Assembly: GCA_022841365.1 (NCBI GenBank)
Contig: JALHRP010000013.1
Coordinates: 1 to 64,000, forward strand
Direction of reading: 5' to 3'
Source: Chitinophagaceae bacterium
GTDB lineage: Bacteria > Bacteroidota > Bacteroidia > Chitinophagales > Chitinophagaceae
DNA: 64,000 nt
Shown here: positions 1 to 64,000 of the stretch, in pieces
Layout of the letters: each line of letters starts with the position of its first letter
Position numbering within the stretch: the first letter of the stretch is position 1
Made by a program: the position numbers and the translations under genes
The notes under the pieces: generated by a model
What the model saw: only the letters and a program-made list of their open reading frames with translations
Told to the model about the DNA's origin: nothing
Databases searched by the model: none

Positions 1-915
1 ATTTTCAAAGCCATCTTTCGTGCAAAAAGCACAGCGGTACTTTCTTTTTTTGCAAGAACCATTCAGTTTTTTTACAGCCTTTTTTCGCCCGTTGCAACCT
101 TGTTTGTAAATGTGGCCGAATGGATTTTAAAATATTTGTTTGATGTACGGGTGAATGAAAAAAAAGAAGCCTTCAGCCGTATTGATATGGAGCACTTCAT
201 ACAGCAGAGTAAAGATAACAGTGAAGAGTCGCAGGATTTAAATACCGATTTATTTGAAAATGCACTCTCATTACCTGGTGTTAAAGTGCGTGAATGTTTA
301 ATTCCACGTAAAGAAATTATTGGTGTAGAAACGGGCGCTTCTATTGATGAATTGAAACAAAAATTTATTGAAACCAAACTCAGCAAGCTGATTGTTTATG
401 AAGGTAATATTGATAATATACTCGGCTATGTGCATCAGTTAGATTTATTTAAAAAACCGGCCGATGTAAAATCAATCTTATTACCCATACCTGCTGTACC
501 TGAAAGCATGGGCATTACCGATCTCATTAACCAGTTTACCAAAGAACGAAAAAGTATAGCATGGGTGGTAGATGAGTTTGGCGGCACCAGTGGTATTGTA
601 ACCATGGAAGATTTGCTGGAAGAAATTTTTGGCGAAATACAGGATGAATACGATACTGAAGAGTTTGTAGAAAAAGAAATTGCAGAAGGGGAGTTTATTT
701 TCAGCGGAAGACTGGAGCTGGATTATTTAACTGAAAAATATAACCTGGAGTTTAAAGAAGAAACGGATGCTGAAACGCTTTCCGGATATATTGTAGAGCA
801 CCACGAAACCATCCCCAAAGCAAAAGAGCGCATTATCATTGATGATTATGAATTTGATGTGTTAACCGTGAATGAAACCCGGATTGAAACGGTTAAAATG
901 AAACTGCTGCGCTGA
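1..915 (+). CDS. CNNM/CorC (HlyC)-type CBS-domain membrane protein, 5' truncated
   Basis: The reading frame is open back to base 1, so this is the C-terminal 304 residues of a gene that starts outside the window. The track start (TTG at 100) is internal. The first ~45 residues look like the end of the DUF21 membrane domain. Next comes a CBS pair that includes the family-typical stretch VVDEFGGTSGIVTMEDLLEE, and then a CorC_HlyC transporter-associated domain up to the stop. Such proteins are membrane-anchored and linked to Mg2+/Co2+ handling. In Bacteroidota one paralogue, GldE, belongs to gliding/T9SS loci, and without the N-terminus and upstream genes I cannot tell which this is. The family assignment is strong; the physiological role is not resolved. 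Confidence 0.9.
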   Translation: MFKAIFRAKSTAVLSFFARTIQFFYSLFSPVATLFVNVAEWILKYLFDVRVNEKKEAFSRIDMEHFIQQSKDNSEESQDLNTDLFENALSLPGVKVRECLIPRKEIIGVETGASIDELKQKFIETKLSKLIVYEGNIDNILGYVHQLDLFKKPADVKSILLPIPAVPESMGITDLINQFTKERKSIAWVVDEFGGTSGIVTMEDLLEEIFGEIQDEYDTEEFVEKEIAEGEFIFSGRLELDYLTEKYNLEFKEETDAETLSGYIVEHHETIPKAKERIIIDDYEFDVLTVNETRIETVKMKLLR

Positions 916-1027
916 TCTCCTTTTAAATAACCAGTTACAGCTCGTCTCTTCCGCTCATACAAACTGTATTGCTGTACGAAAACTTTATTATACCTTTTCA
1001 TATTCGCAAAAAAACAAATCACCATTT

Positions 1028-3604
1028 ATGAAGAAAATTGCAGTCGCCTTATCAGCCGCCTGTCTCTTGTTGGGAGCACAGGCTTTTGCACAAACCAAAC
1101 CCGCAGGACCTATGCCTGCAGACACAACCAAAAAAGCACCCGCTAAACCCGGCGTAGCAGACAAAGTGAAGAGCAGTAAAAAACATGCAGGTCTCTTTAC
1201 ACTTTATCAGGATACAGTTACAGGAAGTGTGTTGATGTATGTGCGCAAAGATCAGCTCAACAAAGATTTTATTTACCAGAGTTTTTCATTGGCCGGACCA
1301 TCGAGCTTATTTCTGCACCAGAGTATGCACCGTGCAAATCTGGTGTTTAAAATGAAGAAGCAGTATGATAAGATTGAATTCTCTATGGAGAATACTTCTT
1401 TTTATGCTGACCCAAAAAACCCGGTAAGCAAAGCATCCGATTTACCTGAAGCGGTTTTCTTTGTAGATAAATTCAGTGTGGAGGATTCAACCGGTTATCT
1501 TATTAGTGTAGATGGATTATTCCTGAGCGATAAACTCGATCCGGTAAAACCCATCATGTCGCCCATGTTACCTCCCGGTGCAGTATTTAACCTGGGTGGT
1601 TACAATCCAACTAAAAGTAAATATTCAAACATCCGTTCTTACCCCAACAACAGTGATGTAATTGTTGATCTGGCATATGATAATCCCATGCCTTTTAATG
1701 GCGGCGGAAAAGACATTACTGATGCCCGTTATGTTCGTGTAAAATTGCAGCACTCATTTATTGAAGTACCGGTGAATGATTACAAACCACGGTTTGATGA
1801 TCCACGTATTGGTTACTTTACACAGGAAGTAGATGATCTTACATCGAACGAGATTACCAACTACCGTGATGTGATCAACCGCTGGCATTTAAAAAAGAAA
1901 GATCCTTCTGCTGCTTTAAGCGAACCTGTTGAACCCATTACGTTTTGGGTAGAAAATACAACACCTGTTGAATACCGCAATATGGTGAAAGCTGCAGGCG
2001 AACGCTGGAACGAAGCATTTGAAAAAGCAGGTTTTAAAAATGCAGTGGTGATGAAGATTATGCCCGATGATGCAACATGGGATCCTGCAGATATCCGTTA
2101 CAATGTGATCCGTTGGATCTCTTCTCCTTATCCGCAATACGGAGCCATCGGACCAAGTTTTGTAAATCCAAAAACAGGACAAATACTTGGCAGTGATATT
2201 TCTATTGAGTGGGCATCGGGTGCACAAACACCTTTCTTAGATGTAACCGAAGCAGATAATGCAGGTTATGCAGGAAAAGATCAACCCATGCAGATGGTTC
2301 CTGCACACATGCGTAAACATTGGGCCAACTGCTCAATTGGAAACGAACTGGCAAAACAATACATGGCAGGTGCTACATTAATTACTACCAGTGCAGCAGA
2401 TGGTGCAGCTGATGAAGTACGGGTTGCTCATGAGCAATTCATTTATTATCTCATCTTACATGAAATGGGTCATACACTTGGTTTGAACCATAACATGAAA
2501 GCCAGCCAGATGCTGAGCCCAACTGAAGTGCACAACAAAGCCATTACACAAAAATTAGGTTTGCAGGGTTCTGTAATGGATTACCCATCGGTAAACATTA
2601 ACAGCGACAGAAGCAAACAAGGCGATTACTATACAATGAAACCGGGACCATATGATTTATGGGCCATTGAGTTTGGTTATCGTGAATTTCCTGCAGGTCA
2701 GGAACAAAGCAGCCTCAATGCATTGTTACGCCGTAGTCATGAACCACATCTTACATTTGGTAACGATGCAGATGATATGCGCAGCCCGGGTAATGGTATT
2801 GATCCCCGTGTAATGGTGAACGACATGAGTAACGATATGGTTACTTATGGCGAAGACCGTTTCAAATTTGTAAACAGTGCCATGAGCAAACTGATAACCA
2901 AATATGCGAAAGGCGATAAATCGTATCAGGAAATTCAGATCCGTTACAGTGTTTTAAATGGACAACGTTTTCAAATGGCCAATGCCATCAGCCGTTATAT
3001 TGGTGGTGTGCAGGTAGACAGAAGTTTCCCCGGACAAAATCCCGGCAGCAAACCATTTACCATTACACCGGTAGAATACCAGAAAAAAGCAATGGCCTTC
3101 TTAGCAAAGAATGTATTTGCTCCAAATGCATTTGATGCAGACTTACAGGTATTGCCTTATCTGCAGGTGCAGCGTCGTGGATACAATTTCTTTGGCGCTC
3201 CTGAAGATCCCAAGCATACATCTATTGTACAGAATTTTCAAACAAATATTCTTGCAGCGTTATTGAACCCCACCACACTCCGTCGTATCAACAACAGTGC
3301 CTTGTATGGTAATACATACTCAGTAGCTGATGTAATGAACGATTTAACAAGCGCCATCTTTAAAGCAGATATGGCCGGCGCAGTAAATATTTACCGCCAG
3401 AATTTACAAAGTGAATTTGTAAAAGGCGCAATTTCCATTGTTGAAGCAAGAGCAGGATACGATAATGCATCAAAAAGCGGTGCGTATAATACATTGAAAA
3501 AAATCCGCACTATGCTGGCAACAGCGGTATCGCCAAACGAAAGTACAAGGGCACACCGTGGAATGCTGATCTTTATGATCGATAAAGCATTGGCAACAAA
3601 ATAA
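1028..3604 (+). CDS. Secreted zinc-dependent metalloprotease (DUF5117/DUF5118/DUF4953 type)
   Basis: This is an 858-residue protein with a signal peptide ending ...AQAFAQ. The zinc site HEMGHTLGLNHN begins at about residue 478 and is a metzincin-like HExxHxxGxxH motif, followed by a Met-turn-like segment (GSVMDYPSV). The long N-terminal region and the C-terminal helical region fit the Bacteroidota family annotated as zinc-dependent metalloprotease with DUF5118, DUF5117 and DUF4953 domains. It probably acts in the periplasm or outside the cell; the substrate is unknown. The gene stands alone and is followed by a clear terminator. No sorting domain is evident at the C-terminus. Confidence 0.92.
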   Translation: MKKIAVALSAACLLLGAQAFAQTKPAGPMPADTTKKAPAKPGVADKVKSSKKHAGLFTLYQDTVTGSVLMYVRKDQLNKDFIYQSFSLAGPSSLFLHQSMHRANLVFKMKKQYDKIEFSMENTSFYADPKNPVSKASDLPEAVFFVDKFSVEDSTGYLISVDGLFLSDKLDPVKPIMSPMLPPGAVFNLGGYNPTKSKYSNIRSYPNNSDVIVDLAYDNPMPFNGGGKDITDARYVRVKLQHSFIEVPVNDYKPRFDDPRIGYFTQEVDDLTSNEITNYRDVINRWHLKKKDPSAALSEPVEPITFWVENTTPVEYRNMVKAAGERWNEAFEKAGFKNAVVMKIMPDDATWDPADIRYNVIRWISSPYPQYGAIGPSFVNPKTGQILGSDISIEWASGAQTPFLDVTEADNAGYAGKDQPMQMVPAHMRKHWANCSIGNELAKQYMAGATLITTSAADGAADEVRVAHEQFIYYLILHEMGHTLGLNHNMKASQMLSPTEVHNKAITQKLGLQGSVMDYPSVNINSDRSKQGDYYTMKPGPYDLWAIEFGYREFPAGQEQSSLNALLRRSHEPHLTFGNDADDMRSPGNGIDPRVMVNDMSNDMVTYGEDRFKFVNSAMSKLITKYAKGDKSYQEIQIRYSVLNGQRFQMANAISRYIGGVQVDRSFPGQNPGSKPFTITPVEYQKKAMAFLAKNVFAPNAFDADLQVLPYLQVQRRGYNFFGAPEDPKHTSIVQNFQTNILAALLNPTTLRRINNSALYGNTYSVADVMNDLTSAIFKADMAGAVNIYRQNLQSEFVKGAISIVEARAGYDNASKSGAYNTLKKIRTMLATAVSPNESTRAHRGMLIFMIDKALATK

Positions 3605-3627
3605 CTTTCTTGTTCCTGATGATCGAA

Positions 3628-3657
3628 AGGCTGTCTCTGAATGAGGCAGCCTTTTTT
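3628..3657 (+). terminator. Rho-independent terminator after the metalloprotease gene
   Basis: A 10-bp stem (AGGCTGTCTC / GAGGCAGCCT, one G-T pair) with a 5-nt loop is followed directly by a T-run. Confidence 0.85.
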
Positions 3658-3741
3658 ATTGCTTTGAAGCCGGCTTATTACAGCCAAATTAAACAAGCAT
3701 GTAATTCTTAACCAGTTCTTTTCTCCTCATCATTTTCGGGT

Positions 3742-3750
3742 TACATTTGC
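3742..3750 (+). promoter_or_regulatory. Bacteroidota -7 box for tatC
   Basis: TACATTTGC is a perfect match to TAnnTTTGY. The TTG used as a start in the ORF track lies inside this box, so it should not be part of the mRNA. No clear -33 TTG is seen at the usual distance. Confidence 0.6.
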
Positions 3751-3767
3751 AACTGAAAACATTCACC

Positions 3768-4646
3768 GTGGCCGAAACCAAATCAGAACGCAGGAATATT
3801 TTTAAACGCATCCGGGGAAAGTCGGGCAGCGAGCAGGCTGAGATGACCTTTATTGATCATCTGGAAGAACTGCGCTGGCATGTGATCCGTGCTTTAATTG
3901 CTGTTATCATCGGTTCGGGTATTGTGCTGTTTAATATTACCTATGTGGTGAATAATATTTTTATGGGCCCTGCACATAAGGATTTTATTACCTACAAATG
4001 GCTCTGCAGTATTGGCCAATGGTTACATGTAGATCAACTTTGTCTGGGGGATTTTTCTATTAAGTTCCAGAGCAATGCCATGACGGAACAGTTCCTCACA
4101 ACTTTCACGGTAGGTTTTACCGGCGGTTTTATTCTGGCCTTCCCTTTTGTATTTTGGGAGATCTGGAAATTTGTTCGTCCGGCATTAAGCGCTAAAGAAC
4201 GCAAGGGAACAACAGGCGCCATTTTATGGATTTCTGTTTTATTTTTTCTGGGTGTGGCTTTTGGTTATTTTGTTCTTACACCGTTCATGGTCAATTTTTA
4301 TTCAACCTATTCGTTGAGTCCGTTGATTGAATTTAAACCCACCATCAGTGATTATTTTGAAAACCTGATTTACTTAACCGTTGGTGTGGGCTTGTTATTT
4401 CAACTGCCTGTTGTTGTGATGTTGTTAACCAGAGTGGGTATTCTTACACCGGTTACATTACGCCGCATCCGCAAATATGCGTTTGTGGTGATTATTATTT
4501 TAGCTGCTATTATTACTCCTTCAACCGATCCGTTCAGTCTGGCATTGGTCACTATCCCATTGTATGCGTTGTATGAGTTTAGTATTTTCCTGAGCATGCG
4601 TATTCATCGCCGGCAAATAAAGAATGAAGAGGAAGAGTGGAGTTGA
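3768..4646 (+). CDS. tatC: Sec-independent protein translocase TatC
   Basis: TatC is the multi-spanning membrane receptor that recognises twin-arginine signal peptides and works with TatA-type subunits. The N-terminal signature MTFIDHLEELRWHVIRAL is present, followed by about six hydrophobic segments. The family Pro/Glu-rich first loop is longer than in E. coli, as usual in Bacteroidota. I choose GTG at 3768 (292 residues), because the longer TTG start at 3747 lies within a -7 promoter box. No tatA is visible next to it. The flanking genes are unrelated. Confidence 0.93.
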   Translation: MAETKSERRNIFKRIRGKSGSEQAEMTFIDHLEELRWHVIRALIAVIIGSGIVLFNITYVVNNIFMGPAHKDFITYKWLCSIGQWLHVDQLCLGDFSIKFQSNAMTEQFLTTFTVGFTGGFILAFPFVFWEIWKFVRPALSAKERKGTTGAILWISVLFFLGVAFGYFVLTPFMVNFYSTYSLSPLIEFKPTISDYFENLIYLTVGVGLLFQLPVVVMLLTRVGILTPVTLRRIRKYAFVVIIILAAIITPSTDPFSLALVTIPLYALYEFSIFLSMRIHRRQIKNEEEEWS

Positions 4647-4834
4647 TTTGAAATCAGCCGGTAGTAGTTAGTCTTTAGTGGAAAGTAGAAAGTGATGGCC
4701 AGCAGTCTAACAAGAATTTATCCTTTTAACGTACAGATACACGAATGCTTGATTTGTATTTTACGTTATTCCTTTTATTATTATTTTCTGCAAAAGTCAA
4801 AAGCAACTTTAAGTTGTACTCTTTTGTGGCAGCC
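4647..4834. other. Intergenic stretch with no gene
   Basis: This is AT-rich non-coding DNA downstream of tatC. A short tandem-like stretch (gtagttagtctttagtgg...) looks like degenerate low-complexity repeat. I see no credible ORF, and no terminator after tatC. Confidence 0.6.
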
Positions 4835-4939
4835 CTTTGTGTTCTTTGTGTCATCTTTTTTTCCTTTGTGACACTCTAAACATACAGTCTTTTTATAAGG
4901 AGCACGGAGTACACAAAGCGAATCACAAAGAGCACAAAG
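4835..4939. repeat. CTTTGTG/CACAAAG inverted-repeat element (copy A)
   Basis: CTTTGTGTTCTTTGTG at 4835-4850 is matched at 15 of 16 positions by the inverted copy CACAAAGAGCACAAAG at 4924-4939. The interior holds more CTTTGTG-like words. No ORF is supported. It resembles other CTCTGTG/CACAGAG-rich intergenic repeats in this window. Confidence 0.7.
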
Positions 4940-4997
4940 AAACGCTTCAAACTATACGTTAACAAAAGACTACTTTCTGCAGGCTGATAATTTATAC

Positions 4998-5006
4998 TAA
5001 CTTTGA
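4998..5006 (+). promoter_or_regulatory. Bacteroidota -7 box for rpiB
   Basis: TAACTTTG matches TAnnTTTG. It overlaps the TTG start proposed by the ORF track and leaves a leader of about 12 nt to the ATG at 5024. Confidence 0.55.
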
Positions 5007-5023
5007 ATTCTAAATTTTCTGCC

Positions 5024-5476
5024 ATGCATACGCCATTTGATTTAACAAAACCCGTTGCCATTGGATGCGATCATGCGGGATTTGATTATAAAGAATATCT
5101 CATTTCTTTTTTAGAAGGTAAAGGAATTGCCTTTAAAGATTTCGGTACGTACTCAAAAGACAGTGTTGATTATCCCGACTTTGCACATCCCGTTGCATCG
5201 GCTGTAGAAAATGGTGAAGCTGCTTTTGGTATTTTACTTTGCGGCAGTGCAAACGGTGTGGCTATCACTGCCAATAAACACCAGGGCATCCGTGCCGGTC
5301 TTTGCTGGGGTGAAGAAATTGCTCAACTGGTTCGTGCACATAACAACGCTAACATTATCTGCATTCCTTCCCGTTTTGTACGTGAAGGCGATGCTGAAAA
5401 AATGGTGCACACCTTTATGACAACCGAGTTTGAAGGCGGTCGTCATGGTTTGCGTGTAAATAAAATTGCCTGTTAG
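5024..5476 (+). CDS. rpiB: Ribose-5-phosphate isomerase B (RpiB/LacAB family)
   Basis: This enzyme interconverts ribose-5-phosphate and ribulose-5-phosphate in the pentose phosphate pathway. The 150-residue length is typical. Signature segments are IGCDHAGFDYK near the N-terminus (nucleotide-fold start), the catalytic-loop segment LLCGSANGVAITANK, and the arginine-rich end region expected for phosphate binding. The ATG at 5024 is preferred over the track start at 5003, which overlaps a promoter box. The gene is monocistronic and followed by a hairpin. A LacA/B-type sugar isomerase is the only serious alternative. Confidence 0.92.
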   Translation: MHTPFDLTKPVAIGCDHAGFDYKEYLISFLEGKGIAFKDFGTYSKDSVDYPDFAHPVASAVENGEAAFGILLCGSANGVAITANKHQGIRAGLCWGEEIAQLVRAHNNANIICIPSRFVREGDAEKMVHTFMTTEFEGGRHGLRVNKIAC

Positions 5477-5531
5477 TGTCACAAAGAGACCGATCTCTGA
5501 TCGGACAAATTGTGGTACCATTCATACAACT

Positions 5532-5555
5532 ATCCCGCCCATGGCGGGATTTTGC
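5532..5555 (+). terminator. Hairpin terminator after rpiB (ATCCCGCC core)
   Basis: ATCCCGCC-CAT-GGCGGGAT is a perfect 8-bp stem followed by a short T-rich tract. The same core recurs at 55113-55131, so it may also be a dispersed palindromic repeat. Confidence 0.65.
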
Positions 5556-5586
5556 TTTATATTCGACCTTCTAAAAAAATTAATGC

Positions 5587-7038
5587 ATGAGGACTTATTT
5601 ATTGGCCGCACTCAGTTTGCTGGCATTCTCTGCTTCGGCACAAAAGAAAAACAAAACAGCCGAGCAGTTTTCTAAAACCATTACGGCAGCAGATCTCAAA
5701 ACCCACCTCTTTATTCTTGCTGCGCCTGAAATGGAAGGCAGAGAAACCGGAACAGAAGGGCAACGCAAAGCAGCCGATTATCTGAAACAACAGTTTCAAC
5801 GCATTGGTATTGCACCGGGCAACAACGGTAACTGGGAACAGTTTTATCCGTTGTACAGAGACACACTTACCGATGCACAGGTTACAGTGAACGGAACAGC
5901 GTATCAGTTTGGAAAAGATTTTACTGCAACACTCAACAGCATCAACAGCTCAACGCTTTATATTAGTGAAGTGGTTTATCTGGGCAAAGGCGATACCACC
6001 ACAGACATTAGAGGAAAGGCCGTGATCCTTGCAGGTAAACAACCAACACAAACAGAAATTTTCCGTTTGTATCAACGCCAGCCGGCTGTGCTGTTGTTTA
6101 CTCAACCGGGAATTGACAAACAACCTTCATCAAGAGCAGGGCGTATGTACTTCTCACTGTATCGTTCAAGACAGTCTGCAACATCTGTCCGTATTTCTGA
6201 AGCTATGGCCGAAGCCATTCTGAAAACAGATTTGGCAAAAGCAAAAGAGCAGACACTTGAAACCAAAACATTTCCTTCTGAACTGATGATCCGTTTTGAA
6301 AAAACCATTCAAACCATTCAGGCATCGAATGTAATTGGGATGATTGAAGGAACAGATAAAAAAGACGAGTATGTGGTAATTTCTGCACACTACGATCATG
6401 TGGGTATTATTGGCGGTAAAATACATCCCGGCGCAGATGATGACGGAAGTGGTACTGTTGGTGTACTGGAACTTGCTGAAGCATTTGCAAAAGCAAAAGC
6501 TGCAGGCAAAGGGCCACGCAGAACCATTTTGTTTCTGGCAGTGAGCGGAGAAGAAAAAGGATTGTGGGGAAGTGAGTACTACGGTAATCATCCGGTTTAC
6601 CCCATGGAGAAAACTTCCATTGACATCAATATTGATATGATTGGACGGAAAGATGATAATTTAAAATCGCTCGACAGCAACAACCATGTGTATTTAATTG
6701 GCGATGATAAGCTGAGCAGCGAGTTGCCACGTTTTGTTGACAGCATCAACAACATGTACATCAAAATTATCACTGACCGTAAGTACAACGATCCGAAAGA
6801 TCCCAACCGTTTATACTACCGCAGCGATCATTACAACTTTGCTGCAAAGGGAGTTCCGATTGTATTTTTCTTTGATGGTATTCATAAAGACTATCACAAA
6901 CCAAGTGATACACCTGATAAGATCAACTACGATCTGCATGAAAAACGTACACGACTGGTGTTCTTTCTTGCATGGGAAGCAGCCAACCGCAACAATATGT
7001 TTGTGCGTGATATTCCCTTGAATGTACCTCCGAGATAA
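5587..7038 (+). CDS. Secreted M28 family metallopeptidase with inserted PA-like domain
   Basis: This is a 483-residue protein with an N-terminal signal peptide (ends ...SASAQ). M28 metal-binding and catalytic elements are visible in order: SAHYDHVG (about residue 267), GADDDGSGT, SGEEKGLWGSEYY, DMIG, and a C-terminal SDHYNFAAKGVP plus HKPSDT segment. Residues ~110-230 between the N-terminal part and the metal site are the usual place of a PA insert. It is probably an aminopeptidase acting outside the cytoplasm; the exact substrate cannot be read from sequence. It is convergent with the RDD gene and separated from it by a strong hairpin. Confidence 0.92.
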   Translation: MRTYLLAALSLLAFSASAQKKNKTAEQFSKTITAADLKTHLFILAAPEMEGRETGTEGQRKAADYLKQQFQRIGIAPGNNGNWEQFYPLYRDTLTDAQVTVNGTAYQFGKDFTATLNSINSSTLYISEVVYLGKGDTTTDIRGKAVILAGKQPTQTEIFRLYQRQPAVLLFTQPGIDKQPSSRAGRMYFSLYRSRQSATSVRISEAMAEAILKTDLAKAKEQTLETKTFPSELMIRFEKTIQTIQASNVIGMIEGTDKKDEYVVISAHYDHVGIIGGKIHPGADDDGSGTVGVLELAEAFAKAKAAGKGPRRTILFLAVSGEEKGLWGSEYYGNHPVYPMEKTSIDINIDMIGRKDDNLKSLDSNNHVYLIGDDKLSSELPRFVDSINNMYIKIITDRKYNDPKDPNRLYYRSDHYNFAAKGVPIVFFFDGIHKDYHKPSDTPDKINYDLHEKRTRLVFFLAWEAANRNNMFVRDIPLNVPPR

Positions 7039-7057
7039 ATGAACTTCATAAGAAAGA

Positions 7058-7090
7058 GTGGGGCGGCATCTTCGATGCCGCCCCACTTAT
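7058..7090. terminator. Bidirectional terminator between M28 and RDD genes
   Basis: A perfect 13-bp stem GTGGGGCGGCATC / GATGCCGCCCCAC with a TTC loop lies between convergent genes. The T-tract is weak on both sides. Confidence 0.7.
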
Positions 7091-7107
7091 TTATACCAAT
7101 TTATTAC

Positions 7108-7557
7108 TTAATTATTTTTTACAACCATGGTGTTTGTCCAGCTGTCGTGCCACATTTTTAATCCAAAGAAAGCACTGAATACTTCAAAAGGAACAATTCG
7201 GCAAAGCGTACGCATAAATGCTTTGCCATAGGTCATTGGTTCTCCATCATCCCGAACCACACGGGTTTTGGTAATAAACTTACCCAGTGATTTTCCATTC
7301 GTTCCTTCAAACAATGTGTAGTAAGCAAAAAATGTAATAAAAGAAATCAGGTAAGTGAACGCTATAAATCCACCCGACTCATCGTTTAATGTTTCGCCAT
7401 TGCTTGCATAATAAATACCTATAAACACACCAACAAGGGATAAAATCAAATAGAAAGCGATCATATCAATCAGATAATTTAAAAATCGCTGACCGGCACT
7501 TGCATACTCCAACGTTGGTTCAGTAAATTCATTGAGCAGGTTTGTTTCTTGTTCCAT
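7108..7557 (-). CDS. RDD family membrane protein
   Basis: This 149-residue protein starts with AGQRFLNYLIDMIAFYLI (the R and D of the RDD signature) and has about three hydrophobic segments. It carries the family motif NGKSLGKFITKTRVV before the last part. RDD proteins are small integral membrane proteins; some are linked to ion transport, but most have no assigned role. The gene stands alone on the minus strand. An AT-rich leader with a near match to the -7 box (TAAGTTTA) lies upstream. Confidence 0.88.
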   Translation of the reverse strand: MEQETNLLNEFTEPTLEYASAGQRFLNYLIDMIAFYLILSLVGVFIGIYYASNGETLNDESGGFIAFTYLISFITFFAYYTLFEGTNGKSLGKFITKTRVVRDDGEPMTYGKAFMRTLCRIVPFEVFSAFFGLKMWHDSWTNTMVVKNN

Positions 7558-7622
7558 ACAATGTTTTTTGTGGTTTAGGAAAAACTAAACTTAAAAAATA
7601 AAAAGCAGAAAAAAGTATTTGC

Positions 7623-7651
7623 ATAAAAAAACCACTACCGGGTAGTGGTTT
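7623..7651 (-). terminator. Terminator after the deoxyhypusine-synthase-like gene
   Basis: A perfect 10-bp stem AAACCACTAC / GTAGTGGTTT is followed on the minus strand by seven T residues. Confidence 0.88.
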
Positions 7652-7675
7652 ATACTTAGTGAGCATTTGTTTTAT

Positions 7676-8650
7676 TTACATCCCCAATATCCATGCAAAA
7701 ATCAACGGAGCCACAATGGTTGCATCACTTTCTACAATAAACTTGGGTGTGTTGATGTCTAACTTACCCCATGTAATTTTTTCGTTGGGTACAGCACCGC
7801 TGTAAGAACCAAAAGATGTAGTTGAATCTGAAATCTGACAGAAATAACTCCAGAACGGAACATCATGCCACTCCAGATCCTGGTACATCATCGGTACAAC
7901 GCATATCGGGAAATCACCTGCAATACCACCACCGATCTGGAAAAAGCCAACACCTTTTCCGCTGCTGTTCTCTCTGTACCAATCGGCTAACCAAACCATA
8001 TACTCAATACCATTCTTTACAGTACTTGCTTTCAATTCATTTTTGATGACATAACTGGCGAAGATGTTACCGGTGGTACTGTCTTCCCAGCCCGGTACAA
8101 CAATGGGAATATTTTTTTCTGCTGCTGCAACAATCCAGCTGTTCTTGGGATCAATTTCATAATACTGTTTCAGATCGCCACTCAACACAGTTTTGTATAA
8201 AAATTCGTGTGGAAAATAACGTTCACCTTTTGCTTCTGCTTCCACCCACTGACGATGTAAATGTTTTTGTAAACGACGGAAGGCTTCTTCTTCGGGGATA
8301 CATGTATCGGTTACACGGTTGTAATGATTTTCTAACAGATCCCACTCGTCCTGTGGAGTAAGATCACGGTAATTGGGTACACGTTTGTAATGACTGTGTG
8401 CTACAAGGTTCATCACATCTTCTTCCAGATTGGCACCTGTGCAACTGATGATCTGTACTTTATCCTGACGGATCATTTCGGCCAGACTTAAACCCAGCTC
8501 AGCCGTACTCATGGCACCTGCTAATGTGATCATCATTTTACCACCTTCATTGAGATGTGTTTCATACCCTTTGGCTGCATCCATTAAAGCAGCTGCGTTG
8601 AAATGGCGGTAATGATGTTGAATAAATTGTGAAACGGGTCCTTTGTTCAT
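7676..8650 (-). CDS. Deoxyhypusine synthase family protein (possible homospermidine synthase-like)
   Basis: This 324-residue protein is homologous to deoxyhypusine synthase. It has the NAD-binding start GAMSTAELGLSLAEMI, the segment SCTGANLEEDVMNL, and near the C-terminus EKITWGKLDINTP, where the Lys aligns with the catalytic Lys of eukaryotic DHS (family knowledge: SWGKI). Bacteria lack eIF5A, so the bacterial branch is thought to transfer the aminobutyl group of spermidine to a small amine, as homospermidine synthase does. Substrate identity is inference. It is monocistronic, with its own -7 box and terminator. Confidence 0.88.
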   Translation of the reverse strand: MNKGPVSQFIQHHYRHFNAAALMDAAKGYETHLNEGGKMMITLAGAMSTAELGLSLAEMIRQDKVQIISCTGANLEEDVMNLVAHSHYKRVPNYRDLTPQDEWDLLENHYNRVTDTCIPEEEAFRRLQKHLHRQWVEAEAKGERYFPHEFLYKTVLSGDLKQYYEIDPKNSWIVAAAEKNIPIVVPGWEDSTTGNIFASYVIKNELKASTVKNGIEYMVWLADWYRENSSGKGVGFFQIGGGIAGDFPICVVPMMYQDLEWHDVPFWSYFCQISDSTTSFGSYSGAVPNEKITWGKLDINTPKFIVESDATIVAPLIFAWILGM

Positions 8651-8684
8651 TTTTTAGACGTTTAAAAGTGACCGCCTTCAGATC

Positions 8685-8700
8685 CCGAACCATCGGGAGA
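8685..8700. repeat. TCCCGA/TCGGGA hairpin in the leader of the DHS-like gene
   Basis: TCCCGA-ACCA-TCGGGA is a perfect short palindrome lying between the -7 box and the start codon of the minus-strand gene. It could be a REP-like unit or a leader hairpin. Confidence 0.45.
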
Positions 8701-8715
8701 CTTTGCGAAAGAGTT

Positions 8716-8724
8716 GCAAAAATA
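8716..8724 (-). promoter_or_regulatory. -7 box for the DHS-like gene
   Basis: Read on the minus strand this is TATTTTTGC, a perfect TAnnTTTGY match. The predicted leader is about 60 nt and includes a short hairpin. Confidence 0.5.
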
Positions 8725-8760
8725 AAGATTCCCGTATGCTTTTCTGTACTAATTTTTTAA

Positions 8761-8789
8761 TAAAAAAACCTCCCGACATTCCGGGAGGT
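8761..8789 (-). terminator. Terminator after the PepSY-like secreted protein gene
   Basis: An 8-bp stem ACCTCCCG / CGGGAGGT is followed on the minus strand by a run of seven T residues. Confidence 0.85.
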
Positions 8790-8820
8790 ACTCCAAAACA
8801 ACAATCCAACAACCGTTGTA

Positions 8821-9267
8821 TTATTTTTTCTTCTTCTTTTCTATTCTGCTTGCTTCTCCGGAAGCGGAGAGCCTGTAAATACTTTTATAATTGTCGTTTT
8901 CTGTTTTAACAAGGTAATAAAGCTCTCCTTCTTTGCTGATCTCTGCAATGCTGAGAATAGTTTGTTCCTCAGACAACTGCAAAACTGTTTTTGCAGAGAG
9001 GTAGGTCATCTGTTCTTTTTGTATCACCCGCTGCACAGTGGTTACTTCTCCATCTGCCGTGTACCATGCACGCATCACATCTTTGTTCAGCTTAAAACTG
9101 ACAATGTACACATCTTCGCTGCTCGACCATTCTACTTCACTTGCTCCGCCAAATTCTTTTGCAAATGCTTCCGTTACTTTTTGATTGTCTAAAGGCAGTG
9201 GTGATGCGCTAACCCAAGTAACTGCAGAAAAAATAACTGCAGCTAATAATCCTGTTGCTTTTTTCAT
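8821..9267 (-). CDS. Small secreted protein, PepSY-like (BLIP-like fold)
   Basis: This 148-residue protein has a signal peptide ending ...SASP. The mature part begins AFAKEFGGASEVEWSSSEDVYIVSF and has the pattern of the Bacteroidota PepSY-like/beta-lactamase-inhibitor-like small proteins: W near a D/E-rich turn, alternating beta strands, and AWYTADGE. The C-terminus ends in six lysines. The function is unknown; many relatives are periplasmic. It has its own terminator. The family call is by pattern only. Confidence 0.65.
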   Translation of the reverse strand: MKKATGLLAAVIFSAVTWVSASPLPLDNQKVTEAFAKEFGGASEVEWSSSEDVYIVSFKLNKDVMRAWYTADGEVTTVQRVIQKEQMTYLSAKTVLQLSEEQTILSIAEISKEGELYYLVKTENDNYKSIYRLSASGEASRIEKKKKK

Positions 9268-9433
9268 AATGAACTGTTTAAGGTTTAATGATTAATAACT
9301 TCTTTCGATATAAAATAGAAACAGGAGTAAAATTATCTTATCTGCAAGGTCAACTGAAGGCAATCAGGACAAAAGAACGTTAATGAGATATACATATTGA
9401 CGAACGGATGCAACATTTGTAACAGACTCTTTG
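9268..9433. other. Intergenic stretch with no gene
   Basis: This is AT-rich upstream DNA of the PepSY-like gene. I find no convincing ORF or RNA structure apart from the terminator further left in the same gap. Confidence 0.5.
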
Positions 9434-9467
9434 AAAAAAATGGAAACCCTTTATTTCAAAGGGTTTC
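9434..9467 (-). terminator. Terminator downstream of the AmiC-type amidase gene
   Basis: GAAACCCTTT / AAAGGGTTTC is a perfect 10-bp stem with a 5-nt loop. On the minus strand it is followed by CCATTTTTTT. It lies about 77 bp past the amidase stop codon. Confidence 0.75.
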
Positions 9468-9543
9468 AGCTATTCTTAAAAAAATGATAAAAGCAGATTG
9501 AGTAAATGAATGGTAAAACTTGTATTGATGAGTGGAAACGGGG

Positions 9544-11286
9544 TTACTGTTTTTTACATTGCTCCAGCCAGTCTTTAATGCCCAGCACTATTTTATCGGC
9601 CATTTGTTTACGGTAAGCAGGAGTCAGTACATTCATTTCATCTTCGGGATGACTGATGAACAGGGTTTCTACCAGCACATTGGGAAATTCTGTTAGCCCA
9701 TTTAATATAAAATTGAAATTGCCAACGTTGCCGAATTCTTTTAAACCCATGTCCAGCATGTGATTTAAGATGGTTTGAGTAAGCGGACGGTAGCCGATGT
9801 ATTTATAATAAGTGCTCACTCCTTTTACACGTATGGGATCGGCTGCACTGTTTAAATGAATGCTCAGCAGCAGATCAGGATTTTTTTCTTTAAAAAAAGT
9901 AAACCGGTCGTGGTTATCGTAAGTGGTATCTTTTGTTCGTGTCATGAGCACTGTTGCGCCTTCTGCTTCCAGTGCCTGTTGCAATTCTTTTGCTATGAAC
10001 AAGGTCATATCTTTTTCCATGATACCGGTAATACCAAACGCACCTTTGTTGCTTCCGCCATGTCCTGCATCAACTCCAATCACCAAATTGCTCAATGCTA
10101 ATTGTTGCGGCTGTCGTTTTACACGAATCACCAGATTGTTACCGCTGTAATAAATGCTATGTCCCCAATGTTGCTGATGTTGTAATTCAATTGTGATGCG
10201 AAACACATCATCATCTATCTGGTTATAGTACACGTTCTTGATTTCTTTTACAGTACTCATATGTGTTAACCAGTTGCTGTTAGATGTTGCACCAAACACA
10301 TCTACTGTAATTTTTGATGGATTGATTTCCTGAAAAGATTGATAAGGCAGTTTATTGGTTAAGATGAGTGATACATAATCAAATGCAGTATCGCCCCATA
10401 CACGCATGCTTCCTGTTATAGATGAAGGACTGAAACTTCCATTCGCTAACACATCCACATGTTGCTCTTCAATATAAGCCTGTCTGTTTTTACTCAACTG
10501 CACACAATATTTATCGCCCACTTTACCCACTGCATACAGTTTTACCAACGAATCGAGATAACCCATCTTTGTACCGCCTAAACGGTCTTCGCCCAAACCA
10601 AGCAACAAATAAGGAAGCTTTCCTTTTGTTTGTAAAACAATGGGGCGTTCGGGCATTAATGCAAATGTGCTTTTGGTAACAACTTCAATTTGCTGATCAT
10701 CTTTTGTACGAATGATTACTTTCAATTTTGTTTTGGTTGATGTAAACAGATCTTCGTTTTCTTTTACAATGTATTCGCCTTTGTAAATTCCTTTGATGCC
10801 ATTTGAATCTTTTACAGGCACTTCCAATAACTCAAAACCATTTTCCAATTTAACAGCAGAGCCGGGAAATGTTTTGATGCTGAATTTTACATGATCGCCG
10901 GGTTTCAGCAGCAGATCACCCTGCGGTTCAATCCGCAGATATTCTACCGTATAACTGTTTACTTCTTTTTCTTTTGCGGGCAGTTGATAGTTGTAAGAAA
11001 CTTTTTGTGTTACTACATATCCTCTTTTATCTGTAGCAACAAATGCAAAGCTTGTATCTCCCGTTTTCAGATTTACTTCGGCAGCAAATGCACCTGTGGG
11101 CCACACTTTTACTTCTGCTCCATTAATCGTAAGTGTGCATTCTTTACAGGTGGTCCCTGTAATAAACTGCCTTGCTGTTGTTACAGTATTCTGCAGTTTT
11201 GAAGGATTGACAAATCTGAGCGAAACAGTTTGAGCACCCACACTGCCAACAAATAATAAACAGAAAAAGAAATTAAACAGCCGCAT
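9544..11286 (-). CDS. N-acetylmuramoyl-L-alanine amidase (Amidase_3), periplasmic
   Basis: This is a 580-residue exported protein with a signal peptide ending ...GSVGAQ. The C-terminal ~185 residues form a zinc amidase_3 domain: GVDAGHGGSNKGAFG (first His), the metal Glu in GIMEKDMTLFIAK, SIHLNSAAD, and the catalytic Glu in LVETLF. It cleaves the bond between MurNAc and L-Ala in peptidoglycan. The first ~390 residues are beta-rich and probably include an SH3-like segment plus an AMIN-like region for localisation. The last two assignments are inference. The gene is monocistronic with its own terminator. Confidence 0.9.
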   Translation of the reverse strand: MRLFNFFFCLLFVGSVGAQTVSLRFVNPSKLQNTVTTARQFITGTTCKECTLTINGAEVKVWPTGAFAAEVNLKTGDTSFAFVATDKRGYVVTQKVSYNYQLPAKEKEVNSYTVEYLRIEPQGDLLLKPGDHVKFSIKTFPGSAVKLENGFELLEVPVKDSNGIKGIYKGEYIVKENEDLFTSTKTKLKVIIRTKDDQQIEVVTKSTFALMPERPIVLQTKGKLPYLLLGLGEDRLGGTKMGYLDSLVKLYAVGKVGDKYCVQLSKNRQAYIEEQHVDVLANGSFSPSSITGSMRVWGDTAFDYVSLILTNKLPYQSFQEINPSKITVDVFGATSNSNWLTHMSTVKEIKNVYYNQIDDDVFRITIELQHQQHWGHSIYYSGNNLVIRVKRQPQQLALSNLVIGVDAGHGGSNKGAFGITGIMEKDMTLFIAKELQQALEAEGATVLMTRTKDTTYDNHDRFTFFKEKNPDLLLSIHLNSAADPIRVKGVSTYYKYIGYRPLTQTILNHMLDMGLKEFGNVGNFNFILNGLTEFPNVLVETLFISHPEDEMNVLTPAYRKQMADKIVLGIKDWLEQCKKQ

Positions 11287-11302
11287 AATGAGGTGTATTT
11301 AA

Positions 11303-11337
11303 ATAAAAAATCCTTTGCAAAATAGGCAAAGGATTTT
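11303..11337 (-). terminator. Terminator after the acyl-CoA dehydrogenase gene
   Basis: A perfect 12-bp stem AAAATCCTTTGC / GCAAAGGATTTT has a 7-nt loop and then a T-rich tract on the minus strand. Confidence 0.85.
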
Positions 11338-11359
11338 AGAACAAATTCGGGTTATTATT

Positions 11360-13150
11360 TTAAAGCGGATATTTTCCGTCGTTGCGCATTTTGGCAACAA
11401 TTCTTCTTCTTGCTTCTTTGCTGTTAAACGGATCAACTTTTGTAAACCGTTTTAAGCCCAGCAACATCATGCGTTGTTCATCACCATCTGCAAATGCATT
11501 GATGGCATCTTTACCAAATTTATTGATGCGGTCGGCAGCATCATATAAATAGGTACGCATCATATCCAGTTCAAACTGACAAGCTGCTTCACCTTTTTGC
11601 TCTACCAGTTTGGCAGCACGCAGCAAAGCACTTTCTGCATTAAAGGTTTGTATGGCCATGTCTGCAATATTCATCAGCACTTCCTGCTCATGCTCAATCT
11701 TCATCATTAATTTTTGCACTGCAGCACCGGCCGTCATCATAATTGCTTTTTTGAAATTAGCAATGGCTTTCATCTCTTTTGCAAATGGAGTTTCATCATC
11801 GCTTCCAAAATCAGGAATACTCATCAGTTCTTTCTGAACTGCCATAGCCGGACCCATAATATCCAAACGACCTTTCATGGCACGTTTCAATACCATATCA
11901 ACTGTTAATAAACGATTGATCTCATTGGTACCCTCATAAATACGGTTGATGCGGCTGTCACGATAAGCTCTTGAAATATCATACTCATCACTAAACCCGT
12001 TACCACCATGTATCTGCACACCTTCATCTACTGTATAATCCAGCACCTCACTGCCATCTACTTTTAACATGGCACATTCAATAGCATATTCTTCTGCTGC
12101 GCCGAGTAATGCTTCATAAAAGGGTTTACCCGCTGCCATTAATTCGTGTTCTTTTTCATCAATCCATTTACTGGTGCGGTATAATGCACTTTCACTTACC
12201 CAGATGCGTGTTACAATTTCTGCAAGTTTAAACTGAATAGCACCGAAGTTGATGATCGGTGTTTTAAACTGCTCTCTTGTGATGGCGTATTGCAATGCAA
12301 GATTCAATGTTCGTTTTGATCCGCCAATTGCTGCGGCTGCTAATTTTAAACGACCGATATTTAAAATGTTGAAAGCAATTACATGTCCTTTTCCTTTTTC
12401 GCCCAGTAAATTTTCAACCGGTATTTTACAATCCTGGAAATACAACTGAACAGTGGATGATCCTTTAATACCCATCTTATGTTCTTCGGGGCCTTGTGTA
12501 AATCCTTCCATACCACGTTCAACAATAAAGCCGGTAAATTCTTTACCATCAATTTTTGCAAACACCGTATAGATGTCTGCAAAACCACCATTGGTGATCC
12601 AGCATTTTTGTCCGTTCAATATATAATGCTTACCATCTTCACTTAATACAGCTGTTGTTTTTGCACCCAGTGCATCGCTGCCACTGTTGGGCTCCGTTAG
12701 TCCGTATGCACCTTTCCATTCGCCTGTAGAAAGCTTAGGAATATATTTTGATTTTTGTTCGGGTGTACCAAAATATAAAATGGGCAACAAACCAATGCCT
12801 GAGTGTGCCGCAGCAGCTACAGAAAAAGAATAACCTCCGCCCAATCCTTCACTGATGAGTGTGGAGGTAACAAAATCTTTTCCCAATCCGCCGAGATCTT
12901 CGGGTGTTGAACTGCCCAACAATCCAAGTTCGCCTGCCTTGGTCATTAAACCCGGCATGAGGCCTTCTTCCATTTTATCTAAACGGGCAACAATGGGCAA
13001 TACTTCGGTTTCAATAAATGTTGCACACATTTCTTTTACCATCAATTGCTCTTCATTGAAATTTTCAGGAATAAAGGTATCCTGCGGCGTACTTGTTTTT
13101 ACCAGCCACTCGCCGCCTTTACGTGTTGCTGCAATCGTTACGGTGCTCAT
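11360..13150 (-). CDS. Acyl-CoA dehydrogenase (FAD-dependent, long form)
   Basis: This 596-residue enzyme catalyses alpha,beta-dehydrogenation of acyl-CoA in fatty-acid beta-oxidation. Typical segments are AYGLTEPNSGSDALGAKTTA (FAD/substrate loop), CWITNGGFADIY, the arginine-bearing REQF, and IHGGNGFSDEYDISRAYRDSRINRIYEGTNEI near residue 400, the ACAD signature around the catalytic Glu. A C-terminal extension of about 170 residues resembles that of very-long-chain (ACADVL-type) enzymes. A MarR regulator gene lies just upstream in the same direction with 226 bp between them. Co-regulation is possible but not shown. Confidence 0.92.
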   Translation of the reverse strand: MSTVTIAATRKGGEWLVKTSTPQDTFIPENFNEEQLMVKEMCATFIETEVLPIVARLDKMEEGLMPGLMTKAGELGLLGSSTPEDLGGLGKDFVTSTLISEGLGGGYSFSVAAAAHSGIGLLPILYFGTPEQKSKYIPKLSTGEWKGAYGLTEPNSGSDALGAKTTAVLSEDGKHYILNGQKCWITNGGFADIYTVFAKIDGKEFTGFIVERGMEGFTQGPEEHKMGIKGSSTVQLYFQDCKIPVENLLGEKGKGHVIAFNILNIGRLKLAAAAIGGSKRTLNLALQYAITREQFKTPIINFGAIQFKLAEIVTRIWVSESALYRTSKWIDEKEHELMAAGKPFYEALLGAAEEYAIECAMLKVDGSEVLDYTVDEGVQIHGGNGFSDEYDISRAYRDSRINRIYEGTNEINRLLTVDMVLKRAMKGRLDIMGPAMAVQKELMSIPDFGSDDETPFAKEMKAIANFKKAIMMTAGAAVQKLMMKIEHEQEVLMNIADMAIQTFNAESALLRAAKLVEQKGEAACQFELDMMRTYLYDAADRINKFGKDAINAFADGDEQRMMLLGLKRFTKVDPFNSKEARRRIVAKMRNDGKYPL

Positions 13151-13190
13151 ATATTTATGTTTTAAAAGTTTAATCGGCCTCTTCCTCCTT

Positions 13191-13213
13191 CTCCTTCTCC
13201 CGTAGAGAAGGAG
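13191..13213. repeat. CTCCTTCTC/GAGAAGGAG hairpin
   Basis: A perfect 9-bp stem with a 5-nt loop lies in the gap between the MarR and acyl-CoA dehydrogenase genes. A GC-rich CTCCCCCTCGGGGGGAG segment follows about 120 bp further right. Neither has a T-tract, so I call them intergenic palindromic repeats rather than terminators. Confidence 0.5.
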
Positions 13214-13376
13214 CGGTGCTTCATCATTTATCCTATCAATCGTTCTACCACATCATCTTTTATATTCTTATCATCACATTTCAATATCTCTAAATAAAAT
13301 CAACATTTTAATCGAGCTTGGGCTGTGCTTTGGTTTCTCCCCCTCGGGGGGAGCCAGAGGGGGCCTCTGCTGCTAA

Positions 13377-13817
13377 TTATTTCAAATTATCATACACTAT
13401 CTGCAACACTTCTTTACAGATGTCAATTTTATCGGCCGGCACTCCAATCAATGCTTCGTTCAAGGTAGTGTTGGCGAGTAACATGGTTTCTTCTTCCAGC
13501 TTTTTTCCCTGCTCCGTTAAAAAAACCTGGTTGATGCGGCGGTCGTTTTTACTGGCAACACGTTTTACCAGTTTTAATTTTTCCAGATTATCAACCAACC
13601 TTGTTATACTGGGCTTGTCTCTGAAAGTTGCATTGCATAAATCCTGTTGACTCAACCCATCGTTCTTCCACAAATGATAAAGCACACTCCATTGTTCAAC
13701 AGTAATTTCAGCACCTCCCTGTTTCAGATTTTTTTGCAAACGCCTTGCAATAGCCGTACTGGCTTTCCCCGTCATAAAGCTGTACAGCTCCCCTTTTTTA
13801 AATTGGTTGTTTGGCAT
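13377..13817 (-). CDS. MarR family transcriptional regulator
   Basis: This 146-residue winged-helix repressor has the arrangement ITVEQWSVLYHLWKNDGLSQQDLCNATFRDKPSITRLVDNLEKLKLVKRVASKNDRRINQVFLTEQGKKL: helix-turn-helix followed by the DRR wing, typical of MarR. Its N- and C-terminal helices would form the dimer interface and ligand pocket. A perfect palindrome (TAGTTG-N6-CAACTA) lies immediately upstream of its ATG and is a likely autoregulatory operator. The neighbours are the downstream acyl-CoA dehydrogenase and a divergent radical SAM gene, either of which might also be controlled. Confidence 0.9.
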   Translation of the reverse strand: MPNNQFKKGELYSFMTGKASTAIARRLQKNLKQGGAEITVEQWSVLYHLWKNDGLSQQDLCNATFRDKPSITRLVDNLEKLKLVKRVASKNDRRINQVFLTEQGKKLEEETMLLANTTLNEALIGVPADKIDICKEVLQIVYDNLK

Positions 13818-13818
13818 A

Positions 13819-13836
13819 TAGTTGTTTATGCAACTA
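13819..13836. promoter_or_regulatory. Palindromic operator candidate for the MarR regulator
   Basis: TAGTTG-TTTATG-CAACTA is a perfect inverted repeat with 6-bp half-sites. It sits 1 bp upstream of the regulator start codon and abuts a minus-strand near match to the -7 box (TTATTTTCG). The position fits repression of its own promoter. Confidence 0.55.
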
Positions 13837-13935
13837 CTCGAAAATAAGTCTTTTTTTGAAATAATCTTTCATTAGTAAAAAAATATTTTGTGAAATGCGT
13901 CAAATCTTGTGTGATGATGCATGGATATTGCAGTT

Positions 13936-13944
13936 TATCTTTGT
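13936..13944 (+). promoter_or_regulatory. -7 box for the SPASM radical SAM gene, nearly leaderless
   Basis: TATCTTTGT matches TAnnTTTGY perfectly and ends 5 nt before ATG 13950, so transcription should begin at or next to the start codon. Confidence 0.6.
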
Positions 13945-13949
13945 CCGTC

Positions 13950-14981
13950 ATGGCTCAACTACACCGCAATGATCTGCTGAATCTGTTTTCCAAGCTTACT
14001 GTTCGTCGTGCAGTGAACGCAGCAAAGGTGTGGAGCAGCTATCAGTTGAGCCGTTTACTCAACAAACCCATTCAATGGGGTTACCCTATCTCCATCTCCT
14101 TTGAACCAACCACCAGTTGCAACCTCCGTTGCCCCGAATGCCCAAGCGGATTAAGAGAGTTTACCCGGCCAACAGGTATGTTGCAGAAAAGTTTTTTCGA
14201 ACAAACCATTGATGATATTCATAAAGACCTGCTGTATCTCATTTTTTATTTCCAGGGAGAGCCCTATCTCAATCCGGAGTTTTTGCCAATGGTAAACTAT
14301 GCGTCGCAGAAAAAAATTTACACAGCCACTTCTACCAACGCACATTATCTCACGGATGAAAAAGCAAAACAAACTGTAGAGAGCGGGTTAGACCGTTTGA
14401 TCATTTCCATTGATGGCACCACACAGGATGTTTATCAGCAATACCGTGTAGGTGGCACACTGAATAAAGTAATGGAAGGTGCAAAGAATATTGTGAAGTG
14501 GAAAAAAGAACTGAACAGCAAAACACCTTTGGTGGTATTTCAGTTTTTAGTGGTAAAGCCAAATGAACATCAAATGGACGATGTAAAACAACTGGCTAAA
14601 GAAATTGGTGCAGATGATGTGTGGTTTAAAACTGCACAGATCTATGATTATGAAAAAGATCCCAATCAACTCATTCCTACTTTAGATAAATACAGCCGTT
14701 ATACAAAAAATGCTGACGGTTCTTATTCTCCCAAAAATAAATTGCAGAATCACTGCTGGAAATTATGGCATGCCAATGTAATTACCTGGGATGGGCTGGT
14801 GGTTCCCTGTTGTTTTGATAAAGATGCCATGCATCAACTGGGGAATTTAAAAATGCAATCCTTTAAACAGGTTTGGAATAATGATAACTACAAGCAATTT
14901 CGTAAAGAATTGATGACCAGCCGGAAGAATATAGACATCTGTTCCAACTGCAGCGAAGGCCTCAAGGTTTGGGAAGAATAA
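13950..14981 (+). CDS. Radical SAM/SPASM domain protein
   Basis: This 343-residue cytoplasmic enzyme carries the radical SAM CxxxCxxC site in SCNLRCPECPSG for the SAM-binding 4Fe-4S cluster. Its C-terminal cysteine set (NHCWKLW, VVPCCFDKD, CSNCSEGLK) is of SPASM type for extra clusters. SPASM proteins modify peptides, anaerobic sulfatases or other substrates, and nothing nearby identifies a substrate. I start at ATG 13950 (MAQLHRND...). The track start at 13890 is upstream of the promoter box. The gene is divergent from the MarR regulator and may be within its reach. Confidence 0.88.
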   Translation: MAQLHRNDLLNLFSKLTVRRAVNAAKVWSSYQLSRLLNKPIQWGYPISISFEPTTSCNLRCPECPSGLREFTRPTGMLQKSFFEQTIDDIHKDLLYLIFYFQGEPYLNPEFLPMVNYASQKKIYTATSTNAHYLTDEKAKQTVESGLDRLIISIDGTTQDVYQQYRVGGTLNKVMEGAKNIVKWKKELNSKTPLVVFQFLVVKPNEHQMDDVKQLAKEIGADDVWFKTAQIYDYEKDPNQLIPTLDKYSRYTKNADGSYSPKNKLQNHCWKLWHANVITWDGLVVPCCFDKDAMHQLGNLKMQSFKQVWNNDNYKQFRKELMTSRKNIDICSNCSEGLKVWEE

Positions 14982-15141
14982 TATTGTTTACACCTTCTTC
15001 TTGTTTTCATTTTTCCCACATTATTCTCTTCTGGCATGATTTTCCTGAATCAGAAAAAAGAATTCGGTTTTCCTACATCCATCTTTGATGTGGTTCCGTA
15101 TATGTCTTCATCAAATCATTAAAAAAAACAAAATCAGTTTT

Positions 15142-15963
15142 ATGAAAAATTTATTTTTGAAAGGCGCTCTGCTTCTTGCTTTACCTCTGATCATGAATTC
15201 ATGCAAGAAAAAAGACGACATGCCACAGGTAACTGTAGTGAAAGAATGGAGTATCAGCCTCAGTGCAAAAAATGAAAACCCTGCTCCTGCGGGTCGTAAC
15301 GAAACAGGTACTGCTACATTTAAATTAATGAGCAACAATTCGTTGATGTATAACTTTTCTGTAACCGGTTTGGCTTCGGGTGATGCATTAACAGCTGCCC
15401 ATTTTCATACAGGAAATGCAGGTGCAAATGGTGGAGTCATTTTAGATTTTGCTCCAACCTTCAGCGGTTCGGCTGCAACAGGTACAGTTGTAAATCTGCG
15501 TCAGTCATTGGTTGACAGTTTAAAAAGTGATGCGAATGAAATTTACTTAAACATTCATTCAACACAGGTTCCTTCAGGTATTGTACGCAGCCAGATCAAC
15601 ACCAAAGTTGAATTGGCTATGGATGTGTTGTTGAGTGGTGCTAATGAAGTACCTGCAATTACAACTACAGCTACAGGTGTTGCCCGTTTACGTTTAACAG
15701 CCGACAAGAAATTATATTCAGTAATCAGCGTTGGTTCACTTGAAGCAGGTGATGCATTACAGTTTGCTCATGTACACAGAGGTGCTGCCGGTGCAAACGG
15801 TACTGTACTTTTAACTCTTGCCGGCGTAGCTGCAGACTTTGCGATCAATAAAGTATTTACATTGGATGATGCAACTTATACAGCTTTGAAAAATGATGCA
15901 CTCTATGTAAACGCCCATTCTACACTTTATGCAAGTGGTGTAGTAAGAGGTCAGATCAGATAA
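15142..15963 (+). CDS. Lipoprotein with two CHRD domains
   Basis: This 273-residue protein has a lipoprotein signal (MNSCKKKD with the lipobox Cys) and two copies of the CHRD module. Each copy has the pattern ...ALTAAHFHTGNAGANGGVIL / ...ALQFAHVHRGAAGANGTVLL and ends in HSTxxxSGxVRxQI. CHRD domains were named from chordin; in bacteria they occur in surface proteins of unknown role. The start at ATG 15142 puts the lipobox about 18 residues in. The track start at 15085 adds an unlikely N-terminus. A strong terminator follows. Confidence 0.9.
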   Translation: MKNLFLKGALLLALPLIMNSCKKKDDMPQVTVVKEWSISLSAKNENPAPAGRNETGTATFKLMSNNSLMYNFSVTGLASGDALTAAHFHTGNAGANGGVILDFAPTFSGSAATGTVVNLRQSLVDSLKSDANEIYLNIHSTQVPSGIVRSQINTKVELAMDVLLSGANEVPAITTTATGVARLRLTADKKLYSVISVGSLEAGDALQFAHVHRGAAGANGTVLLTLAGVAADFAINKVFTLDDATYTALKNDALYVNAHSTLYASGVVRGQIR

Positions 15964-15985
15964 GCTAACCTTATTTATATCTCAG

Positions 15986-16016
15986 GTGCCGGGCAAATGC
16001 CCGGCACTTTTTTTTG
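15986..16016 (+). terminator. Terminator after the CHRD lipoprotein gene
   Basis: A perfect 9-bp GC-rich stem GTGCCGGGC / GCCCGGCAC with an AAAT loop is followed by an eight-T run. Confidence 0.92.
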
Positions 16017-16066
16017 ATCAGTATTACCTGACTTGCTTCTGGCATTTTTCTTTGTAATTTCATTGC

Positions 16067-17104
16067 ATGACTTCATTCAGTAACCGCTTACGCCAGATCA
16101 TTTTATTAGTTGTGTTAATTGCACTTGGTTTATTACTGGTAAAAGAGCTCTATGTTTTTTTACCGGGGTTTTTAGGTGCTGTTACATTATATATTTTAAG
16201 TAAGAAATGGTTTCGCTATTTAACGATCCATAAAAAATGGAACGCCGGATTAACTGCTACCGTTTTTATTCTGGGATTTATTGTTACCATCGGGTTGCCT
16301 GTTTATTCAATCGTAAGCATGCTGTCGCCAAAGATCAGTCAGGTATTCAGTCATTCAGATGAACTGGTCCTGGGCTTAAAGTCGGTTTCGGCGCAGGTAA
16401 AATCCTGGACCGGGCAGGAATTATTAACAGACGAGAACATTGGTGAAGTGCAAAAGCGGATTGCTAATTTTTTTCCTGCTTTTTTAAACAGCACAGCTAT
16501 GATTCTTGCCAACCTGGCCATGATGCTGTTTGTTTATTTCTTTATGCTTACCAATGGCAAACAACTTGAAAAATCATTTAACTCCTTTCTGCCGTTACGT
16601 GATGAAAATATTGAAATCCTCGGTAAAGAAACCATCAGTGTTGTAAGAGCCAATGCCATCGGCATTCCGCTTATTTCATTGATTCAGGGCATATGTGCAT
16701 TAATCGGCTACTGGATATTTGGCATCAACGATTTTGTATTGTGGGGTTTTTTGACCGGAGTATTTGCGTTCTTTCCCATTGTTGGTACAACACTTATCTG
16801 GGCACCACTTGTTGTTTTTCTTTTTTCACAGGGAAATACCGGACAAGGTATTGGTCTGCTGATTTACAGTTTACTTGTTACAGGTAATGTTGATTATCTG
16901 GCCAGAATTACATTAATGAAAAGGCTGGGCGATGTTCATCCCATGGTAACTGTGCTGGGTGTAATTGTTGGACTCAGTCTGTTTGGCTTTTGGGGTTTTA
17001 TTTTCGGACCATTACTCATCAGCTATTTTATGCTGCTGTTTAAAATTTATACCAATGAGTTTGGACCCATGCATGCTGAAGAAAACGAATCAAAAACAAC
17101 ATAG
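16067..17104 (+). CDS. AI-2E family transporter (PerM-like permease)
   Basis: This 345-residue polytopic membrane protein has about seven or eight hydrophobic segments. It has the family-typical central region NAIGIPLISLIQGICALIGYWIFG followed by AFFPIVGTTLIWAPLV and a C-terminal HPMVTVLGVIVGLSLFGFWGFIFGPLL. Members export diverse solutes; the autoinducer-2 role is shown for only a few, so the substrate is unknown. The gene is downstream of a terminator and likely independently transcribed. It is convergent with the DUF6970-like lipoprotein gene. Confidence 0.9.
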   Translation: MTSFSNRLRQIILLVVLIALGLLLVKELYVFLPGFLGAVTLYILSKKWFRYLTIHKKWNAGLTATVFILGFIVTIGLPVYSIVSMLSPKISQVFSHSDELVLGLKSVSAQVKSWTGQELLTDENIGEVQKRIANFFPAFLNSTAMILANLAMMLFVYFFMLTNGKQLEKSFNSFLPLRDENIEILGKETISVVRANAIGIPLISLIQGICALIGYWIFGINDFVLWGFLTGVFAFFPIVGTTLIWAPLVVFLFSQGNTGQGIGLLIYSLLVTGNVDYLARITLMKRLGDVHPMVTVLGVIVGLSLFGFWGFIFGPLLISYFMLLFKIYTNEFGPMHAEENESKTT

Positions 17105-17115
17105 AGGTAAACTGA

Positions 17116-17490
17116 TCATCGTTCATCTTTCCAAATTAACCGTTTGTTCAAAGCAGTTGTAAAAAAGTCTGTACACTTGCCGTCACCTCCTCCCGTAAAA
17201 CCTCCATTGGGTGCACAGATATAATTACAGTTTTCATCCAGCAACTCGCCATAAACATCACAACAATAAGGACTGAAATGAAATACACGTTTCCCTTTAT
17301 AACTGTATTCATACACTTCACCTGGAACTGAGCCTTTGGGTTTGGTGCTAAAAGCACTTATTTTATCTTCAATACACTCAGGTGTATTCCTTGCACAATT
17401 ATTTATATTTCTGTTTTTCAGACAGCCTGTTGCAAGAAGCAGGAGTAAAAAACTTATAATTCTTGCCATAGCTTTTTTCTTAGATGACAC
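17116..17490 (-). CDS. Small lipoprotein, DUF6970-like
   Basis: This 124-residue protein has a lipoprotein signal (FLLLLLATGC). If the start is the internal ATG at 17469 the signal peptide has a more usual length. The mature part carries a cysteine pattern (CARNTPECI, YCCDVYGELLDENCNYICAPNGG) ending GDGKCTDFF, which resembles the uncharacterised DUF6970 family. It lies 22 bp downstream of the diheme cytochrome gene in the same direction and is probably the third gene of that operon. The function is unknown; an outer-membrane-anchored location is inferred from the lipobox. Confidence 0.72.
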   Translation of the reverse strand: MSSKKKAMARIISFLLLLLATGCLKNRNINNCARNTPECIEDKISAFSTKPKGSVPGEVYEYSYKGKRVFHFSPYCCDVYGELLDENCNYICAPNGGFTGGGDGKCTDFFTTALNKRLIWKDER

Positions 17491-17512
17491 TTAAAGCATT
17501 TTGTTCGCTGCT

Positions 17513-18556
17513 TTATTTCATTTCCTTAATCCATTTACTAATAAGTACTATGCCTTCTTTATGAATTTGCTCCCGGCCTATTTCGGGCATTGCAAACCCG
17601 GGGTCAGTTGTATTCATCCGATAAATGAGGATTGATTTATTGGGCACCCCGGGTACAATATCATATTTCAATACGCCACTTCCTTTTCCTGCGGCGATTG
17701 GTGTTTTTAATACCCCTAATGCTGTTTTATTTGTTTCATGTATATCCAGAAACAATCCCGATGTATTGGCCGGGCCCGATTTATTATGACAATGGCCACA
17801 GTTGATATCGAGATAAGCTCTTGCACGTTGTTCAACTGTTCCGCTCTGTTCATTGTCCCAAATTGCATTTGCCGGTATGTTGGTTGGCGGAAGATCAATC
17901 ATCTTATGTTGCTGCCAGTATTGCAATTGATTTTGCGTTTTGCCTGCATACGTATAATTTCCATTGAGATGCCTTGCTGCTATGCCGATTGGCAGGATAG
18001 TATCGTTTCTGTTATGACAGCCTTTGCACTGCGGTTGATTAGGAATTACATAATTGGCTTTTACTTTTCTTCCTTCTGCATTAATATATTCAACGGTTGT
18101 TACATCGCCTATGGGTTCAAACACGGCTTCGGTTTGTTCTTTGTTCCAGATATACTGATAGGTATGCCAGCCATCCTGCATATGTGCAAGCAAGCGTGTT
18201 TCAATGATGCGCCTGCCTGCTTCCGGTTCACGGAAATCATTATAATAATAAAAGTTTTTGATGAGCACCGTGCCAGGAGGCATTTCAAAAGTGGATGAAT
18301 CATTATACACGATCTTTTTCCCTTTAGGCAACTTTATGAATCTTGCTTTTTCAGCATAGTTGCTGAACAAAGCTGAATTAAGATCGTAGGGAACAATGCC
18401 GGCAGCAGGTTGCAGATCGGCCATCTTACCAGCAAAGAATTTGTAATCCGATAAATTTTCATGAAACTGAAAATATGGGTCTTGTTTCTTTTGATTGAAG
18501 GAAAGTAGAGCAGCAAACCCTGCAATGATCATAACTATTATTACCGTTTTCTTCAT
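17513..18556 (-). CDS. SO2930-type diheme c-type cytochrome
   Basis: This 347-residue exported protein has two heme-binding CxxCH motifs (QPQCKGCHNR and NCGHCHNK) and a hydrophobic N-terminal signal segment. The overall arrangement fits the conserved family with an N-terminal beta region followed by cytochrome-like C-terminal parts (TIGR03806 type). Redox partners are unknown. The start codon is one base after the stop of the beta-helix gene, a tight operon arrangement that is recurrent for these two families. Probable location is periplasm or outer surface. Confidence 0.85.
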   Translation of the reverse strand: MKKTVIIVMIIAGFAALLSFNQKKQDPYFQFHENLSDYKFFAGKMADLQPAAGIVPYDLNSALFSNYAEKARFIKLPKGKKIVYNDSSTFEMPPGTVLIKNFYYYNDFREPEAGRRIIETRLLAHMQDGWHTYQYIWNKEQTEAVFEPIGDVTTVEYINAEGRKVKANYVIPNQPQCKGCHNRNDTILPIGIAARHLNGNYTYAGKTQNQLQYWQQHKMIDLPPTNIPANAIWDNEQSGTVEQRARAYLDINCGHCHNKSGPANTSGLFLDIHETNKTALGVLKTPIAAGKGSGVLKYDIVPGVPNKSILIYRMNTTDPGFAMPEIGREQIHKEGIVLISKWIKEMK

Positions 18557-18557
18557 C

Positions 18558-19745
18558 TCAATTATTCAGTTTTATTTCATCAGGCGCAATCAACGGCAAC
18601 TGACATTGATGTTTAGATGCATCTCTGCTGATGTTTTTGAATTTATTCTCCGCATCAATATTCGCAAAGCTCTGATTACTGTTATCTCTGATGCAGATTT
18701 GTGCAGGGCTCTTCTTATCAACAATTCCATCATACACAATATGCGGTACATTTTTTCCAAAGCGAAGTTTTAAGCGATACAGTTTCCCCATCCGCCCTTT
18801 CATGGTAGCTTTTGTCTGCTGCCTTTCGTACTGATTATTATACACTGCAACAGCAGTGGGAAAAGGATAATATGCTGAATCTTTAATTGGGTTCTCGGTA
18901 ATATAATAACTCACAATAGCCGTACCAACCGTTTTGTTATTGATGATCTTATTTTCAAAAACATCTACATGATTGGTTGCAAGAATCATGATGCCGGTTC
19001 CCTGCGGCACTTTGCCTACAATATTTCCTTTAGGTGCAAAGTTGATATGATTGTTGTGATGGACGTTGTTTTTAAACACACGTACATACCCTCCTTTTTT
19101 TACAATCAGATCGGGCAGGTCAAAAATCAGAATACCTCCGGTGTTATTGGTTACTTCATTGTCAAACACATCTGCATACAATGAATTTTCAATTTCAATT
19201 CCTGCTACATTTTCGGTGGCCTTGCAATTCTTCACTACAATGTGCCTGCTCTGTCCTACATAAATTCCGGCATCGCTTGCCCCTCTTGCTTCGCAACCAT
19301 CAATGATCACATTTGTACACTGTACAGGGTAAATGCCATAGCCACCGTTTTTACTATGAGCGCCTCTTGTCCACTCTGCTTTTACCTGTTTAAAAATCAT
19401 TCCATTTACATGCTGTGTTTTTATGGCATCGCCTTTTGTATCCTGCACCGTAAGATCCTGCAGTGTAATGGTTGTTGAGTTGGTAATCTTGATCCCTTCT
19501 GCTCCGCTGATCTGGTTGTTGAAGTTGAGTATGGTTTTATCTTTCCCCTTTCCTTTTATAACGATATTCTTTTTCCCATCGAGCCATAGACTGCTGTTGA
19601 GTTGAAAGGTTCCTTCGGGCAATTCTATAACAGAGTTGTCGGTTGCAGTTACAAACTGACGCTGCATTTGTTTTTGTATATCTTCCTGTGCAAAAGAAGA
19701 AGAGGCAACTAATCCGAAAACAATCATCAATGCATACAATTTCAT
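18558..19745 (-). CDS. Secreted parallel beta-helix repeat protein (TIGR03805 type)
   Basis: This 395-residue protein has a signal peptide ending ...SSSFAQ when started at ATG 19745; the track start at 19808 adds an implausible N-terminus. The body is a right-handed beta-helix with regular NNTGGILIFDLP- and GIEIENSLYADVFDNEV-type coils (NosD/pectate-lyase-like). The partner gene downstream encodes a diheme cytochrome, and the two families are frequently found together. No catalytic residues can be assigned. Function is unknown; possibly carbohydrate binding or lysis on the cell surface (inference). Confidence 0.85.
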   Translation of the reverse strand: MKLYALMIVFGLVASSSFAQEDIQKQMQRQFVTATDNSVIELPEGTFQLNSSLWLDGKKNIVIKGKGKDKTILNFNNQISGAEGIKITNSTTITLQDLTVQDTKGDAIKTQHVNGMIFKQVKAEWTRGAHSKNGGYGIYPVQCTNVIIDGCEARGASDAGIYVGQSRHIVVKNCKATENVAGIEIENSLYADVFDNEVTNNTGGILIFDLPDLIVKKGGYVRVFKNNVHHNNHINFAPKGNIVGKVPQGTGIMILATNHVDVFENKIINNKTVGTAIVSYYITENPIKDSAYYPFPTAVAVYNNQYERQQTKATMKGRMGKLYRLKLRFGKNVPHIVYDGIVDKKSPAQICIRDNSNQSFANIDAENKFKNISRDASKHQCQLPLIAPDEIKLNN

Positions 19746-19834
19746 GATAGCGTTGGTTTGAAGTTCAACAAAGTACAAATTCTTTTGCTCCTCTTGCACA
19801 TCATTCATTAACTTTCATTTCTTAAAACAATTTT

Positions 19835-20656
19835 ATGTCATTCAACGGAAAAACAGTTTTTATTACCGGTGCATCAAGAGGCATTGGTAAAGCAATGGGA
19901 TTAAAATTAGCAAAGGAAGGTGCCAATGTGGTAGTAGCTGCTAAAAGTGTGGAAGAAAACCCAAAACTAGGTGGCACTATTTTTTCTGCTGCCAATGAAA
20001 TGGAAGCAGCTGGCGGTAAAGGGCTGGCCATTCAGTTAGACATCCGTTATGAAGACCAGATACAGGCTGCCGTTGAAAAAACCGTTGCAACATTTGGAGG
20101 CATTGATATCCTCATCAACAATGCATCGGCCATTTCACTTACTCCAACCGAACAAACCGAAGCCAAACGATTTGACTTGATGAACAGCATTAATGTGCGT
20201 GGTACTTTTTTAATGACCAAAGCATGCATTCCATATTTACGTAAAGGAAAGAATCCGCATATCCTTACTCTCTCTCCACCTGTTAACTTAAAACCCAAAT
20301 GGCTGGCAGGACATATTGCATACACGCTTACCAAATTCAACATGAGCATGATGACATTAGGCTGGGCAGAAGAGTTAAAAAAAGACGGAATAGCGGCCAA
20401 TGCACTCTGGCCAAGAACTACAATTGATACTGCTGCTGTAAGAAATTTATTAGGCGGTGAAGCTTTGGCCAACATGAGCCGAACGGTTGATGTGTTAGCC
20501 GATGCAGCTCATATTATTTTAAGCAAACCGTCAAATGAATGCAGCGGTAATTTATTTATTGATGAGCAGGTGTTTGCTGCAGAAGGAATCACTGATTTAA
20601 GTAAGTACAGTGTAGTGCCGGGTGGTAAATTATTTACTGATTTATTTGTTGATTGA
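19835..20656 (+). CDS. Short-chain dehydrogenase/reductase (HSDL2-like)
   Basis: This is a 273-residue NAD(P)-dependent oxidoreductase. It has TGASRGIGK (cofactor-binding glycine motif), NNASAI, and the catalytic YTLTK (YxxxK). The insertion SVEENPKLGGTIFSAANEM and the LSPPVNLKPKW stretch are typical of the hydroxysteroid-dehydrogenase-like 2 group. There is no SCP2 domain, unlike the human protein. The substrate is unknown. The gene is divergent from the beta-helix operon; TAACTTTC upstream is an imperfect -7 box. Confidence 0.9.
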   Translation: MSFNGKTVFITGASRGIGKAMGLKLAKEGANVVVAAKSVEENPKLGGTIFSAANEMEAAGGKGLAIQLDIRYEDQIQAAVEKTVATFGGIDILINNASAISLTPTEQTEAKRFDLMNSINVRGTFLMTKACIPYLRKGKNPHILTLSPPVNLKPKWLAGHIAYTLTKFNMSMMTLGWAEELKKDGIAANALWPRTTIDTAAVRNLLGGEALANMSRTVDVLADAAHIILSKPSNECSGNLFIDEQVFAAEGITDLSKYSVVPGGKLFTDLFVD

Positions 20657-20661
20657 TGAAG

Positions 20662-20733
20662 ATTGTTCGCTTTGATTTCAAATTTTCAACACAGAGAAAC
20701 AAAGATAAAGAGGGCACAGAAGATTTAATCAGG
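20662..20733. repeat. CACAGAG-type intergenic repeat (copy B)
   Basis: This 72-bp stretch directly after the SDR stop codon shares ATTGTTCGCT, CACAGAGA and AATCAGG, in the same order and spacing, with the sequence directly after the Mur ligase gene (31125-31190). No ORF is present. Confidence 0.65.
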
Positions 20734-20796
20734 AAGTTCACCGCAGTCTGCTATAATCAGAATTTTTTACTGCTCCTTTTTTGGCAGGGCTACAAT

Positions 20797-20848
20797 GAAA
20801 AAAGCAATAACTTTTAATAAGACAGTTTTTTGAACTGTCTTTGCTTTT
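20797..20848. terminator. Terminator between SDR and DoxX-like genes
   Basis: The core stem AAGACAGTT / AACTGTCTT (9 bp) is flanked by AAAAAAGCA and TGCTTTTTT, which can extend the hairpin on both strands. It lies between convergent genes. Confidence 0.75.
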
Positions 20849-20861
20849 TTTAAACATCCTC

Positions 20862-21239
20862 TCAATGACCTCTGTATGCAACCAGTATGGCTCCCGCTGC
20901 AATAGCCAGATCTTTTTGCAACAACCCCAATGCAGGTACACGCAGCATACCATGATCGGCTTCAAAAACAGGTGGCAGATGTACTGTAATGGCAATGAGC
21001 AAAAGAAAAACCGTAAGCAAAATGCCGGCCAGCTTTGCAAATTTGTTTATCACAAACGCAATGGCTGCAAGAATTAAACAAACTCCTGTAAAATAAGACC
21101 AGAAAATTCCGTCTCCCGGCATCCATTCAGGAACAATCTTACCAATATAAACGGGCTGGAGCAAATGGTTGATGCCGAACATTGCTATGGCGATGGCATA
21201 AACAATAACGGCAATTCGTACAATCGTTTTATTGTTCAT
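20862..21239 (-). CDS. DoxX-like small membrane protein
   Basis: This 125-residue protein has four hydrophobic segments. It starts best at ATG 21239 (MNNKTIVRI...). The segment FGINHLLQPVYIGKIVPEWMPG and the following FTGVCLILAAIAF are typical of the DoxX/DoxX-like group. These proteins are small quinone-linked or uncharacterised membrane proteins; the role here is not known. The gene stands alone on the minus strand. Confidence 0.75.
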   Translation of the reverse strand: MNNKTIVRIAVIVYAIAIAMFGINHLLQPVYIGKIVPEWMPGDGIFWSYFTGVCLILAAIAFVINKFAKLAGILLTVFLLLIAITVHLPPVFEADHGMLRVPALGLLQKDLAIAAGAILVAYRGH

Positions 21240-21342
21240 AGCGTGGAGGTTTTGTTTCCTTAAGTTACACCTAAAAAACAGCGAATGCAACTATTTGAAC
21301 AAATCTGTACAATAACAGCACTTCGCTTATACATCACCGCAA

Positions 21343-21366
21343 ATAAAATGCCCCTTTGCAGGGGCA
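21343..21366 (-). terminator. Terminator after the S9 peptidase gene
   Basis: TGCCCCT-TTGC-AGGGGCA is a 7-bp stem followed by TTTTATTT on the minus strand, about 30 bp past the stop codon. Confidence 0.75.
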
Positions 21367-21395
21367 CTTTATTTTTTTAAAAAGAACTGCACTGT

Positions 21396-23528
21396 TTATC
21401 TCAACACCTCTTTTGGTATTTCTTTTTCCAGCAGGTATTTGTAAATAAAACGGGCTATTTCGTTTTGTGAATGCAATTGCTGGTTTCCTCCCCAGCCATG
21501 ACGGCCTCCGGGATACAACATAAACTCAAACTGCTTTTTCTTTTCCTGTAATTTTTTTACCAGCTGCAGACTGTTTTGCACATGCACATTATCATCCATA
21601 GTGCCATGATAAATACGCAGCATCCCTTTATACTGATCAATGTAAGAATACACAGATGATGTTTTATACCCTTCCGGATTTTCTGCAGGTGTATCCATAA
21701 AACGCTCGGTGTAATGCGTGTCATACAGACTCCAGTCGGTTACACTGCCGCCTGCCAAACCATGTGTAAAATAATCTGCACCGTAGGTTAATGCATACGC
21801 ACTCATATAACCACCATAACTGAAACCGCTGATGGCCACTTTCTTTTTGTCAACATTTGCATTTTCAATTAACCATTTTACAATGGTTGTCCAGTCTTTC
21901 ATTTCCCAGTAACCCAGATTGCGGTGCATGTAGTTGATGCCTTCTTTTCCAAAATGACCACTGGCACGGTGATCCATTTGTACCTGAATTAAATCCTGCC
22001 TTGCCCACCATTGCTGCTGCATATTTAACTGCCAGCCATCATATACCGTTCCAGCATTAGGACCACCGTAGATACTGATGAGCACCGGATAGGTTCTGTT
22101 TTTGTTGAAGTTGGTTGGCCAGATGATCCGCAGTGGCAAATCATATTTTCCATCTTCGCTTTTTACACGGATCATTTCTGTTTTAGCCAGCACATTGTTG
22201 TAATAATCTTCACCAACAGCATTTCCTAGTTCACGAATTATTTTTCCTTTACCATTCACCAGCGTCATTACATCGGGTGTTATGCTGTTTGAAAGTGTGG
22301 TGATGAAGTAAGATGCATTGGGAGATAATCTGATATTGCGATGCGTATAATCGCCAAAAGTTAAACGTTGTAAGCCTGTACCGTTCAGCTTTACTTTATA
22401 CAAATCATATCTTGCACTGTTATCTTTTCTGCAGGTAAAATAAATGGTTTGATTTTTTTCATCAATCCAATTGACAGCTGTTACAGTATAGTTACCGCTG
22501 GTGATGGCGTTGATACGTTTGCCGCTCATATCATGCAGGTACAAATGACTCCATCCGCTTGCATCGCTTTGAATAATAAAGTTTTTCCCGTTCTGTAAAA
22601 ACGTGATGCGGTCGCCCTGATCATCCAGATCAACCCATGTCTTTTGTTTTTCATCATACACTTCTTTTTTTGAACCGTCTGCAAGATTCATTTCATACAC
22701 TTTCAGATTATCCTGTGTACGTGGCATCCATTGAATCCATAAAGCACTGCCATCGGGTTTCCAGTAAGGCATGCCGAAATACTGATCGTCTTTTTCATTA
22801 AAATCGGCCCACACTGTTGCACCACCTTCGGGTTTTACAACACCCACTTTTACCTCGGGATTTTTATCGCCTGCTTTGGGGTAACGTGTCTGTTCAATAA
22901 ATCCATGCTGTCCTTCTTCACTGTAAATCGGGAACATAGGCACCATGTGTTCATCCATCCGCATGTACGCAATATGTTTACTGTCGGGGCTCCACCAGAA
23001 CGATTTGTAACGTGTTGGTCTTCCTAAAATTTCTTCAAAATAAACCCAGCTTGCATAGCCGTTCAAAATAACATCGGTACCATCTGTTGTTAATTGAATT
23101 TCTTTTTTATCGCTGAGGCGAATCGTAAACAGATTGTTGTTGCGTGTAAAAGCAACGTATTGTTTATCGGGAGAAAGCACAGGATTTTTTTCTACATCTT
23201 TATTATTGGTAAGCCTTGTTTCTTCATTGGCCATTTTAAGATAGAGATCGTTGTTCTTATTGATGATCTCAGGTAATACAACCTGGATCGTCATTTCTTT
23301 GTTTGTATACTCCTGTTCTTTTCCTGTTTTGCAATCGTGCAGGTATTGTTTTCCATCACGAATCAATACAAATTGTTTGTCATCAATCCATTTTACAAAC
23401 TGCGGCAACGCTTTGGTTACTTTATGCGGAGCGCCTTTGAGCATTTGCTCCATGGTAAAATCTTTTTGCTGCGCTGTTGCAGCAAATGCAATGGATAAAA
23501 ATAAAACAAGAATTCCTGTTTTTCTCAT
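21396..23528 (-). CDS. Secreted S9 (dipeptidyl peptidase IV-like) serine peptidase
   Basis: This 710-residue protein has a signal peptide ending ...FAATAQ. The N-terminal ~450 residues are a beta-propeller with the conserved segment WVYFEEILGRPTRYKSFWWSPD (DPP4 Glu-containing region). The C-terminal alpha/beta-hydrolase has the nucleophile Ser in ISGFSYGGYMSAYAL, an Asp in GTMDDNVHVQNS and the His in PGGRHGWGG. It probably removes Xaa-Pro dipeptides from peptides in the periplasm. It is a single-gene unit with its own terminator. Confidence 0.93.
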   Translation of the reverse strand: MRKTGILVLFLSIAFAATAQQKDFTMEQMLKGAPHKVTKALPQFVKWIDDKQFVLIRDGKQYLHDCKTGKEQEYTNKEMTIQVVLPEIINKNNDLYLKMANEETRLTNNKDVEKNPVLSPDKQYVAFTRNNNLFTIRLSDKKEIQLTTDGTDVILNGYASWVYFEEILGRPTRYKSFWWSPDSKHIAYMRMDEHMVPMFPIYSEEGQHGFIEQTRYPKAGDKNPEVKVGVVKPEGGATVWADFNEKDDQYFGMPYWKPDGSALWIQWMPRTQDNLKVYEMNLADGSKKEVYDEKQKTWVDLDDQGDRITFLQNGKNFIIQSDASGWSHLYLHDMSGKRINAITSGNYTVTAVNWIDEKNQTIYFTCRKDNSARYDLYKVKLNGTGLQRLTFGDYTHRNIRLSPNASYFITTLSNSITPDVMTLVNGKGKIIRELGNAVGEDYYNNVLAKTEMIRVKSEDGKYDLPLRIIWPTNFNKNRTYPVLISIYGGPNAGTVYDGWQLNMQQQWWARQDLIQVQMDHRASGHFGKEGINYMHRNLGYWEMKDWTTIVKWLIENANVDKKKVAISGFSYGGYMSAYALTYGADYFTHGLAGGSVTDWSLYDTHYTERFMDTPAENPEGYKTSSVYSYIDQYKGMLRIYHGTMDDNVHVQNSLQLVKKLQEKKKQFEFMLYPGGRHGWGGNQQLHSQNEIARFIYKYLLEKEIPKEVLR

Positions 23529-23596
23529 GTGAAAGTATTTAATGGAATGAAGATAATTTTTTTAGAGATAGACTTAGTATGATTTGTATGAATGGA

Positions 23597-23629
23597 ATAA
23601 AAAAGCCACGGTTGATTTAACCGTGGCTT
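23597..23629 (-). terminator. Terminator after lysS
   Basis: A perfect 11-bp stem AAGCCACGGTT / AACCGTGGCTT has a 5-nt loop and is followed by TTTTTTATT on the minus strand. Confidence 0.9.
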
Positions 23630-23648
23630 AAAATATATCAGTTCAGAA

Positions 23649-25169
23649 TTAATCATCCATCTTCTCCGGCCTCATCATGGGGAACAGCAATACATCCTGA
23701 ATACTTGGCTGATTGGTCATGAGCATGCACAGCCTGTCTATCCCGATACCAATACCGGCAGTAGGCGGCATTCCATATTCGAGTGAGCGTAAGAAATCAT
23801 AATCAATAAACATGGCTTCATCATCACCACGCTCTTTCAGTTTCACCTGTTCTTCAAAACGTTCCCGCTGATCAATGGGATCATTCAACTCACTGTATGC
23901 ATTGGCTACTTCTTTGCCGTTGATCATCAGTTCAAAACGCTCCACCAGTCCGGCTTTGCTGCGGTGCTTCTTAGTGAGCGGACTCATTTCAACAGGATAA
24001 TCAATAATAAACGTAGGTTGTATACATTTTGCTTCAGATGTTTCACTAAAGAGTTCATCTATCAATTTCCCTTTGCCCATGGTTGCGTCTGCATGTATGT
24101 GTAATTGCTTACAAACCGCTCTTAATCCTTCTTCATCCATTTCACTCACATCAATACCCGTATTTTCTTTAATGGCATCAAAAATAGAAATGCGTTTGAA
24201 GGGAGTTTTAAAGCTGATGGTTCTGTCGCCTACTGTTACATCGGTTGTTCCGTGCAGGGCAATAGCAATTTGCTCCAGCAGATTTTCTGTTACATTCATC
24301 ATCCAGAAATAATCTTTGTAAGCCGTGTACCATTCAAGAATGGTGAACTCAGGATTATGTGTGCGATCCATGCCTTCGTTACGGAAGTTACGGCTGAACT
24401 CATACACCCAATCAAACCCGCCAACGATCAAACGTTTTAAATAAAGTTCATTGGCAATACGCATGTACATGGGCACATCCAATGCATTGTGATGTGTTGA
24501 GAACGGCCGTGCTGCTGCTCCACCCGGTATAGTTTGCAGCACTGGTGTATCTACTTCTAATGCACCTTGTGCATTTAAATATTCCCGGATAGTATTAACT
24601 AAAAGAGTACGTTTTACAAACACATCCTTCACCTGCGGATTAATAATGAGATCGGCATACCGTTGACGGTATTTAAACTCCGGATCGGTTACTGCATCAA
24701 ATGTCTGGCCTTCGGCTTCTTTTACTACCGGTAATGGCTTTAACGATTTTGTGAGTACAGTTAACTCCTGCACATGTAAACTTGTTTCTCCGGTTTTGGT
24801 GGTAAACACAAATCCTTTCACACCAATAATGTCGCCAATATCCATCAACTTTTTAAACACCACATCATACAATATTTTATCCTCACCCGGACAAATATCA
24901 TCTCTGCGTACATAAATCTGCAAACGGCCGTGGCTATCCTGAATAACCGCAAAGCAGGCCTTGCCCATATCTCTTACACTCATGATTCGGCCCGCTATGC
25001 AAACCTCTTTGTATTGCTCTTTGGTTTCTTCGTTAAACCCGGCTTTTACATCAACAGAATAATGGGTAACCGGGTATAAAGGAGCAGGGTAGGCATCAAT
25101 ACCTAGTTTATTCAGCTCGGCTAACTTCTCTCTTCTGATAATCTCTTGTTCGGATAAATGTGTACTCAT
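23649..25169 (-). CDS. lysS: Lysyl-tRNA synthetase, class II
   Basis: This 506-residue enzyme charges tRNA-Lys. The N-terminal OB-fold anticodon-binding domain runs over residues ~55-150 (VCIAGRIMSVRDMGKACFAVIQDSHGRLQIY). The catalytic domain has class II motif 2 (FRNEGMDRTHNPEFTILEWY) and motif 3 (GIGIGIDRLCML). The length is typical of bacterial LysS, and no domain is missing. It is monocistronic with a terminator. Its upstream region is shared with the divergent DUF4197 gene. Confidence 0.97.
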   Translation of the reverse strand: MSTHLSEQEIIRREKLAELNKLGIDAYPAPLYPVTHYSVDVKAGFNEETKEQYKEVCIAGRIMSVRDMGKACFAVIQDSHGRLQIYVRRDDICPGEDKILYDVVFKKLMDIGDIIGVKGFVFTTKTGETSLHVQELTVLTKSLKPLPVVKEAEGQTFDAVTDPEFKYRQRYADLIINPQVKDVFVKRTLLVNTIREYLNAQGALEVDTPVLQTIPGGAAARPFSTHHNALDVPMYMRIANELYLKRLIVGGFDWVYEFSRNFRNEGMDRTHNPEFTILEWYTAYKDYFWMMNVTENLLEQIAIALHGTTDVTVGDRTISFKTPFKRISIFDAIKENTGIDVSEMDEEGLRAVCKQLHIHADATMGKGKLIDELFSETSEAKCIQPTFIIDYPVEMSPLTKKHRSKAGLVERFELMINGKEVANAYSELNDPIDQRERFEEQVKLKERGDDEAMFIDYDFLRSLEYGMPPTAGIGIGIDRLCMLMTNQPSIQDVLLFPMMRPEKMDD

Positions 25170-25335
25170 ATAAAATAATTGTCTGATTGGAGCATACTCC
25201 TATTCTTGCTGATGCTACAATTTAACAGGTCGCAAAATTACCGTAACTGGGCCACACGAACAAAGGCAGTATCTTCGGCACGGTGTATGCAACTATTTTA
25301 GCTGTAAAACCGTTTAATGAATTAAATAACCCTTT

Positions 25336-26049
25336 ATGATCAAACGTTTCCTCCTTTTATTATCAATCCCTCTGTTTTTTTCATCCTGCGAAGTGATGAG
25401 TCAATTGCCTAAAGTGCAGGTACCCGGCGCTCCGGTTACAGAAGCCGAAGCAGGCCAGGGAATTAAAGAAGCACTCGGTCAGGGATTAACACGTGCTGTA
25501 TTAAACCTCAATAAAACCGATGGTTTTTTTGGTAATCAGTTTTATAAATTATTACTGCCGCCCGAAGTACAAAAAGTTGAATCAACCATGCGCCGGATTG
25601 GTCTGGGAAAAACAGTTGACAAAGCCATTCTGCAAATCAACCGTGGTGCAGAAGATGCGGTTGGTTTTGCCACACCCATTTTTATTGATGCCATTAAGCA
25701 AATGAGCATTCGTGATGCCATCAATATTATCCGTGGACCAAAAGATGGTGCAACCAATTATTTCAGAGAAAAAACAACAGCAGCGTTGGTGCAGGCATTT
25801 ACTCCTGTTGTAAAAAATTCGCTTGATAAAGTAGAAGCAACAAAATACTACGGCGACCTTGTTAATACGTACAACAGTTTTCCTACAACACGCAACAAAG
25901 TAAATCCTGATCTTACGGCCTATGTAGTGGAGAAAGCAACTGCTGCGTTGTTTGATCAGATTGCAAAAGAAGAACTGGAGATCAGAGAAAACCCCATCAA
26001 GCGTACAACGGAGATTCTGAAAAAAGTATTTGGTGCTGTGTGGAATTAA
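25336..26049 (+). CDS. DUF4197 lipoprotein
   Basis: This 237-residue protein has a lipoprotein signal (FFSSCEVM). The mature sequence is helical, with the family-typical EAGQGIKEALGQGL and RGAEDAVGFATPIFIDAIKQMSIRDAINIIRG followed by ATNYFREKTTAALVQAF. DUF4197 proteins are common in Gram-negative bacteria and have no known function. A small second lipoprotein gene follows 12 bp downstream and is probably co-transcribed. Confidence 0.9.
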   Translation: MIKRFLLLLSIPLFFSSCEVMSQLPKVQVPGAPVTEAEAGQGIKEALGQGLTRAVLNLNKTDGFFGNQFYKLLLPPEVQKVESTMRRIGLGKTVDKAILQINRGAEDAVGFATPIFIDAIKQMSIRDAINIIRGPKDGATNYFREKTTAALVQAFTPVVKNSLDKVEATKYYGDLVNTYNSFPTTRNKVNPDLTAYVVEKATAALFDQIAKEELEIRENPIKRTTEILKKVFGAVWN

Positions 26050-26061
26050 ATGAACTGACAG

Positions 26062-26370
26062 ATGAATTTAAAAATCATCATCCTGTTTCTATTGATCAGT
26101 ATAGGTGGTTGTAGAAAGAAGAACACTGCAATCACTTATACTGATGCAGGAACCCTGACAGGTTTTGATCCCCGTTTATGCGCCTGCTGTGGTGGTATCT
26201 TTTTAGAATCGGATGATTTAAAAACTTATCACATTGAATCGCTGCCCGGCATGAGCAATGAAGAACTCAGCAGACTTACTTTTCCGAAAAGAATACGATA
26301 TAACAAAAGCTTCGACAGAGAATGCGGAGGTATTATCTATCTCAACATACTTTCTTACAAATTCGATTAA
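26062..26370 (+). CDS. Small cysteine-containing lipoprotein
   Basis: This 102-residue protein has a lipobox (LISIGGCRKK) and a short mature part with the cysteine cluster LCACCGG. I do not recognise a named family. It is 12 bp downstream of the DUF4197 gene and in the same direction. The stop codon overlaps that of the convergent sterol-desaturase gene, both using the palindrome TTAA at 26367-26370. The function is unknown; a possible metal or disulfide site at CACC is speculation. Confidence 0.7.
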   Translation: MNLKIIILFLLISIGGCRKKNTAITYTDAGTLTGFDPRLCACCGGIFLESDDLKTYHIESLPGMSNEELSRLTFPKRIRYNKSFDRECGGIIYLNILSYKFD

Positions 26371-27134
26371 GCGGCTTTTCTGTTTTTCACTTCATCATAC
26401 TGCTCGTCATAATCACTTCGGATAGTTCCCATCAAACGATCCCAGAACAGAAAATACAAACCATAGTTTCCTTTAAAGTATTGATGATGTTGATTGTGGT
26501 TCACGGAGGTATTGATCCATTTACCTACCCATGTCCGTTGAAAGTTTTTTGGAAACAACTCCCATCCTAAATGCCCGTATACATTGTAAAACATCTGGAA
26601 TAAAAAGAAAAAGAACAGATGTGATTTGGTAACGGGAATCGTATAAATAAGTACAACAAGAATTCCTATTTCAAGTATTGCTTCTAATGGATGAAAAGCA
26701 AACGCTGCCCATGGCGATGGGTTGGTGCTTTTATGATGAATGAGATGAAAGATTCGAAATAGTTTGGGATGATGCATGAGGCGATGGATCCAGTAGAAAT
26801 AAGTATCGTGTATCAGCAACATCAACGGAAAAGCCAGCCAGAAATACAGCTGCCCGTGCTGGTTGATGTTGTTGTAAAACGTTGTATGCTTTCTTATTTC
26901 TGCATGACCCAGAAAAAACCAGGGCACAAATGCAAACAGAAACATGGTGCAAAGTGAAAAGAAAATTTCCCGTTGATAATCTTTATTTACAGGAAAGCGC
27001 TTTTGAATTTTTTTGAATGAAATCCTGTTCTTCAAAAAAATATACCAGATCAAAAATGCCAGTCCGGCAATAACCATATACCGCAGACCTATCACGAGGA
27101 AATAACTGATCCATGTACCGTTGGGCTGAAGCAT
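26367..27134 (-). CDS. Sterol desaturase/fatty acid hydroxylase family membrane protein
   Basis: This 255-residue membrane di-iron enzyme has the full histidine set: HDTYFYWIHRLMHHPKLF, HLIHHKSTNPSPWAAFAFHP and NHNQHHQYFKGNYGLYFLFWDRLMGT. Hydrophobic segments at the N-terminus and before each box place the active site at the cytoplasmic face. The family hydroxylates or desaturates lipids, and this member's substrate is unknown. The last stop base overlaps the upstream convergent gene. It lies 43 bp downstream of the flavin reductase gene in the same direction, so they may be transcribed together. Confidence 0.9.
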   Translation of the reverse strand: MLQPNGTWISYFLVIGLRYMVIAGLAFLIWYIFLKNRISFKKIQKRFPVNKDYQREIFFSLCTMFLFAFVPWFFLGHAEIRKHTTFYNNINQHGQLYFWLAFPLMLLIHDTYFYWIHRLMHHPKLFRIFHLIHHKSTNPSPWAAFAFHPLEAILEIGILVVLIYTIPVTKSHLFFFFLFQMFYNVYGHLGWELFPKNFQRTWVGKWINTSVNHNQHHQYFKGNYGLYFLFWDRLMGTIRSDYDEQYDEVKNRKAA

Positions 27135-27177
27135 GGGTTAAAATTACTACAAGTGGCTGCAAAAAGTTCATCGTTTT

Positions 27178-28071
27178 TTAGCTGTCGGCCAGTAATACCT
27201 GCCAGGCTTCATTTACTTTCCCTGCATCGAGCAACTCTTTTGCATAGCGGTGCAACTCTTTATCCATCTCATCGGGGTTAATAGAAAAATATTGAATGAT
27301 ATTTTTCAAACGTTCGTCTTCAAACGTGGCATCAACAACCGGGTAATCATGCACATTAGCCAGTTGACCCAGATTGTTACCGGTTAAAATGCTGCTGTTC
27401 CGGATCGTATCAGGTAATGCATCAATGCCAATACCGAGTTGTGTATTGGGTTTGGCAACATGAAACAAACTGTGTTCATCCACCTTGCAATACCAATCGC
27501 CGCCGAGTCGTGCAATATGCTGCAGCTTGCGCTGATCAATCATTGTTCCTTCTGTATTCAAAATGCTTTCATCTACATGCATGCGCAGCACTTCACAAAT
27601 AACCAGATTACCGGCACCACCTTCTGTTCCCAATGGTTTTACTTCAATCACTTTACACTCCATCTTCACTTTACTTTCTTTTACCATCGGTGGTTTCACC
27701 AATGTAGCAGCTTCTTCTGTAAATCCTGCTTTGATGAATTCATTGGTGCCTTTTGGGAATTCGCAACTGGCTAAACTTACCTGTTGCACCATTTCATAAT
27801 CAACAATATTGATTACTACTTCCGGCACATCTAATACATTTTGCAATGTATGTTTGGTTGTATTATCTCTCACTCTTCGTGCAGGCGAAAACACAACGAT
27901 GGGTGGATTCGATGAAAACAAATTAAAAAAGCTGAAGGGACTCAGGTTTACATTTCCTTCTTTATCAATTGTGGATGCAAAACATACAGGTCGAGGCGCA
28001 ACAGCATGCTGCAGCCATTGTTGTTTTTGCATGGGGTTGATGTCTGAGAGATCAATGATCATATGATTCAT
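27178..28071 (-). CDS. Flavin reductase family (FMN-binding split-barrel) protein
   Basis: This 297-residue protein has a flavin-reductase-like domain in residues ~10-190: AVAPRPVCFASTIDKEGNVNLSPFSFFN (FMN phosphate site) and NTKHTL-type segments. A C-terminal extension of about 90 residues is usual for the Bacteroidota version. In this phylum such genes often lie next to homogentisate-pathway genes, and an FAA-hydrolase family gene is upstream here. A role in aromatic amino-acid degradation is therefore inferred. The gap between the two genes is entirely filled by the GxxExxY element, and the first base of the element overlaps this start codon. Confidence 0.85.
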   Translation of the reverse strand: MNHMIIDLSDINPMQKQQWLQHAVAPRPVCFASTIDKEGNVNLSPFSFFNLFSSNPPIVVFSPARRVRDNTTKHTLQNVLDVPEVVINIVDYEMVQQVSLASCEFPKGTNEFIKAGFTEEAATLVKPPMVKESKVKMECKVIEVKPLGTEGGAGNLVICEVLRMHVDESILNTEGTMIDQRKLQHIARLGGDWYCKVDEHSLFHVAKPNTQLGIGIDALPDTIRNSSILTGNNLGQLANVHDYPVVDATFEDERLKNIIQYFSINPDEMDKELHRYAKELLDAGKVNEAWQVLLADS

Positions 28072-28556
28072 TTGGCGCAGAGAACAAGAGAAACAGAGTG
28101 ATGCGCAGAGTTAAAAATTGTGAACGATTCGTTTAAATCCATCTTTTAAAAGCGGCACGTTAAAGTTAATGAGATAACCGAGTTGTTTATTGTAAAGCTT
28201 TAAATAGGTAATTACCTGAAATTGAAAAACAGGATTCATTAACTCAACCGATTTGTTTTCAATCACCACTTCTCCCTCAACCAACAAGTCAATTTCATAT
28301 GCCTTTCCCAATGCCTGATCTTTATAAACTAATTGAACAGGCACGTTCGCAATTACATGTAATCCTCTTAGTTCAAGCTCTCGTTTTAGCGCAAGTTAAT
28401 AAGCAGATTCAAGCAGACCGGGGCCTAATTCCCTGTGAACTGTTATTGCTGAATCCAGAATTATTGAACCTATCTCGTTCAGGCGTTCTTTATTCATATT
28501 TATAGTTTTTTATACCTCTCTGCGTTTAACTCTGCATCTCGCTTCTCAGCGCCAAA
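28071..28556 (-). mobile_element. Small element with inverted ends carrying a GxxExxY gene
   Basis: The ends are inverted copies: TTTGGCGCAGAGAA at 28071-28084 and, on the opposite strand, TTTGGCGCTGAGAA at 28556-28543 (13 of 14 identical). Inside each end are CAGAG/CTCTG-rich repeats. The interior holds one broken GxxExxY gene. The element exactly spans the gap between an FAA-hydrolase gene (its stop begins at 28561) and the flavin reductase start codon. I see no obvious target-site duplication. Mobility is inferred from this structure, not demonstrated. Confidence 0.6.
28111..28497 (-). pseudogene. GxxExxY protein (PDDEXK-like family), broken by one nonsense codon
   Basis: Reading from ATG 28497 gives MNKERLNEIGSIILDSAITV... 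with the family name motif G-L-L-E-S-A-Y intact at residues 27-33. An in-frame TAA then stands at codon 34 (28398-28396), where the family normally has Glu. The frame resumes and continues to a normal C-terminus (INFNVPLLKDGFKRIVHNF), giving 128 codons in all. A single G-to-T change in a GAA codon explains it. The track ORF 28111-28344 is only its 3' part. The family has a nuclease-like fold with no settled function. Confidence 0.85.
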
Positions 28557-28560
28557 ACCT

Positions 28561-29565
28561 TTATTTCTTCCTCCCCAAAATCGAAAAATCATCTTCCTCT
28601 CTCACCATCGTATTACTCAATCTGCCCAGTCCATCAATTTCCATTTCAACCACATCACCTTCCTGTAACCATTGCTCAGTATAATTTGCATCATTGAGTT
28701 TACCAGTGCCGTTTAATTCTAAAAAACAACCGGTGCCAACCGTACCACTGCCAATCACATCTCCGGGAAACAGGTCAACACCATAACTGGCACGCTCAAT
28801 AATTTCAGCAAAGGTCCAGTTCATTTCAGAAACATTACCTGCACTCACCTGCACACCGTTTACCCAACACTTCATATTTAAATTCCAGTTAAGACCCACA
28901 TGATTTTCTTTTGCGGGTACAACAAACTCCTGCAGTTCATCAAGCGTTACCAACCAAGGGCCAATGACTGTTGAAAAATCTTTTCCTTTCGCCGGACCAA
29001 GATTCAGCAGCATCTCTTCCATCTGCAAACGGCGTGCACTCATATCGTTCATAATCATCAAACCACCAATGTATGCATCCGCTTCTTCTGCACGAATGTT
29101 ACGCCCCTGTTTACAAATCACAATAGCAACTTCCAATTCAAAGTCGAGTTTTTCAAAATGATCGGGCATGCAACGCACATCGCCGGGGCCTTGTATGCTG
29201 TGATGATTGGTGAAATAAAAAATCGGGTATTGATCAAACTCTGCAATCATCTCCACCTTTCGGTTTCTCCTTGCAGCTTCTACATGCTGACGAAATGCAT
29301 ATCCATCTCTGCAACTTGGCGGCATGGGAACAGGAGCCAGTAATTGCAGATCGCCTATCGGCACAGCGTTTCCGGGCATTAAACGCCCTTCCTGTACCGC
29401 TTTTAAACTGGCTTTTGCTAATTCAAGATACTCATCCCAGTATTGCAAAAACATATTCATACTGGTGGGCAGGTCGGGATGAAGTGTGTCCATATCATAC
29501 ACAAGACCGTTATGTAAAACCGCTAACTGTTCGTGTTCGTTTTTTAAGTAGGAGATTAATTTCAT
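28561..29565 (-). CDS. Fumarylacetoacetate hydrolase family protein
   Basis: This 334-residue enzyme (start ATG 29565, MKLISYLKNE...; the track start 29634 lies upstream of the promoter box) has an N-terminal FAA-hydrolase_N region and a catalytic FAA hydrolase domain. Family marks are EKLDFELEVAIVI (metal-binding Glu residues), GLMIMNDMSARRLQ, GKDFSTVIGPWLVT, and the C-terminal LFPGDVIGSGTVGTGC. It probably hydrolyses a fumarylacetoacetate-like compound at the end of tyrosine degradation. The adjacent flavin reductase gene, now separated by an element, supports this. The paralogous acylpyruvase role is an alternative. Confidence 0.85.
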   Translation of the reverse strand: MKLISYLKNEHEQLAVLHNGLVYDMDTLHPDLPTSMNMFLQYWDEYLELAKASLKAVQEGRLMPGNAVPIGDLQLLAPVPMPPSCRDGYAFRQHVEAARRNRKVEMIAEFDQYPIFYFTNHHSIQGPGDVRCMPDHFEKLDFELEVAIVICKQGRNIRAEEADAYIGGLMIMNDMSARRLQMEEMLLNLGPAKGKDFSTVIGPWLVTLDELQEFVVPAKENHVGLNWNLNMKCWVNGVQVSAGNVSEMNWTFAEIIERASYGVDLFPGDVIGSGTVGTGCFLELNGTGKLNDANYTEQWLQEGDVVEMEIDGLGRLSNTMVREEDDFSILGRKK

Positions 29566-29585
29566 GCAATCAGTTTTTAAGAGCG

Positions 29586-29594
29586 CCAAAGGTA
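29586..29594 (-). promoter_or_regulatory. -7 box for the FAA hydrolase gene
   Basis: The minus-strand TACCTTTGG matches TAnnTTTG, about 20 bases upstream of ATG 29565. It argues against the longer start at 29634. Confidence 0.5.
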
Positions 29595-29657
29595 GAGAAA
29601 TGAATAGCAGCTTCTCTGTTTTTATAAGAAACAAAGCCCTTCGATTATCTCCTTTTC

Positions 29658-29681
29658 TCTCCCGATAGTTATCGGGATCTC
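29658..29681. repeat. CCCGATA/TATCGGG palindrome within degenerate CTCTGCG repeat
   Basis: CCCGATA-GT-TATCGGG is a perfect 7-bp inverted repeat, followed by CTCTGCGGT like the other CTCTG-type repeats. It lies between divergent genes just upstream of the Mur ligase promoter. Confidence 0.5.
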
Positions 29682-29698
29682 TGCGGTAAAAATCAGCT

Positions 29699-29707
29699 TA
29701 CATTTGC
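29699..29707 (+). promoter_or_regulatory. -7 box for the Mur ligase gene, nearly leaderless
   Basis: TACATTTGC is a perfect TAnnTTTGY match ending 5 nt before ATG 29713. The track start (TTG 29704) is inside the box. Confidence 0.6.
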
Positions 29708-29712
29708 TTTCT

Positions 29713-31122
29713 ATGATTTCTTCCATCAACGATTTCAAAAATATTTTCTTTATTGGAGTGGCCGGTACCGGTATGAGCGCCATTGCACAGTATTTAAAAG
29801 GTATAGGTAAAGAAGTAAGTGGCAGTGACCGTTATTTTCATCCCAACGAACCAAATGAAACAAAAGAAAAACTGGAAGCAGAAGGCATCAGTTGCTTTTT
29901 GCAAGATGGTGAAGGCATAACTGATAAAACAGATTTGGTTGTGGTTTCAACTGCTGTAGAAGATACCGTTGAAGAAGTGATTAAAGCAAAACAACTGAAC
30001 ATTCCCATCATCAAGCGTGCAGAGCTGTTAGCGATTATTGCAAGAAGTAAAAAAACGATTGCTGTTGGCGGCACCAGTGGTAAATCAACCACCAGTGCCA
30101 TGTTGTTTGATATTTTGCAACATGCAGGTATGCAACCCAGCATCATCAGCGGAGCTGGGTTGACAAGCATTATAAAGGAGGGTAAGATAGGTAATGCAAA
30201 AGTTGGTAGTGGCGACTGGCTCGTTATCGAAGCCGATGAAAGCGACGGCAGCATTGTAAACTATACACCCGAAGTTGGTTTGCTCATCAACATTGATAAA
30301 GATCATAAGGAGATTGATACCCTCATTGAAATATTTGAGCAGTTCAAAAAAAACACAAGCGAATTCTTTGTGGTGAACCAATCGCATCCATTGGCAAAAA
30401 AATTATCTGCTAACCCTTTACATAATTTTTCAGTTGATACAAGTGATGATGCGGCATATCATGCAACTGGCTTTAAGCAAGATGGCTTTTCAATTTCATT
30501 TAAGATTCAGAAAAGCGGAGGGGAATCACTCATCACTGATCACTCATTATTCATGCTGCACGCTCTCGGCAAACACAATATGGAAAACGCTCTTGCTGCT
30601 GCAACCGTTGCCAGCCTCATTGGCGTTCCATTACAAACAGCAGCTGATGCGTTGAGAAATTATGAAGGCATTTATCGTCGTCATCAGATCATCGGGCAAA
30701 AAAACAATGTGTGGTTAATTGATGATTATGCACACAACCCGGCTAAGTGTGCAGCAAGTATTGAGGCCTGTCAGCCAATTGCCAAAAAAGTCATTGCATG
30801 GTTTCAACCACATGGCTACGGACCCACAAAATTTCTGCGCAACGATTTTGTAAATGAGATCAGCAAAGTATTACGTCCGCAAGATGAAATATGGATGAGT
30901 GAAATTTTTTATGCCGGCGGAACAGCGGTAAAAGATATTTCAGCGAACGATCTGATTAATGATCTCAAAGCAAAAGGTGCGCAGGCGTTTTTTGTTGAAA
31001 ACAGGAATGATCTTGTTGCTTCTCTTCGCCCGCATTTTACAGATGACTGTGTACTGCTGCTCATGGGGGCCCGTGATCCTTCACTGGAGCAGTTTGCAAA
31101 ATTGGTGTGGGAGAACTTATAA
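29713..31122 (+). CDS. Mur ligase family protein (MurC-like, divergent)
   Basis: This 469-residue protein resembles UDP-N-acetylmuramate-L-alanine ligase: an N-terminal nucleotide-fold start (FFIGVAGTGMSAIAQYL), the central ATP domain and a C-terminal ligase domain (DDYAHNPAKCAAS). The ATP loop reads GGTSGKSTT instead of the usual GTHGKTT. The metal/substrate region reads EADESDGSIVNYTPEVGLLINIDKDHKE. The gene is not in a cell-division cluster. It may be a MurC or Mpl paralogue acting on recycled or modified precursors rather than the essential MurC. The start at ATG 29713 is set by the promoter box. Confidence 0.8.
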   Translation: MISSINDFKNIFFIGVAGTGMSAIAQYLKGIGKEVSGSDRYFHPNEPNETKEKLEAEGISCFLQDGEGITDKTDLVVVSTAVEDTVEEVIKAKQLNIPIIKRAELLAIIARSKKTIAVGGTSGKSTTSAMLFDILQHAGMQPSIISGAGLTSIIKEGKIGNAKVGSGDWLVIEADESDGSIVNYTPEVGLLINIDKDHKEIDTLIEIFEQFKKNTSEFFVVNQSHPLAKKLSANPLHNFSVDTSDDAAYHATGFKQDGFSISFKIQKSGGESLITDHSLFMLHALGKHNMENALAAATVASLIGVPLQTAADALRNYEGIYRRHQIIGQKNNVWLIDDYAHNPAKCAASIEACQPIAKKVIAWFQPHGYGPTKFLRNDFVNEISKVLRPQDEIWMSEIFYAGGTAVKDISANDLINDLKAKGAQAFFVENRNDLVASLRPHFTDDCVLLLMGARDPSLEQFAKLVWENL

Positions 31123-31124
31123 GA

Positions 31125-31190
31125 ATTGTTCGCTCGGCTTACAATTACAAACACAGAGACTCAGAGATACAGAGGCTTGAAAGAATCAGG
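31125..31190. repeat. CACAGAG-type intergenic repeat (copy F)
   Basis: This stretch directly after the Mur ligase stop codon contains ATTGTTCGCT, CACAGAGACTCAGAGATACAG and AATCAGG, parallel to copy B at 20662-20733. It is non-coding. Confidence 0.65.
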
Positions 31191-31272
31191 TGCTGCTTGT
31201 GAGGTTTACTTTAAGCATTCGCTTATCAAATGTAAAAACAGTTATATCTCAAAGGTATCAGACTGTTAAAGC

Positions 31273-31302
31273 TTGCTGTTCCTCAAATTGGCCTAAATTT
31301 GT
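31273..31302 (+). promoter_or_regulatory. Promoter of the JmjC/cupin gene
   Basis: TTG at 31273-31275 is followed by an 18-bp spacer and TAAATTTGT (TAnnTTTGY) at 31294-31302. The predicted leader is about 28 nt. Confidence 0.6.
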
Positions 31303-31336
31303 GGCGCTTACAACTGAGTTTTGTAAAAAAGCAATC

Positions 31337-32224
31337 ATGAAGATGAATATTGATACAGCAATTCCTGTTATAGATGGTACTACCATCACCCGCAAAGAGT
31401 TTACAGAAAATTATCTCAAGCCACAAAAGCCTGTTATTCTTCGTGGATTATGGAAACAATATCCTGCTTATGAAAAGTGGACGATGGATTATTTCAAACA
31501 ATCCATGGGCGATATTAAAGTAAAACTGTTCAGTACCAAAAAAGCAAACCCCAGTGAAACACTCAGTGTGGCACATGCGGAGATGAAGTTCAATGAGTAT
31601 CTTGACCTGATTGAAAAAGAACCAACCGATCTGCGCTTGTTTTTATTCCCCGTATTTAAACACAAACCTGAGCTGCTGAAAGATTTTGGTTATCCGAAAA
31701 TCACCGGCCGCTATATTAAAATACCATTCATGTTTTTTGGCCCCAAGCATTCGGTAACACGTATGCACATGGATATTGACATGAGCAATGTATTTCTTAC
31801 ACAGTTTGTAGGCAAACGTCGTGTGGTGTTATTTCCTCCTGATCAAAGTGATTTTTTATACCGTCTTCCGTTTAACGTGCATGGTCTGGTTGATATTGAT
31901 AAGCCCGATTTTGAAACTTATCCTGCAATGCAGTATGCAAAAGGCTATACCGGTTATTTGGAATATGGCGACACATTGTATATGCCGAGCGGTTACTGGC
32001 ATCATATTGAATATGCTGAAGGTGGTTTTGGATTATCGGTTCGCACACTTGGTTCAACAGCAGGCATTATACTACAGGGTTTATGGAATGTAACACTGCA
32101 ACGTAAGTTTGACGATATCATGTTTAAGTTGCGTGGGCAGAAATGGTTTAACTACAAAAAACAATTGGCGATTAAGCGTGCAGAGAAAGCAATGCAAAAA
32201 ATACAGACGACTGTAATGCAATAA
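31337..32224 (+). CDS. Cupin-like/JmjC-domain protein
   Basis: This 295-residue protein is related to FIH-type JmjC hydroxylases. It has an N-terminal PVILRGLWKQYPAYEKW, then VTRMHMDIDMSNVFLTQFVGKRRVVLFPP (His-x-Asp metal site) and GYLEYGDTLYMPSGYWHHIEY (distal His). An Fe(II)/2-oxoglutarate-dependent hydroxylase role is the family expectation; the target is unknown. The track start at 31190 precedes the promoter. I use ATG 31337, with ATG 31343 as an alternative. About 170 bp of possible structured RNA lies after the stop before a terminator. Confidence 0.86.
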   Translation: MKMNIDTAIPVIDGTTITRKEFTENYLKPQKPVILRGLWKQYPAYEKWTMDYFKQSMGDIKVKLFSTKKANPSETLSVAHAEMKFNEYLDLIEKEPTDLRLFLFPVFKHKPELLKDFGYPKITGRYIKIPFMFFGPKHSVTRMHMDIDMSNVFLTQFVGKRRVVLFPPDQSDFLYRLPFNVHGLVDIDKPDFETYPAMQYAKGYTGYLEYGDTLYMPSGYWHHIEYAEGGFGLSVRTLGSTAGIILQGLWNVTLQRKFDDIMFKLRGQKWFNYKKQLAIKRAEKAMQKIQTTVMQ

Positions 32225-32390
32225 GTTCATTACACCATTATTCTTTGATAGTAAAACATCAATCAGATTTAAATTTTTTGCCCCATTGTTTTTTACAATC
32301 TGATTATTAATGACGGAGTTAATTTATACAGTACGATTCTACAGGCATAAGCCATGAATAATCGTACAAAAATGAAATACTAAATAATTA
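32225..32390 (+). other. Non-coding 3' region with paired sequences
   Basis: No ORF is present. GTACGATT (32331-32338) pairs with AATCGTAC (32360-32367) around a small GGCATAAGCC hairpin, and CAGATT/AATCTG pairs further left. Together with the terminator that follows, this could be a 3' UTR or a small RNA. Confidence 0.4.
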
Positions 32391-32421
32391 AGAGGGTTGC
32401 AGTTTGCAGCCCTCTTTTTTG
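32391..32421 (+). terminator. Terminator before the rhomboid gene
   Basis: An 11-bp stem AGAGGGTTGCA / TGCAGCCCTCT (one G-U) with a 3-nt loop is followed by six or more T residues. It is 167 bp past the JmjC stop codon. Confidence 0.85.
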
Positions 32422-32497
32422 TGTACTTAAAAAGTATTTAACCGTTTTTAAATCTGAATTACAACCCTTATTTTTAATTTTCTTTAATACACCTCTT

Positions 32498-33997
32498 ATG
32501 CCACGTTACCAGTCAAGTCTACCAATTCAAAAAGACAACCCATCCGATGTTTTAGCAATTTGCTACGGTAGTTTTCAGAAAACAGGCTGGGACATTAAAT
32601 ATGCCGCAACTGATAAACTTTTTGCTTACACACCTGGCAATATTTTTTCAAAGAGTATGGAAGTGTGTGTTACTGTTACAGAAAATGAGCTTATTGTTTC
32701 AAGTGAGATGATTAACGATGAAATGATGGATCTGACTAAGAAAAATAAAAAAAACGTTGAAACATTTCTTATGGCTTATGAAGAAACTTCAAAGTCAATT
32801 CCCGCAGAGACAATCGAAAAAAATAAACTCGCCATTCAACATCTTATCGAGGATACAGCTAAGGCTGCAGAACAGGAAGTAAAAGAAATTACTGAGTTGA
32901 ATGAAGCCATGAATCTGGGCAACGGAAGCCTTACCATAACTTATGCTATTATAGGTATTAATGTTTTGATTTTTATTTTGATGGCAATCAGTGGTGCAGG
33001 TATTTTTGAGGCAAATGGACTTGTACATCTCAAATGGGGAAGTAATTATGGTCCGCTTACTCTTAGTGGTGATTGGTGGCGATTATTTACAGCCATGTTT
33101 CTTCACTTTGGCATCATCCATCTTGCATTAAACATGTATGCCCTTTTTTCAATTGCTTCTTATCTGGAGCCTATGCTTGGCAAAGCCCGTTATATTACGG
33201 CTTACGTTTGCACCGGTATTATTGCAAGCCTTGTGAGTTTGTGGTGGCATACTGAACCGGCAAACAGTGCAGGAGCCTCAGGAGCTGTATTTGGCATGTA
33301 TGGCGTGTTTTTGGCATTACTCACCACCAATCTTATTCCCAAAAAAGTTCGACAACCCTTGCTTCAAAGCATCGTTGTATTTGTGCTTTACAATCTTGTA
33401 TACGGCTTAAAGGGAGGAATTGACAATGCAGCACATATTGGTGGTTTGGGAAGCGGAATATTGGTTGGTTATTTATTTTCTTACGGACTTCGCAAAGAAA
33501 AAACAGATCAACCTGTTTCATGGATTATTCCGGTTACAATTGCAGTTTGTCTGCTCGTTTGTACAGTTTATCTGCGACAAAATCAATCATCGCCTCAAGA
33601 ACGCACTGCTATTATATCTGAGCTGAATGATGCAGGATATTCGGATGCAGATCGGTTTAATGATTTATATAATCAATTTGTTACTCTGCAGGATGAAGCT
33701 TTGCAGGTATATAAAGAGCATGAAGATAATGCTGCTGTACTGGCAGGGCAATTGCAGACAAAAGCAATTCCAAAATGGGAGCAGGCAGACAATGTTGCCC
33801 AAAAGCTTTTAAAGCTAACAGTGAGTGAAAAAATGAAAGCTAAAGCCACTGTTGTAAGCAACTATATTCAGTTACGTAAAACGGAAACGGAGCTTGCCAT
33901 TAAAATAATAAATGACTCAGCAAATAGTTCAGCTTACAGTCAACAACTTGAAATTGTTCGTCAACGTATAGAAGAAGAGGTTGTGAAATTAAAATAA
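32498..33997 (+). CDS. Rhomboid family intramembrane serine protease with extra domains
   Basis: This is a 499-residue protein. The rhomboid core (about residues 150-340) has WWRLFTAMFLHFGIIHLALNM (conserved HxxxN-type segment), the active-site SAGASGAVFGMYG (GxSG serine) and NAAHIGGLGSG (catalytic His). The N-terminal ~140 residues are soluble with no recognised motif. The C-terminal ~140 residues after the last membrane segment are helical and probably coiled coil. It cleaves membrane proteins within the bilayer; the substrate is unknown. No neighbour suggests one. Confidence 0.88.
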   Translation: MPRYQSSLPIQKDNPSDVLAICYGSFQKTGWDIKYAATDKLFAYTPGNIFSKSMEVCVTVTENELIVSSEMINDEMMDLTKKNKKNVETFLMAYEETSKSIPAETIEKNKLAIQHLIEDTAKAAEQEVKEITELNEAMNLGNGSLTITYAIIGINVLIFILMAISGAGIFEANGLVHLKWGSNYGPLTLSGDWWRLFTAMFLHFGIIHLALNMYALFSIASYLEPMLGKARYITAYVCTGIIASLVSLWWHTEPANSAGASGAVFGMYGVFLALLTTNLIPKKVRQPLLQSIVVFVLYNLVYGLKGGIDNAAHIGGLGSGILVGYLFSYGLRKEKTDQPVSWIIPVTIAVCLLVCTVYLRQNQSSPQERTAIISELNDAGYSDADRFNDLYNQFVTLQDEALQVYKEHEDNAAVLAGQLQTKAIPKWEQADNVAQKLLKLTVSEKMKAKATVVSNYIQLRKTETELAIKIINDSANSSAYSQQLEIVRQRIEEEVVKLK

Positions 33998-34216
33998 GAA
34001 AAAAGCCGACATGCTATAAATGAAGAACACAATCGTTTTTCAGACGTTTACTTTATTCTGCAATTGAAACAGCAAATAACGATGTTTGATATAGTCTTAA
34101 ATAATAAATGAAGTTTTATAAATTGCTGCTCTATGTTCCTTTTGTACAAGCGAGCGTGGCAACCGGGGCTTATTAGTGATCTGCCGCCGGTAACCAAACA
34201 TTAACCTCCTTTTCCC

Positions 34217-34247
34217 TTGCCACCCCGTTTTTAAAGCATACCTTTGC
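34217..34247 (+). promoter_or_regulatory. Promoter of typA
   Basis: TTG at 34217-34219, a 19-bp spacer and TACCTTTGC at 34239-34247 together are a perfect match to the Bacteroidota TTG-N19-TAnnTTTG promoter. The leader to ATG 34298 is about 45 nt. Confidence 0.75.
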
Positions 34248-34297
34248 CGCCTCAAAAATGGCTTTGAGGTAAATGCTTTAGGCCTAACGTATTGATT

Positions 34298-36109
34298 ATG
34301 AATATCCGCAACATAGCAATTATTGCACACGTAGATCATGGAAAAACAACCCTGGTAGATAAAATCTTACATGCCACCAAGGTGTTTCGTGATAACCAGG
34401 ACACCGGCGAACTGATTATGGACAGCAACGACCTTGAAAGAGAGCGTGGCATTACCATCTTCTCAAAGAATGCAGCCGTAGTATATAATGATGTAAAAAT
34501 TAACGTAATTGATACGCCAGGTCACGCCGATTTTGGTGGTGAGGTAGAGCGTGTATTGAAAATGGCCGATGGTGTAATTCTGTTGGTTGATGCGTTTGAA
34601 GGACCGATGCCTCAAACCCGTTTTGTGTTACAGAAAGCGTTGCACTTAAATCTGAAACCGATTGTGGTAATCAATAAAGTTGATAAACCCAACTGCCGTC
34701 CTGATGAAGTACATGATGCAGTATTTGAATTATTCTTTAACCTCGATGCAACTGAAGAGCAGCTGGATTTTCCTACCTACTATGGCAGCGGAAAGAACGG
34801 CTGGTTCAACGATTCATTAACGGAGATTGATAATATTAATCCGTTGTTAGATGGTATTATTAAACATGTACCTGCACCAAAAGTAGCAGATGGTCCTTTG
34901 CAGATGCAGATTACGTCGCTTGATTACTCTTCTTTCCTTGGTCGTATTGCCATTGGAAAAGTGAGCCGTGGTGTTATAAAAGAAAGTCAGCAGGTAGCTT
35001 TGATGCAGGCCGACGGTACCATCCGTAAGCTGAAAGTAAAAGAGCTGTATGTGTTTGAAGGCATGGGCAAGAAAAAAGTTGCTGAGGTTGTTGCCGGTGA
35101 TCTTTGCGCCGTTGTTGGTGTAGAAGATTTTAATATTGGCGATACGTTGGCTGATGCAGAAAATCCGGAAGCTTTACCGGTGATCAGTGTAGATGAGCCT
35201 ACCATGAACATGTTGTTTAGTGTAAACAACTCACCGTTCTTTGGTAAAGATGGCAAGTTTGTTACCAGCCGCCACCTGCGTGACAGATTAATGAAAGAAA
35301 CAGAAAAAAACCTGGCGCTTCGTGTTACCGACAGTGAAGACGGAGACAGCCTGATTGTATATGGCCGTGGTATCCTTCATCTTGGTATCTTAATTGAAAC
35401 CATGCGCAGAGAAGGATATGAATTAACAGTTGGTCAGCCACAGGTAATTACCAAAGAGATCAATGGCAAAAAATGTGAGCCGTATGAAATCCTTGTGGTA
35501 GATGTACCTCAGGAATTTGCAAGTAAAGTAATTGATCTGGTTACACGCCGTAAAGGTGAAATGCATGTAATGGAAACAAAAGGTGAAATGCAACATCTTG
35601 AATTTGAAATTCCATCGAGAGGTTTGATCGGGTTACGTACTCAAATGCTTACTGCAACAACTGGTGAAGCTGTTATGGCACACCGTTTCAGCGAATACAA
35701 ACCATGGAAAGGTGTTATTCCCGGAAGAAACAACGGCGTACTGCTCTCGAAGAATACAGATAAAACAACCGGTTACTCGATTGATAAATTACAGGACCGT
35801 GGTACCTTCTTTGTTGATCCGGGTGAAGAAGTATATGCCGGACAAATTATTGCTGAAAACATTAAACCGGGTGATCTGGTTGTAAATGCAACGGAAGGAA
35901 AAAAATTAACCAACCACCGTGCCAGCGGAAGTGATGATGCAACACGCATTGCTCCCAAAACACTTTTAACTCTGGAAGAGTGTATGGAATACATTCAGTT
36001 TGATGAGTGTATTGAAGTAACTCCAAATTATATCCGTATGCGCAAAGTGATTTTAGATGAAGAGGAACGTAAGAAGCAATCTAAATCAATGAACGCACAA
36101 ATGGCGTAA
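34298..36109 (+). CDS. typA: Translational GTPase TypA/BipA
   Basis: This 603-residue ribosome-binding GTPase is of the EF-G/LepA class and acts in stress- or cold-related ribosome assembly. G motifs: G1 AHVDHGKTT, G2 ERERGIT, G3 DTPGHADF, G4 NKVDK. The full domain set is present, with the TypA C-terminal region ending ...RKKQSKSMNAQMA. ATG 34298 is chosen; the TTG at 34292 just extends it by two codons. The gene has its own promoter and terminator and is monocistronic. Confidence 0.97.
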   Translation: MNIRNIAIIAHVDHGKTTLVDKILHATKVFRDNQDTGELIMDSNDLERERGITIFSKNAAVVYNDVKINVIDTPGHADFGGEVERVLKMADGVILLVDAFEGPMPQTRFVLQKALHLNLKPIVVINKVDKPNCRPDEVHDAVFELFFNLDATEEQLDFPTYYGSGKNGWFNDSLTEIDNINPLLDGIIKHVPAPKVADGPLQMQITSLDYSSFLGRIAIGKVSRGVIKESQQVALMQADGTIRKLKVKELYVFEGMGKKKVAEVVAGDLCAVVGVEDFNIGDTLADAENPEALPVISVDEPTMNMLFSVNNSPFFGKDGKFVTSRHLRDRLMKETEKNLALRVTDSEDGDSLIVYGRGILHLGILIETMRREGYELTVGQPQVITKEINGKKCEPYEILVVDVPQEFASKVIDLVTRRKGEMHVMETKGEMQHLEFEIPSRGLIGLRTQMLTATTGEAVMAHRFSEYKPWKGVIPGRNNGVLLSKNTDKTTGYSIDKLQDRGTFFVDPGEEVYAGQIIAENIKPGDLVVNATEGKKLTNHRASGSDDATRIAPKTLLTLEECMEYIQFDECIEVTPNYIRMRKVILDEEERKKQSKSMNAQMA

Positions 36110-36124
36110 ACATATTCAAATGCA

Positions 36125-36156
36125 AAGCTCCGACCGAAAGGCCGGAGCTTTTTTTA
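36125..36156 (+). terminator. Terminator after typA
   Basis: AAGCTCCG / CGGAGCTT pairs with an inner CC-GAAA-GG tetraloop stem and is followed by a seven-T run. Confidence 0.9.
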
Positions 36157-36162
36157 TACATT

Positions 36163-36234
36163 CAACACAGAGAAATGAGTTTACGAATAACACAAAGTGG
36201 TCTGTGAAACTCTGTTACCACTAACTCTGTGTTG
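36163..36234. repeat. CACAGAG/CTCTGTG inverted repeat (copy G)
   Basis: CAACACAGAG at 36163-36172 and its exact inverted copy CTCTGTGTTG at 36225-36234 bound a 72-bp stretch. It is filled with related words (CACAAAG, CTCTG) and lies between the typA terminator and the GH31 stop codon. Confidence 0.75.
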
Positions 36235-36238
36235 CACC

Positions 36239-38662
36239 TTATTTTATTTCAACTTTCTTTAACCCTGTCTTCCAGATGAATGCCGGCAAATGAATACCAT
36301 CATCATGCTGCATCCATTTGCTGACAGGTTTACCATCAACCAACACCTGCTTTACTTCACCTGCACCATGTACATATAATTCAATGTTGCGTTGTAGAGG
36401 TTTGCCTTTGTACTGTCCGTTATTACTGTTGATTGTAAACTGAATCTGCCCGTTTTTTGTTGATGAAGAGAAGCGAATCAACTCAAACAGATTTTTTTCA
36501 TTTGCCTTATTGGTTGTACCATCATCTTCATACATCACCGTCTGCTGATTTCCTTCTGCTGCATAATAATGCAGAATGATGGTTTCTTTTGGATAGTTGG
36601 CGGTATTATCAAACACCGGTTTCATGGGAAGTACACTTCCTGCTTTTACAAACACGGGAATACTTTCTGCCGTTACATCAACATCAATCCATATTCCGCC
36701 TTTTTGTTTGATGGAAGGATTCCAGAAATCATACCAGTCACCTTTTGGCAAATAGAGTGTACGTTTGGTTGCTCCTTTTTCTAAAACAGGTGCAATCAAT
36801 AACGCATCACCAAACATATACTGATCGTTGGCCTTATACAAGTTGCTGTCGGTATTATCATTAAAAAACATTGGCCTCACAAACGGAGTTCCTTTTGCAG
36901 CAGCTTCATAAGCCAGTGTATACGTATAGGGCATCAGTTGATAACGCAACTGCACAAATTTTCTCAGAATACTTTTTTCTGGTTCATCATAAAAAACCGG
37001 TTCGCTTTCTATTTGTGCAATGGTTGGGTCAGGTGCATTTACACTTCCATGCGGACGAAAGATGGGCGTAAACACTGCCATCTGCAACCAGCGCAGATAT
37101 AATTCCGGATCTCTTACTCCCATTGCAAAACCACCGGCATCACTATGCATAGTGGGTACGCCACACAAAGCCATGCTTTGCATAATGGGCAGCTGTGCAC
37201 GAAAGCCGTTCCAGCTGCGGTCTACATCACCACTCCATGGAAAAGAACCATAACGCCATGTACCAGCAAAACCACTTCTGTTTAAATGAAACAACCGTTG
37301 CTGCGGATAATGCTTCGCATATTTTTCAAATAACATCCGGCTCCATGCATGTCCGTAAAGATTATGCACTTCATCTGCATTGAACAAACGCTTTTGGCCC
37401 AGGTCTTTTAAACTATGGTACACATAATTGGGATGTTTTTCCGGTTCACCCAAATCGCCCCACCAACCGGCAACGCCTTTTTTAATCTGTGTATCATACT
37501 TGCTCCAAAACCAATCTCTTGTTTTGTTTTGAAAAATATCCAGTAACCCGGTATGCCCGAAATAAAATTCTTTAATGCCAACTGTATCGCCATTTTGATC
37601 AACCGCATTTAATTTTTGTTGTTGTGTGAATTTGTAATTGAACGATTCAGATAATACAAAGGGCTCTGTGATAAGAATGGTTTTGATATTTTGTTTGCCG
37701 AGATCTGCAATCATCTTTTCAGGTTGAGGGAACCGTTGTTTGTTCCAATCGAGGTTTCCCATATTCCATGCTCCATGCACTGCATCGCCAAACCAAAACA
37801 GATCAATGATCACTGCATCAAACGGAAATTGCTGGTCTTTCATTTTTTGTGCAATGCTCATTACTTCATCCTGTGTTCTGTAACCAAAGCGACTCATAAA
37901 ATTTCCCATCACCCAACGTGCAGGCATGGGCATACGACCCACTAATGATGTAAACTGCTGCACCAATTCGCCGGCTGTTTCAGCAAAGAATGTGTAGAAC
38001 TGCAGTTTGCCTGCTTTCAATCCAACTTCTACTATCTGTTCATTTGTTTTGCCAATATCTAAATAACCACGTGACGGGTTGTCAATAAACAATGCATAGC
38101 CTTTGTTCGATTGCAGAAAGGGAATAGAGAAATTAAGATTGTCTGCATTGTTGCTGTATCCATACCACGGATTGTTATTGAGTTCTACTTTATATCCTTT
38201 TTTGTCTAAAGGAATAGAACGGGAGCCGGTGCCGAAAAATTTTTCTGTTGCATCTGCAGCAAACTGCAGAACATGATGTTCATTTTTCCATTCATAATTG
38301 TTCAGTGAAACCATTTTCCCTTTGTTTGAATAGCTAATCTGAACAGGATTTTTTTGAACAACCACCTCAGTATTACCCGCCATTAACCGGAGCAAAGTCT
38401 CTTCATTTTTAATGAGCCTGATACCGGGTATCGCTTTTTGAAGAACAGCGTTGCTCACCTGCTCTCCTTTATAACTGTTGGTTTCAAACGTTGTTTGTAC
38501 AATTCCACCGGGAAAGTTCCTGAGAAAAATTTTTCCGGCAGAAGTAGTAACAATGACCGTTCCTGCCTCCTGCTTAAAACTTTTATATATTCCCAATCCA
38601 TTTTGTGCAACAAGGCACAGGCTTTGCAGACCAAAAACCAAAACAAACAAGCTGCGTATCAT
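36239..38662 (-). CDS. Secreted alpha-glucosidase-like GH31 glycoside hydrolase
   Basis: This 807-residue protein has a signal peptide ending ...LVAQNG. It contains the GH31 N-terminal beta-sandwich region, a (beta/alpha)8 catalytic domain and a C-terminal domain with a late DUF5110-like region. Catalytic features are VAGWWGDLGEP (nucleophile Asp) and WSGDVDRSWNGF (acid/base Asp). GH31 enzymes cleave alpha-glucosides, alpha-xylosides and related links. Specificity is not readable here. No other glycan-degrading genes (susC/D, etc.) flank it, so it is not in an obvious PUL. It is probably periplasmic or surface. Confidence 0.93.
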   Translation of the reverse strand: MIRSLFVLVFGLQSLCLVAQNGLGIYKSFKQEAGTVIVTTSAGKIFLRNFPGGIVQTTFETNSYKGEQVSNAVLQKAIPGIRLIKNEETLLRLMAGNTEVVVQKNPVQISYSNKGKMVSLNNYEWKNEHHVLQFAADATEKFFGTGSRSIPLDKKGYKVELNNNPWYGYSNNADNLNFSIPFLQSNKGYALFIDNPSRGYLDIGKTNEQIVEVGLKAGKLQFYTFFAETAGELVQQFTSLVGRMPMPARWVMGNFMSRFGYRTQDEVMSIAQKMKDQQFPFDAVIIDLFWFGDAVHGAWNMGNLDWNKQRFPQPEKMIADLGKQNIKTILITEPFVLSESFNYKFTQQQKLNAVDQNGDTVGIKEFYFGHTGLLDIFQNKTRDWFWSKYDTQIKKGVAGWWGDLGEPEKHPNYVYHSLKDLGQKRLFNADEVHNLYGHAWSRMLFEKYAKHYPQQRLFHLNRSGFAGTWRYGSFPWSGDVDRSWNGFRAQLPIMQSMALCGVPTMHSDAGGFAMGVRDPELYLRWLQMAVFTPIFRPHGSVNAPDPTIAQIESEPVFYDEPEKSILRKFVQLRYQLMPYTYTLAYEAAAKGTPFVRPMFFNDNTDSNLYKANDQYMFGDALLIAPVLEKGATKRTLYLPKGDWYDFWNPSIKQKGGIWIDVDVTAESIPVFVKAGSVLPMKPVFDNTANYPKETIILHYYAAEGNQQTVMYEDDGTTNKANEKNLFELIRFSSSTKNGQIQFTINSNNGQYKGKPLQRNIELYVHGAGEVKQVLVDGKPVSKWMQHDDGIHLPAFIWKTGLKKVEIK

Positions 38663-38761
38663 AACAAAAGCTGATTTCTTTCGAAGCTACTCCAAGCTCC
38701 CGGAATTATGAAATCAGGTTTGTGCAAATAACTTAACTTGCAGCCCTTGAATTGAAATAAT

Positions 38762-39301
38762 ATGGAATACGGAAAATTAATTGCAGTAACCGGAATGCCC
38801 GGTTTGTACGAACTGATCAGCAGTAAAAGCGATGGTGCCATTGTGCGTTCACTGGAAGATAATTCAACAAAATTTGCTTCTACCCGTCAACATCAGTTTT
38901 CACACCTCGAGAGTATTGAAATTTATACCATTCGTGATAATGTGAATTTAACCGATGTGTTTAAGGCAATGGAGGCAGATGGCGGAAAACTTCCCGATGA
39001 GAAAGATGGCAAGGCGATCAAATCCTATTTTGAAAAAGTGTTTCCGGATATGGATTTTGAACGTGTGTACACAAGCGATATGAAAAAGATGGTAAAATGG
39101 TACAGCGTCATCAAAGCCAAAGGCATTGAAATTAAATTAAGTGAGCAGGCGATTGAAGAAGAAGTAGCACCTGTTGAAGAAGCAGCAGAAGTAACAAAAC
39201 CTGTAAAGAAAGCGGCGAAAAAGAAAGCAGAACCGGTTGCAGAAACAGCAACAGAAGAAGCACCCAAAAAGAAGGCTGCTAAAAAGAAGAAAGAAGACTA
39301 A
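38762..39301 (+). CDS. DUF5606 protein with lysine/alanine-rich tail
   Basis: This is a 179-residue cytoplasmic protein. The first ~125 residues match DUF5606 (GKLIAVTGMPGLYELISSKSDG, SHLESIEIYTI, GGKLPDEKDGKAIKSYFEKVFPDMDFERVY). The last ~50 residues are acidic and then highly basic (KKAAKKKAEP, KKKAAKKKKED), resembling histone H1-like nucleic-acid-binding tails. The function is unknown; the tail suggests binding to DNA or RNA (inference). It is found widely in Bacteroidota. It starts after a short leader between the GH31 and M3 genes. Confidence 0.85.
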   Translation: MEYGKLIAVTGMPGLYELISSKSDGAIVRSLEDNSTKFASTRQHQFSHLESIEIYTIRDNVNLTDVFKAMEADGGKLPDEKDGKAIKSYFEKVFPDMDFERVYTSDMKKMVKWYSVIKAKGIEIKLSEQAIEEEVAPVEEAAEVTKPVKKAAKKKAEPVAETATEEAPKKKAAKKKKED

Positions 39302-39320
39302 TTCCGAATCAATACATTTT

Positions 39321-39387
39321 TGCCGGTAAGACGGGGAGGCGGGAAGTTCAACTTCTTTTCAGCTTACCATCTTACCGGCATCATTTT
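39321..39387 (+). terminator. Inverted-repeat hairpin after the DUF5606 gene
   Basis: TGCCGGTAAGA (39321-39331) pairs perfectly with TCTTACCGGCA (39370-39380). The loop contains a second palindrome, GAAGTT-C-AACTTC. A short T-tract follows. It is a probable terminator with an unusually large structured loop. Confidence 0.55.
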
Positions 39388-39402
39388 TATAAACACATTT
39401 GT

Positions 39403-41124
39403 ATGACACTCACAGCCGATATAAAACCGATTGAGCGTAGTTTTTTACCAACCGATTTTACCATTACTACCTGGGATTTGTTAGAACCCTATTTTCAACA
39501 ATTACTCGATCGTACCATCCACACTAAAACAGAACTGGAACAATGGTTGAAAGACAGCAGTGAGCTGGAAGCCGTGATCAGCGAAGATGCATGCTGGCGT
39601 CAGGTGCGCATGACCTGTGATACCGAAAACAAACAACTGGAAGAAGCCTTCAACTATTTCTACATGGAGATTGCTCCTAAAATGCAACCTTATGCAGACA
39701 AGCTTAATCGAAAATTAGTTGAGTGCCCATTAACGAAAGAACTGGATGCTGATAAATATTTTACCTATTTACGTTCCATCAAAAAAAGTATTGAGTTGTT
39801 TCGTGAAGCCAATATTCCTATTATGGCTGAGATGAATGTAATGCAACAACAGTTTGGGCAAATTGCCGGAAAGATGACCATTGAAGTAAACGGGAAAGAA
39901 TACACCTTACAACAAGCAGGAAAGTTTTTAGAAAACCCCGACCGTGCTTTGCGTGAAGAAGTGTACATGAAAATACAAAACCGCCGTTACCAGGATCGGG
40001 AAGCATTGAATGAGTTGTTTAATAAATTGGTTGCGCAACGCCATCAGATTGCATTGAATGCAGATTTTTCCAACTACCGTGATTATAAATTTAAGGAGCT
40101 CGGCCGTTTTGATTATACGCCGCAAGACTGTTTCAATTTTCATGAAGCTGTAAAGCAACACGTGGTGCCGCTGGTGAAAATAATACATGAAGAACAGCGT
40201 AAGGCAATTGGTGTAGATCAGCTCCGTCCTTGGGATATGGATGCAGAACCTGCAGGCATTACACCCTTGCAACCATTTTCAACCGGAACAGAATTAACCG
40301 AGAAAACAATTGAATGCTTCAAGCAACTGAATCCCTTTTTTGCAGACTGTTTGCAAAAAATGCAGGAGATGAAACGGTTTGATCTCGACAGCAGGAAAGG
40401 AAAAGCTCCCGGCGGTTATAATATGCCGTTAGCTGAAACAGGTGCGCCGTTTATTTTTATGAATGCAGCAGGTACGTTAGATGATGTAACAACCATGGTA
40501 CATGAAGGCGGACATGCAGTACATTCGTTTTTAACACATCATCTGGAATTAACAGGCTTTAAAGAATACGGTGCCGAAATTGCAGAAGTAGCAAGTTTGG
40601 CCATGGAGTTGTTCAGCATGGAGCATTGGAACATCTTTTTTAAAGATGCCGACGAACTGCGTCGTGCAAAATTTAAACAACTGGAACGTGTGCTCACCAT
40701 TTTACCATGGATTGCACGTATTGATGCATTTCAACATTGGCTGTACGAGAATCCTGCACACACTGCAGATGAGCGTGCTGAAAAATGGATGTCTCTTTCA
40801 AGTGAATACAGCACAGGCTTGATTGATTACAGTGGCCTGGAACATTTCCTTCCTTACGAATGGCAACGTCAACTGCATTTATTTGAAGTTCCCTTTTATT
40901 ATATTGAGTATGGAATAGCACAGCTTGGCGCCATTGGTTTGTGGATGCAGTTTAAACAGGATCAGCAGAAAGCGTTACACAACTATATCAACGCACTGAG
41001 TCTGGGAGGAACAAAACCCTTACCGCAGTTGTACGAAGCAGCCGGGTTACGATTTGATTTTTCTCCCGGCCATATTAAGACTTTGATGGATTTTGTAAAA
41101 ACAGAAATGGACAATCTGAATTAA
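39403..41124 (+). CDS. M3 family oligoendopeptidase (PepF/thimet type)
   Basis: This 573-residue zinc metallopeptidase has the HExxH motif in TTMVHEGGHAVHSFLTHH, with the downstream Glu in KEYGAEIAEVASLAMELFS. A C-terminal RLP-like helical region is typical of the M3 family. It is likely cytoplasmic, since no signal peptide is seen. It degrades small peptides of about 6-20 residues (family knowledge). It is a single-gene unit between two hairpins. Confidence 0.93.
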   Translation: MTLTADIKPIERSFLPTDFTITTWDLLEPYFQQLLDRTIHTKTELEQWLKDSSELEAVISEDACWRQVRMTCDTENKQLEEAFNYFYMEIAPKMQPYADKLNRKLVECPLTKELDADKYFTYLRSIKKSIELFREANIPIMAEMNVMQQQFGQIAGKMTIEVNGKEYTLQQAGKFLENPDRALREEVYMKIQNRRYQDREALNELFNKLVAQRHQIALNADFSNYRDYKFKELGRFDYTPQDCFNFHEAVKQHVVPLVKIIHEEQRKAIGVDQLRPWDMDAEPAGITPLQPFSTGTELTEKTIECFKQLNPFFADCLQKMQEMKRFDLDSRKGKAPGGYNMPLAETGAPFIFMNAAGTLDDVTTMVHEGGHAVHSFLTHHLELTGFKEYGAEIAEVASLAMELFSMEHWNIFFKDADELRRAKFKQLERVLTILPWIARIDAFQHWLYENPAHTADERAEKWMSLSSEYSTGLIDYSGLEHFLPYEWQRQLHLFEVPFYYIEYGIAQLGAIGLWMQFKQDQQKALHNYINALSLGGTKPLPQLYEAAGLRFDFSPGHIKTLMDFVKTEMDNLN

Positions 41125-41160
41125 TACCGATATTTGTACTGCTAAATCAGAACATTAATC

Positions 41161-41193
41161 ATGCTCTTCCGTTTCTACGGAAGGGCATTTTTA
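41161..41193 (+). terminator. Terminator after the M3 peptidase gene
   Basis: ATGCTCTTCCG / CGGAAGGGCAT is an 11-bp stem with one G-T pair, then a T-rich tract. The right end touches the small convergent ORF. Confidence 0.8.
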
Positions 41194-41355
41194 TTTTAGC
41201 TGAGTTCGTTTAAAGAATGGGAAATCGTTTCGTTGTGGTCCGGGTTTTTTGATAAATAGCAGCCATATTAAATATAAAAAGCCTACTACCAAAATTAGTG
41301 CATAGAGCCATCTTGGTATTTTATTTTCATCGTTTATACTATTTTTTGCATTCAT
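41191..41355 (-). CDS. Small single-span membrane protein
   Basis: The 54 residues start at ATG 41355 (MNAKNSINDEN...) and have one strong hydrophobic helix (YALILVVGFLYLIWLLFI) followed by a short basic tail. The longer track start at 41394 overlaps the Fur gene by 17 bp and is less likely. It follows the Fur gene by 22 bp and is probably the third gene of the SCO-Fur operon. I recognise no family. Coding status rests on codon structure, the membrane helix and operon position. Confidence 0.5.
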   Translation of the reverse strand: MNAKNSINDENKIPRWLYALILVVGFLYLIWLLFIKKPGPQRNDFPFFKRTQLK

Positions 41356-41377
41356 TTTTTTACTATACTGACTTATA

Positions 41378-41797
41378 CTAACTCCTGCATTCATTACACA
41401 AACCGTTTACCACCATGTTCGATTGATGCGGCTCAAATCCGCCCGGCAGTTTTACTTCAGGCACCAACACATCATCAAGACAAATGGTTTTGCTGCAGTT
41501 GTCGCAAACAAAGTGTACATGATTGTCGTGATGATGACCTGCTGCACATTGATCTTTGCACAATGCATATTTAACTGAGTTATCAGATGAGGGAATGGTA
41601 TGTATGATTCCTTTTTCTTCGAACGTTTGAAGTGTTCTGTAAATAGTTACTCGATCTATTTTATCACTTGCTTTCTTTTCAATATCAGCATGAGCCAATG
41701 CACCCGGTGCATGATAAAACAAATCGAGTATCTGCAACCGGCTGTCGGTTACACTCATGTGATTTTTTTTCAGCAGTTCACGAATAGCTTCACTCAT
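41378..41797 (-). CDS. Fur family transcriptional regulator
   Basis: This 139-residue metalloregulator has an N-terminal winged helix (VTIYRTLQTFEEKGIIHTI) and a C-terminal dimer/metal domain with the HHHDNHVHFVC His cluster and structural zinc cysteines (CDNC...CNEC). The sequence does not distinguish Fur, Zur and PerR subtypes. It is 13 bp downstream of the SCO gene and followed by a small membrane protein. Together with the divergent MerC gene this suggests control of metal, possibly copper, zinc or iron, handling. Confidence 0.9.
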   Translation of the reverse strand: MSEAIRELLKKNHMSVTDSRLQILDLFYHAPGALAHADIEKKASDKIDRVTIYRTLQTFEEKGIIHTIPSSDNSVKYALCKDQCAAGHHHDNHVHFVCDNCSKTICLDDVLVPEVKLPGGFEPHQSNMVVNGLCNECRS

Positions 41798-41810
41798 TGC
41801 CGTAAATTAA

Positions 41811-42467
41811 TTAATTGGGACTGTTTTGAAAAATTCCGTTTACAAAACGTGGACCGTCATATCGTTCTTTTAATACAAGCCGTATATCTTCATCGAGCTT
41901 GGCAAGTTCTTTTTTGTTTAACCCATCGTAAATACCCCGTACTTTGCCGCCTTTATCAACCAGTGCAAAAAGCTGAGTATGGATAAACTGATCTTCAATG
42001 GCCTCTTTATTATTATTCTGATCGTCGAGTAAATAACTTTTTCTTGCAGCCTCGTACAGTTTATCTTTTGCACCGGTCAGCAACATCCAGCGGCTTCCAT
42101 TAATTTTTAACGAATCTGCATATTGCTTTAATCGTGCAACTGAATCTGTATCAGGATCAACTGTATGGCTCAGGATCATAAAATCATCTTCATTTGCAAA
42201 ATCATCTGCAATAGCCGCCATATTTGTATTCATCTTTGGGCATATACCCGTGCAGGTTGTAAAGAAAAACTCCACTACATGCACCTTACCTGTAACGGTA
42301 CGGTTGGTAATGGTATCGCCAAACTGGTTAATAAAAGCAAACTCTTTTACATTGCTTACGGTAGGCAATTTCTTTCGCCACAAATCAGTTCCCCAAAATA
42401 AAACGAGATAAAACACCCCAAGGAGTAACACAAAAAAGCCAAGATAAAATGCTGTTTTTTTCGACAT
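41811..42467 (-). CDS. SCO1/SenC-type copper protein
   Basis: This 218-residue membrane-anchored thioredoxin-fold protein has an N-terminal transmembrane helix (YLGFFVLLLGVFYLVLFW). The metal-binding CxxxC reads TTCTGICPKM, and the distal conserved His is in ILSHTVDPDTDS. SCO proteins deliver copper to cytochrome c oxidase or act as thiol reductants. It is the first gene of a three-gene operon with Fur. A perfect -7 box lies directly upstream. Confidence 0.9.
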   Translation of the reverse strand: MSKKTAFYLGFFVLLLGVFYLVLFWGTDLWRKKLPTVSNVKEFAFINQFGDTITNRTVTGKVHVVEFFFTTCTGICPKMNTNMAAIADDFANEDDFMILSHTVDPDTDSVARLKQYADSLKINGSRWMLLTGAKDKLYEAARKSYLLDDQNNNKEAIEDQFIHTQLFALVDKGGKVRGIYDGLNKKELAKLDEDIRLVLKERYDGPRFVNGIFQNSPN

Positions 42468-42483
42468 AATGCTGCAATAAAGT

Positions 42484-42492
42484 ACAAATGTA
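42484..42492 (-). promoter_or_regulatory. -7 box for the SCO-Fur operon
   Basis: The minus-strand TACATTTGT is a perfect TAnnTTTGY. It sits about 17 bp from the SCO start codon and back to back with the MerC promoter. Confidence 0.6.
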
Positions 42493-42530
42493 CGAAGGGG
42501 TTAGCGGCGACTTTCAATTCAAAATAAAAT

Positions 42531-42560
42531 TTGCAACATAATTGCAAAATTGTATTTTTG
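42531..42560 (+). promoter_or_regulatory. Promoter of the MerC-DUF3817 operon
   Basis: TTG at 42531-42533, a 19-bp spacer and TATTTTTG at 42553-42560 match the Bacteroidota consensus exactly. The ATG at 42570 is 9 nt after the box, so the mRNA has almost no leader. Confidence 0.75.
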
Positions 42561-42569
42561 GTACCTTCT

Positions 42570-42968
42570 ATGAATTTTCGCATTAACTGGGAAGCTTTAG
42601 GTATTGCCGCATCCGTAGCCTGTGCCATTCACTGTGCAGTGCTTCCGCTTTTTCTTACCGGTCTTCCTTTGTTTGGTATCAATATCATTCATAACATTTT
42701 TGTTGAAGTGCTGTTGATGGGTCTGGCTTTTTTCATTGGGTTTTCAACTTTATGGCATGGCTATAAAAAACATCATCAACACTGGGCAACACTCATCCCA
42801 TTTTCATCAGGAATGATTCTGTTTACACTCAATCAGTTCTTTACATTTCCTTATTCATCGTTTCTATTTGTGATCCCTGCTGCTTCTCTGGTGATCATTG
42901 CACATTTGCTCAATCATCGTTATTGCAGGGAAGCCGATCATACACACAGTAAAGATTGCGTACATTAA
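42570..42968 (+). CDS. MerC domain membrane protein
   Basis: This 132-residue protein has four hydrophobic segments and begins with AIHCAVLPLFLTG, the conserved MerC first helix with Cys. The C-terminus is His/Asp-rich (READHTHSKDCVH). MerC proteins transport mercuric or other soft metal ions. Bacteroidota MerC-like genes are often next to Fur-type regulators. ATG 42570 replaces the track start 42531, which lies in the promoter. It is co-transcribed with the DUF3817 gene 27 bp downstream and is divergent from SCO-Fur. Confidence 0.85.
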   Translation: MNFRINWEALGIAASVACAIHCAVLPLFLTGLPLFGINIIHNIFVEVLLMGLAFFIGFSTLWHGYKKHHQHWATLIPFSSGMILFTLNQFFTFPYSSFLFVIPAASLVIIAHLLNHRYCREADHTHSKDCVH

Positions 42969-42995
42969 TTCATCTTTTTTTCAATCCCTCTTTTA

Positions 42996-43304
42996 ATGAA
43001 TCTGAAGCCCCTTCAACTTTTACGAAAAACAGGAATAGCAGAAGGTGTTTCGTTTCTTGTTCTGCTGCTCATAGCCATGCCTTTAAAATATATTTTTGAT
43101 TTTCCATTAGCTGTAAAATATGTTGGCTGGGTACATGGGTTTCTATTTATTGCCTATGTATCATTGGCGTTTTTTGTAAAAGAAACTTACAACTGGCCGT
43201 TCAAAAAATTTCTGCTGGCATTCATTGCAGCATGGTTACCGCTTGGAACATTTATTTATGATAAACAGTTAAAGAAAGAAGAGGATCTGATCAGAAACAG
43301 CTGA
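42996..43304 (+). CDS. DUF3817 membrane protein
   Basis: This 102-residue integral membrane protein has three hydrophobic segments: RKTGIAEGVSFLVLLLIAMPLKY, a central VGWVHGFLFIAYVSLAFFV, and a final short helix. These are the family-typical motifs. The function is unknown; the domain often occurs near transport genes. It is downstream of MerC in the same operon and tail to tail with the amidase gene, with only two bases between the stop codons. Confidence 0.85.
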   Translation: MNLKPLQLLRKTGIAEGVSFLVLLLIAMPLKYIFDFPLAVKYVGWVHGFLFIAYVSLAFFVKETYNWPFKKFLLAFIAAWLPLGTFIYDKQLKKEEDLIRNS

Positions 43305-43306
43305 GT

Positions 43307-44962
43307 CTATTTCTGAAATTTTTCCGGATGAACATCTTCCCAACCTGTAGCTGATTGCAAAGCTTTTCCCACACTCAACAAATTTGCTTCGCCAAATAAA
43401 TTACCCAGCAGCGTTATGCTTGTTGGTAATCCTTGTTTGCTGAAGCCGGTAGGCATACATAATGCAGGATGCCCGGTTAAGTTAGTAATGGCTAACTGAC
43501 TTCCTGCAAAACTGGGAGTAATCACCACATCAACTGTTGTAAAAAATTCCTGCATTTTTTTCATGAGTAAATAACGGTGACGTTGTGCATTTACATATTC
43601 AACTGCAGGGATGAGCCTTGCAGTACGGAAATAATTAGGCCAGTCGTTTCTGTTTTGGCGTGTGAGCTGATCATCCAGATCCGTTCTTGTTAACGCATCA
43701 AACGCAGCAGCACTTTCTGCGCCGAGTGTTATTCCAACGATATCGTAATTATAAACTGCACTATCAGGAAAAACAACCGGAATCAATTGTACACCCATCT
43801 GTTCAAATGCTTTCAATACTTTCCATTCATTGGCAGAAGTATCTTTTATGCGATCAAAATAATTTTTTGCATAGCCGATGCGTAATTTTTTAATGTTCGT
43901 TTTTGCAGAGTAGTTGAAGGGCATGTTCACAGCGCCGGGATCTTTTCCATCGGTTCCTTTGATGTAATAAAAAACGACTGCTGCATCTTCTGCACTGCGG
44001 CAGATAGGACCCGTTTTATCCAGCGTCCAGCAAAGCGTCATACCTCCGCTGCGACTTACTGCGCCAAATGTTGGACGTAAACCTGTTGCGCCGCAAGTAT
44101 GTGATGGTGATACAATGGAGCCAAGTGTTTCTGTTCCTATTGCAAAAGGTACAAGACCTGCAACAGTTGCTGATGCAGAACCCGCCGACGAACCGGATGA
44201 ACCGAAATTTTGATTCCATGGATTTTTTGTGCGGCCACCATACCACCAGTCGCCTTGTGCCAAAGCACCGAGTGTAAACTTTGCAACCAATACTGCTCCG
44301 GCATCTTTCAGTTTTGTATACACGTACGCATCCTCTTCAATCACCTGATCTTTATAAGGAGCGGCGCCCCAGGTTGTTTTGGTTCCTTTAACTGCAAACA
44401 AATCTTTCAACCCGTAAGGAATACCATGCAGCGGCCCACGGTATTTGCCTGCAGCAATTTCTGCATCGGCAGCACGGGCCTGTTGCATAGCAAACTCTTC
44501 GGTAATACTTATAACGCATTGTAATGTATCGCCCCATTTTTTAATTCGGTCTAAAAAAAATCGTGTGAGTTCTGTTGAAGTGATTTTTTTATACTTGATC
44601 AAAGATGCCAGCTGCATTACGGAATAAAAAGCCAGATCATTTTTATTTGAAGGGAGTAAAACATTTTTGGGAATGTCCCATTGTACAGGTTTTTGCTGTG
44701 TTTCAAACTGCATGCCCGGCAACACCGGACTTTGCCACAGGCTCATGGGTACACTGTTCTCCAATATCAGTTGATAGCGTTTATTGTATTCTCTGTTACG
44801 GCCACGTATGTACGAATACATACTGTCAATTTCAGCTTCTGTGTAATTAATGCTGAAAATTTTACCGGCCGATTTAATATCCGTTTTAGAAATACTGTCG
44901 GGCTGTTGAGCCATTGTTGAAAATGCAACAAATAAATTAATCAAAAGAAATACAAAACGCAT
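43307..44962 (-). CDS. Secreted amidase-signature family enzyme
   Basis: This 551-residue protein (ATG 44962, giving a signal peptide ending ...FSTMAQ; the track start at 45049 lies upstream and is unlikely) has the amidase-signature Ser-cisSer-Lys triad. The Lys is in GIPYGLKDLFAVKG, and the serines are in FGSSGSSAGSASATVAGLVPFAIGTETLGS. It is related to the GatA family but exported, so it is a free amidase with unknown substrate. It overlaps neither neighbour; the GNAT gene lies upstream. Confidence 0.88.
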   Translation of the reverse strand: MRFVFLLINLFVAFSTMAQQPDSISKTDIKSAGKIFSINYTEAEIDSMYSYIRGRNREYNKRYQLILENSVPMSLWQSPVLPGMQFETQQKPVQWDIPKNVLLPSNKNDLAFYSVMQLASLIKYKKITSTELTRFFLDRIKKWGDTLQCVISITEEFAMQQARAADAEIAAGKYRGPLHGIPYGLKDLFAVKGTKTTWGAAPYKDQVIEEDAYVYTKLKDAGAVLVAKFTLGALAQGDWWYGGRTKNPWNQNFGSSGSSAGSASATVAGLVPFAIGTETLGSIVSPSHTCGATGLRPTFGAVSRSGGMTLCWTLDKTGPICRSAEDAAVVFYYIKGTDGKDPGAVNMPFNYSAKTNIKKLRIGYAKNYFDRIKDTSANEWKVLKAFEQMGVQLIPVVFPDSAVYNYDIVGITLGAESAAAFDALTRTDLDDQLTRQNRNDWPNYFRTARLIPAVEYVNAQRHRYLLMKKMQEFFTTVDVVITPSFAGSQLAITNLTGHPALCMPTGFSKQGLPTSITLLGNLFGEANLLSVGKALQSATGWEDVHPEKFQK

Positions 44963-45017
44963 AAACAATGATTTAAAATGTAAACTACAAATTTTGCAGA
45001 TAACAAATTCAAACCGT

Positions 45018-45521
45018 TCAACTACGGAGCAGCACCCATACATAATCATCTAGCAGCATATTGTTTTTAATGACTGCCTGCTTTCTTATTGATTCAAGGT
45101 GAAAACCATTTTTTTCAAGTACACGCATGGAAGCTTTATTGTGTTCAAACACTTCGGCATAGACACGGTTAACATGCGGATAATCTCTCCAGATCTTTTG
45201 CAGCATTAAATGAATGGCATTTGATACAATCCCTTTACCCCAGTAAGGCTCACCTAACCAATAACCGATTTCGATACTTTTACGGTACACATCTGTCTTT
45301 GGCATCACGCCAATAGCACCTGCAAAATATCCGTCGGCTTCAATTACAAAATTGGTAACTGGGTTAACCCCTGTATTGAATGACAACCATTCTTCTGCAT
45401 CCGCCTTTGTATATGGATGTGGAAAGAAATCCCTCAGATTATCCGTTATCTTTTTATTGTTTGCCAACAGCAACAATGGCTCAAGATCTGTTTGCAACCA
45501 TGGTCTTATACAAACTTCCAT
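45018..45521 (-). CDS. GNAT family N-acetyltransferase (RimJ/RimL-like)
   Basis: This 167-residue protein has a GCN5-like fold: EIGYWLGEPYWGKGIVSNAIHLML (acetyl-CoA loop) and NRVYAEVFEHNKASMRVLEKNGFHLE. The pattern matches the RimJ/RimL-type subgroup that acetylates N-termini or small amines. The target is unknown. It is a minus-strand gene between the secreted amidase and a lipoprotein gene. Confidence 0.88.
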   Translation of the reverse strand: MEVCIRPWLQTDLEPLLLLANNKKITDNLRDFFPHPYTKADAEEWLSFNTGVNPVTNFVIEADGYFAGAIGVMPKTDVYRKSIEIGYWLGEPYWGKGIVSNAIHLMLQKIWRDYPHVNRVYAEVFEHNKASMRVLEKNGFHLESIRKQAVIKNNMLLDDYVWVLLRS

Positions 45522-45601
45522 ATACTTCTTTTTCTATTTTGAATTTACTAAATAAAAAGTGTGCCGTTAGTATCCGTGGGCTTTTACAAATCGTTGAGCA
45601 T

Positions 45602-46105
45602 TTAGTCCGTCTTAATATAAACTTCATCATCCTTTGTAAAGAAAAAAGAATGTTGCATGTTTTTTTCAATAAAACTTTTTAAAGCTGCAGAGTTGTCAAA
45701 TTGCTCATCAATATTTTCTGATACTTCACTCAATGTAATTTCCGTTTCGTTTTGGCTGATCACTATTTTGTACAGATAAAACTTGCCCGGCCCGGATAAC
45801 TGATCCTCCTTTTCTGTTATATTCAAAAATGTAACTCCTGCAACATCAGAAAGAAAAGCTTCAAACACTTCCGGCGCATCATCTGCCTTTGGCTGCTTTT
45901 TTGTTTTTGTAACTACAAAACTGAACTCATCTTTCTTTGTGATCAAAAAAAGATCATCTGAAGAATTTTTCAGCTCCCATTTACCAAGTAAGGAGACCGG
46001 ATATTTTACTGTTGGACTGCTCACGGGAACTGCTGACTCGTATGGACAGGCAGTTAAAAAAATGGAAGCTGTAATAACAGATAAGAAGGAAACAATTTTA
46101 TTCAT
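45602..46105 (-). CDS. Lipoprotein of unknown function
   Basis: This 167-residue protein has a lipobox (IFLTACPYES) and a mature beta-rich region (YPVSLLGKWELKNSSDDLFLIT...). I recognise no family. The LGKWELK-type opening resembles lipocalin-like or DUF-type small lipoproteins of Bacteroidota, but this is weak. It lies between the GNAT and recA genes in the same direction. Confidence 0.7.
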   Translation of the reverse strand: MNKIVSFLSVITASIFLTACPYESAVPVSSPTVKYPVSLLGKWELKNSSDDLFLITKKDEFSFVVTKTKKQPKADDAPEVFEAFLSDVAGVTFLNITEKEDQLSGPGKFYLYKIVISQNETEITLSEVSENIDEQFDNSAALKSFIEKNMQHSFFFTKDDEVYIKTD

Positions 46106-46175
46106 GACGGTTGGTTAAGTAACTAAAGTAGAACATCTGTATTTCTCCCGCAACAATCAACTTCTGTTTACTGCA

Positions 46176-46209
46176 AAAGAAAAAGCCCCTCGCAGAAGCG
46201 AAAGGCTTT
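46176..46209 (-). terminator. Terminator after recA
   Basis: AAAGCC / GGCTTT with inner pairs TCGC / GCGA around an AGAA loop is followed by TTTTTCTTTT on the minus strand. Confidence 0.75.
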
Positions 46210-46233
46210 GATACTTACAAACAAACCCGAAGT

Positions 46234-47265
46234 TTACGAAGCAACTGCTCCGCTTTGAATTTCTTTTATCTTTTCACGAATCTTTGCTTCAATTTCATTG
46301 GCCATTTCAGGATTATCGAGCAATAATTGTTTTACTGCATCTCTTCCCTGACCCAGTCTGTCGCTGTTATAGCTGTACCAGCTTCCGCTTTTCTGAATAA
46401 TGGCCATATCAACACCCATATCAATGATTTCTCCTGTTTTGCTGATGCCTTCACCAAAAATGATATCAAACTCAGCAGCTTTAAACGGAGGTGCCACTTT
46501 ATTTTTTACCACTTTTACTTTTACACGGTTACCAATGGCTTCATCACCATCTTTGATCTGGCTCATGCGACGAATGTCTAAACGAACCGATGCATAAAAC
46601 TTTAGTGCGTTACCGCCCGTAGTTGTTTCAGGATTACCAAACATGACACCAATTTTTTCACGCAGCTGGTTAATGAAAATACAGATGGTATTTGTTTTAG
46701 AAATGGTAGCAGTAAGCTTACGTAAAGCCTGGCTCATTAACCTTGCCTGCAGGCCCATCTTACTGTCGCCCATTTCACCTTCCAGTTCACCTTTTGGTAC
46801 AAGTGCAGCAACAGAATCAATTACTACTACATCCAATGCCCCGGAAAGAATCAAACGGTCAGCAATTTCTAATCCCTGCTCGCCGTAATCAGGTTGAGAG
46901 ATCAACAGATTATCTACATCAACACCCAATTTTTGTGCATATACACTGTCAAACGCATGTTCCGCATCAATAATAGCGCAGATGCCTCCTTTCTTCTGTG
47001 CTTCTGCAATAATATGTGTGGCGATGGTTGTTTTACCACTGCTTTCCGGTCCATAAATTTCAATTACACGGCCTTTGGGTACACCGCCAATTCCCAGCGC
47101 CACATCCAATCCGATGGAGCCTGTTGAGATGGCTTCAATTTCATGCACACCTTTTTCATTCATCATCATTACACTGCCCTTGCCGAAATCTTTGTCAATT
47201 TTGTCGATGGTGAGTTTTAATGCTTTGAGTCTTTCAGTACTCTCCTTGCTGTTTTCCTTACTCAT
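46234..47265 (-). CDS. recA: Recombinase RecA
   Basis: RecA forms ATP-dependent filaments on single-stranded DNA for homologous recombination and SOS induction. The 343 residues have Walker [10 protein letters not shown], Walker [10 protein letters not shown] and the DNA-binding loops ([38 protein letters not shown]). I start at ATG 47265 (MSKENSKES...), which has AAAGGAG 8 nt upstream. The track start at 47376 and an in-between ATG at 47307 would add an unusual N-terminus but cannot be excluded. A terminator follows. Confidence 0.96.
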
Positions 47266-47504
47266 TTTTTTCTCCTTTGGTTTCTCCAAAATTAAAGCCT
47301 CTTCCATAACGGGTTTGTTTTGTTTGTTAACACTAATTTGTTTAGCAATAGTACTGCTAATTATTTTAGATACCAAATTTTTTAGCAGAATTTATTTGGG
47401 GGATCTGATAAAGCTGCATCTTTTGATTACGCTTATTTATTTAACAGAGTAGGGCTTGGTCTCTGCACTTTCATGATTAACTTTACTGCTTAAATAAACA
47501 GATT

Positions 47505-47975
47505 ATGAAAAAACTGATTTTATTGTTCCTGATTACTTTCGCCGGTATTACTGCATTTGCACAAAACAATCCGGCTCCTGCTGTTAAAGGTGTTACTTAC
47601 GGCGAGGGCACAACTAATACCGATGTTAAAACCTTGGGCGATATGGAAGAACAGGTATTAGATAAAGGAACATTTACCGGAAAAATTACCGGAAAAATTA
47701 CAGAGGTTTGTCTTGAAAAAGGGTGCTGGATGAAAGTGGATAAAGGCAATGGCGAAACCATGATGGTGCGGTTTAAAGATTACGGTTTTTTTATGCCAAA
47801 AGATATTGTAGGTAAAACGGTGGTGCTGGAAGGTGAAGCAAAACAAAAAGAAGTAAGTGTAAAACAACAGCAGCATTTTGCACAGGATGCAGGTAAAAGC
47901 AAAGCCGAAATTGATAAGATCAAAACAGTAAAAAAAGAAACACAGTTTACAGCTAAAGGTGTTTTAGTGTTGTAA
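47505..47975 (+). CDS. DUF4920 exported protein
   Basis: This 156-residue protein has a signal peptide ending ...ITAFAQ. The mature part has the DUF4920 core: TGKITEVCLEKGCWMKVDKGNGE (Cys-x5-Cys-Trp-Met), MVRFKDYGFFMPKDIVGKTVVLEGEA and a C-terminal KETQFTAKGVLVL. The function is unknown; the two Cys and the OB-like pattern suggest a small periplasmic ligand or metal site. A 12-nt exact tandem duplication encodes GKITGKIT at 47676-47699. Confidence 0.88.
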   Translation: MKKLILLFLITFAGITAFAQNNPAPAVKGVTYGEGTTNTDVKTLGDMEEQVLDKGTFTGKITGKITEVCLEKGCWMKVDKGNGETMMVRFKDYGFFMPKDIVGKTVVLEGEAKQKEVSVKQQQHFAQDAGKSKAEIDKIKTVKKETQFTAKGVLVL

Positions 47976-47994
47976 TTATCATATACATTTTTTT

Positions 47995-48025
47995 AAAAGC
48001 CATCTCTTGAGATGGCTTTTTTATT
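47995..48025 (+). terminator. Terminator after the DUF4920 gene
   Basis: AAAAGCCATCTC / GAGATGGCTTTT, a 12-bp complementary pair, is followed by a T-run. Confidence 0.88.
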
Positions 48026-48102
48026 TACAGTTATAAATATGGCAGCAGCTGAACTCCGCTATTCCTTTCGTAACTTCAATAAGTCAGTTTTTATACAAAT
48101 TC

Positions 48103-49035
48103 ATGAAGCGATACCTTCCATTCCTGTTTCTTTGTTTATCATTTGAACTTACTGCACAGAAAGCCTGCTTTATTAAAGGTGGCTTTATGGCTGCCTTTTA
48201 CAGCCGGCACGATCAGAAAATAAAACTGGTGAACACCTTTACCAACCAGGTTTTTTACTGGTACGAATACAAAGGAGCTGAGCCCGTGATGTGGTTTAAT
48301 GAAAATCTGCTGGTCGTTATTGATAACAACAAGGTTGCACTATCAAATTTTCAGACAGGAAAAAAAGAAAGCTATTTACTTACCGGTACGCCCATTCCTA
48401 ATACATTATTACAAATCAATGAAACAGAAGAAAGCATCAGCATCACACATATCGTCACACAAAAACAAAAAGCTTTTTTACCAAAGCCTCCGGGTATGCA
48501 TTATGCCGCAGCCTCAGTGAGTAACAACGAAAAGTGTATAGCTGTTCATTGGAAAAAACAGGATGAACAACTGCTGAGTATCTATAACATTGCCGATACA
48601 CTGCAATTAAAATGGCAACAAAAAAAACCTGCCGACAACGAGCTTTTTGTTGCGTTAAATAACAATGGTGATCATGCAGCCATATGGAATGGTAAAGAAA
48701 CGGTACTCATTGAAACAACAACAGGCAACGAATTACAAACCATCAAAAATCCATACCGCTGTTTACGCTTTACCCCAAAAGATGAGTTGATCTGCACTAA
48801 TAAATCCAATCAGTCGGCCGCACTGTATACAAAAAACAAAGAGGGTCTATACAAATCAACTTCCTCTGCCTGGTTTAAAAATGGAAATTTTCTTTCGCCC
48901 GATAAACAGGAAGAATACATTGAATGGGATGAAACCATTGTGTCAGATGATTTGCTGATTGCAATCGGGTTTGGACAAAAAGCAGTTGCCTTGTATAAAA
49001 ACGGTCCGGCCTTTTTATTTTTTACGCAGAAATAG
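48103..49035 (+). CDS. Exported beta-propeller-like protein
   Basis: This 310-residue protein has a signal peptide ending ...FELTAQ. Several repeated beta-hairpin units (VNTFTNQVFYWYEYKG, NNKVALSNFQTGKKESYLL, SIYNIADTLQLKWQQ) suggest a WD40/YVTN-like propeller, but repeats are degenerate. There are no catalytic signatures and no recognised family name. It is convergent with the T9SS amidase, the two stops separated by one base. Confidence 0.7.
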   Translation: MKRYLPFLFLCLSFELTAQKACFIKGGFMAAFYSRHDQKIKLVNTFTNQVFYWYEYKGAEPVMWFNENLLVVIDNNKVALSNFQTGKKESYLLTGTPIPNTLLQINETEESISITHIVTQKQKAFLPKPPGMHYAAASVSNNEKCIAVHWKKQDEQLLSIYNIADTLQLKWQQKKPADNELFVALNNNGDHAAIWNGKETVLIETTTGNELQTIKNPYRCLRFTPKDELICTNKSNQSAALYTKNKEGLYKSTSSAWFKNGNFLSPDKQEEYIEWDETIVSDDLLIAIGFGQKAVALYKNGPAFLFFTQK

Positions 49036-49036
49036 T

Positions 49037-50466
49037 TTAATGCCGGATGATCTGCTTTGTGATCACCTGATCATTAATACGCAGTTGAATATAATAGGTT
49101 GCAGCAGGCAATGAACGGAACGCATTTATTTCCTGCAACAGCACCCCTGTTGCTGCCTGCTCAGGCGATGCATACAGCAGCTTTCCGTCGGCCCCCAGAA
49201 TATTGTACTGTAGTTTTTTAACATTGTTGAGTTTTAATTTCATGTACACTACCCCGTTAGCAGGATTGGGTGATACAGAAAATTCTTCCAGACCATCAAT
49301 TTCTGGAACAGCCGTAAGTATACAACCGTTATCACTGTATGATTGAACAGAGGTTCTGATTCCCGGCAGATCAGCATACAGCATATTGCCGGGACATTCT
49401 GTTGCACAACCCTGCCGGTGACCTGACACGTTGTTGATGATGGTATTGCTGCCGGCATGAAACGATGTTGCCAGCGGATCAATGGAACGCTGACAGGCTT
49501 TCCATGCCAGCAAACGGATCAGTGAATTTTTTGCAGCAGCAGTAACTGTCTGGCTGGTATATGTACCCATCATACAAACACCCATGGTGTTCCCGTTAAA
49601 GCCGCAAAAGTGAGCACCCGATACATCATCAGTGCTGCTTTTATATCTCCCTTCGTACACTGTACCATCGGGTGCAATCAGCCAGTTATAACCAATATCT
49701 GAATAGCCGTTGGTGCCTGTATGAAAATTCCAGATGCTTAACACCACTGCGCCCCAGTCGCTGGATGTATTTCCACCAGCCGAGTGATGCACAATTAAAT
49801 GTGTTACGGATGTATTGGAAGGGTTCCATGCACCCTGCGGACAGTTCCAACCTGCCCTGTTAACAAAAGATGGTTGCGGACAGGAACAAGCTGTTACCCT
49901 TTGCTGAACAGGCATCGGTGCCGGTTGCACAGTAGCTGTTTCGGTTGCAGGTTTTTCGCCCGGACTGAAAAAGTTCAGAAACAGATGCTGCAGCAAATGC
50001 CCCTTTTTGTTTTTATTGCTGATGATTTTGAGTTGATAATAACGCATCTCTTTTTCGAGATAGAGTAATTGAGAGACATTGGTATAGATTCCTTTTTCAT
50101 AATGTTCATCTGCTTTTAAAATTATCCAATCGTTCCATTTAATGCTGCTGCAGAAAATCTTACTGCAATGACAGAGTTATCCGCTTCATCATTCAATTCA
50201 TTCCAGCCACAGGAAAAGGAAAGAAATGGAGTGATTTTTTTCAGTTCCATTTTTTTGGCAGAAAAAATAAATCCGGCAGGGAGGTTCTTATCTGCAACTG
50301 TTCTTGATGCACTGTGAATATTTATAAACGAAGAAATCCGGAGAGGTGAGGTTGAAAGTTGATTAAAGTTGATACGCTCATAATAATTTTCGCTGTTCCT
50401 TTTTTCCTGTGCAGCAGAAACATATGAGATCAACAGTAGATTTATAAATACTACAAACCTTTTCAT
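49037..50466 (-). pseudogene. T9SS-secreted N-acetylmuramoyl-L-alanine amidase (PGRP-like), frameshifted
   Basis: The track splits this into two ORFs (50122-50466 and 49037-50047). The first has a signal peptide (ends ...YVSAAQ) and reads to IAVRFSAA, then stops. Shifted by one base near 50143 the frame continues without break through IKWNDWIILKADEHYEKGIY into the second ORF. The second holds an amidase_2/PGRP domain (VTHLIVHHSAGG, GYNWLIAPDGTVYEGR, SGAHFCGFN, SGHRQG) and a T9SS C-terminal sorting domain (FSVSPNPANGVVYMKLK...KQIIRH). Restored, it is 476 residues. A one-base deletion, recent decay, sequencing error or (less likely, no slippery heptamer) recoding are the options. Confidence 0.82.
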
Positions 50467-50542
50467 ACAGAAGCAATTTCTTAAATATAGATAACTCTAA
50501 GGATATTTTATACTTTCTCATTTTACAGCTTACTTTTATAGT

Positions 50543-51004
50543 ATGATGAATAACCCATTACAAATTCAAAATGTAATACGCATCCATTCCCCTGCAAAAA
50601 AAGTATGGGATGTGTTAACCAATCCGGCACAAACAAAAAAATATATGTTTGGCTGCGAAACGGTTTCTGAATGGACCGTTGGCAGCGAATTATTATGGAA
50701 AGGCGAATACGAAGGAAAAGAAATGGTATTTGTAAAAGGAACCATCCTTCAACTGGTACCTGATCGGTTGCTTGTTTATACAACCATTGATCCCAACTCA
50801 AGTATTGATGATGTGTCAGAAAATTATCTTACGGTTACCTATGAACTAAGAGAAGAAAACAATGAAACCGTTTTTACAGTAACGCAGGGCGACTATTCAA
50901 AAGTAGCAGAAGGAGAACGCCGTTACAAAGAAGCATATAATAATGGCGAGGGCTGGAACCCTATCTTAGTTGAAATAAAAAAACTGGCTGAACAAGAAAG
51001 TTGA
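50543..51004 (+). CDS. SRPBCC/AHSA1-like protein
   Basis: This 153-residue protein has the activator-of-Hsp90-homology (AHSA1)/START-like pattern: VIRIHSPAKKVWDVLTNPAQTKKYMFGCETVSEWTVGSELLWKGEYEGKE. A hydrophobic-ligand-binding fold is expected. The exact role is unknown. It is a single-gene unit convergent with YceI, with a strong bidirectional hairpin between them. Confidence 0.86.
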   Translation: MMNNPLQIQNVIRIHSPAKKVWDVLTNPAQTKKYMFGCETVSEWTVGSELLWKGEYEGKEMVFVKGTILQLVPDRLLVYTTIDPNSSIDDVSENYLTVTYELREENNETVFTVTQGDYSKVAEGERRYKEAYNNGEGWNPILVEIKKLAEQES

Positions 51005-51017
51005 TCTTCTGATAAGC

Positions 51018-51050
51018 AAAAAGCCTCCTGAAATAATCAGGAGGCTTTTT
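51018..51050. terminator. Bidirectional terminator between SRPBCC and YceI genes
   Basis: AAAAAGCCTCCTGA / TCAGGAGGCTTTTT is a perfect 14-bp stem with a 5-nt loop between convergent genes, with T-runs on both strands. Confidence 0.93.
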
Positions 51051-51071
51051 AAATTACAGACTCTGCTTCAA

Positions 51072-51710
51072 TTATTTTGCTTTATTCAACTCTAACAATA
51101 CAGTTACTTCTACCTCTTTGCCTACAACCAGTCCACCTGCTTCTGTTGCACGATCCCATTTTAAATTGTAATCAAAGCGATTGATCGTTGTTGTAGCTTT
51201 AAATCCCGCTTTATCACCACGGGTGCTGGTAGCAATACCACCAAACTTTACATCAAACTTTACAGGCTTTGTTACATCACGGATGGTGAGGTTGCCTGTC
51301 AGTTCGTACTTATTATTTCCCTTGGGTGTAAACTTTGTACCAACAAACGTCATTACCGGAAATTTTTCAGCATTAAAAAAGTCATCGCCCTTTAAATGCT
51401 TATCACGGTTCTCGTTATCGGTATCAATTGAATTAACATCAACGCTAAAATTGATTTTCGCATCACTCCAGTCGGCTTTTGTATGCTCTACAGTACCATC
51501 AAATACTTTAAAAGAACCTTCGGTTTCAGCAACCACCATATGTGTTACAGCAAACTTTACGTTGGTGTGCGATTTATCTACCGTCCACTTTACCGGTGTT
51601 TGAACTGCAGCTTCCGTTGAAACAGCAGCCTGTTTGTTTTGCTTAGGGAAAAAAGCAGCCAGTACCGTTACAGCTCCGATCGCCATCATAGAAAAAAAGA
51701 AACGTTTCAT
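51072..51710 (-). CDS. YceI family periplasmic protein
   Basis: This 212-residue exported protein (hydrophobic N-terminal segment) has the YceI lipocalin-like fold. It starts WTVDKSHTNVKFAVTHMVVAETEGSFKVFDGTV and has NRDKHLKGDDFFNAEKFP and LTIRDVTKPVKFDVKFGG. Family members bind isoprenoid-type lipids such as polyprenyl chains. The function in Bacteroidota is not fixed. It is a single-gene unit with a shared terminator. Confidence 0.93.
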   Translation of the reverse strand: MKRFFFSMMAIGAVTVLAAFFPKQNKQAAVSTEAAVQTPVKWTVDKSHTNVKFAVTHMVVAETEGSFKVFDGTVEHTKADWSDAKINFSVDVNSIDTDNENRDKHLKGDDFFNAEKFPVMTFVGTKFTPKGNNKYELTGNLTIRDVTKPVKFDVKFGGIATSTRGDKAGFKATTTINRFDYNLKWDRATEAGGLVVGKEVEVTVLLELNKAK

Positions 51711-51910
51711 ATTGAATTGATTTAGTGTTTAAACATTGACAAAGTTAATTGCAAATCCTATACACGGTTGTTAAACTTTTGTTGGCCTGCATCAACAGCA
51801 CACATACAGTATCAATCAGCCAAAACCGTTCCATATACAGGACCGTTTATCAAAAACATTTGGAAGCCCAGCTTTGTTTTCAGAATTTCAACATTCTTAA
51901 ACCAGCATAT

Positions 51911-54900
51911 ATGAGACTAATTGCAATGGCCGCACTGGCCCTGTTGTCGTATTCGGCAACAGCACAGGTAAAGCCCGAACATTTTAAACAGTTAAAACCC
52001 CGCAACATTGGCCCTGCGGGTATGAGCGGACGTGTAACTGCTATTGATGCATTATACAGTAATCCGGATGTGATTTTTGTAGGTGCTGCCAGCGGTGGTG
52101 TATGGAAAACCGATAATGGCGGTGCCAACTGGAAACCTTTGTTTGATGAACAGCCTCTCATCAATATCGGTTCATTGAAAATTCAGCAAAGTAATCCTTC
52201 TGTAATTTGGGCAGGCACAGGAGAAGGCAACCCCCGTAACTCACTCAATTTGGGTGAAGGTATTTTTAAATCGCTCGACGGTGGTAAAACATGGAAGCGG
52301 ATGGGACTGGAAAAAACAAGAAATATCCATCGCATCCTCATCGACCCAACCAATCCCAACATTGTTTATGCGGCAGCCATTGGTAATCCATATGGTATTC
52401 ACCCCGATCGTGGTGTGTATAAAACAACCAACGGTGGCGAAACATGGGAGCGTATACTTTATACCAACGATACCAGCGGTTGTGCTGAGTTAATCATGGA
52501 TCCATCTAACCCAAATAAACTCATTGCCAATATGTGGCAACACCAACGCAAGCCTTACAACTTTAACAGCGGCGGCCCCGGTGGTGGTATTTATATTACA
52601 GTTGATGGTGGTAAAAACTGGAAGAAGCTGAGTAAAGAAGATGGACTGCCTGCTGATCCGATTGGTCGCTGCGGTTTGGCATTTGCTCCTTCACGCCCCA
52701 ACAATGTGTATGCAAAAGTAGAAGCTACCAAGAATGGTTTTTATAAAAGTGAAGATGGTGGTTTTACCTGGAAGCTGGTAAACAGCGATCCTGCTCAGGT
52801 AACGGACCGTCCGTTTTATTACAATGAAATTTATGTAGATCCGAAAAATGAAAACCGCATTTATGATATTCACTCAACAGTTACATTAAGTGAAGACGGT
52901 GGCAAATCATTTACTACACTCATCCCATACAATGGTATTCATCCGGATCACCATGCATGGTGGATTCATCCAACCAACGAAAATTTAATTATTGAAGGAA
53001 ACGATGGTGGTATCGGTATCAGCAAAGACCGTGGTTACACCTGGCGCTTTGATGAGCAGTTGCCTTTTGGACAATTCTACCATATTAATACAGATAACGA
53101 AATCCCTTATAACGTTATGGGTGGTTTGCAGGATAATGGCAGCTGGCGTGGGCCTGCTTACACCTGGATTGATGGCGGCATCCGCAACTATTACTGGGAA
53201 AGCCTTTGGGGTGGTGATGGTTTTGATGTGGTACCCGATCCGGAAGACAGCAAATGGGTTTATGCTATGAGCCAGGGAGGTTCTGTTGGTCGTTATCATG
53301 TTACAACAGGTCAGCAGGAATTTATTAAACCACCTGCGCCCGATGCAAAAACAAAACTGCGTTTCAACTGGAACAGTGGTATTGCATTAGATCCGTTCGA
53401 CAGCAAAACTGTTTACTACGGAAGCAATGTGTTGCACAAGAGTACCAACAAAGGAACCAGCTGGGAAATTATTTCACCAGACCTTACCACCAACAACAAA
53501 GAAGAACAAAAAGAAGAAACCGGTGGTTTAACCTTAGATATTACCGGTGCTGAAAATTTCAATACCATCATGGCCATTGCACCATCTGCTAAAAACAGGA
53601 ATGTTATTTGGGTTGGTACCGATGATGGCAATGTGCAGTTAACACAGGATGGTGGAAAAACATGGACCAACTTCCGTGGAAAAATTACAGGCATGAATAC
53701 CGGTGCATGGATTACACAGGTGCATGCAAGCCGTTACAACGAAGGCGAAGCGTTTGTAGTAAGCAACGATTACCGTCGTGGCGATTTCAGCATTACTGTT
53801 TTCCGCACAAAAGATTTTGGTAAAACATGGGAGAACATGGTGGCCAACAAAGGATTGAAAGGTTATGCGTTGTGTATGATCCAGGATCCTGTTCAACCCA
53901 ATTTAATTTTTGTTGGAACAGAGCATGGCCTGTGGATCAGTTATGATAATGGCAAAAGTTTTTCGCAATGGAAAAACGGTTATCCATCTGTATCAACCTA
54001 CGATTTAGCTATTCAGGAAAGAGAAGCCGATTTAGTGATTGCAACCTTTGGTCGTGCTCTTTGGGTGATGGATGATATCCGTCCGCTGCGTGCAATTGCT
54101 GCAGCTAACGGCGCTGCACCAACGAAAAAAATAACGATGTTCGAAGCGCCGGTTGCCTATCAGGCATCTGTAAAAAATGCACCCGGCTATGAGTGGAGCA
54201 CATGGGGTTTATATGAAGGTGAAAACAGAAGAAGAGGAGCCATGCTTTCTTATTTTGTAAAACCTGCTGATCCAAAAGACTCTTCTAAACAAAGAATGGA
54301 CAGTGCCTGGGTAAAGATTTTTGATGAGCAGAACAAACAGATCAGAAGCTATAAAATAAAATCTGATACCGGTTTTAACCGTTTCTATTGGGGCTTTGAA
54401 ACAAAAGGCAACCGCCGTCCGGGCTCACCCAAACCAAGACCCGGTGCTCCTGAACCATTTGGCGGCATGCAGGTATTCCCCGGCACCTATAAAGTAGTTG
54501 TTTCATTAGGAAAGGATGCTGATTCAACCATGGTTACGGTGAAAGCAGATCCAAGAATTGAAACAAAGAAAGAAGTGTACGATGCAAAAAAGAAAATGGT
54601 GGATCGTTTGCAACTAAGCAGTGATAAATTAACTGAAGCGGTTGACCGTATAACTGATGCAGAAGAAACCATTGCAAAAATTGAAAATTCCCTGCGTGGT
54701 GTAGAAGGAAAAGAAGCCGACAGTTTACGCAAAGCAGGTACGGCCATAAAAGCTGAGATTAAAAAAATCAGAGAAAGCATTTTTGGAAGAAGTGCTGAGA
54801 ACAGACAAGGGATTACCCGTTTTGCTGATATTACCACTTCAACCATTTTACAAAATGCAAGTATGGAAATCATGAGCAAGATTGCTGCGCCAACTGCACA

Positions 54901-55051
54901 AACAGAGCGTTTGGTTGCTGATGCAGAAACTGCCGTGAAAGAATCTGTAAAGAAGATCAATGAATTTATGGATGGTAAATGGAAAGCTTACCGCACTCAG
55001 GCCGAAGCAACACCCATTAAGTTGTTTAAAGATTATAAGCCGATTGAATAA
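51911..55051 (+). CDS. Secreted sortilin/BNR-repeat (VPS10-like) protein
   Basis: This is a 1046-residue protein. ATG 51911 is chosen because it gives a signal peptide ending ...SYSATAQ; the track start at 51749 adds 54 implausible residues. Ten or more BNR/Asp-box-like repeats (ASGGVWKTDNGGANWKPL, GIFKSLDGGKTWKRMG, GVYKTTNGGETWERIL, NVQLTQDGGKTWTNF) form beta-propellers as in sortilin/VPS10 and related bacterial exo-glycosidase-like proteins. A C-terminal helical region of about 150 residues follows. No catalytic acid pair is obvious, and the ligand is unknown. A GC-rich terminator follows. Confidence 0.9.
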   Translation: MRLIAMAALALLSYSATAQVKPEHFKQLKPRNIGPAGMSGRVTAIDALYSNPDVIFVGAASGGVWKTDNGGANWKPLFDEQPLINIGSLKIQQSNPSVIWAGTGEGNPRNSLNLGEGIFKSLDGGKTWKRMGLEKTRNIHRILIDPTNPNIVYAAAIGNPYGIHPDRGVYKTTNGGETWERILYTNDTSGCAELIMDPSNPNKLIANMWQHQRKPYNFNSGGPGGGIYITVDGGKNWKKLSKEDGLPADPIGRCGLAFAPSRPNNVYAKVEATKNGFYKSEDGGFTWKLVNSDPAQVTDRPFYYNEIYVDPKNENRIYDIHSTVTLSEDGGKSFTTLIPYNGIHPDHHAWWIHPTNENLIIEGNDGGIGISKDRGYTWRFDEQLPFGQFYHINTDNEIPYNVMGGLQDNGSWRGPAYTWIDGGIRNYYWESLWGGDGFDVVPDPEDSKWVYAMSQGGSVGRYHVTTGQQEFIKPPAPDAKTKLRFNWNSGIALDPFDSKTVYYGSNVLHKSTNKGTSWEIISPDLTTNNKEEQKEETGGLTLDITGAENFNTIMAIAPSAKNRNVIWVGTDDGNVQLTQDGGKTWTNFRGKITGMNTGAWITQVHASRYNEGEAFVVSNDYRRGDFSITVFRTKDFGKTWENMVANKGLKGYALCMIQDPVQPNLIFVGTEHGLWISYDNGKSFSQWKNGYPSVSTYDLAIQEREADLVIATFGRALWVMDDIRPLRAIAAANGAAPTKKITMFEAPVAYQASVKNAPGYEWSTWGLYEGENRRRGAMLSYFVKPADPKDSSKQRMDSAWVKIFDEQNKQIRSYKIKSDTGFNRFYWGFETKGNRRPGSPKPRPGAPEPFGGMQVFPGTYKVVVSLGKDADSTMVTVKADPRIETKKEVYDAKKKMVDRLQLSSDKLTEAVDRITDAEETIAKIENSLRGVEGKEADSLRKAGTAIKAEIKKIRESIFGRSAENRQGITRFADITTSTILQNASMEIMSKIAAPTAQTERLVADAETAVKESVKKINEFMDGKWKAYRTQAEATPIKLFKDYKPIE

Positions 55052-55068
55052 ATAATCAGCAGCATTGG

Positions 55069-55097
55069 AAAACCCCGGCACTAATGCCGGGGTTTTT
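55069..55097 (+). terminator. Terminator after the sortilin-like gene
   Basis: AAAACCCCGGCA-CTAA-TGCCGGGGTTTT has a 12-bp perfect stem followed by more T. Confidence 0.92.
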
Positions 55098-55103
55098 TGT
55101 TGT

Positions 55104-55140
55104 TGTCTGCTCATCCCGCCCGGGGCGGGATGAGCAGACA
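55104..55140. repeat. Perfect 17-bp palindromic hairpin with ATCCCGCC core
   Basis: The 17-base arm TGTCTGCTCATCCCGCC and its exact inverted copy are separated by CGG. The ATCCCGCC/GGCGGGAT core recurs after rpiB at 5532-5550. It has no T-run and immediately follows a good terminator, so it is more likely a repeat than a second terminator. Confidence 0.7.
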
Positions 55141-55153
55141 CCGCTTTCCGTTT

Positions 55154-56824
55154 TTATTTTTTGTATGAAACAGATTGAACTCCTTCAATCAATCGTGGAA
55201 ACTCTTTTCCATTATATTCGAGCACAAACAGTCTCTCATCTTTCAGAATATGATTGTGCTCTACAAATTCCTGCCAGTTAAAAGAAACAGACAGAATCAC
55301 ATGACGAAGCTTGTGATGATTTAATTTGTATTGCTCAATCAGCTGCTGTTTAGCAGCGCCTTCCAGTTCGGGCAGTAATAACGCAACGGGTTTAATCTTG
55401 TGGTTGAAGTAATAATCTATGCTGATGAGTTGCTGCAATACTTCATCTGTTGGGTATTGTTCTTTTGCAAATGCATACAGCAAACTGTACACATCTTTTA
55501 AATCGTGTTTGTGAAAATTACTGTGCGTTTGAAAATAATTTCCCAGCCCCTGTAAAAAATCAAATACACTGTAATAGGCCGTTACATATTTCAATGTATG
55601 TCTTGCACGGCCTTTATTCCAGTAAATTTCAAGAGCTTCTTCTACAATGCGTATCTGCGCCAGTTCTGCTTTATTTAAATACCTGCTCTCGATGATCTCG
55701 TAAGGAGCAACAGCATCATACACATAACCATGCGTTGCACTTGTAGCCCGAACGGGTGTGCCTTTTAAAAATTTTAAAAAACCTACCTGCAGTTCAGGTG
55801 CAAAGAGTTTAAACACTTCTTCAAAACTGTATTTGATGTCTTCAAAATAATCAAGCGGTAAACCAACAATCAGATCGAGATGCAGATCTACTTTATCCCG
55901 TACCTGTTGAATAATACTTTTTGTTTTTTCAAAACTCTGTTTGCGGCTTACTTCCAGATTTGCTTTTTGATTCACGGTTTGAATACCGATTTCAAAACGA
56001 AACAATCCCTTCGGCACTTCTTCATTGATGAAACGGATAATATCAGGATGCAGAATATCGGCAGTAATCTCAAATTGAAAAATATTCCCCGGACGATGAT
56101 GTTTTAAAATGAATTTGAAAATATCAATGGTGAAATCCCGTTTAATGTTGAAGGTGCGGTCAAGAAATTTGATCACCTTTCCATGCGTCATCAAATACAG
56201 GAGATTTTTTTTGATATCAGCAATGGGGAGATAACGCACATTGTTATCGAGACTCGCCAGGCAGAATCCGCATTTGTACGGACAACCCCTGCTGGTTTCT
56301 ATATAACTCACTTTGTTCTGCAGTTCTTCCACCGGATCGTTGATGTAGGGATTCACGCCAATGAAATTACTCATGTCGTACGTTGTGTTCCGTTCATGAA
56401 AAACTACTTCTCCGTTTACTTTATATACCAAATTCGGAACCTGTTCAATGGAAGGATAATGTGTTAGAAATTCATGAAACGGAATTTCTCCCTCGCCGCA
56501 AATGATATAATCAATGCAATCATGAGCAATGATCTCTTCCCATTCATAACTTACTTCCGGTCCGCCGAGTAAAATTTTTACAGCCGGGTTCAGCTCTTTG
56601 ATCTTTGCCGCCACTTTGAGTGTTTGCTCAATGTTCCAGATATAACAACTGAACGCCACTACATCATAACCCATACATTCCGCAGCAATCTCATCCGGGT
56701 TTTGTCGAATCGTAAATTCCTTCCACTCCAGGCCGGGCTGTTGCTTATTGAGCTCATACAGGATGCGTATAGCCAAATTCATGTGAATATATTTTGCGTT
56801 CAACGTTGTGAGCAGCAGGCGCAT
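55154..56824 (-). CDS. B12-binding radical SAM protein (DUF4080 type)
   Basis: This 556-residue cytoplasmic enzyme starts with a B12-binding-like domain (LLTTLNAKYIHMNLAIRILYELN; GGPEVSYEWEEI) and has a radical SAM site CxxxCxxC in SRGCPYKCGFCLAS. The C-terminal ~200 residues match DUF4080. This subgroup is usually predicted to be a methyltransferase or cyclase with cobalamin; the substrate is unknown. The gene is monocistronic. Confidence 0.9.
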   Translation of the reverse strand: MRLLLTTLNAKYIHMNLAIRILYELNKQQPGLEWKEFTIRQNPDEIAAECMGYDVVAFSCYIWNIEQTLKVAAKIKELNPAVKILLGGPEVSYEWEEIIAHDCIDYIICGEGEIPFHEFLTHYPSIEQVPNLVYKVNGEVVFHERNTTYDMSNFIGVNPYINDPVEELQNKVSYIETSRGCPYKCGFCLASLDNNVRYLPIADIKKNLLYLMTHGKVIKFLDRTFNIKRDFTIDIFKFILKHHRPGNIFQFEITADILHPDIIRFINEEVPKGLFRFEIGIQTVNQKANLEVSRKQSFEKTKSIIQQVRDKVDLHLDLIVGLPLDYFEDIKYSFEEVFKLFAPELQVGFLKFLKGTPVRATSATHGYVYDAVAPYEIIESRYLNKAELAQIRIVEEALEIYWNKGRARHTLKYVTAYYSVFDFLQGLGNYFQTHSNFHKHDLKDVYSLLYAFAKEQYPTDEVLQQLISIDYYFNHKIKPVALLLPELEGAAKQQLIEQYKLNHHKLRHVILSVSFNWQEFVEHNHILKDERLFVLEYNGKEFPRLIEGVQSVSYKK

Positions 56825-56891
56825 GAAGGAATTGCTTTGGGCAAAAGTAGTTGTTCTTTCATGAATTGAATTTGAGTGGGTCTAACGCCAA

Positions 56892-57012
56892 GGTTCGTGT
56901 CCCACGAACCTCTATTTCGTTTTTAGCTAAATTGAGATGTTACAGCAAAAGTTTTGCTACTTGTATTTTTTGAATTAACCTATACTTTTGTTTGGTTCGT
57001 GGGACACGAACC
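56892..57012. repeat. Intergenic inverted-repeat element with GGTTCGTG hairpins
   Basis: GGTTCGTG-TCC-CACGAACC (56892-56910) and its exact reverse complement GGTTCGTG-GGA-CACGAACC (56994-57012) stand 83 bp apart, so each end can fold alone or the two ends can pair with each other. ACGCC words lie outside both ends in inverted order. Between them is a further palindrome, AGCAAAA-G-TTTTGCT. No ORF is present. Confidence 0.7.
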
Positions 57013-57225
57013 ACGGCGTGAACCCCTGCTGATGCAAGCGTCTCACTTGAACCTTCATAAAAAAATTAAACTACTGCAGCACAAACAAGCCGCTTGCGCT
57101 ACATCGAAACTTTGAAGAACACATTTAGCTACCAAAATAATCAACAAGAAATTTTGACTTCCTGTCTGAAAATTTTTCAGCACTCCCGGACAAAATTTCA
57201 TCGCCTCCTGCTTATAAAATCTGCA
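57013..57225. other. Upstream region of the hsp20 gene with no gene
   Basis: This is AT-rich DNA between the inverted-repeat element and the candidate hsp20 promoter. I find no convincing ORF (the small minus-strand ORF 57055-57273 has no support) and no clear RNA structure. Confidence 0.5.
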
Positions 57226-57241
57226 TGGCACAGTAGTTGAT
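57226..57241 (+). promoter_or_regulatory. Sigma-54-like promoter candidate for hsp20
   Basis: TGGCAC-AGTAG-TTGAT resembles the -24/-12 consensus TGGCAC-N5-TTGCW with one deviation (GA for GC at the -12 position). The distance to the ATG (about 38 nt after the expected start site) is suitable. No TAnnTTTG box is seen closer by. Confidence 0.4.
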
Positions 57242-57275
57242 TTTTCATTCCCAGAAATTTTATTGTTAACCAATT

Positions 57276-57284
57276 AAAAGGAGG
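57276..57284 (+). promoter_or_regulatory. Strong Shine-Dalgarno site before hsp20
   Basis: AAAAGGAGG ends 5 nt before ATG 57290. Such a site is uncommon in this window, where most genes have none. Confidence 0.75.
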
Positions 57285-57289
57285 TTGTT

Positions 57290-57742
57290 ATGACACTGGT
57301 AAAAAGAAACGGAAACATCCTGAATCCCTTACCAATGCTTTTTGATGATTTCTTTAACAGGGATCTGTTTAACTGGAGAACATCTAATTTCTCCGACACC
57401 AATACCAGCATCCCTGCGGTAAACATTAAAGAAACACCCGATCATTATGAAGTGGAAGTAGCTGCGCCGGGTATGACCAAAAATGATTTTAAAGTGGAGC
57501 TCGACGGGAATACCTTAACCATCAGTTCAGAAAAAACGGACCAGAAAGAAGACAATGAAAATGAACGGTACTCACGGAAAGAATTCAGCTATCAGTCTTT
57601 TCTGAGAACCTTTACCCTGCAGAAAGAAGTGATGGATGTAGATAAGATTGTGGCAAAGTATGAAAACGGTTTGCTTCACCTGATGATTCCAAAAAAAGAA
57701 GAAGCAAAACAAAAACCGGCAAGACGCATCCAGATTTCTTAA
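57290..57742 (+). CDS. Hsp20/alpha-crystallin small heat shock protein
   Basis: This 150-residue chaperone has the alpha-crystallin domain: IPAVNIKETPDHYEVEVAAPGMTKNDFKVELDGNTLTISSEK through FLRTFTLQKEVMDVDKIVAKYENGLLHLMIPKKEEAK. The C-terminal tail lacks the canonical I-x-I/V motif (it ends ARRIQIS, which can substitute as IQI). Small heat shock proteins hold unfolding proteins without ATP. The gene has an exceptional ribosome-binding site and a sigma-54-like promoter candidate, which suggests stress-induced expression. A terminator follows. Confidence 0.93.
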   Translation: MTLVKRNGNILNPLPMLFDDFFNRDLFNWRTSNFSDTNTSIPAVNIKETPDHYEVEVAAPGMTKNDFKVELDGNTLTISSEKTDQKEDNENERYSRKEFSYQSFLRTFTLQKEVMDVDKIVAKYENGLLHLMIPKKEEAKQKPARRIQIS

Positions 57743-57764
57743 TATTTCAATGCAGTGATATTTT

Positions 57765-57797
57765 AAAAAGTTGCCTCTCCGGCAACTTTTTATTTTT
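57765..57797 (+). terminator. Terminator after hsp20
   Basis: AAAAAGTTGCC / GGCAACTTTTT is a perfect 11-bp stem with a 5-nt loop, then a long T-rich tract. Confidence 0.92.
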
Positions 57798-58162
57798 TTG
57801 CGAAAACTGTTTATCAAACATCATTTATTTATTGCTACTCCCCAAACAAAATTGTACTTTAGGTTACCATTAACCCGGCTTCATGAGGAAATACTTGCCC
57901 AAAGCAACTGCTGTTCCCTGCAATCAACTCTCCTTAAAAAAATATATTGAATTATTCAGTAACAATTTGCTGTTGGCCTGTATATACCATACAGAACAAC
58001 AGTTGAAGCGGCAGTTTACTGCTGTAACGAATGTTCAACACCTGTCAAATTATAACAGTTCGACCCTTTTGTGTATCCCTGTTTGCTGATCCCTGTAAGG
58101 AAAGGTCGTCCCTTTTTTTACAATCAGCATAGCAGATTATAACCATTAAAGCAACCATCAAA
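57798..58162. other. Intergenic stretch with no supported gene
   Basis: The ORF 57883-58089 (68 residues) has no start signal, no hydrophobic or family feature and an unusual composition, so I do not call it. The region probably contains the promoter of the two-gene secreted-protein operon. No clear -7 box could be placed. Confidence 0.5.
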
Positions 58163-59746
58163 ATGAAGAAAATTATTTTCTTTCTGTTACTGCTGTCCTG
58201 TTTTGCTGCACGCAGCCAGCCCAACCAGATCAACATTGTAAATTTTACAGTGAAAAATACACTGCCTGCAACTGTTGACAGCTGGAACGGTACCCCGGGA
58301 GCCCTTGTTCTTACAGTACAAAAAGGTCCGCAGGCAAGAGATCTGAAACCGTTTATGGTGTTACAGATCAGAAGCGGCGGATCCATCATCTGTGGCAACA
58401 ACAACTCTACCGCCAAACAAATAGATCCGTTTGATGTACGTACGTTCACCACATCGGAACTGCTTTCTTATTTAACCGGTTGCAGAGAACTGAAAGAAGG
58501 AACGTATACATTATGTGTGCAATTCTTTAATGCAGAGCGAAAAGAAATCAGCAGGGAAGTATGTAAAGAGTTCAGAGTAGAATCATTGGTCACTAATTAT
58601 TCATCGCCGCAAAATATTGCGCCGGCAGTTAAAAAACAGTTTACGGAAAAAGAGATCAGTGCTCCTGTTACTTTTCGGTGGACACCCATCGTTCCCAAAC
58701 CAAAAGAACCGGTCACCTATCGTCTTAAAGTGTGGCAGTTGATGCAGGGACAAAACGCTTCAACCGCAATGCGTGCAAATGAACCCGTGGTTACAAAAGA
58801 TGTAGACAATCTTACACAAACAACCATCAGTAATTTATATACCGGCCCGTGCAGGCCTCCTTACTTATGCGATTTTATATGGACAGTGCAGGCATTAAAC
58901 AGGGAAGGAAAACCAATGGGCAACAACAATGGTACGAGTGAACCAACTGCTTTTGCAGTAACACAATACATTATTCAGCTCGATTCTATAAAAGTAACCT
59001 GTACCAATACACCCGGCGTGTATGCATTTTCATATACCATTACCAATCCTAATCCCGGCCCTGCAACACTTAACTTATTTACTGTTACATCCAGCGCACC
59101 TGCAGGCGCAAGCATCGGAACATTTGCTCCGCCTATTAATACTGTGATCAATGCAGGAAATCAGTTAACCATCACAGGAACCATTAATGCGCCGCCCAAC
59201 TTATCCAACATTTGTATTGGTGCCGAAATAAGAGATGTGGGTAATACATTCTGGAAAGCATCGAAAGACACCTGCGTAAAAGTGGATGCCTGCAGATGTG
59301 ATGCCTGTGATGAAAAGAATTTTGTGTTGAATACTCCTAAACCATCGCTCATTAATTATATTAACAACAATCTTTCATATAATCAAAATATAACGGTTAC
59401 TACTACTCCTTCTAAAACCATCAAAAGCATAACAGCAGAATTGGTTTATTTTGAATTGGTTCCTGAAAACAATCTCTGCATCCCTTGTAATAAAGATGCC
59501 GCAACCTACGGGCACTTTACCAATGGCAGCAACAGTTTGCAATGGAACGGTCCGCAAACAGTTCTCAACATCAACATCACTACGCCGCAACTGGTTCCCT
59601 GTTGCAGCGCATTGTTCCGATGGTGTATACGGTACAAGATTGAATTTACCGATTGCACAAGCTGCAGCAAACTGGTGTGCTATGAAAAGAAAAAAGAAGG
59701 TTGCGAAAAATTACCGGCAGACAATAACCCTAAAGACTCAAAATAA
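58163..59746 (+). CDS. Large secreted protein, cysteine-rich, first gene of a two-gene operon
   Basis: This 527-residue protein has a signal peptide ending ...FAARSQ. Residues ~150-260 contain fibronectin-type beta structure (APVTFRWTPIVPKPKEPVTYRLKVW, ...YTGPCRPPYLCDFIWTVQALN). The last ~150 residues are rich in cysteine pairs (CRCDACDEKN, CIPCNKD, CTSCSKLVC). No known family was recognised. The next gene, a PKD-repeat protein, begins 6 bp after its stop codon, so the two are co-transcribed. They probably form or decorate a surface structure. Confidence 0.78.
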   Translation: MKKIIFFLLLLSCFAARSQPNQINIVNFTVKNTLPATVDSWNGTPGALVLTVQKGPQARDLKPFMVLQIRSGGSIICGNNNSTAKQIDPFDVRTFTTSELLSYLTGCRELKEGTYTLCVQFFNAERKEISREVCKEFRVESLVTNYSSPQNIAPAVKKQFTEKEISAPVTFRWTPIVPKPKEPVTYRLKVWQLMQGQNASTAMRANEPVVTKDVDNLTQTTISNLYTGPCRPPYLCDFIWTVQALNREGKPMGNNNGTSEPTAFAVTQYIIQLDSIKVTCTNTPGVYAFSYTITNPNPGPATLNLFTVTSSAPAGASIGTFAPPINTVINAGNQLTITGTINAPPNLSNICIGAEIRDVGNTFWKASKDTCVKVDACRCDACDEKNFVLNTPKPSLINYINNNLSYNQNITVTTTPSKTIKSITAELVYFELVPENNLCIPCNKDAATYGHFTNGSNSLQWNGPQTVLNINITTPQLVPCCSALFRWCIRYKIEFTDCTSCSKLVCYEKKKEGCEKLPADNNPKDSK

Positions 59747-59752
59747 ACAGCA

Positions 59753-62700
59753 ATGAAAAATTTAAACTACATCTCCAAATTTGCGTTGATGCTTTTGCTT
59801 GCTGTTTGTTTTTCTGCAACAGCTAACAGGCTCAATGCACAATCCTGCAATCAGGTAGAAATTTTATATACATCGCCCGATTGTTTTGATAAAGAACATT
59901 CAGCAGATCCCGGTGGCAACTCCGGTCGTGGATGCAAACCCATTGCAGTTTGTAAGGATCAGCCATACACATACACTTCATCTATAGTATTACCGGGCTG
60001 GAGTTATTTGTGGTCTGCAACAGGTCCATCAACTGTAACGTTTATTCCAAATACTACTTCTTCTTCTGTAACAGTTGTGTGGCCGCAATTGGGTGCGTAT
60101 ACATTAACGTTTACTGCTACAGATCCATCGGGAAATATTTTTACGAGTTGCTTAACAGTAAATGTAAAAGATAAACCGGTTGCCAATTTTACATTTACAC
60201 CCAACAATGTTTGTGCAGGCAGTACCATTGCATTTACCAATACCACAACCTTTGGCGGCGGTGTTGCTTACTCCTGGAATTTCGGAGACCCTGCATCAGG
60301 CAGTAACAACTTCAGCACCGTTACCAATCCAACACATACATACAATGCAGCAGGAACATATACGGTTACATTAATTGCATACAGTTTCACAACTGTGTCT
60401 GCTCAAGGTCCAACAGGAGAACAACAAACCTCTATAAAAACCTGTTGTGCCGATACAATTACAAAGACGGTTACTATTAAACCGGGCACATTAAAAATTG
60501 AATGCGTCAGCACCGTTTGTGCAGGAGATACTGCAACATACAATGTAGTTGGTTGTGCAAGTGTTACCTGGCTGCCACCTGTTGGCGGAACTATTCTTAA
60601 TCAAACACCCACTACAGTAACGATTATCTGGGGTAATGGAAATCCGCAGGGACAGGTACAGGCGCAATGCCCCGGCGGATGTATTGCATCGGTGCCGGTG
60701 CCCATCATACCAACAACTCCTGTTATTATTGGCAATACAAGTCCGTGTAATACATCAACCACATCTTATTCATTACCTGTATTACCGGGAACGTTTTATA
60801 CATGGACGTTGACCAATGTAACCAACGCAACCAATCATAATAATTTACTCAACACTTATCCGGATAACAATACGGTGTGGATTAACTGGGCACTTGCTCC
60901 TCCGGGAACGTATCAGTTAAGTATTCAGTTAGACAATAAACATATTTGCTGCAACAGCAGTGGATCATTAACCATCAAACCATCCGACAAATGGCAGCTA
61001 TACATTGATCAGACAATTTGTAAAGGAACAGCTGCGGGTCTTACAGCACTCCCTGCAGCCGGTACTTATAACTGGACTGTTCTTCCGCCAAACGGAGGTG
61101 TATCACCATTAACCGGCGGACCGGGAAATACATTTAATCCTACGTTTTTAAATGCCGGTGTGTATACGGTACAGGTAACAGAAACTGCCAACACGTATTG
61201 CAACAGTGGCGCAGGTAATCCGCAGCAGGTGAAGGTTACCGTTATTAATACGCCGGCTCCCGGAACAATCAACGGACCAACCACTGCATGTGTGGGATCA
61301 ACTTATACTTATACAATGAGCAGTCCTGCTCCTGCAGGGTTTCATTATGAATGGAGCATCACCGGTGGTACAGGAACATTCCAGCCAGGCAATCCACCTC
61401 AACCGGTAAATGGCAACAGCGCTACTATTCAATGGACAGGATTAACAGGAACCATCTCTGTTGTATTAGCAGCCAATGGTTATCCTGCATGTCCATCGCC
61501 GGCTGTTACGTTGAATGTTGTACAGGCAACTGTTGGCAGCATCAGCGGCACGATGAATACCTGTGTAGATGGAAACGGTATGTATACATTAACAGGCGGC
61601 ACTTTACCTCCGGGAGAAATTGTTACATGGAGCATTGCTGCACCTTATGCAAGTTTGGGAACAATTACAACAGGACAAGGCACCAACAATATTACCATCT
61701 TATGGCATGGTACTACCGGTGCAGGACCATGGGGGCCAGTTACATTAAATGCAACAACGGGTTGTGGAAATGCAACAGCACTTACAGGCATCATGGTGTA
61801 TCCGAAGTTTTCCATTGGCATTACAAAAACAGGAACCGATGTTTGCTTACCCGGCGGTATTACATTAACAGCAACCGGTGCACCAAGCGGCTCTACTTAT
61901 TTGTGGAGCCCAGGTGGACAAACCACTTCATCCATTACTATTACAACAGAACCACCATCTTATCCGGCAACATATAGTGTAACTGCAACAAAAGGCGGAT
62001 GCTCATTTACTAAAACATATACTGTTGAAGATCCATTTATTATTCGTGGATTAACATGCGGAGTTGGAACCTGTAACGGTACTGCAACCAATGAAGCATT
62101 GGGTGTGCAGGTGATAAGACCAACAAGCGGCACATTTACTTATCAATGGTATAATGGATTTTATCCGGGAACCCCTATTTCAGGTGCAACCTTGCCCAAC
62201 TATACTGCGCCAACTCATGGTAATTACAGTGTAGTTGTTACTTATGGCAGTTGTACAAGGTATTTGAATTTTACCGTGAAGAAAGTTTGCTGTCCTGATG
62301 TAAATAATCCGCAAATAACAAGTGTAGTACGCAACAGCTGCAACTCCTTTACATTTACAGGTACCACTCCAAACCCAACAGGGGCAGCTATTACATGGAA
62401 TTTTGGAAATGGGGTTACCATGCCGGGAACATCGGGTGTACCTATTACTTATGTATATCCTCCGGGCACACAACCGGGTGATTATTGTGTGACGTTCTGT
62501 GTTGGTCCGCCTTCACCCAACCCAACAAACTGTACAGGTAATTGTGTATCAAGAACAGTAAGAGTTCCTCTATTGGCTGCATTTAATTACAAGCTTGGTT
62601 GCAATGGTTGTCTGGTATTAGAAAATCTATCTGTGATTGCACCAACAAGTAATGCAGCAACAGCTACTTATAACTGGAATTTTGGTGATGGCAGTCCTGT

Positions 62701-64000
62701 TGTTACAACAACATCGCCCACACCTCCTGCACATTGTTATACCAATACATCACCCACAACCTATACCATTACACTCACCATTAATTATTCTGATCCTTCA
62801 TTAGGTTTAACCTGTTCAAGTACCGATACAAAAACGGTTACCTATGCACCGCTGGCCATACAGGTAAATCCGTCGCCGGTATGTACAGGTGTTCAAACAA
62901 CTTTCAGTTTGGTGGGATCACCTTCGTTCACCATTGTAACAGCGGCATGGAATTTTGGTGATGGGTTTACAGCTTATACCATTCCAACATCGCATATATA
63001 TAATGCTGCCGGAGCAAGTATTCCTGTTACCTTAACTGTAACCGATGCATTAGGTAATACCTGCAATGCGAATACAACTATTAATGTGTTACCCGGTATT
63101 ACAAGTTGTACTATACAACCGGGATATATTTGTCCGGGTGGTTCTGCTACATTAGCAGGGCCGGTTATTGCCGGTGCCACTTATGCATGGCAGGTTGAAA
63201 CAACGCCGGGCAATTTTGTTGCTGCTCCGGGTACAAACAATACCATCAACTATACTACTACAACGCCGGGCTTTTATCGTGTAATTGTAACAGGCAGTAA
63301 TGGTTGTATATGCACCAGCAATAAAGTAGAAGTAAAAACTGTAACAAAGCCTAAAGCAATTATTAAAGCAGCACCTTCCAGCAAATTATGCGGACCGGGC
63401 AATGTGGTGCTGAGCAGTCCAAATCATTTGACGGGATATACATCTGATTGGTATGCCAATGGTAATTATGGTACTTTGTTAGGAACTGGCCAGAGTTATT
63501 ATGCAGCAGGCGTTTCAGTATCCACCGTATTTAATTTAATTCTCACAAATGAATACGGATGTAAAGACACCTGCTCTTTACAGATTGTGGTCAACCCAAT
63601 TCCAGCGCCACCTGTTATAACTTCAAGTCCTACATTGTGTGAAGGTGTACCTATTACATTAACCGTTACCAATTATGCAAACAACATTACATGGAACACA
63701 GGTTCTTCCACAACAAGCATTACGGTTTATACATCAGGAGTTTATACAGCAACATATACCGATCCTGTAACAGGTTGCAGCAGCAGTAAGAACATTAAGA
63801 TCAACAGAAGACCACCGACAGATCTGTTTCCGTATTACTGCGATAAGATACCTTGTACCTGTCGTGATTCTTTAGGCAACTTCACTATTTATGCACCCAA
63901 GCCATTAATCGGTGCGTTTGCAACCAACTATCAGATACAATGGTATTTCAACGGCAACCCCGTTGGTACAAACGGAAACAATCCACTGTATACGCCGGCA
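59753..64000 (+). CDS. Giant secreted PKD-repeat protein, 3' truncated by window end
   Basis: The frame from ATG 59753 is open to base 64000 (1416 codons, no stop), but the track omits it. A signal peptide ending ...RLNAQ is followed by many beta-sandwich modules. PKD-type repeats are clear around residues 142-210 (YSWNFGDPASG), 855-915 (ITWNFGNG), 943-1030 (YNWNFGDGSP) and 1040-1105 (AAWNFGDGF). Between them are Ig-like modules with CPGG, TYxW and Cys pairs. The remaining C-terminus lies outside the window. Such proteins in Bacteroidota are commonly exported by T9SS and end in gliding-type or sorting domains (inference). It is co-transcribed with the 58163 gene. Confidence 0.9.
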   Translation, partial: MKNLNYISKFALMLLLAVCFSATANRLNAQSCNQVEILYTSPDCFDKEHSADPGGNSGRGCKPIAVCKDQPYTYTSSIVLPGWSYLWSATGPSTVTFIPNTTSSSVTVVWPQLGAYTLTFTATDPSGNIFTSCLTVNVKDKPVANFTFTPNNVCAGSTIAFTNTTTFGGGVAYSWNFGDPASGSNNFSTVTNPTHTYNAAGTYTVTLIAYSFTTVSAQGPTGEQQTSIKTCCADTITKTVTIKPGTLKIECVSTVCAGDTATYNVVGCASVTWLPPVGGTILNQTPTTVTIIWGNGNPQGQVQAQCPGGCIASVPVPIIPTTPVIIGNTSPCNTSTTSYSLPVLPGTFYTWTLTNVTNATNHNNLLNTYPDNNTVWINWALAPPGTYQLSIQLDNKHICCNSSGSLTIKPSDKWQLYIDQTICKGTAAGLTALPAAGTYNWTVLPPNGGVSPLTGGPGNTFNPTFLNAGVYTVQVTETANTYCNSGAGNPQQVKVTVINTPAPGTINGPTTACVGSTYTYTMSSPAPAGFHYEWSITGGTGTFQPGNPPQPVNGNSATIQWTGLTGTISVVLAANGYPACPSPAVTLNVVQATVGSISGTMNTCVDGNGMYTLTGGTLPPGEIVTWSIAAPYASLGTITTGQGTNNITILWHGTTGAGPWGPVTLNATTGCGNATALTGIMVYPKFSIGITKTGTDVCLPGGITLTATGAPSGSTYLWSPGGQTTSSITITTEPPSYPATYSVTATKGGCSFTKTYTVEDPFIIRGLTCGVGTCNGTATNEALGVQVIRPTSGTFTYQWYNGFYPGTPISGATLPNYTAPTHGNYSVVVTYGSCTRYLNFTVKKVCCPDVNNPQITSVVRNSCNSFTFTGTTPNPTGAAITWNFGNGVTMPGTSGVPITYVYPPGTQPGDYCVTFCVGPPSPNPTNCTGNCVSRTVRVPLLAAFNYKLGCNGCLVLENLSVIAPTSNAATATYNWNFGDGSPVVTTTSPTPPAHCYTNTSPTTYTITLTINYSDPSLGLTCSSTDTKTVTYAPLAIQVNPSPVCTGVQTTFSLVGSPSFTIVTAAWNFGDGFTAYTIPTSHIYNAAGASIPVTLTVTDALGNTCNANTTINVLPGITSCTIQPGYICPGGSATLAGPVIAGATYAWQVETTPGNFVAAPGTNNTINYTTTTPGFYRVIVTGSNGCICTSNKVEVKTVTKPKAIIKAAPSSKLCGPGNVVLSSPNHLTGYTSDWYANGNYGTLLGTGQSYYAAGVSVSTVFNLILTNEYGCKDTCSLQIVVNPIPAPPVITSSPTLCEGVPITLTVTNYANNITWNTGSSTTSITVYTSGVYTATYTDPVTGCSSSKNIKINRRPPTDLFPYYCDKIPCTCRDSLGNFTIYAPKPLIGAFATNYQIQWYFNGNPVGTNGNNPLYTPA

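Follow-up and report, generated by a model that had tools for sequence, protein, structure and literature searches.

An element between two operon genes

The window analysed here, a stretch of 64,000 nucleotides from a Chitinophagaceae bacterium, carries a 486-bp element between an FAA-hydrolase gene and a flavin-reductase-like gene (Table 1). An earlier sequence-only reading had described 14-bp inverted ends, and these are indeed present: TTTGGCGCAGAGAA and TTCTCAGCGCCAAA are complementary at 13 of 14 positions. They are, at the same time, only the outermost part of longer arms of about 40 bp each, which form an imperfect palindrome with a GxxExxY gene in its loop. The arms are built of CGCAGAG-like units and contain, further in, another inverted pair, 23 nt long; when the two arms are joined they fold into a single, interrupted hairpin (z = -4.8 relative to shuffled sequences). 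The element occupies the complete gap between its neighbours; the first ATG of the flavin-reductase-like gene shares one base with the element end, and the native start of that gene is likely the ATG ending at 28062. That the element fills an operon gap had also been proposed, and comparison agrees, since in relatives without it the two genes abut or lie a few to about 110 bp apart.

Table 1. Features of the element and its neighbours in the window.
Feature	Position	Strand	Sequence or remark
Flavin-reductase-like gene	27178..28071	-	Downstream operon neighbour
Outer end, flavin-reductase side	28071-28084		TTTGGCGCAGAGAA
Arm, flavin-reductase side	28071..28110	+	TTTGGCGCAGAGAACAAGAGAAACAGAGTGATGCGCAGAG; inverted copy of 28518-28556, folds with it
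GxxExxY pseudogene (PDDEXK_3, PF13366/TIGR04256)	28111..28497	-	Profile matches; same-site orthologues in relatives
In-frame TAA, GxxExxY codon 34	28396..28398	-	
Arm, FAA-hydrolase side	28518..28556	-	Minus-strand reading TTTGGCGCTGAGAAGCGAGATGCAGAGTTAAACGCAGAG; inverted pairing, fold, site survey
Outer end, FAA-hydrolase side	28543-28556		TTCTCAGCGCCAAA
FAA-hydrolase gene	28561..29565	-	Upstream operon neighbour; anchor of site survey

Exact matches to the 14-mer in the window are two in all, namely both element ends, and allowing two mismatches raises the number to 4 (shuffle mean 1.0). Known RNA families of Rfam are absent from positions 27000-30000 and from the related hairpins described below. 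Upstream of the FAA gene, at 29601-29698, there is a degenerate hairpin-like stretch, CTCCTTTTCTCTCCCGATAGTTATCGGGATCTCTGCGGTAAAAA, in which CTCTGCGG is combined with a CCCGATAGTTATCGGG palindrome, and a composite resembling it is present at locus L372 (genome G000, contig C46). At 56878-57026 lie two 33-nt arms with 85% complementarity and 83 nt between them. Both contain a GGTTCGTG.CCCACGAACC palindrome; they are REP-like and have no relation to the GxxExxY element.

The GxxExxY gene and its predicted nuclease

The enclosed DNA is one GxxExxY gene, as the first reading had it, matching its family at E 2.5e-37 (TIGR04256) and 1.1e-36 (PF13366); these are the only matches of the window gene, with no DDE or HUH (Y1) transposase. 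What had been overlooked is the in-frame TAA at codon 34, which makes the window copy a dead pseudogene, still possessing the nuclease-motif residues. Across 49 sequences E30, Y33, D70, E80, K82, and Q94 are invariant and Y98 is conserved in at least 90%, and the pattern E30, D70, E80-x-K82, Q94-xxx-Y98 fits the Cas4/RecB/lambda-exonuclease branch. A structure model of GxxExxY (pLDDT 95) has as its top PDB match 4ic1 (Cas4 SSO0001; Foldseek E 0.02, probability 0.98, TM 0.47), and lambda exonuclease is also among the best matches, the E-values being weak in both cases. Cas4 HMMs are matched by 28 of the 49 GxxExxY relatives; PADLOC places the window protein itself in no defence family, the similarity to Cas4 being confined to the relatives. 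GxxExxY is confidently modelled as a predicted PD-(D/E)XK nuclease of the Cas4/RecB/lambda-exonuclease type. For the computable pairs dN/dS is 0.03-0.16, indicating that the function of intact copies is under strong purifying selection. Plasmids seldom carry the gene (8 of 72,556 records), and it is absent from the 50,697 phage records searched.

Inverted arms at GxxExxY loci

Whether such arms accompany GxxExxY genes in general was addressed with a flank test, in which the upstream flank is compared by alignment with the reverse-complemented downstream flank (150 bp each), arms are called at an inverted-similarity score of at least 13, and windows 500 bp further out serve as controls. Among 93 loci from the same family as the window genome, the mean score was 15.5 within loci and 8.4 between loci, and the maximum of 20,000 permutations was 9.60; the threshold was reached by 60% within loci, compared with 3.8% between loci and 0 of 86 control windows. 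A broader sample of 78 loci, drawn from Bacteroidota, Verrucomicrobiota, Cyanobacteria, Chloroflexota, Acidobacteriota, Proteobacteria, archaea, and others, has arms at 56% (control windows 0 of 65), and FAA genes used as a further control have inverted flanks in 0 of 29 cases. The suspected enrichment of inverted repeats around GxxExxY genes is therefore real in both samples. The repeats in the arms are spaced 8-10 bp. Approximately 40% of GxxExxY genes have no arms detectable at the sensitivity of the flank test. Genomes may hold multiple copies; in the window genome three of the six GxxExxY genes are armed, each with its own variant, and the other three have no arms clear by eye. In several genera (L043, L044, L048, L078) a GxxExxY hairpin gene sits in an apparent nuoF-nuoG gap, the flanking peptides having been judged by eye, and this looks like another long-held operon position of GxxExxY elements.

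The type of arm follows the type of protein. For 60 armed loci, comparing only pairs with unrelated flanking genes, the more alike two GxxExxY proteins are, the more alike are their arms (Spearman 0.44; the highest of 2000 Mantel permutations gives 0.11), and arms are shared by 59% of pairs above 60% protein identity and by 0.5% of pairs at 30-35%. Since arm type tracks the protein at unrelated sites, the same gene-arm package is present at different places: gene and arms are inherited as a unit, which recurs at many sites unrelated to each other, and the arms go with the protein. The earlier proposal that the protein acts on the repeats gains from this co-variation its plausibility for the family, and is not supported for the window copy, which carries the stop codon.

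Gene-less hairpins and their turnover

The arm type of the window element recurs in gene-less hairpins elsewhere in the same genome. With one mismatch allowed the 14-mer occurs 24 times genome-wide, compared with once for a reversed control, and most of these matches pair up into intergenic hairpins without a gene, 80-90 bp long. The ends thus also occur where the gene does not, but paired as the arms of compact hairpins. Such hairpins look like non-autonomous derivatives of the GxxExxY element. A covariance model trained on the hairpins of the window genome detected relatives of them in 18 of the 100 genomes searched within the family, and with the training genome left out, hairpins are present in 7 of the 9 genomes that have the element at the FAA site and in 10 of the 90 that do not (Fisher 4e-5). 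A tree-based check of this association goes in the same direction, though with too few independent pairs. Shared ancestry of the genomes could contribute to the association, although the genomes with the FAA-site element are scattered on the FAA/reductase tree.

Relationship between hairpins and resident element differs among genomes. In G022, all six tested gene-less hairpins are closest to the arms of that genome's own FAA-site element, and the hairpins show compensatory changes (12 cells; 0 of 500 shuffles). For G085 and G067 the resident master is a poor match to the scattered hairpins and not their best one. Some gene-less hairpin loops of GxxExxY type in G022 (L132, L141, L143) hold TTAGCTATTAGC-type sequences resembling the arms of PF05635 genes, which suggests nested insertion.

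Comparison of the window genome with its sister species G085 shows that hairpins have been gained or lost since the two split. All five tested hairpin sites of the window genome are empty in G085 with both neighbouring genes conserved, and two G085 hairpins are missing from the window genome, while two further G085 sites are not scorable as empty. No target-site duplication or exact junction is visible, the orthologous gaps being too diverged to place a junction.

History of the FAA site

The element occurs in the FAA-reductase gap of 10 genomes, and in about 27 genomes this gap is short or empty. FAA-site GxxExxY proteins from nine genomes tested form one exclusive clade (SH-aLRT 99), and the site was therefore filled long ago. 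Recent insertion at the window site is rejected on this ground, and the active homing once suggested for the window copy has both the single clade and the stop codon against it. Presence at the site is patchy, with repeated loss and decay: there are stop codons in G000 and G073 and deletions in G030 and G065, and in the latter the arms are still near-perfect although most of the gene is gone. Between G000 and G085 the FAA and reductase genes are 93 and 92% identical and GxxExxY only 56%, whereas the GxxExxY of G088, from a different genus, is about 80% identical to the G000 copy, suggesting that one of the two sister species has had its copy at the site replaced.

In G011 (L178/L116) the FAA-site element has doubled arms, outer and inner, at either side of the gene, which looks like a duplication of one arm together with part of the gene end. 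Three genomes have a PF05635 element in the gap or just after FAA. In other genera (L329 in G079, L339 in G035, L187 in G053) this gap downstream of FAA is occupied by a PF05635 gene with a hairpin of its own; two unrelated hairpin-borne genes have thus entered one gap.

How the hairpins may spread

We propose, with a probability of roughly 0.58, that this is a palindromic element working like the RAYT/REPIN system with an unrelated nuclease, GxxExxY, and that the window holds a dead resident copy. A small Cas4/RecB-like PD-(D/E)XK gene and the long imperfect hairpin around it make up the element, the gene sitting in the loop and the arms, of 35-45 bp, being made of degenerate 8-10 bp units (CGCAGAG in the window). 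The nuclease may recognize its own arm type when the hairpin is extruded, either as a cruciform or as a single strand at the replication fork, and by cutting the extruded form would promote copying of the hairpin to new sites. Copying would mostly concern gene-less hairpins, in trans, and the gene-bearing master would reside for long periods in an operon gap, transcribed with the operon. The FAA-site master is in fact retained vertically and seldom jumps, a behaviour that also fits a host gene. That GxxExxY is responsible for moving the hairpins we infer from the evidence above. Counting against the proposal, besides this host-like behaviour, are the GxxExxY genes without detectable arms, the lack of a visible target-site duplication or exact junction, the arms left in G065, and the poor match between hairpins and resident master in G085 and G067.

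Among the alternatives, the one that survives best, itself unlikely, is an element acting at the RNA level in the manner of 23S rRNA intervening sequences (IVS), where RNase III would excise the transcript hairpin and GxxExxY would ride in its loop. The anatomy of the Coxiella IVS is alike, its terminal inverted repeats forming a stem that encloses an ORF (PMC4990558), and PF05635, the family of IVS ORFs, has arms of the same build at intergenic sites, even in the FAA-reductase gap. Element orientation follows the operon at 61 of the 69 independent loci whose neighbours are co-directional, but ordinary gene triples have a similar trend and the difference is not significant (Fisher p 0.09). Mismatches read on the sense strand show no excess of G.U (141, against 166 A.C; p 0.17), and for this lack of bias we prefer action at the DNA level; RNA processing, moreover, does not account for new copies at new sites.

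Slightly less probable is that GxxExxY is a host-serving nuclease, engaged in repair or policing of palindromes or encoded by an addiction-type gene, which recognizes its own hairpins while these spread via ordinary replication errors. The low dN/dS, the vertical retention at operon sites, and the scarcity on plasmids and absence among phage records all suit such a role, and the analogous RAYTs have been called domesticated (PMC8049555). Against it stand the patchy occupation of the FAA site, where loss and decay have recurred, the several copies per genome, and the matching arms at unrelated sites. It is very unlikely that another enzyme, a Y1/RAYT or IS200/IS605 transposase, moves the hairpins with GxxExxY as a passenger in some of them: Y1_Tnp genes do occur in all seven genomes tested, but their flanks are other REP-type palindromes, e.g., GGCTCCGTAGGAGCC, the CAGAG hairpin model has no convincing match near them, and a passenger role leaves the co-variation of arms and GxxExxY protein unexplained. 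We can practically dismiss the idea that the arms are a functionless product of template switching between the arms of a quasi-palindrome, a process known to homogenize inverted-repeat arms (PMC7202029, PMC8794818) and in line with the near-perfect arms left in G065, because it does not explain arms at GxxExxY and PF05635 genes with none at control regions, arm type tracking the protein, or gene-less copies at new sites. Within the nuclease-driven element, template switching probably helps to keep the arms alike, and arm symmetry may even be maintained by it alone.

More tentatively, and at somewhat less than even odds, GxxExxY together with its cognate iterated-unit hairpins may represent a mobile or homing class of palindromic element found in many bacterial phyla and in some archaea. 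Its enzyme would be a Cas4-like nuclease, and no transposase, recombinase, or reverse transcriptase, that recognizes its own arms and propagates hairpins lacking the gene; PF05635 (IVS) genes would be a second class of the same architecture. In the open-access literature, to which our search was limited, we found no description of GxxExxY elements, the two papers naming GxxExxY do not deal with mobility, and the repeat words were not found as a bacterial repeat. GxxExxY proteins are widely annotated without an assigned role, and the matching hairpin offers a testable substrate for them; the tie between gene and hairpin would also explain scattered intergenic repeats of the CAGAG/CTCTG type.

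Comparison with known systems

With insertion sequences and MITEs the GxxExxY element shares terminal inverted repeats and the existence of autonomous and non-autonomous forms. It differs in having no DDE transposase, in showing no visible target-site duplication (the gaps being diverged), and in that its inverted ends form an entire hairpin. The likeness to Cas4, RecB, and lambda exonuclease lies in the modelled fold and in the E-D-ExK plus QxxxY residues; unlike these, GxxExxY is a minimal stand-alone protein of about 125 aa which is tied to hairpin arms and not to CRISPR or recombination operons.

The 23S rRNA IVS with its S23/IVP ORF (PF05635) likewise places a small ORF in a hairpin loop, the hairpin being long and imperfect; it too lacks a known transposase and is patchily distributed, with loss. 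The IVS, however, resides in rRNA helices, whereas GxxExxY occupies operon and intergenic gaps, and the window element lies between two protein genes, outside any 23S rRNA helix; the protein family is another one, and gene-less hairpin families are seen for GxxExxY. At intergenic PF05635 loci the flank test finds inverted arms at 79% of 34 (control 0 of 33). These arms (L031-L037, L277-L305; C13:78625-78921, on the window's contig but outside the window) consist of locus-specific, near-perfect 8-bp tandem units such as TTAGCCAT, TTGGATG, and AATTTGAAA. This would be an architectural link to the rRNA intervening sequences, whose spread is likewise unexplained.

In its proposed working the element resembles the RAYT/REPIN system (PMC3116915, PMC8049555). 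Both have a dedicated nuclease-type gene beside matching palindromes, scattered gene-less hairpins that share sequence with the gene flanks of the same genome, and long vertical residence with rarity on plasmids. The defining feature of RAYT, its Y1 HUH transposase, is replaced here by a PD-(D/E)XK fold; the GxxExxY gene lies inside the palindrome loop, its arms are iterated CAGAG-type units, the elements occur across many phyla, and the GTAG or CGTC tag of REP ends was found by inspection in neither window arm. Chitinophagaceae also possess the classical arrangement, with Y1_Tnp (RAYT-type) genes flanked by GGCTCCGTAGGAGCC-like REPs (L382-L395), and these RAYT genes with their own, different palindromes provide a positive control for the flank method. 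If our reading is right, the comparison would place a Cas4-like nuclease among the enzymes that sustain palindromic repeats.

Follow-up and report, generated by a model that had tools for sequence, protein, structure and literature searches.

The window, a 64,000-nucleotide stretch of DNA from a Chitinophagaceae bacterium, carries on its minus strand a T9SS-exported amidase gene that appears dispensable and has probably become a frameshift pseudogene only recently; the finding is real but ordinary. A one-base deletion in 50151-50138 would bring translation to a halt at codon 115, still within the N-terminal beta domain, and the catalytic and sorting domains should then no longer be made as a secreted protein. 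The split, the intact relatives, the gap in the sister species and the lack of other lesions are observed; from them we infer that the living cell lacks the base, that the product has been lost and that selection on the gene has been relaxed.

A split reading frame in an otherwise intact gene

The gene is laid out in two overlapping frames:

50466-50122, minus strand: frame A, from ATG at 50466 to TAA at 50124-50122 (114 aa)
50176-49037, minus strand: frame B, 379 codons plus stop (TAA 49039-49037), one frame back from frame A
50176-50122, minus strand: overlap of frames A and B, 55 bases open in both, the sole region for a ribosomal shift from A to B
50151-50138, minus strand: lesion interval; the conserved codons for S105 and Trp (TGG of KWNDW) are separated by 14 bases here and by 15 in relatives

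Frame A opens with a hydrophobic, secretion-signal-like start followed by the first part of the N-terminal beta domain; a search of this frame against Pfam and NCBIfam returned zero family matches. The first ATG of frame B lies at 50047, with no ATG, GTG or TTG upstream of it within that frame, and the segment IKWNDWIILKADEHYEKG is encoded from 50143. A codon-model Viterbi search, blind to homology and trained on the same genome, placed a frameshift at 50136, its only call in the 64 kb.

With either half or the intact G002 protein as queries, continuous homologues were found in G002, a member of the same genus (513-aa ORF, 61% identity in the C-terminal part, adjoining recA), in G024, G303, G177 and G008, and in about 60 of the 399 genomes sampled from the order; none of those detected was split. 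In the alignment, the conserved block RFSxDGxxWxxWxxLxxDxH crosses the junction: frame A supplies VRFS, and WNDW...H follows in frame B. Directly past the junction, all 17 aligned proteins share W110, W113 and H121 (positions as in the intact orthologue), and the split homology is therefore not due to chance. Since this block spans the junction with 15 bases in the intact, continuous relatives and 14 here, the alignment indicates that the amidase gene is one base short within 50151-50138. The lesion is, as judged from the sequences compared, particular to the genome under study, because no homologue was found split and the overlap holds no slippery heptamer.

An earlier note on this DNA had proposed a T9SS-secreted amidase split by one base, and the domain families, the fold match of the orthologue and the intact orthologues bear this out. 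Its 476 residues for the restored continuous protein are correct, and the orthologue comparison it had called for narrows the shift, which it had placed near 50143, to the lesion interval. The note had further assigned the first 108 residues to one frame; the split itself stands, but the homology of frame A to its relatives already ends at residue 105.

The N-terminal domain with RFSxDGxxWxxWxxLxxDxH is common to many Amidase_2 proteins of the order (L003, L043-L045, L048-L069; window 50080-50270). Neither the N-terminal domain of frame A nor that of the intact orthologue matched a Pfam family, and it may represent an undescribed domain.

Domains and predicted function

Two domains are recognizable in frame B:

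49813-49385, minus strand: Amidase_2 (PGRP-type) domain (Pfam PF01510, E 5.4e-14; PDB matches to PGRPs)
49275-49040 (approximate, from the profile match), minus strand: T9SS type A C-terminal sorting domain (TIGR04183, E 1.5e-7)

The PF01510 match (53.1 bits) lies above the gathering score of 26, and the frame B tail exceeds the TIGR04183 cut-off (31.3 vs 23 bits), while PF18962 on the same tail stays slightly under its 27-bit cut-off (25.2 bits). PGRP-like motifs (HHSAG, SDIGYN, GHR...CPG) surround the His/His/Cys positions of frame B. These residues, H228, H351 and C359 in intact-orthologue numbering, do not vary across the 17 aligned proteins, among them frame B, and we take them to be zinc ligands, as in T7 lysozyme and PGRPs. 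The modelled intact orthologue (mean pLDDT 74.7) has a PGRP fold flanked by one beta domain at the N-terminus and another at the C-terminus, and Foldseek matched it to PGRPs and to the T9SS-bound RemA tail (8gl6). Judged by this predicted structure, the stop after residue 114 cuts the N-terminal domain short of its later strands and removes all that lies downstream. Signal and sorting domain are out of frame with each other, the hydrophobic start lying in frame A and the tail in frame B.

Altogether, the best reading of these sequence features is that the gene once encoded a T9SS-exported, PGRP-type enzyme with predicted N-acetylmuramoyl-L-alanine amidase activity, which would cleave the peptidoglycan of cell walls. 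The genome encodes SprA; in this draft assembly, this T9SS gene is itself split across two contig ends (G000:C68:2-3337, L139, and G000:C105:1-3924, G000 being the genome under study). A second, intact Amidase_2 gene is present and shared with G012 and G002, which would fit an accessory role for the lost enzyme, for example in attack on foreign peptidoglycan. A literature search for T9SS PGRP amidases found no paper.

The amidase slot in related genomes

The closest genome found, that of the sister species G012 (recA 98%; 86-95% nucleotide identity in long blocks), keeps the order of recA, the DUF4920 gene, the 310-aa gene, the AHSA1 gene, the YceI gene and the Vps10-like gene. The relevant positions are:

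50542-49036, minus strand: stretch bounded by the neighbouring genes 48103-49035(+) and 50543-51004(+); in G012, 46 bases and no amidase
47376-46234, minus strand: recA, used as a landmark of synteny; both here and in G002 it has the amidase upstream of it on the same strand

The 46 bases of G012 take up the slot of the amidase and separate the 310-aa gene from the AHSA1 gene; a search of the rest of that genome revealed no copy elsewhere. Because G002 and the window share the position of the amidase, with the Vps10-like gene to one side and recA to the other, deletion in the G012 lineage is the simpler reading of this synteny. The amidase is likewise absent from the slot in G011. Since most genus-mates are without it and the sister species has lost it, dispensability of the amidase in this clade is the best explanation. 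Its distribution is patchy: only 3 of the 14 members of genus g1 carry it (G000, G002 and G008), and in G008, whose genome is 9% contaminated, amidase and recA lie on different contigs.

Four more window genes have no match in the fetched G012 stretch, namely 7108-7557 (RDD family), 8821-9267 (unknown), 32498-33997 (rhomboid) and 45018-45521 (GNAT). Thus, the gene content of the sister species differs beyond the amidase.

Decay, consensus error or recoding

The main rival to decay is a consensus error, in which the gene is intact in the living cell and one base was lost in sequencing or assembly; we regard this as unlikely, though it has to be weighed seriously. The genome is a draft in 326 contigs and the only one available for its species, and assembly errors are a common cause of apparent pseudogenes, which they often mimic (PMC11017572). 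Moreover, apart from the single base, both pieces look like an intact gene under purifying selection, which counts against decay. However, comparison of 44 other window genes (48.75 kb) with G012 revealed no internal frameshift; four rows were flagged there, owing to truncation of a gene at the window edge, to differing start codons and to a diverged N-terminus of equal length. At the two stricter settings, the ab initio detector reported 1-4 frameshifts in 400 kb of other contigs and 1-3 in 400 kb of G003, a genus-mate assembled as a single contig, i.e. no enrichment; as it responds unambiguously to only about 25% of simulated deletions, the comparison with G012 orthologues is the stronger test. 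Given the 44 genes without frameshift and the similar signals in G003, the assembly is not error-rich, and pervasive assembly error was rejected. The lesion interval also contains no homopolymer of at least 5 bases. Furthermore, the only visible lesion in the window falls in a gene absent from G012; the amidase and the four other unmatched genes make up a small coding share, where a random error would seldom land. The absence of the amidase from its slot in G012 and the lack of any other frameshift in the 44 genes therefore favour decay over error.

A second copy of this gene, which could reveal strain variation, was looked for in the assembly and not found. Two further candidate lesions in the window were discarded: an apparent frameshift at 38762-39301(+) relative to G002 falls in a low-complexity Lys/Ala/Glu tail, and the overlap of 43307-45049 and 45018-45521 is one between distinct genes, of which the first encodes an Amidase and the second a GNAT protein.

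Programmed -1 ribosomal frameshifting or transcriptional slippage could yield the full protein from the present sequence, and the net shift of -1 and the 55-base overlap of two conserved frames would suit it. Yet a strict in-frame X_XXY_YYZ heptamer was sought across 50176-50122 without success, in line with the earlier note, which had seen none. Nor does the overlap offer, ahead of the stop, a relaxed site at which the P site and the A site would each keep two matches; it has no homopolymer of at least 5 bases, and the frames of the relatives are continuous rather than split. Programmed recoding is therefore very unlikely and was rejected, as the heptamer is absent and the arrangement is not conserved; that full-length amidase is still made by a non-canonical -1 shift lacking a classic slippery heptamer is hardly to be expected either. 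Another alternative is a pair of functional genes, one for a small secreted protein and one for an amidase with its own start at ATG 50047, downstream of which frame B carries complete Amidase_2 and sorting domains. This start, however, lies about 75 bases past the stop and leaves the upstream codons for the conserved W, W and H unused, frame A ends midway through the predicted beta domain, and a T9SS tail, which needs a signal sequence to reach the periplasm, would have no route there; we consider such an arrangement highly improbable. Even jointly, recoding and separate genes account for a very small part of our expectation. The earlier view that decay or error is likelier than recoding thus gains support from the missing heptamer and the continuous relatives, and the balance between decay and error, on which the note had not decided, now tips towards decay.

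Age of the lesion and selection

On the reading as a decaying gene, the lesion would be recent. The two halves (about 470 codons) contain no further stops. Since 3.5% of random point changes would create a stop, more than about 0.06 neutral changes per site after the lesion are unlikely (P < 0.05). As dS to G012 in ten other genes ranges from 0.17 to 0.67, the lesion probably arose after the lineage had split from G012, and the losses in the two lineages were probably independent. Bacteria tend to delete young pseudogenes quickly (PMC2916853), and such fast removal may have taken place in G012. In relative-rate counts against G002, three of the four outgroups showed no excess of changes in the window copy; with the fourth (L005), window-specific changes in the N-terminal part were higher (10 to 2). 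The dN/dS of the C-terminal part against G002 is 0.07, at saturated dS.

Comparison with known systems

The domain content places the gene among PGRP/Amidase_2 amidases (PF01510; Branchiostoma PGRP3, PDB 4z8i and 4zxm): the sequence matches 4z8i (E 3.1e-22), the modelled intact orthologue has the PGRP fold and the motifs are present in frame B. Unlike in these proteins, an N-terminal beta domain and a T9SS tail are added, and a frameshift interrupts the gene. It likewise resembles T9SS type A cargo (TIGR04183; RemA C-terminal domain, PDB 8gl6), with a tail above the cut-off, an orthologue matching 8gl6 and SprA in the genome; here, however, the tail is out of frame with the gene start, and export is therefore not expected. 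A single indel in an otherwise intact gene that is absent from a close relative is also what characterizes young bacterial pseudogenes (Kuo and Ochman 2010, PMC2916853), although these are known from Salmonella with several strains, whereas here one genome represents the species.

No new mechanism is involved. For annotation, the finding is a caution that the 336-residue remnant should not be recorded as a working amidase. For the biology of the group, it would provide a small, clean case of ongoing gene loss, in which one species keeps the amidase whole, another has it disrupted by a single base and a third lacks it.
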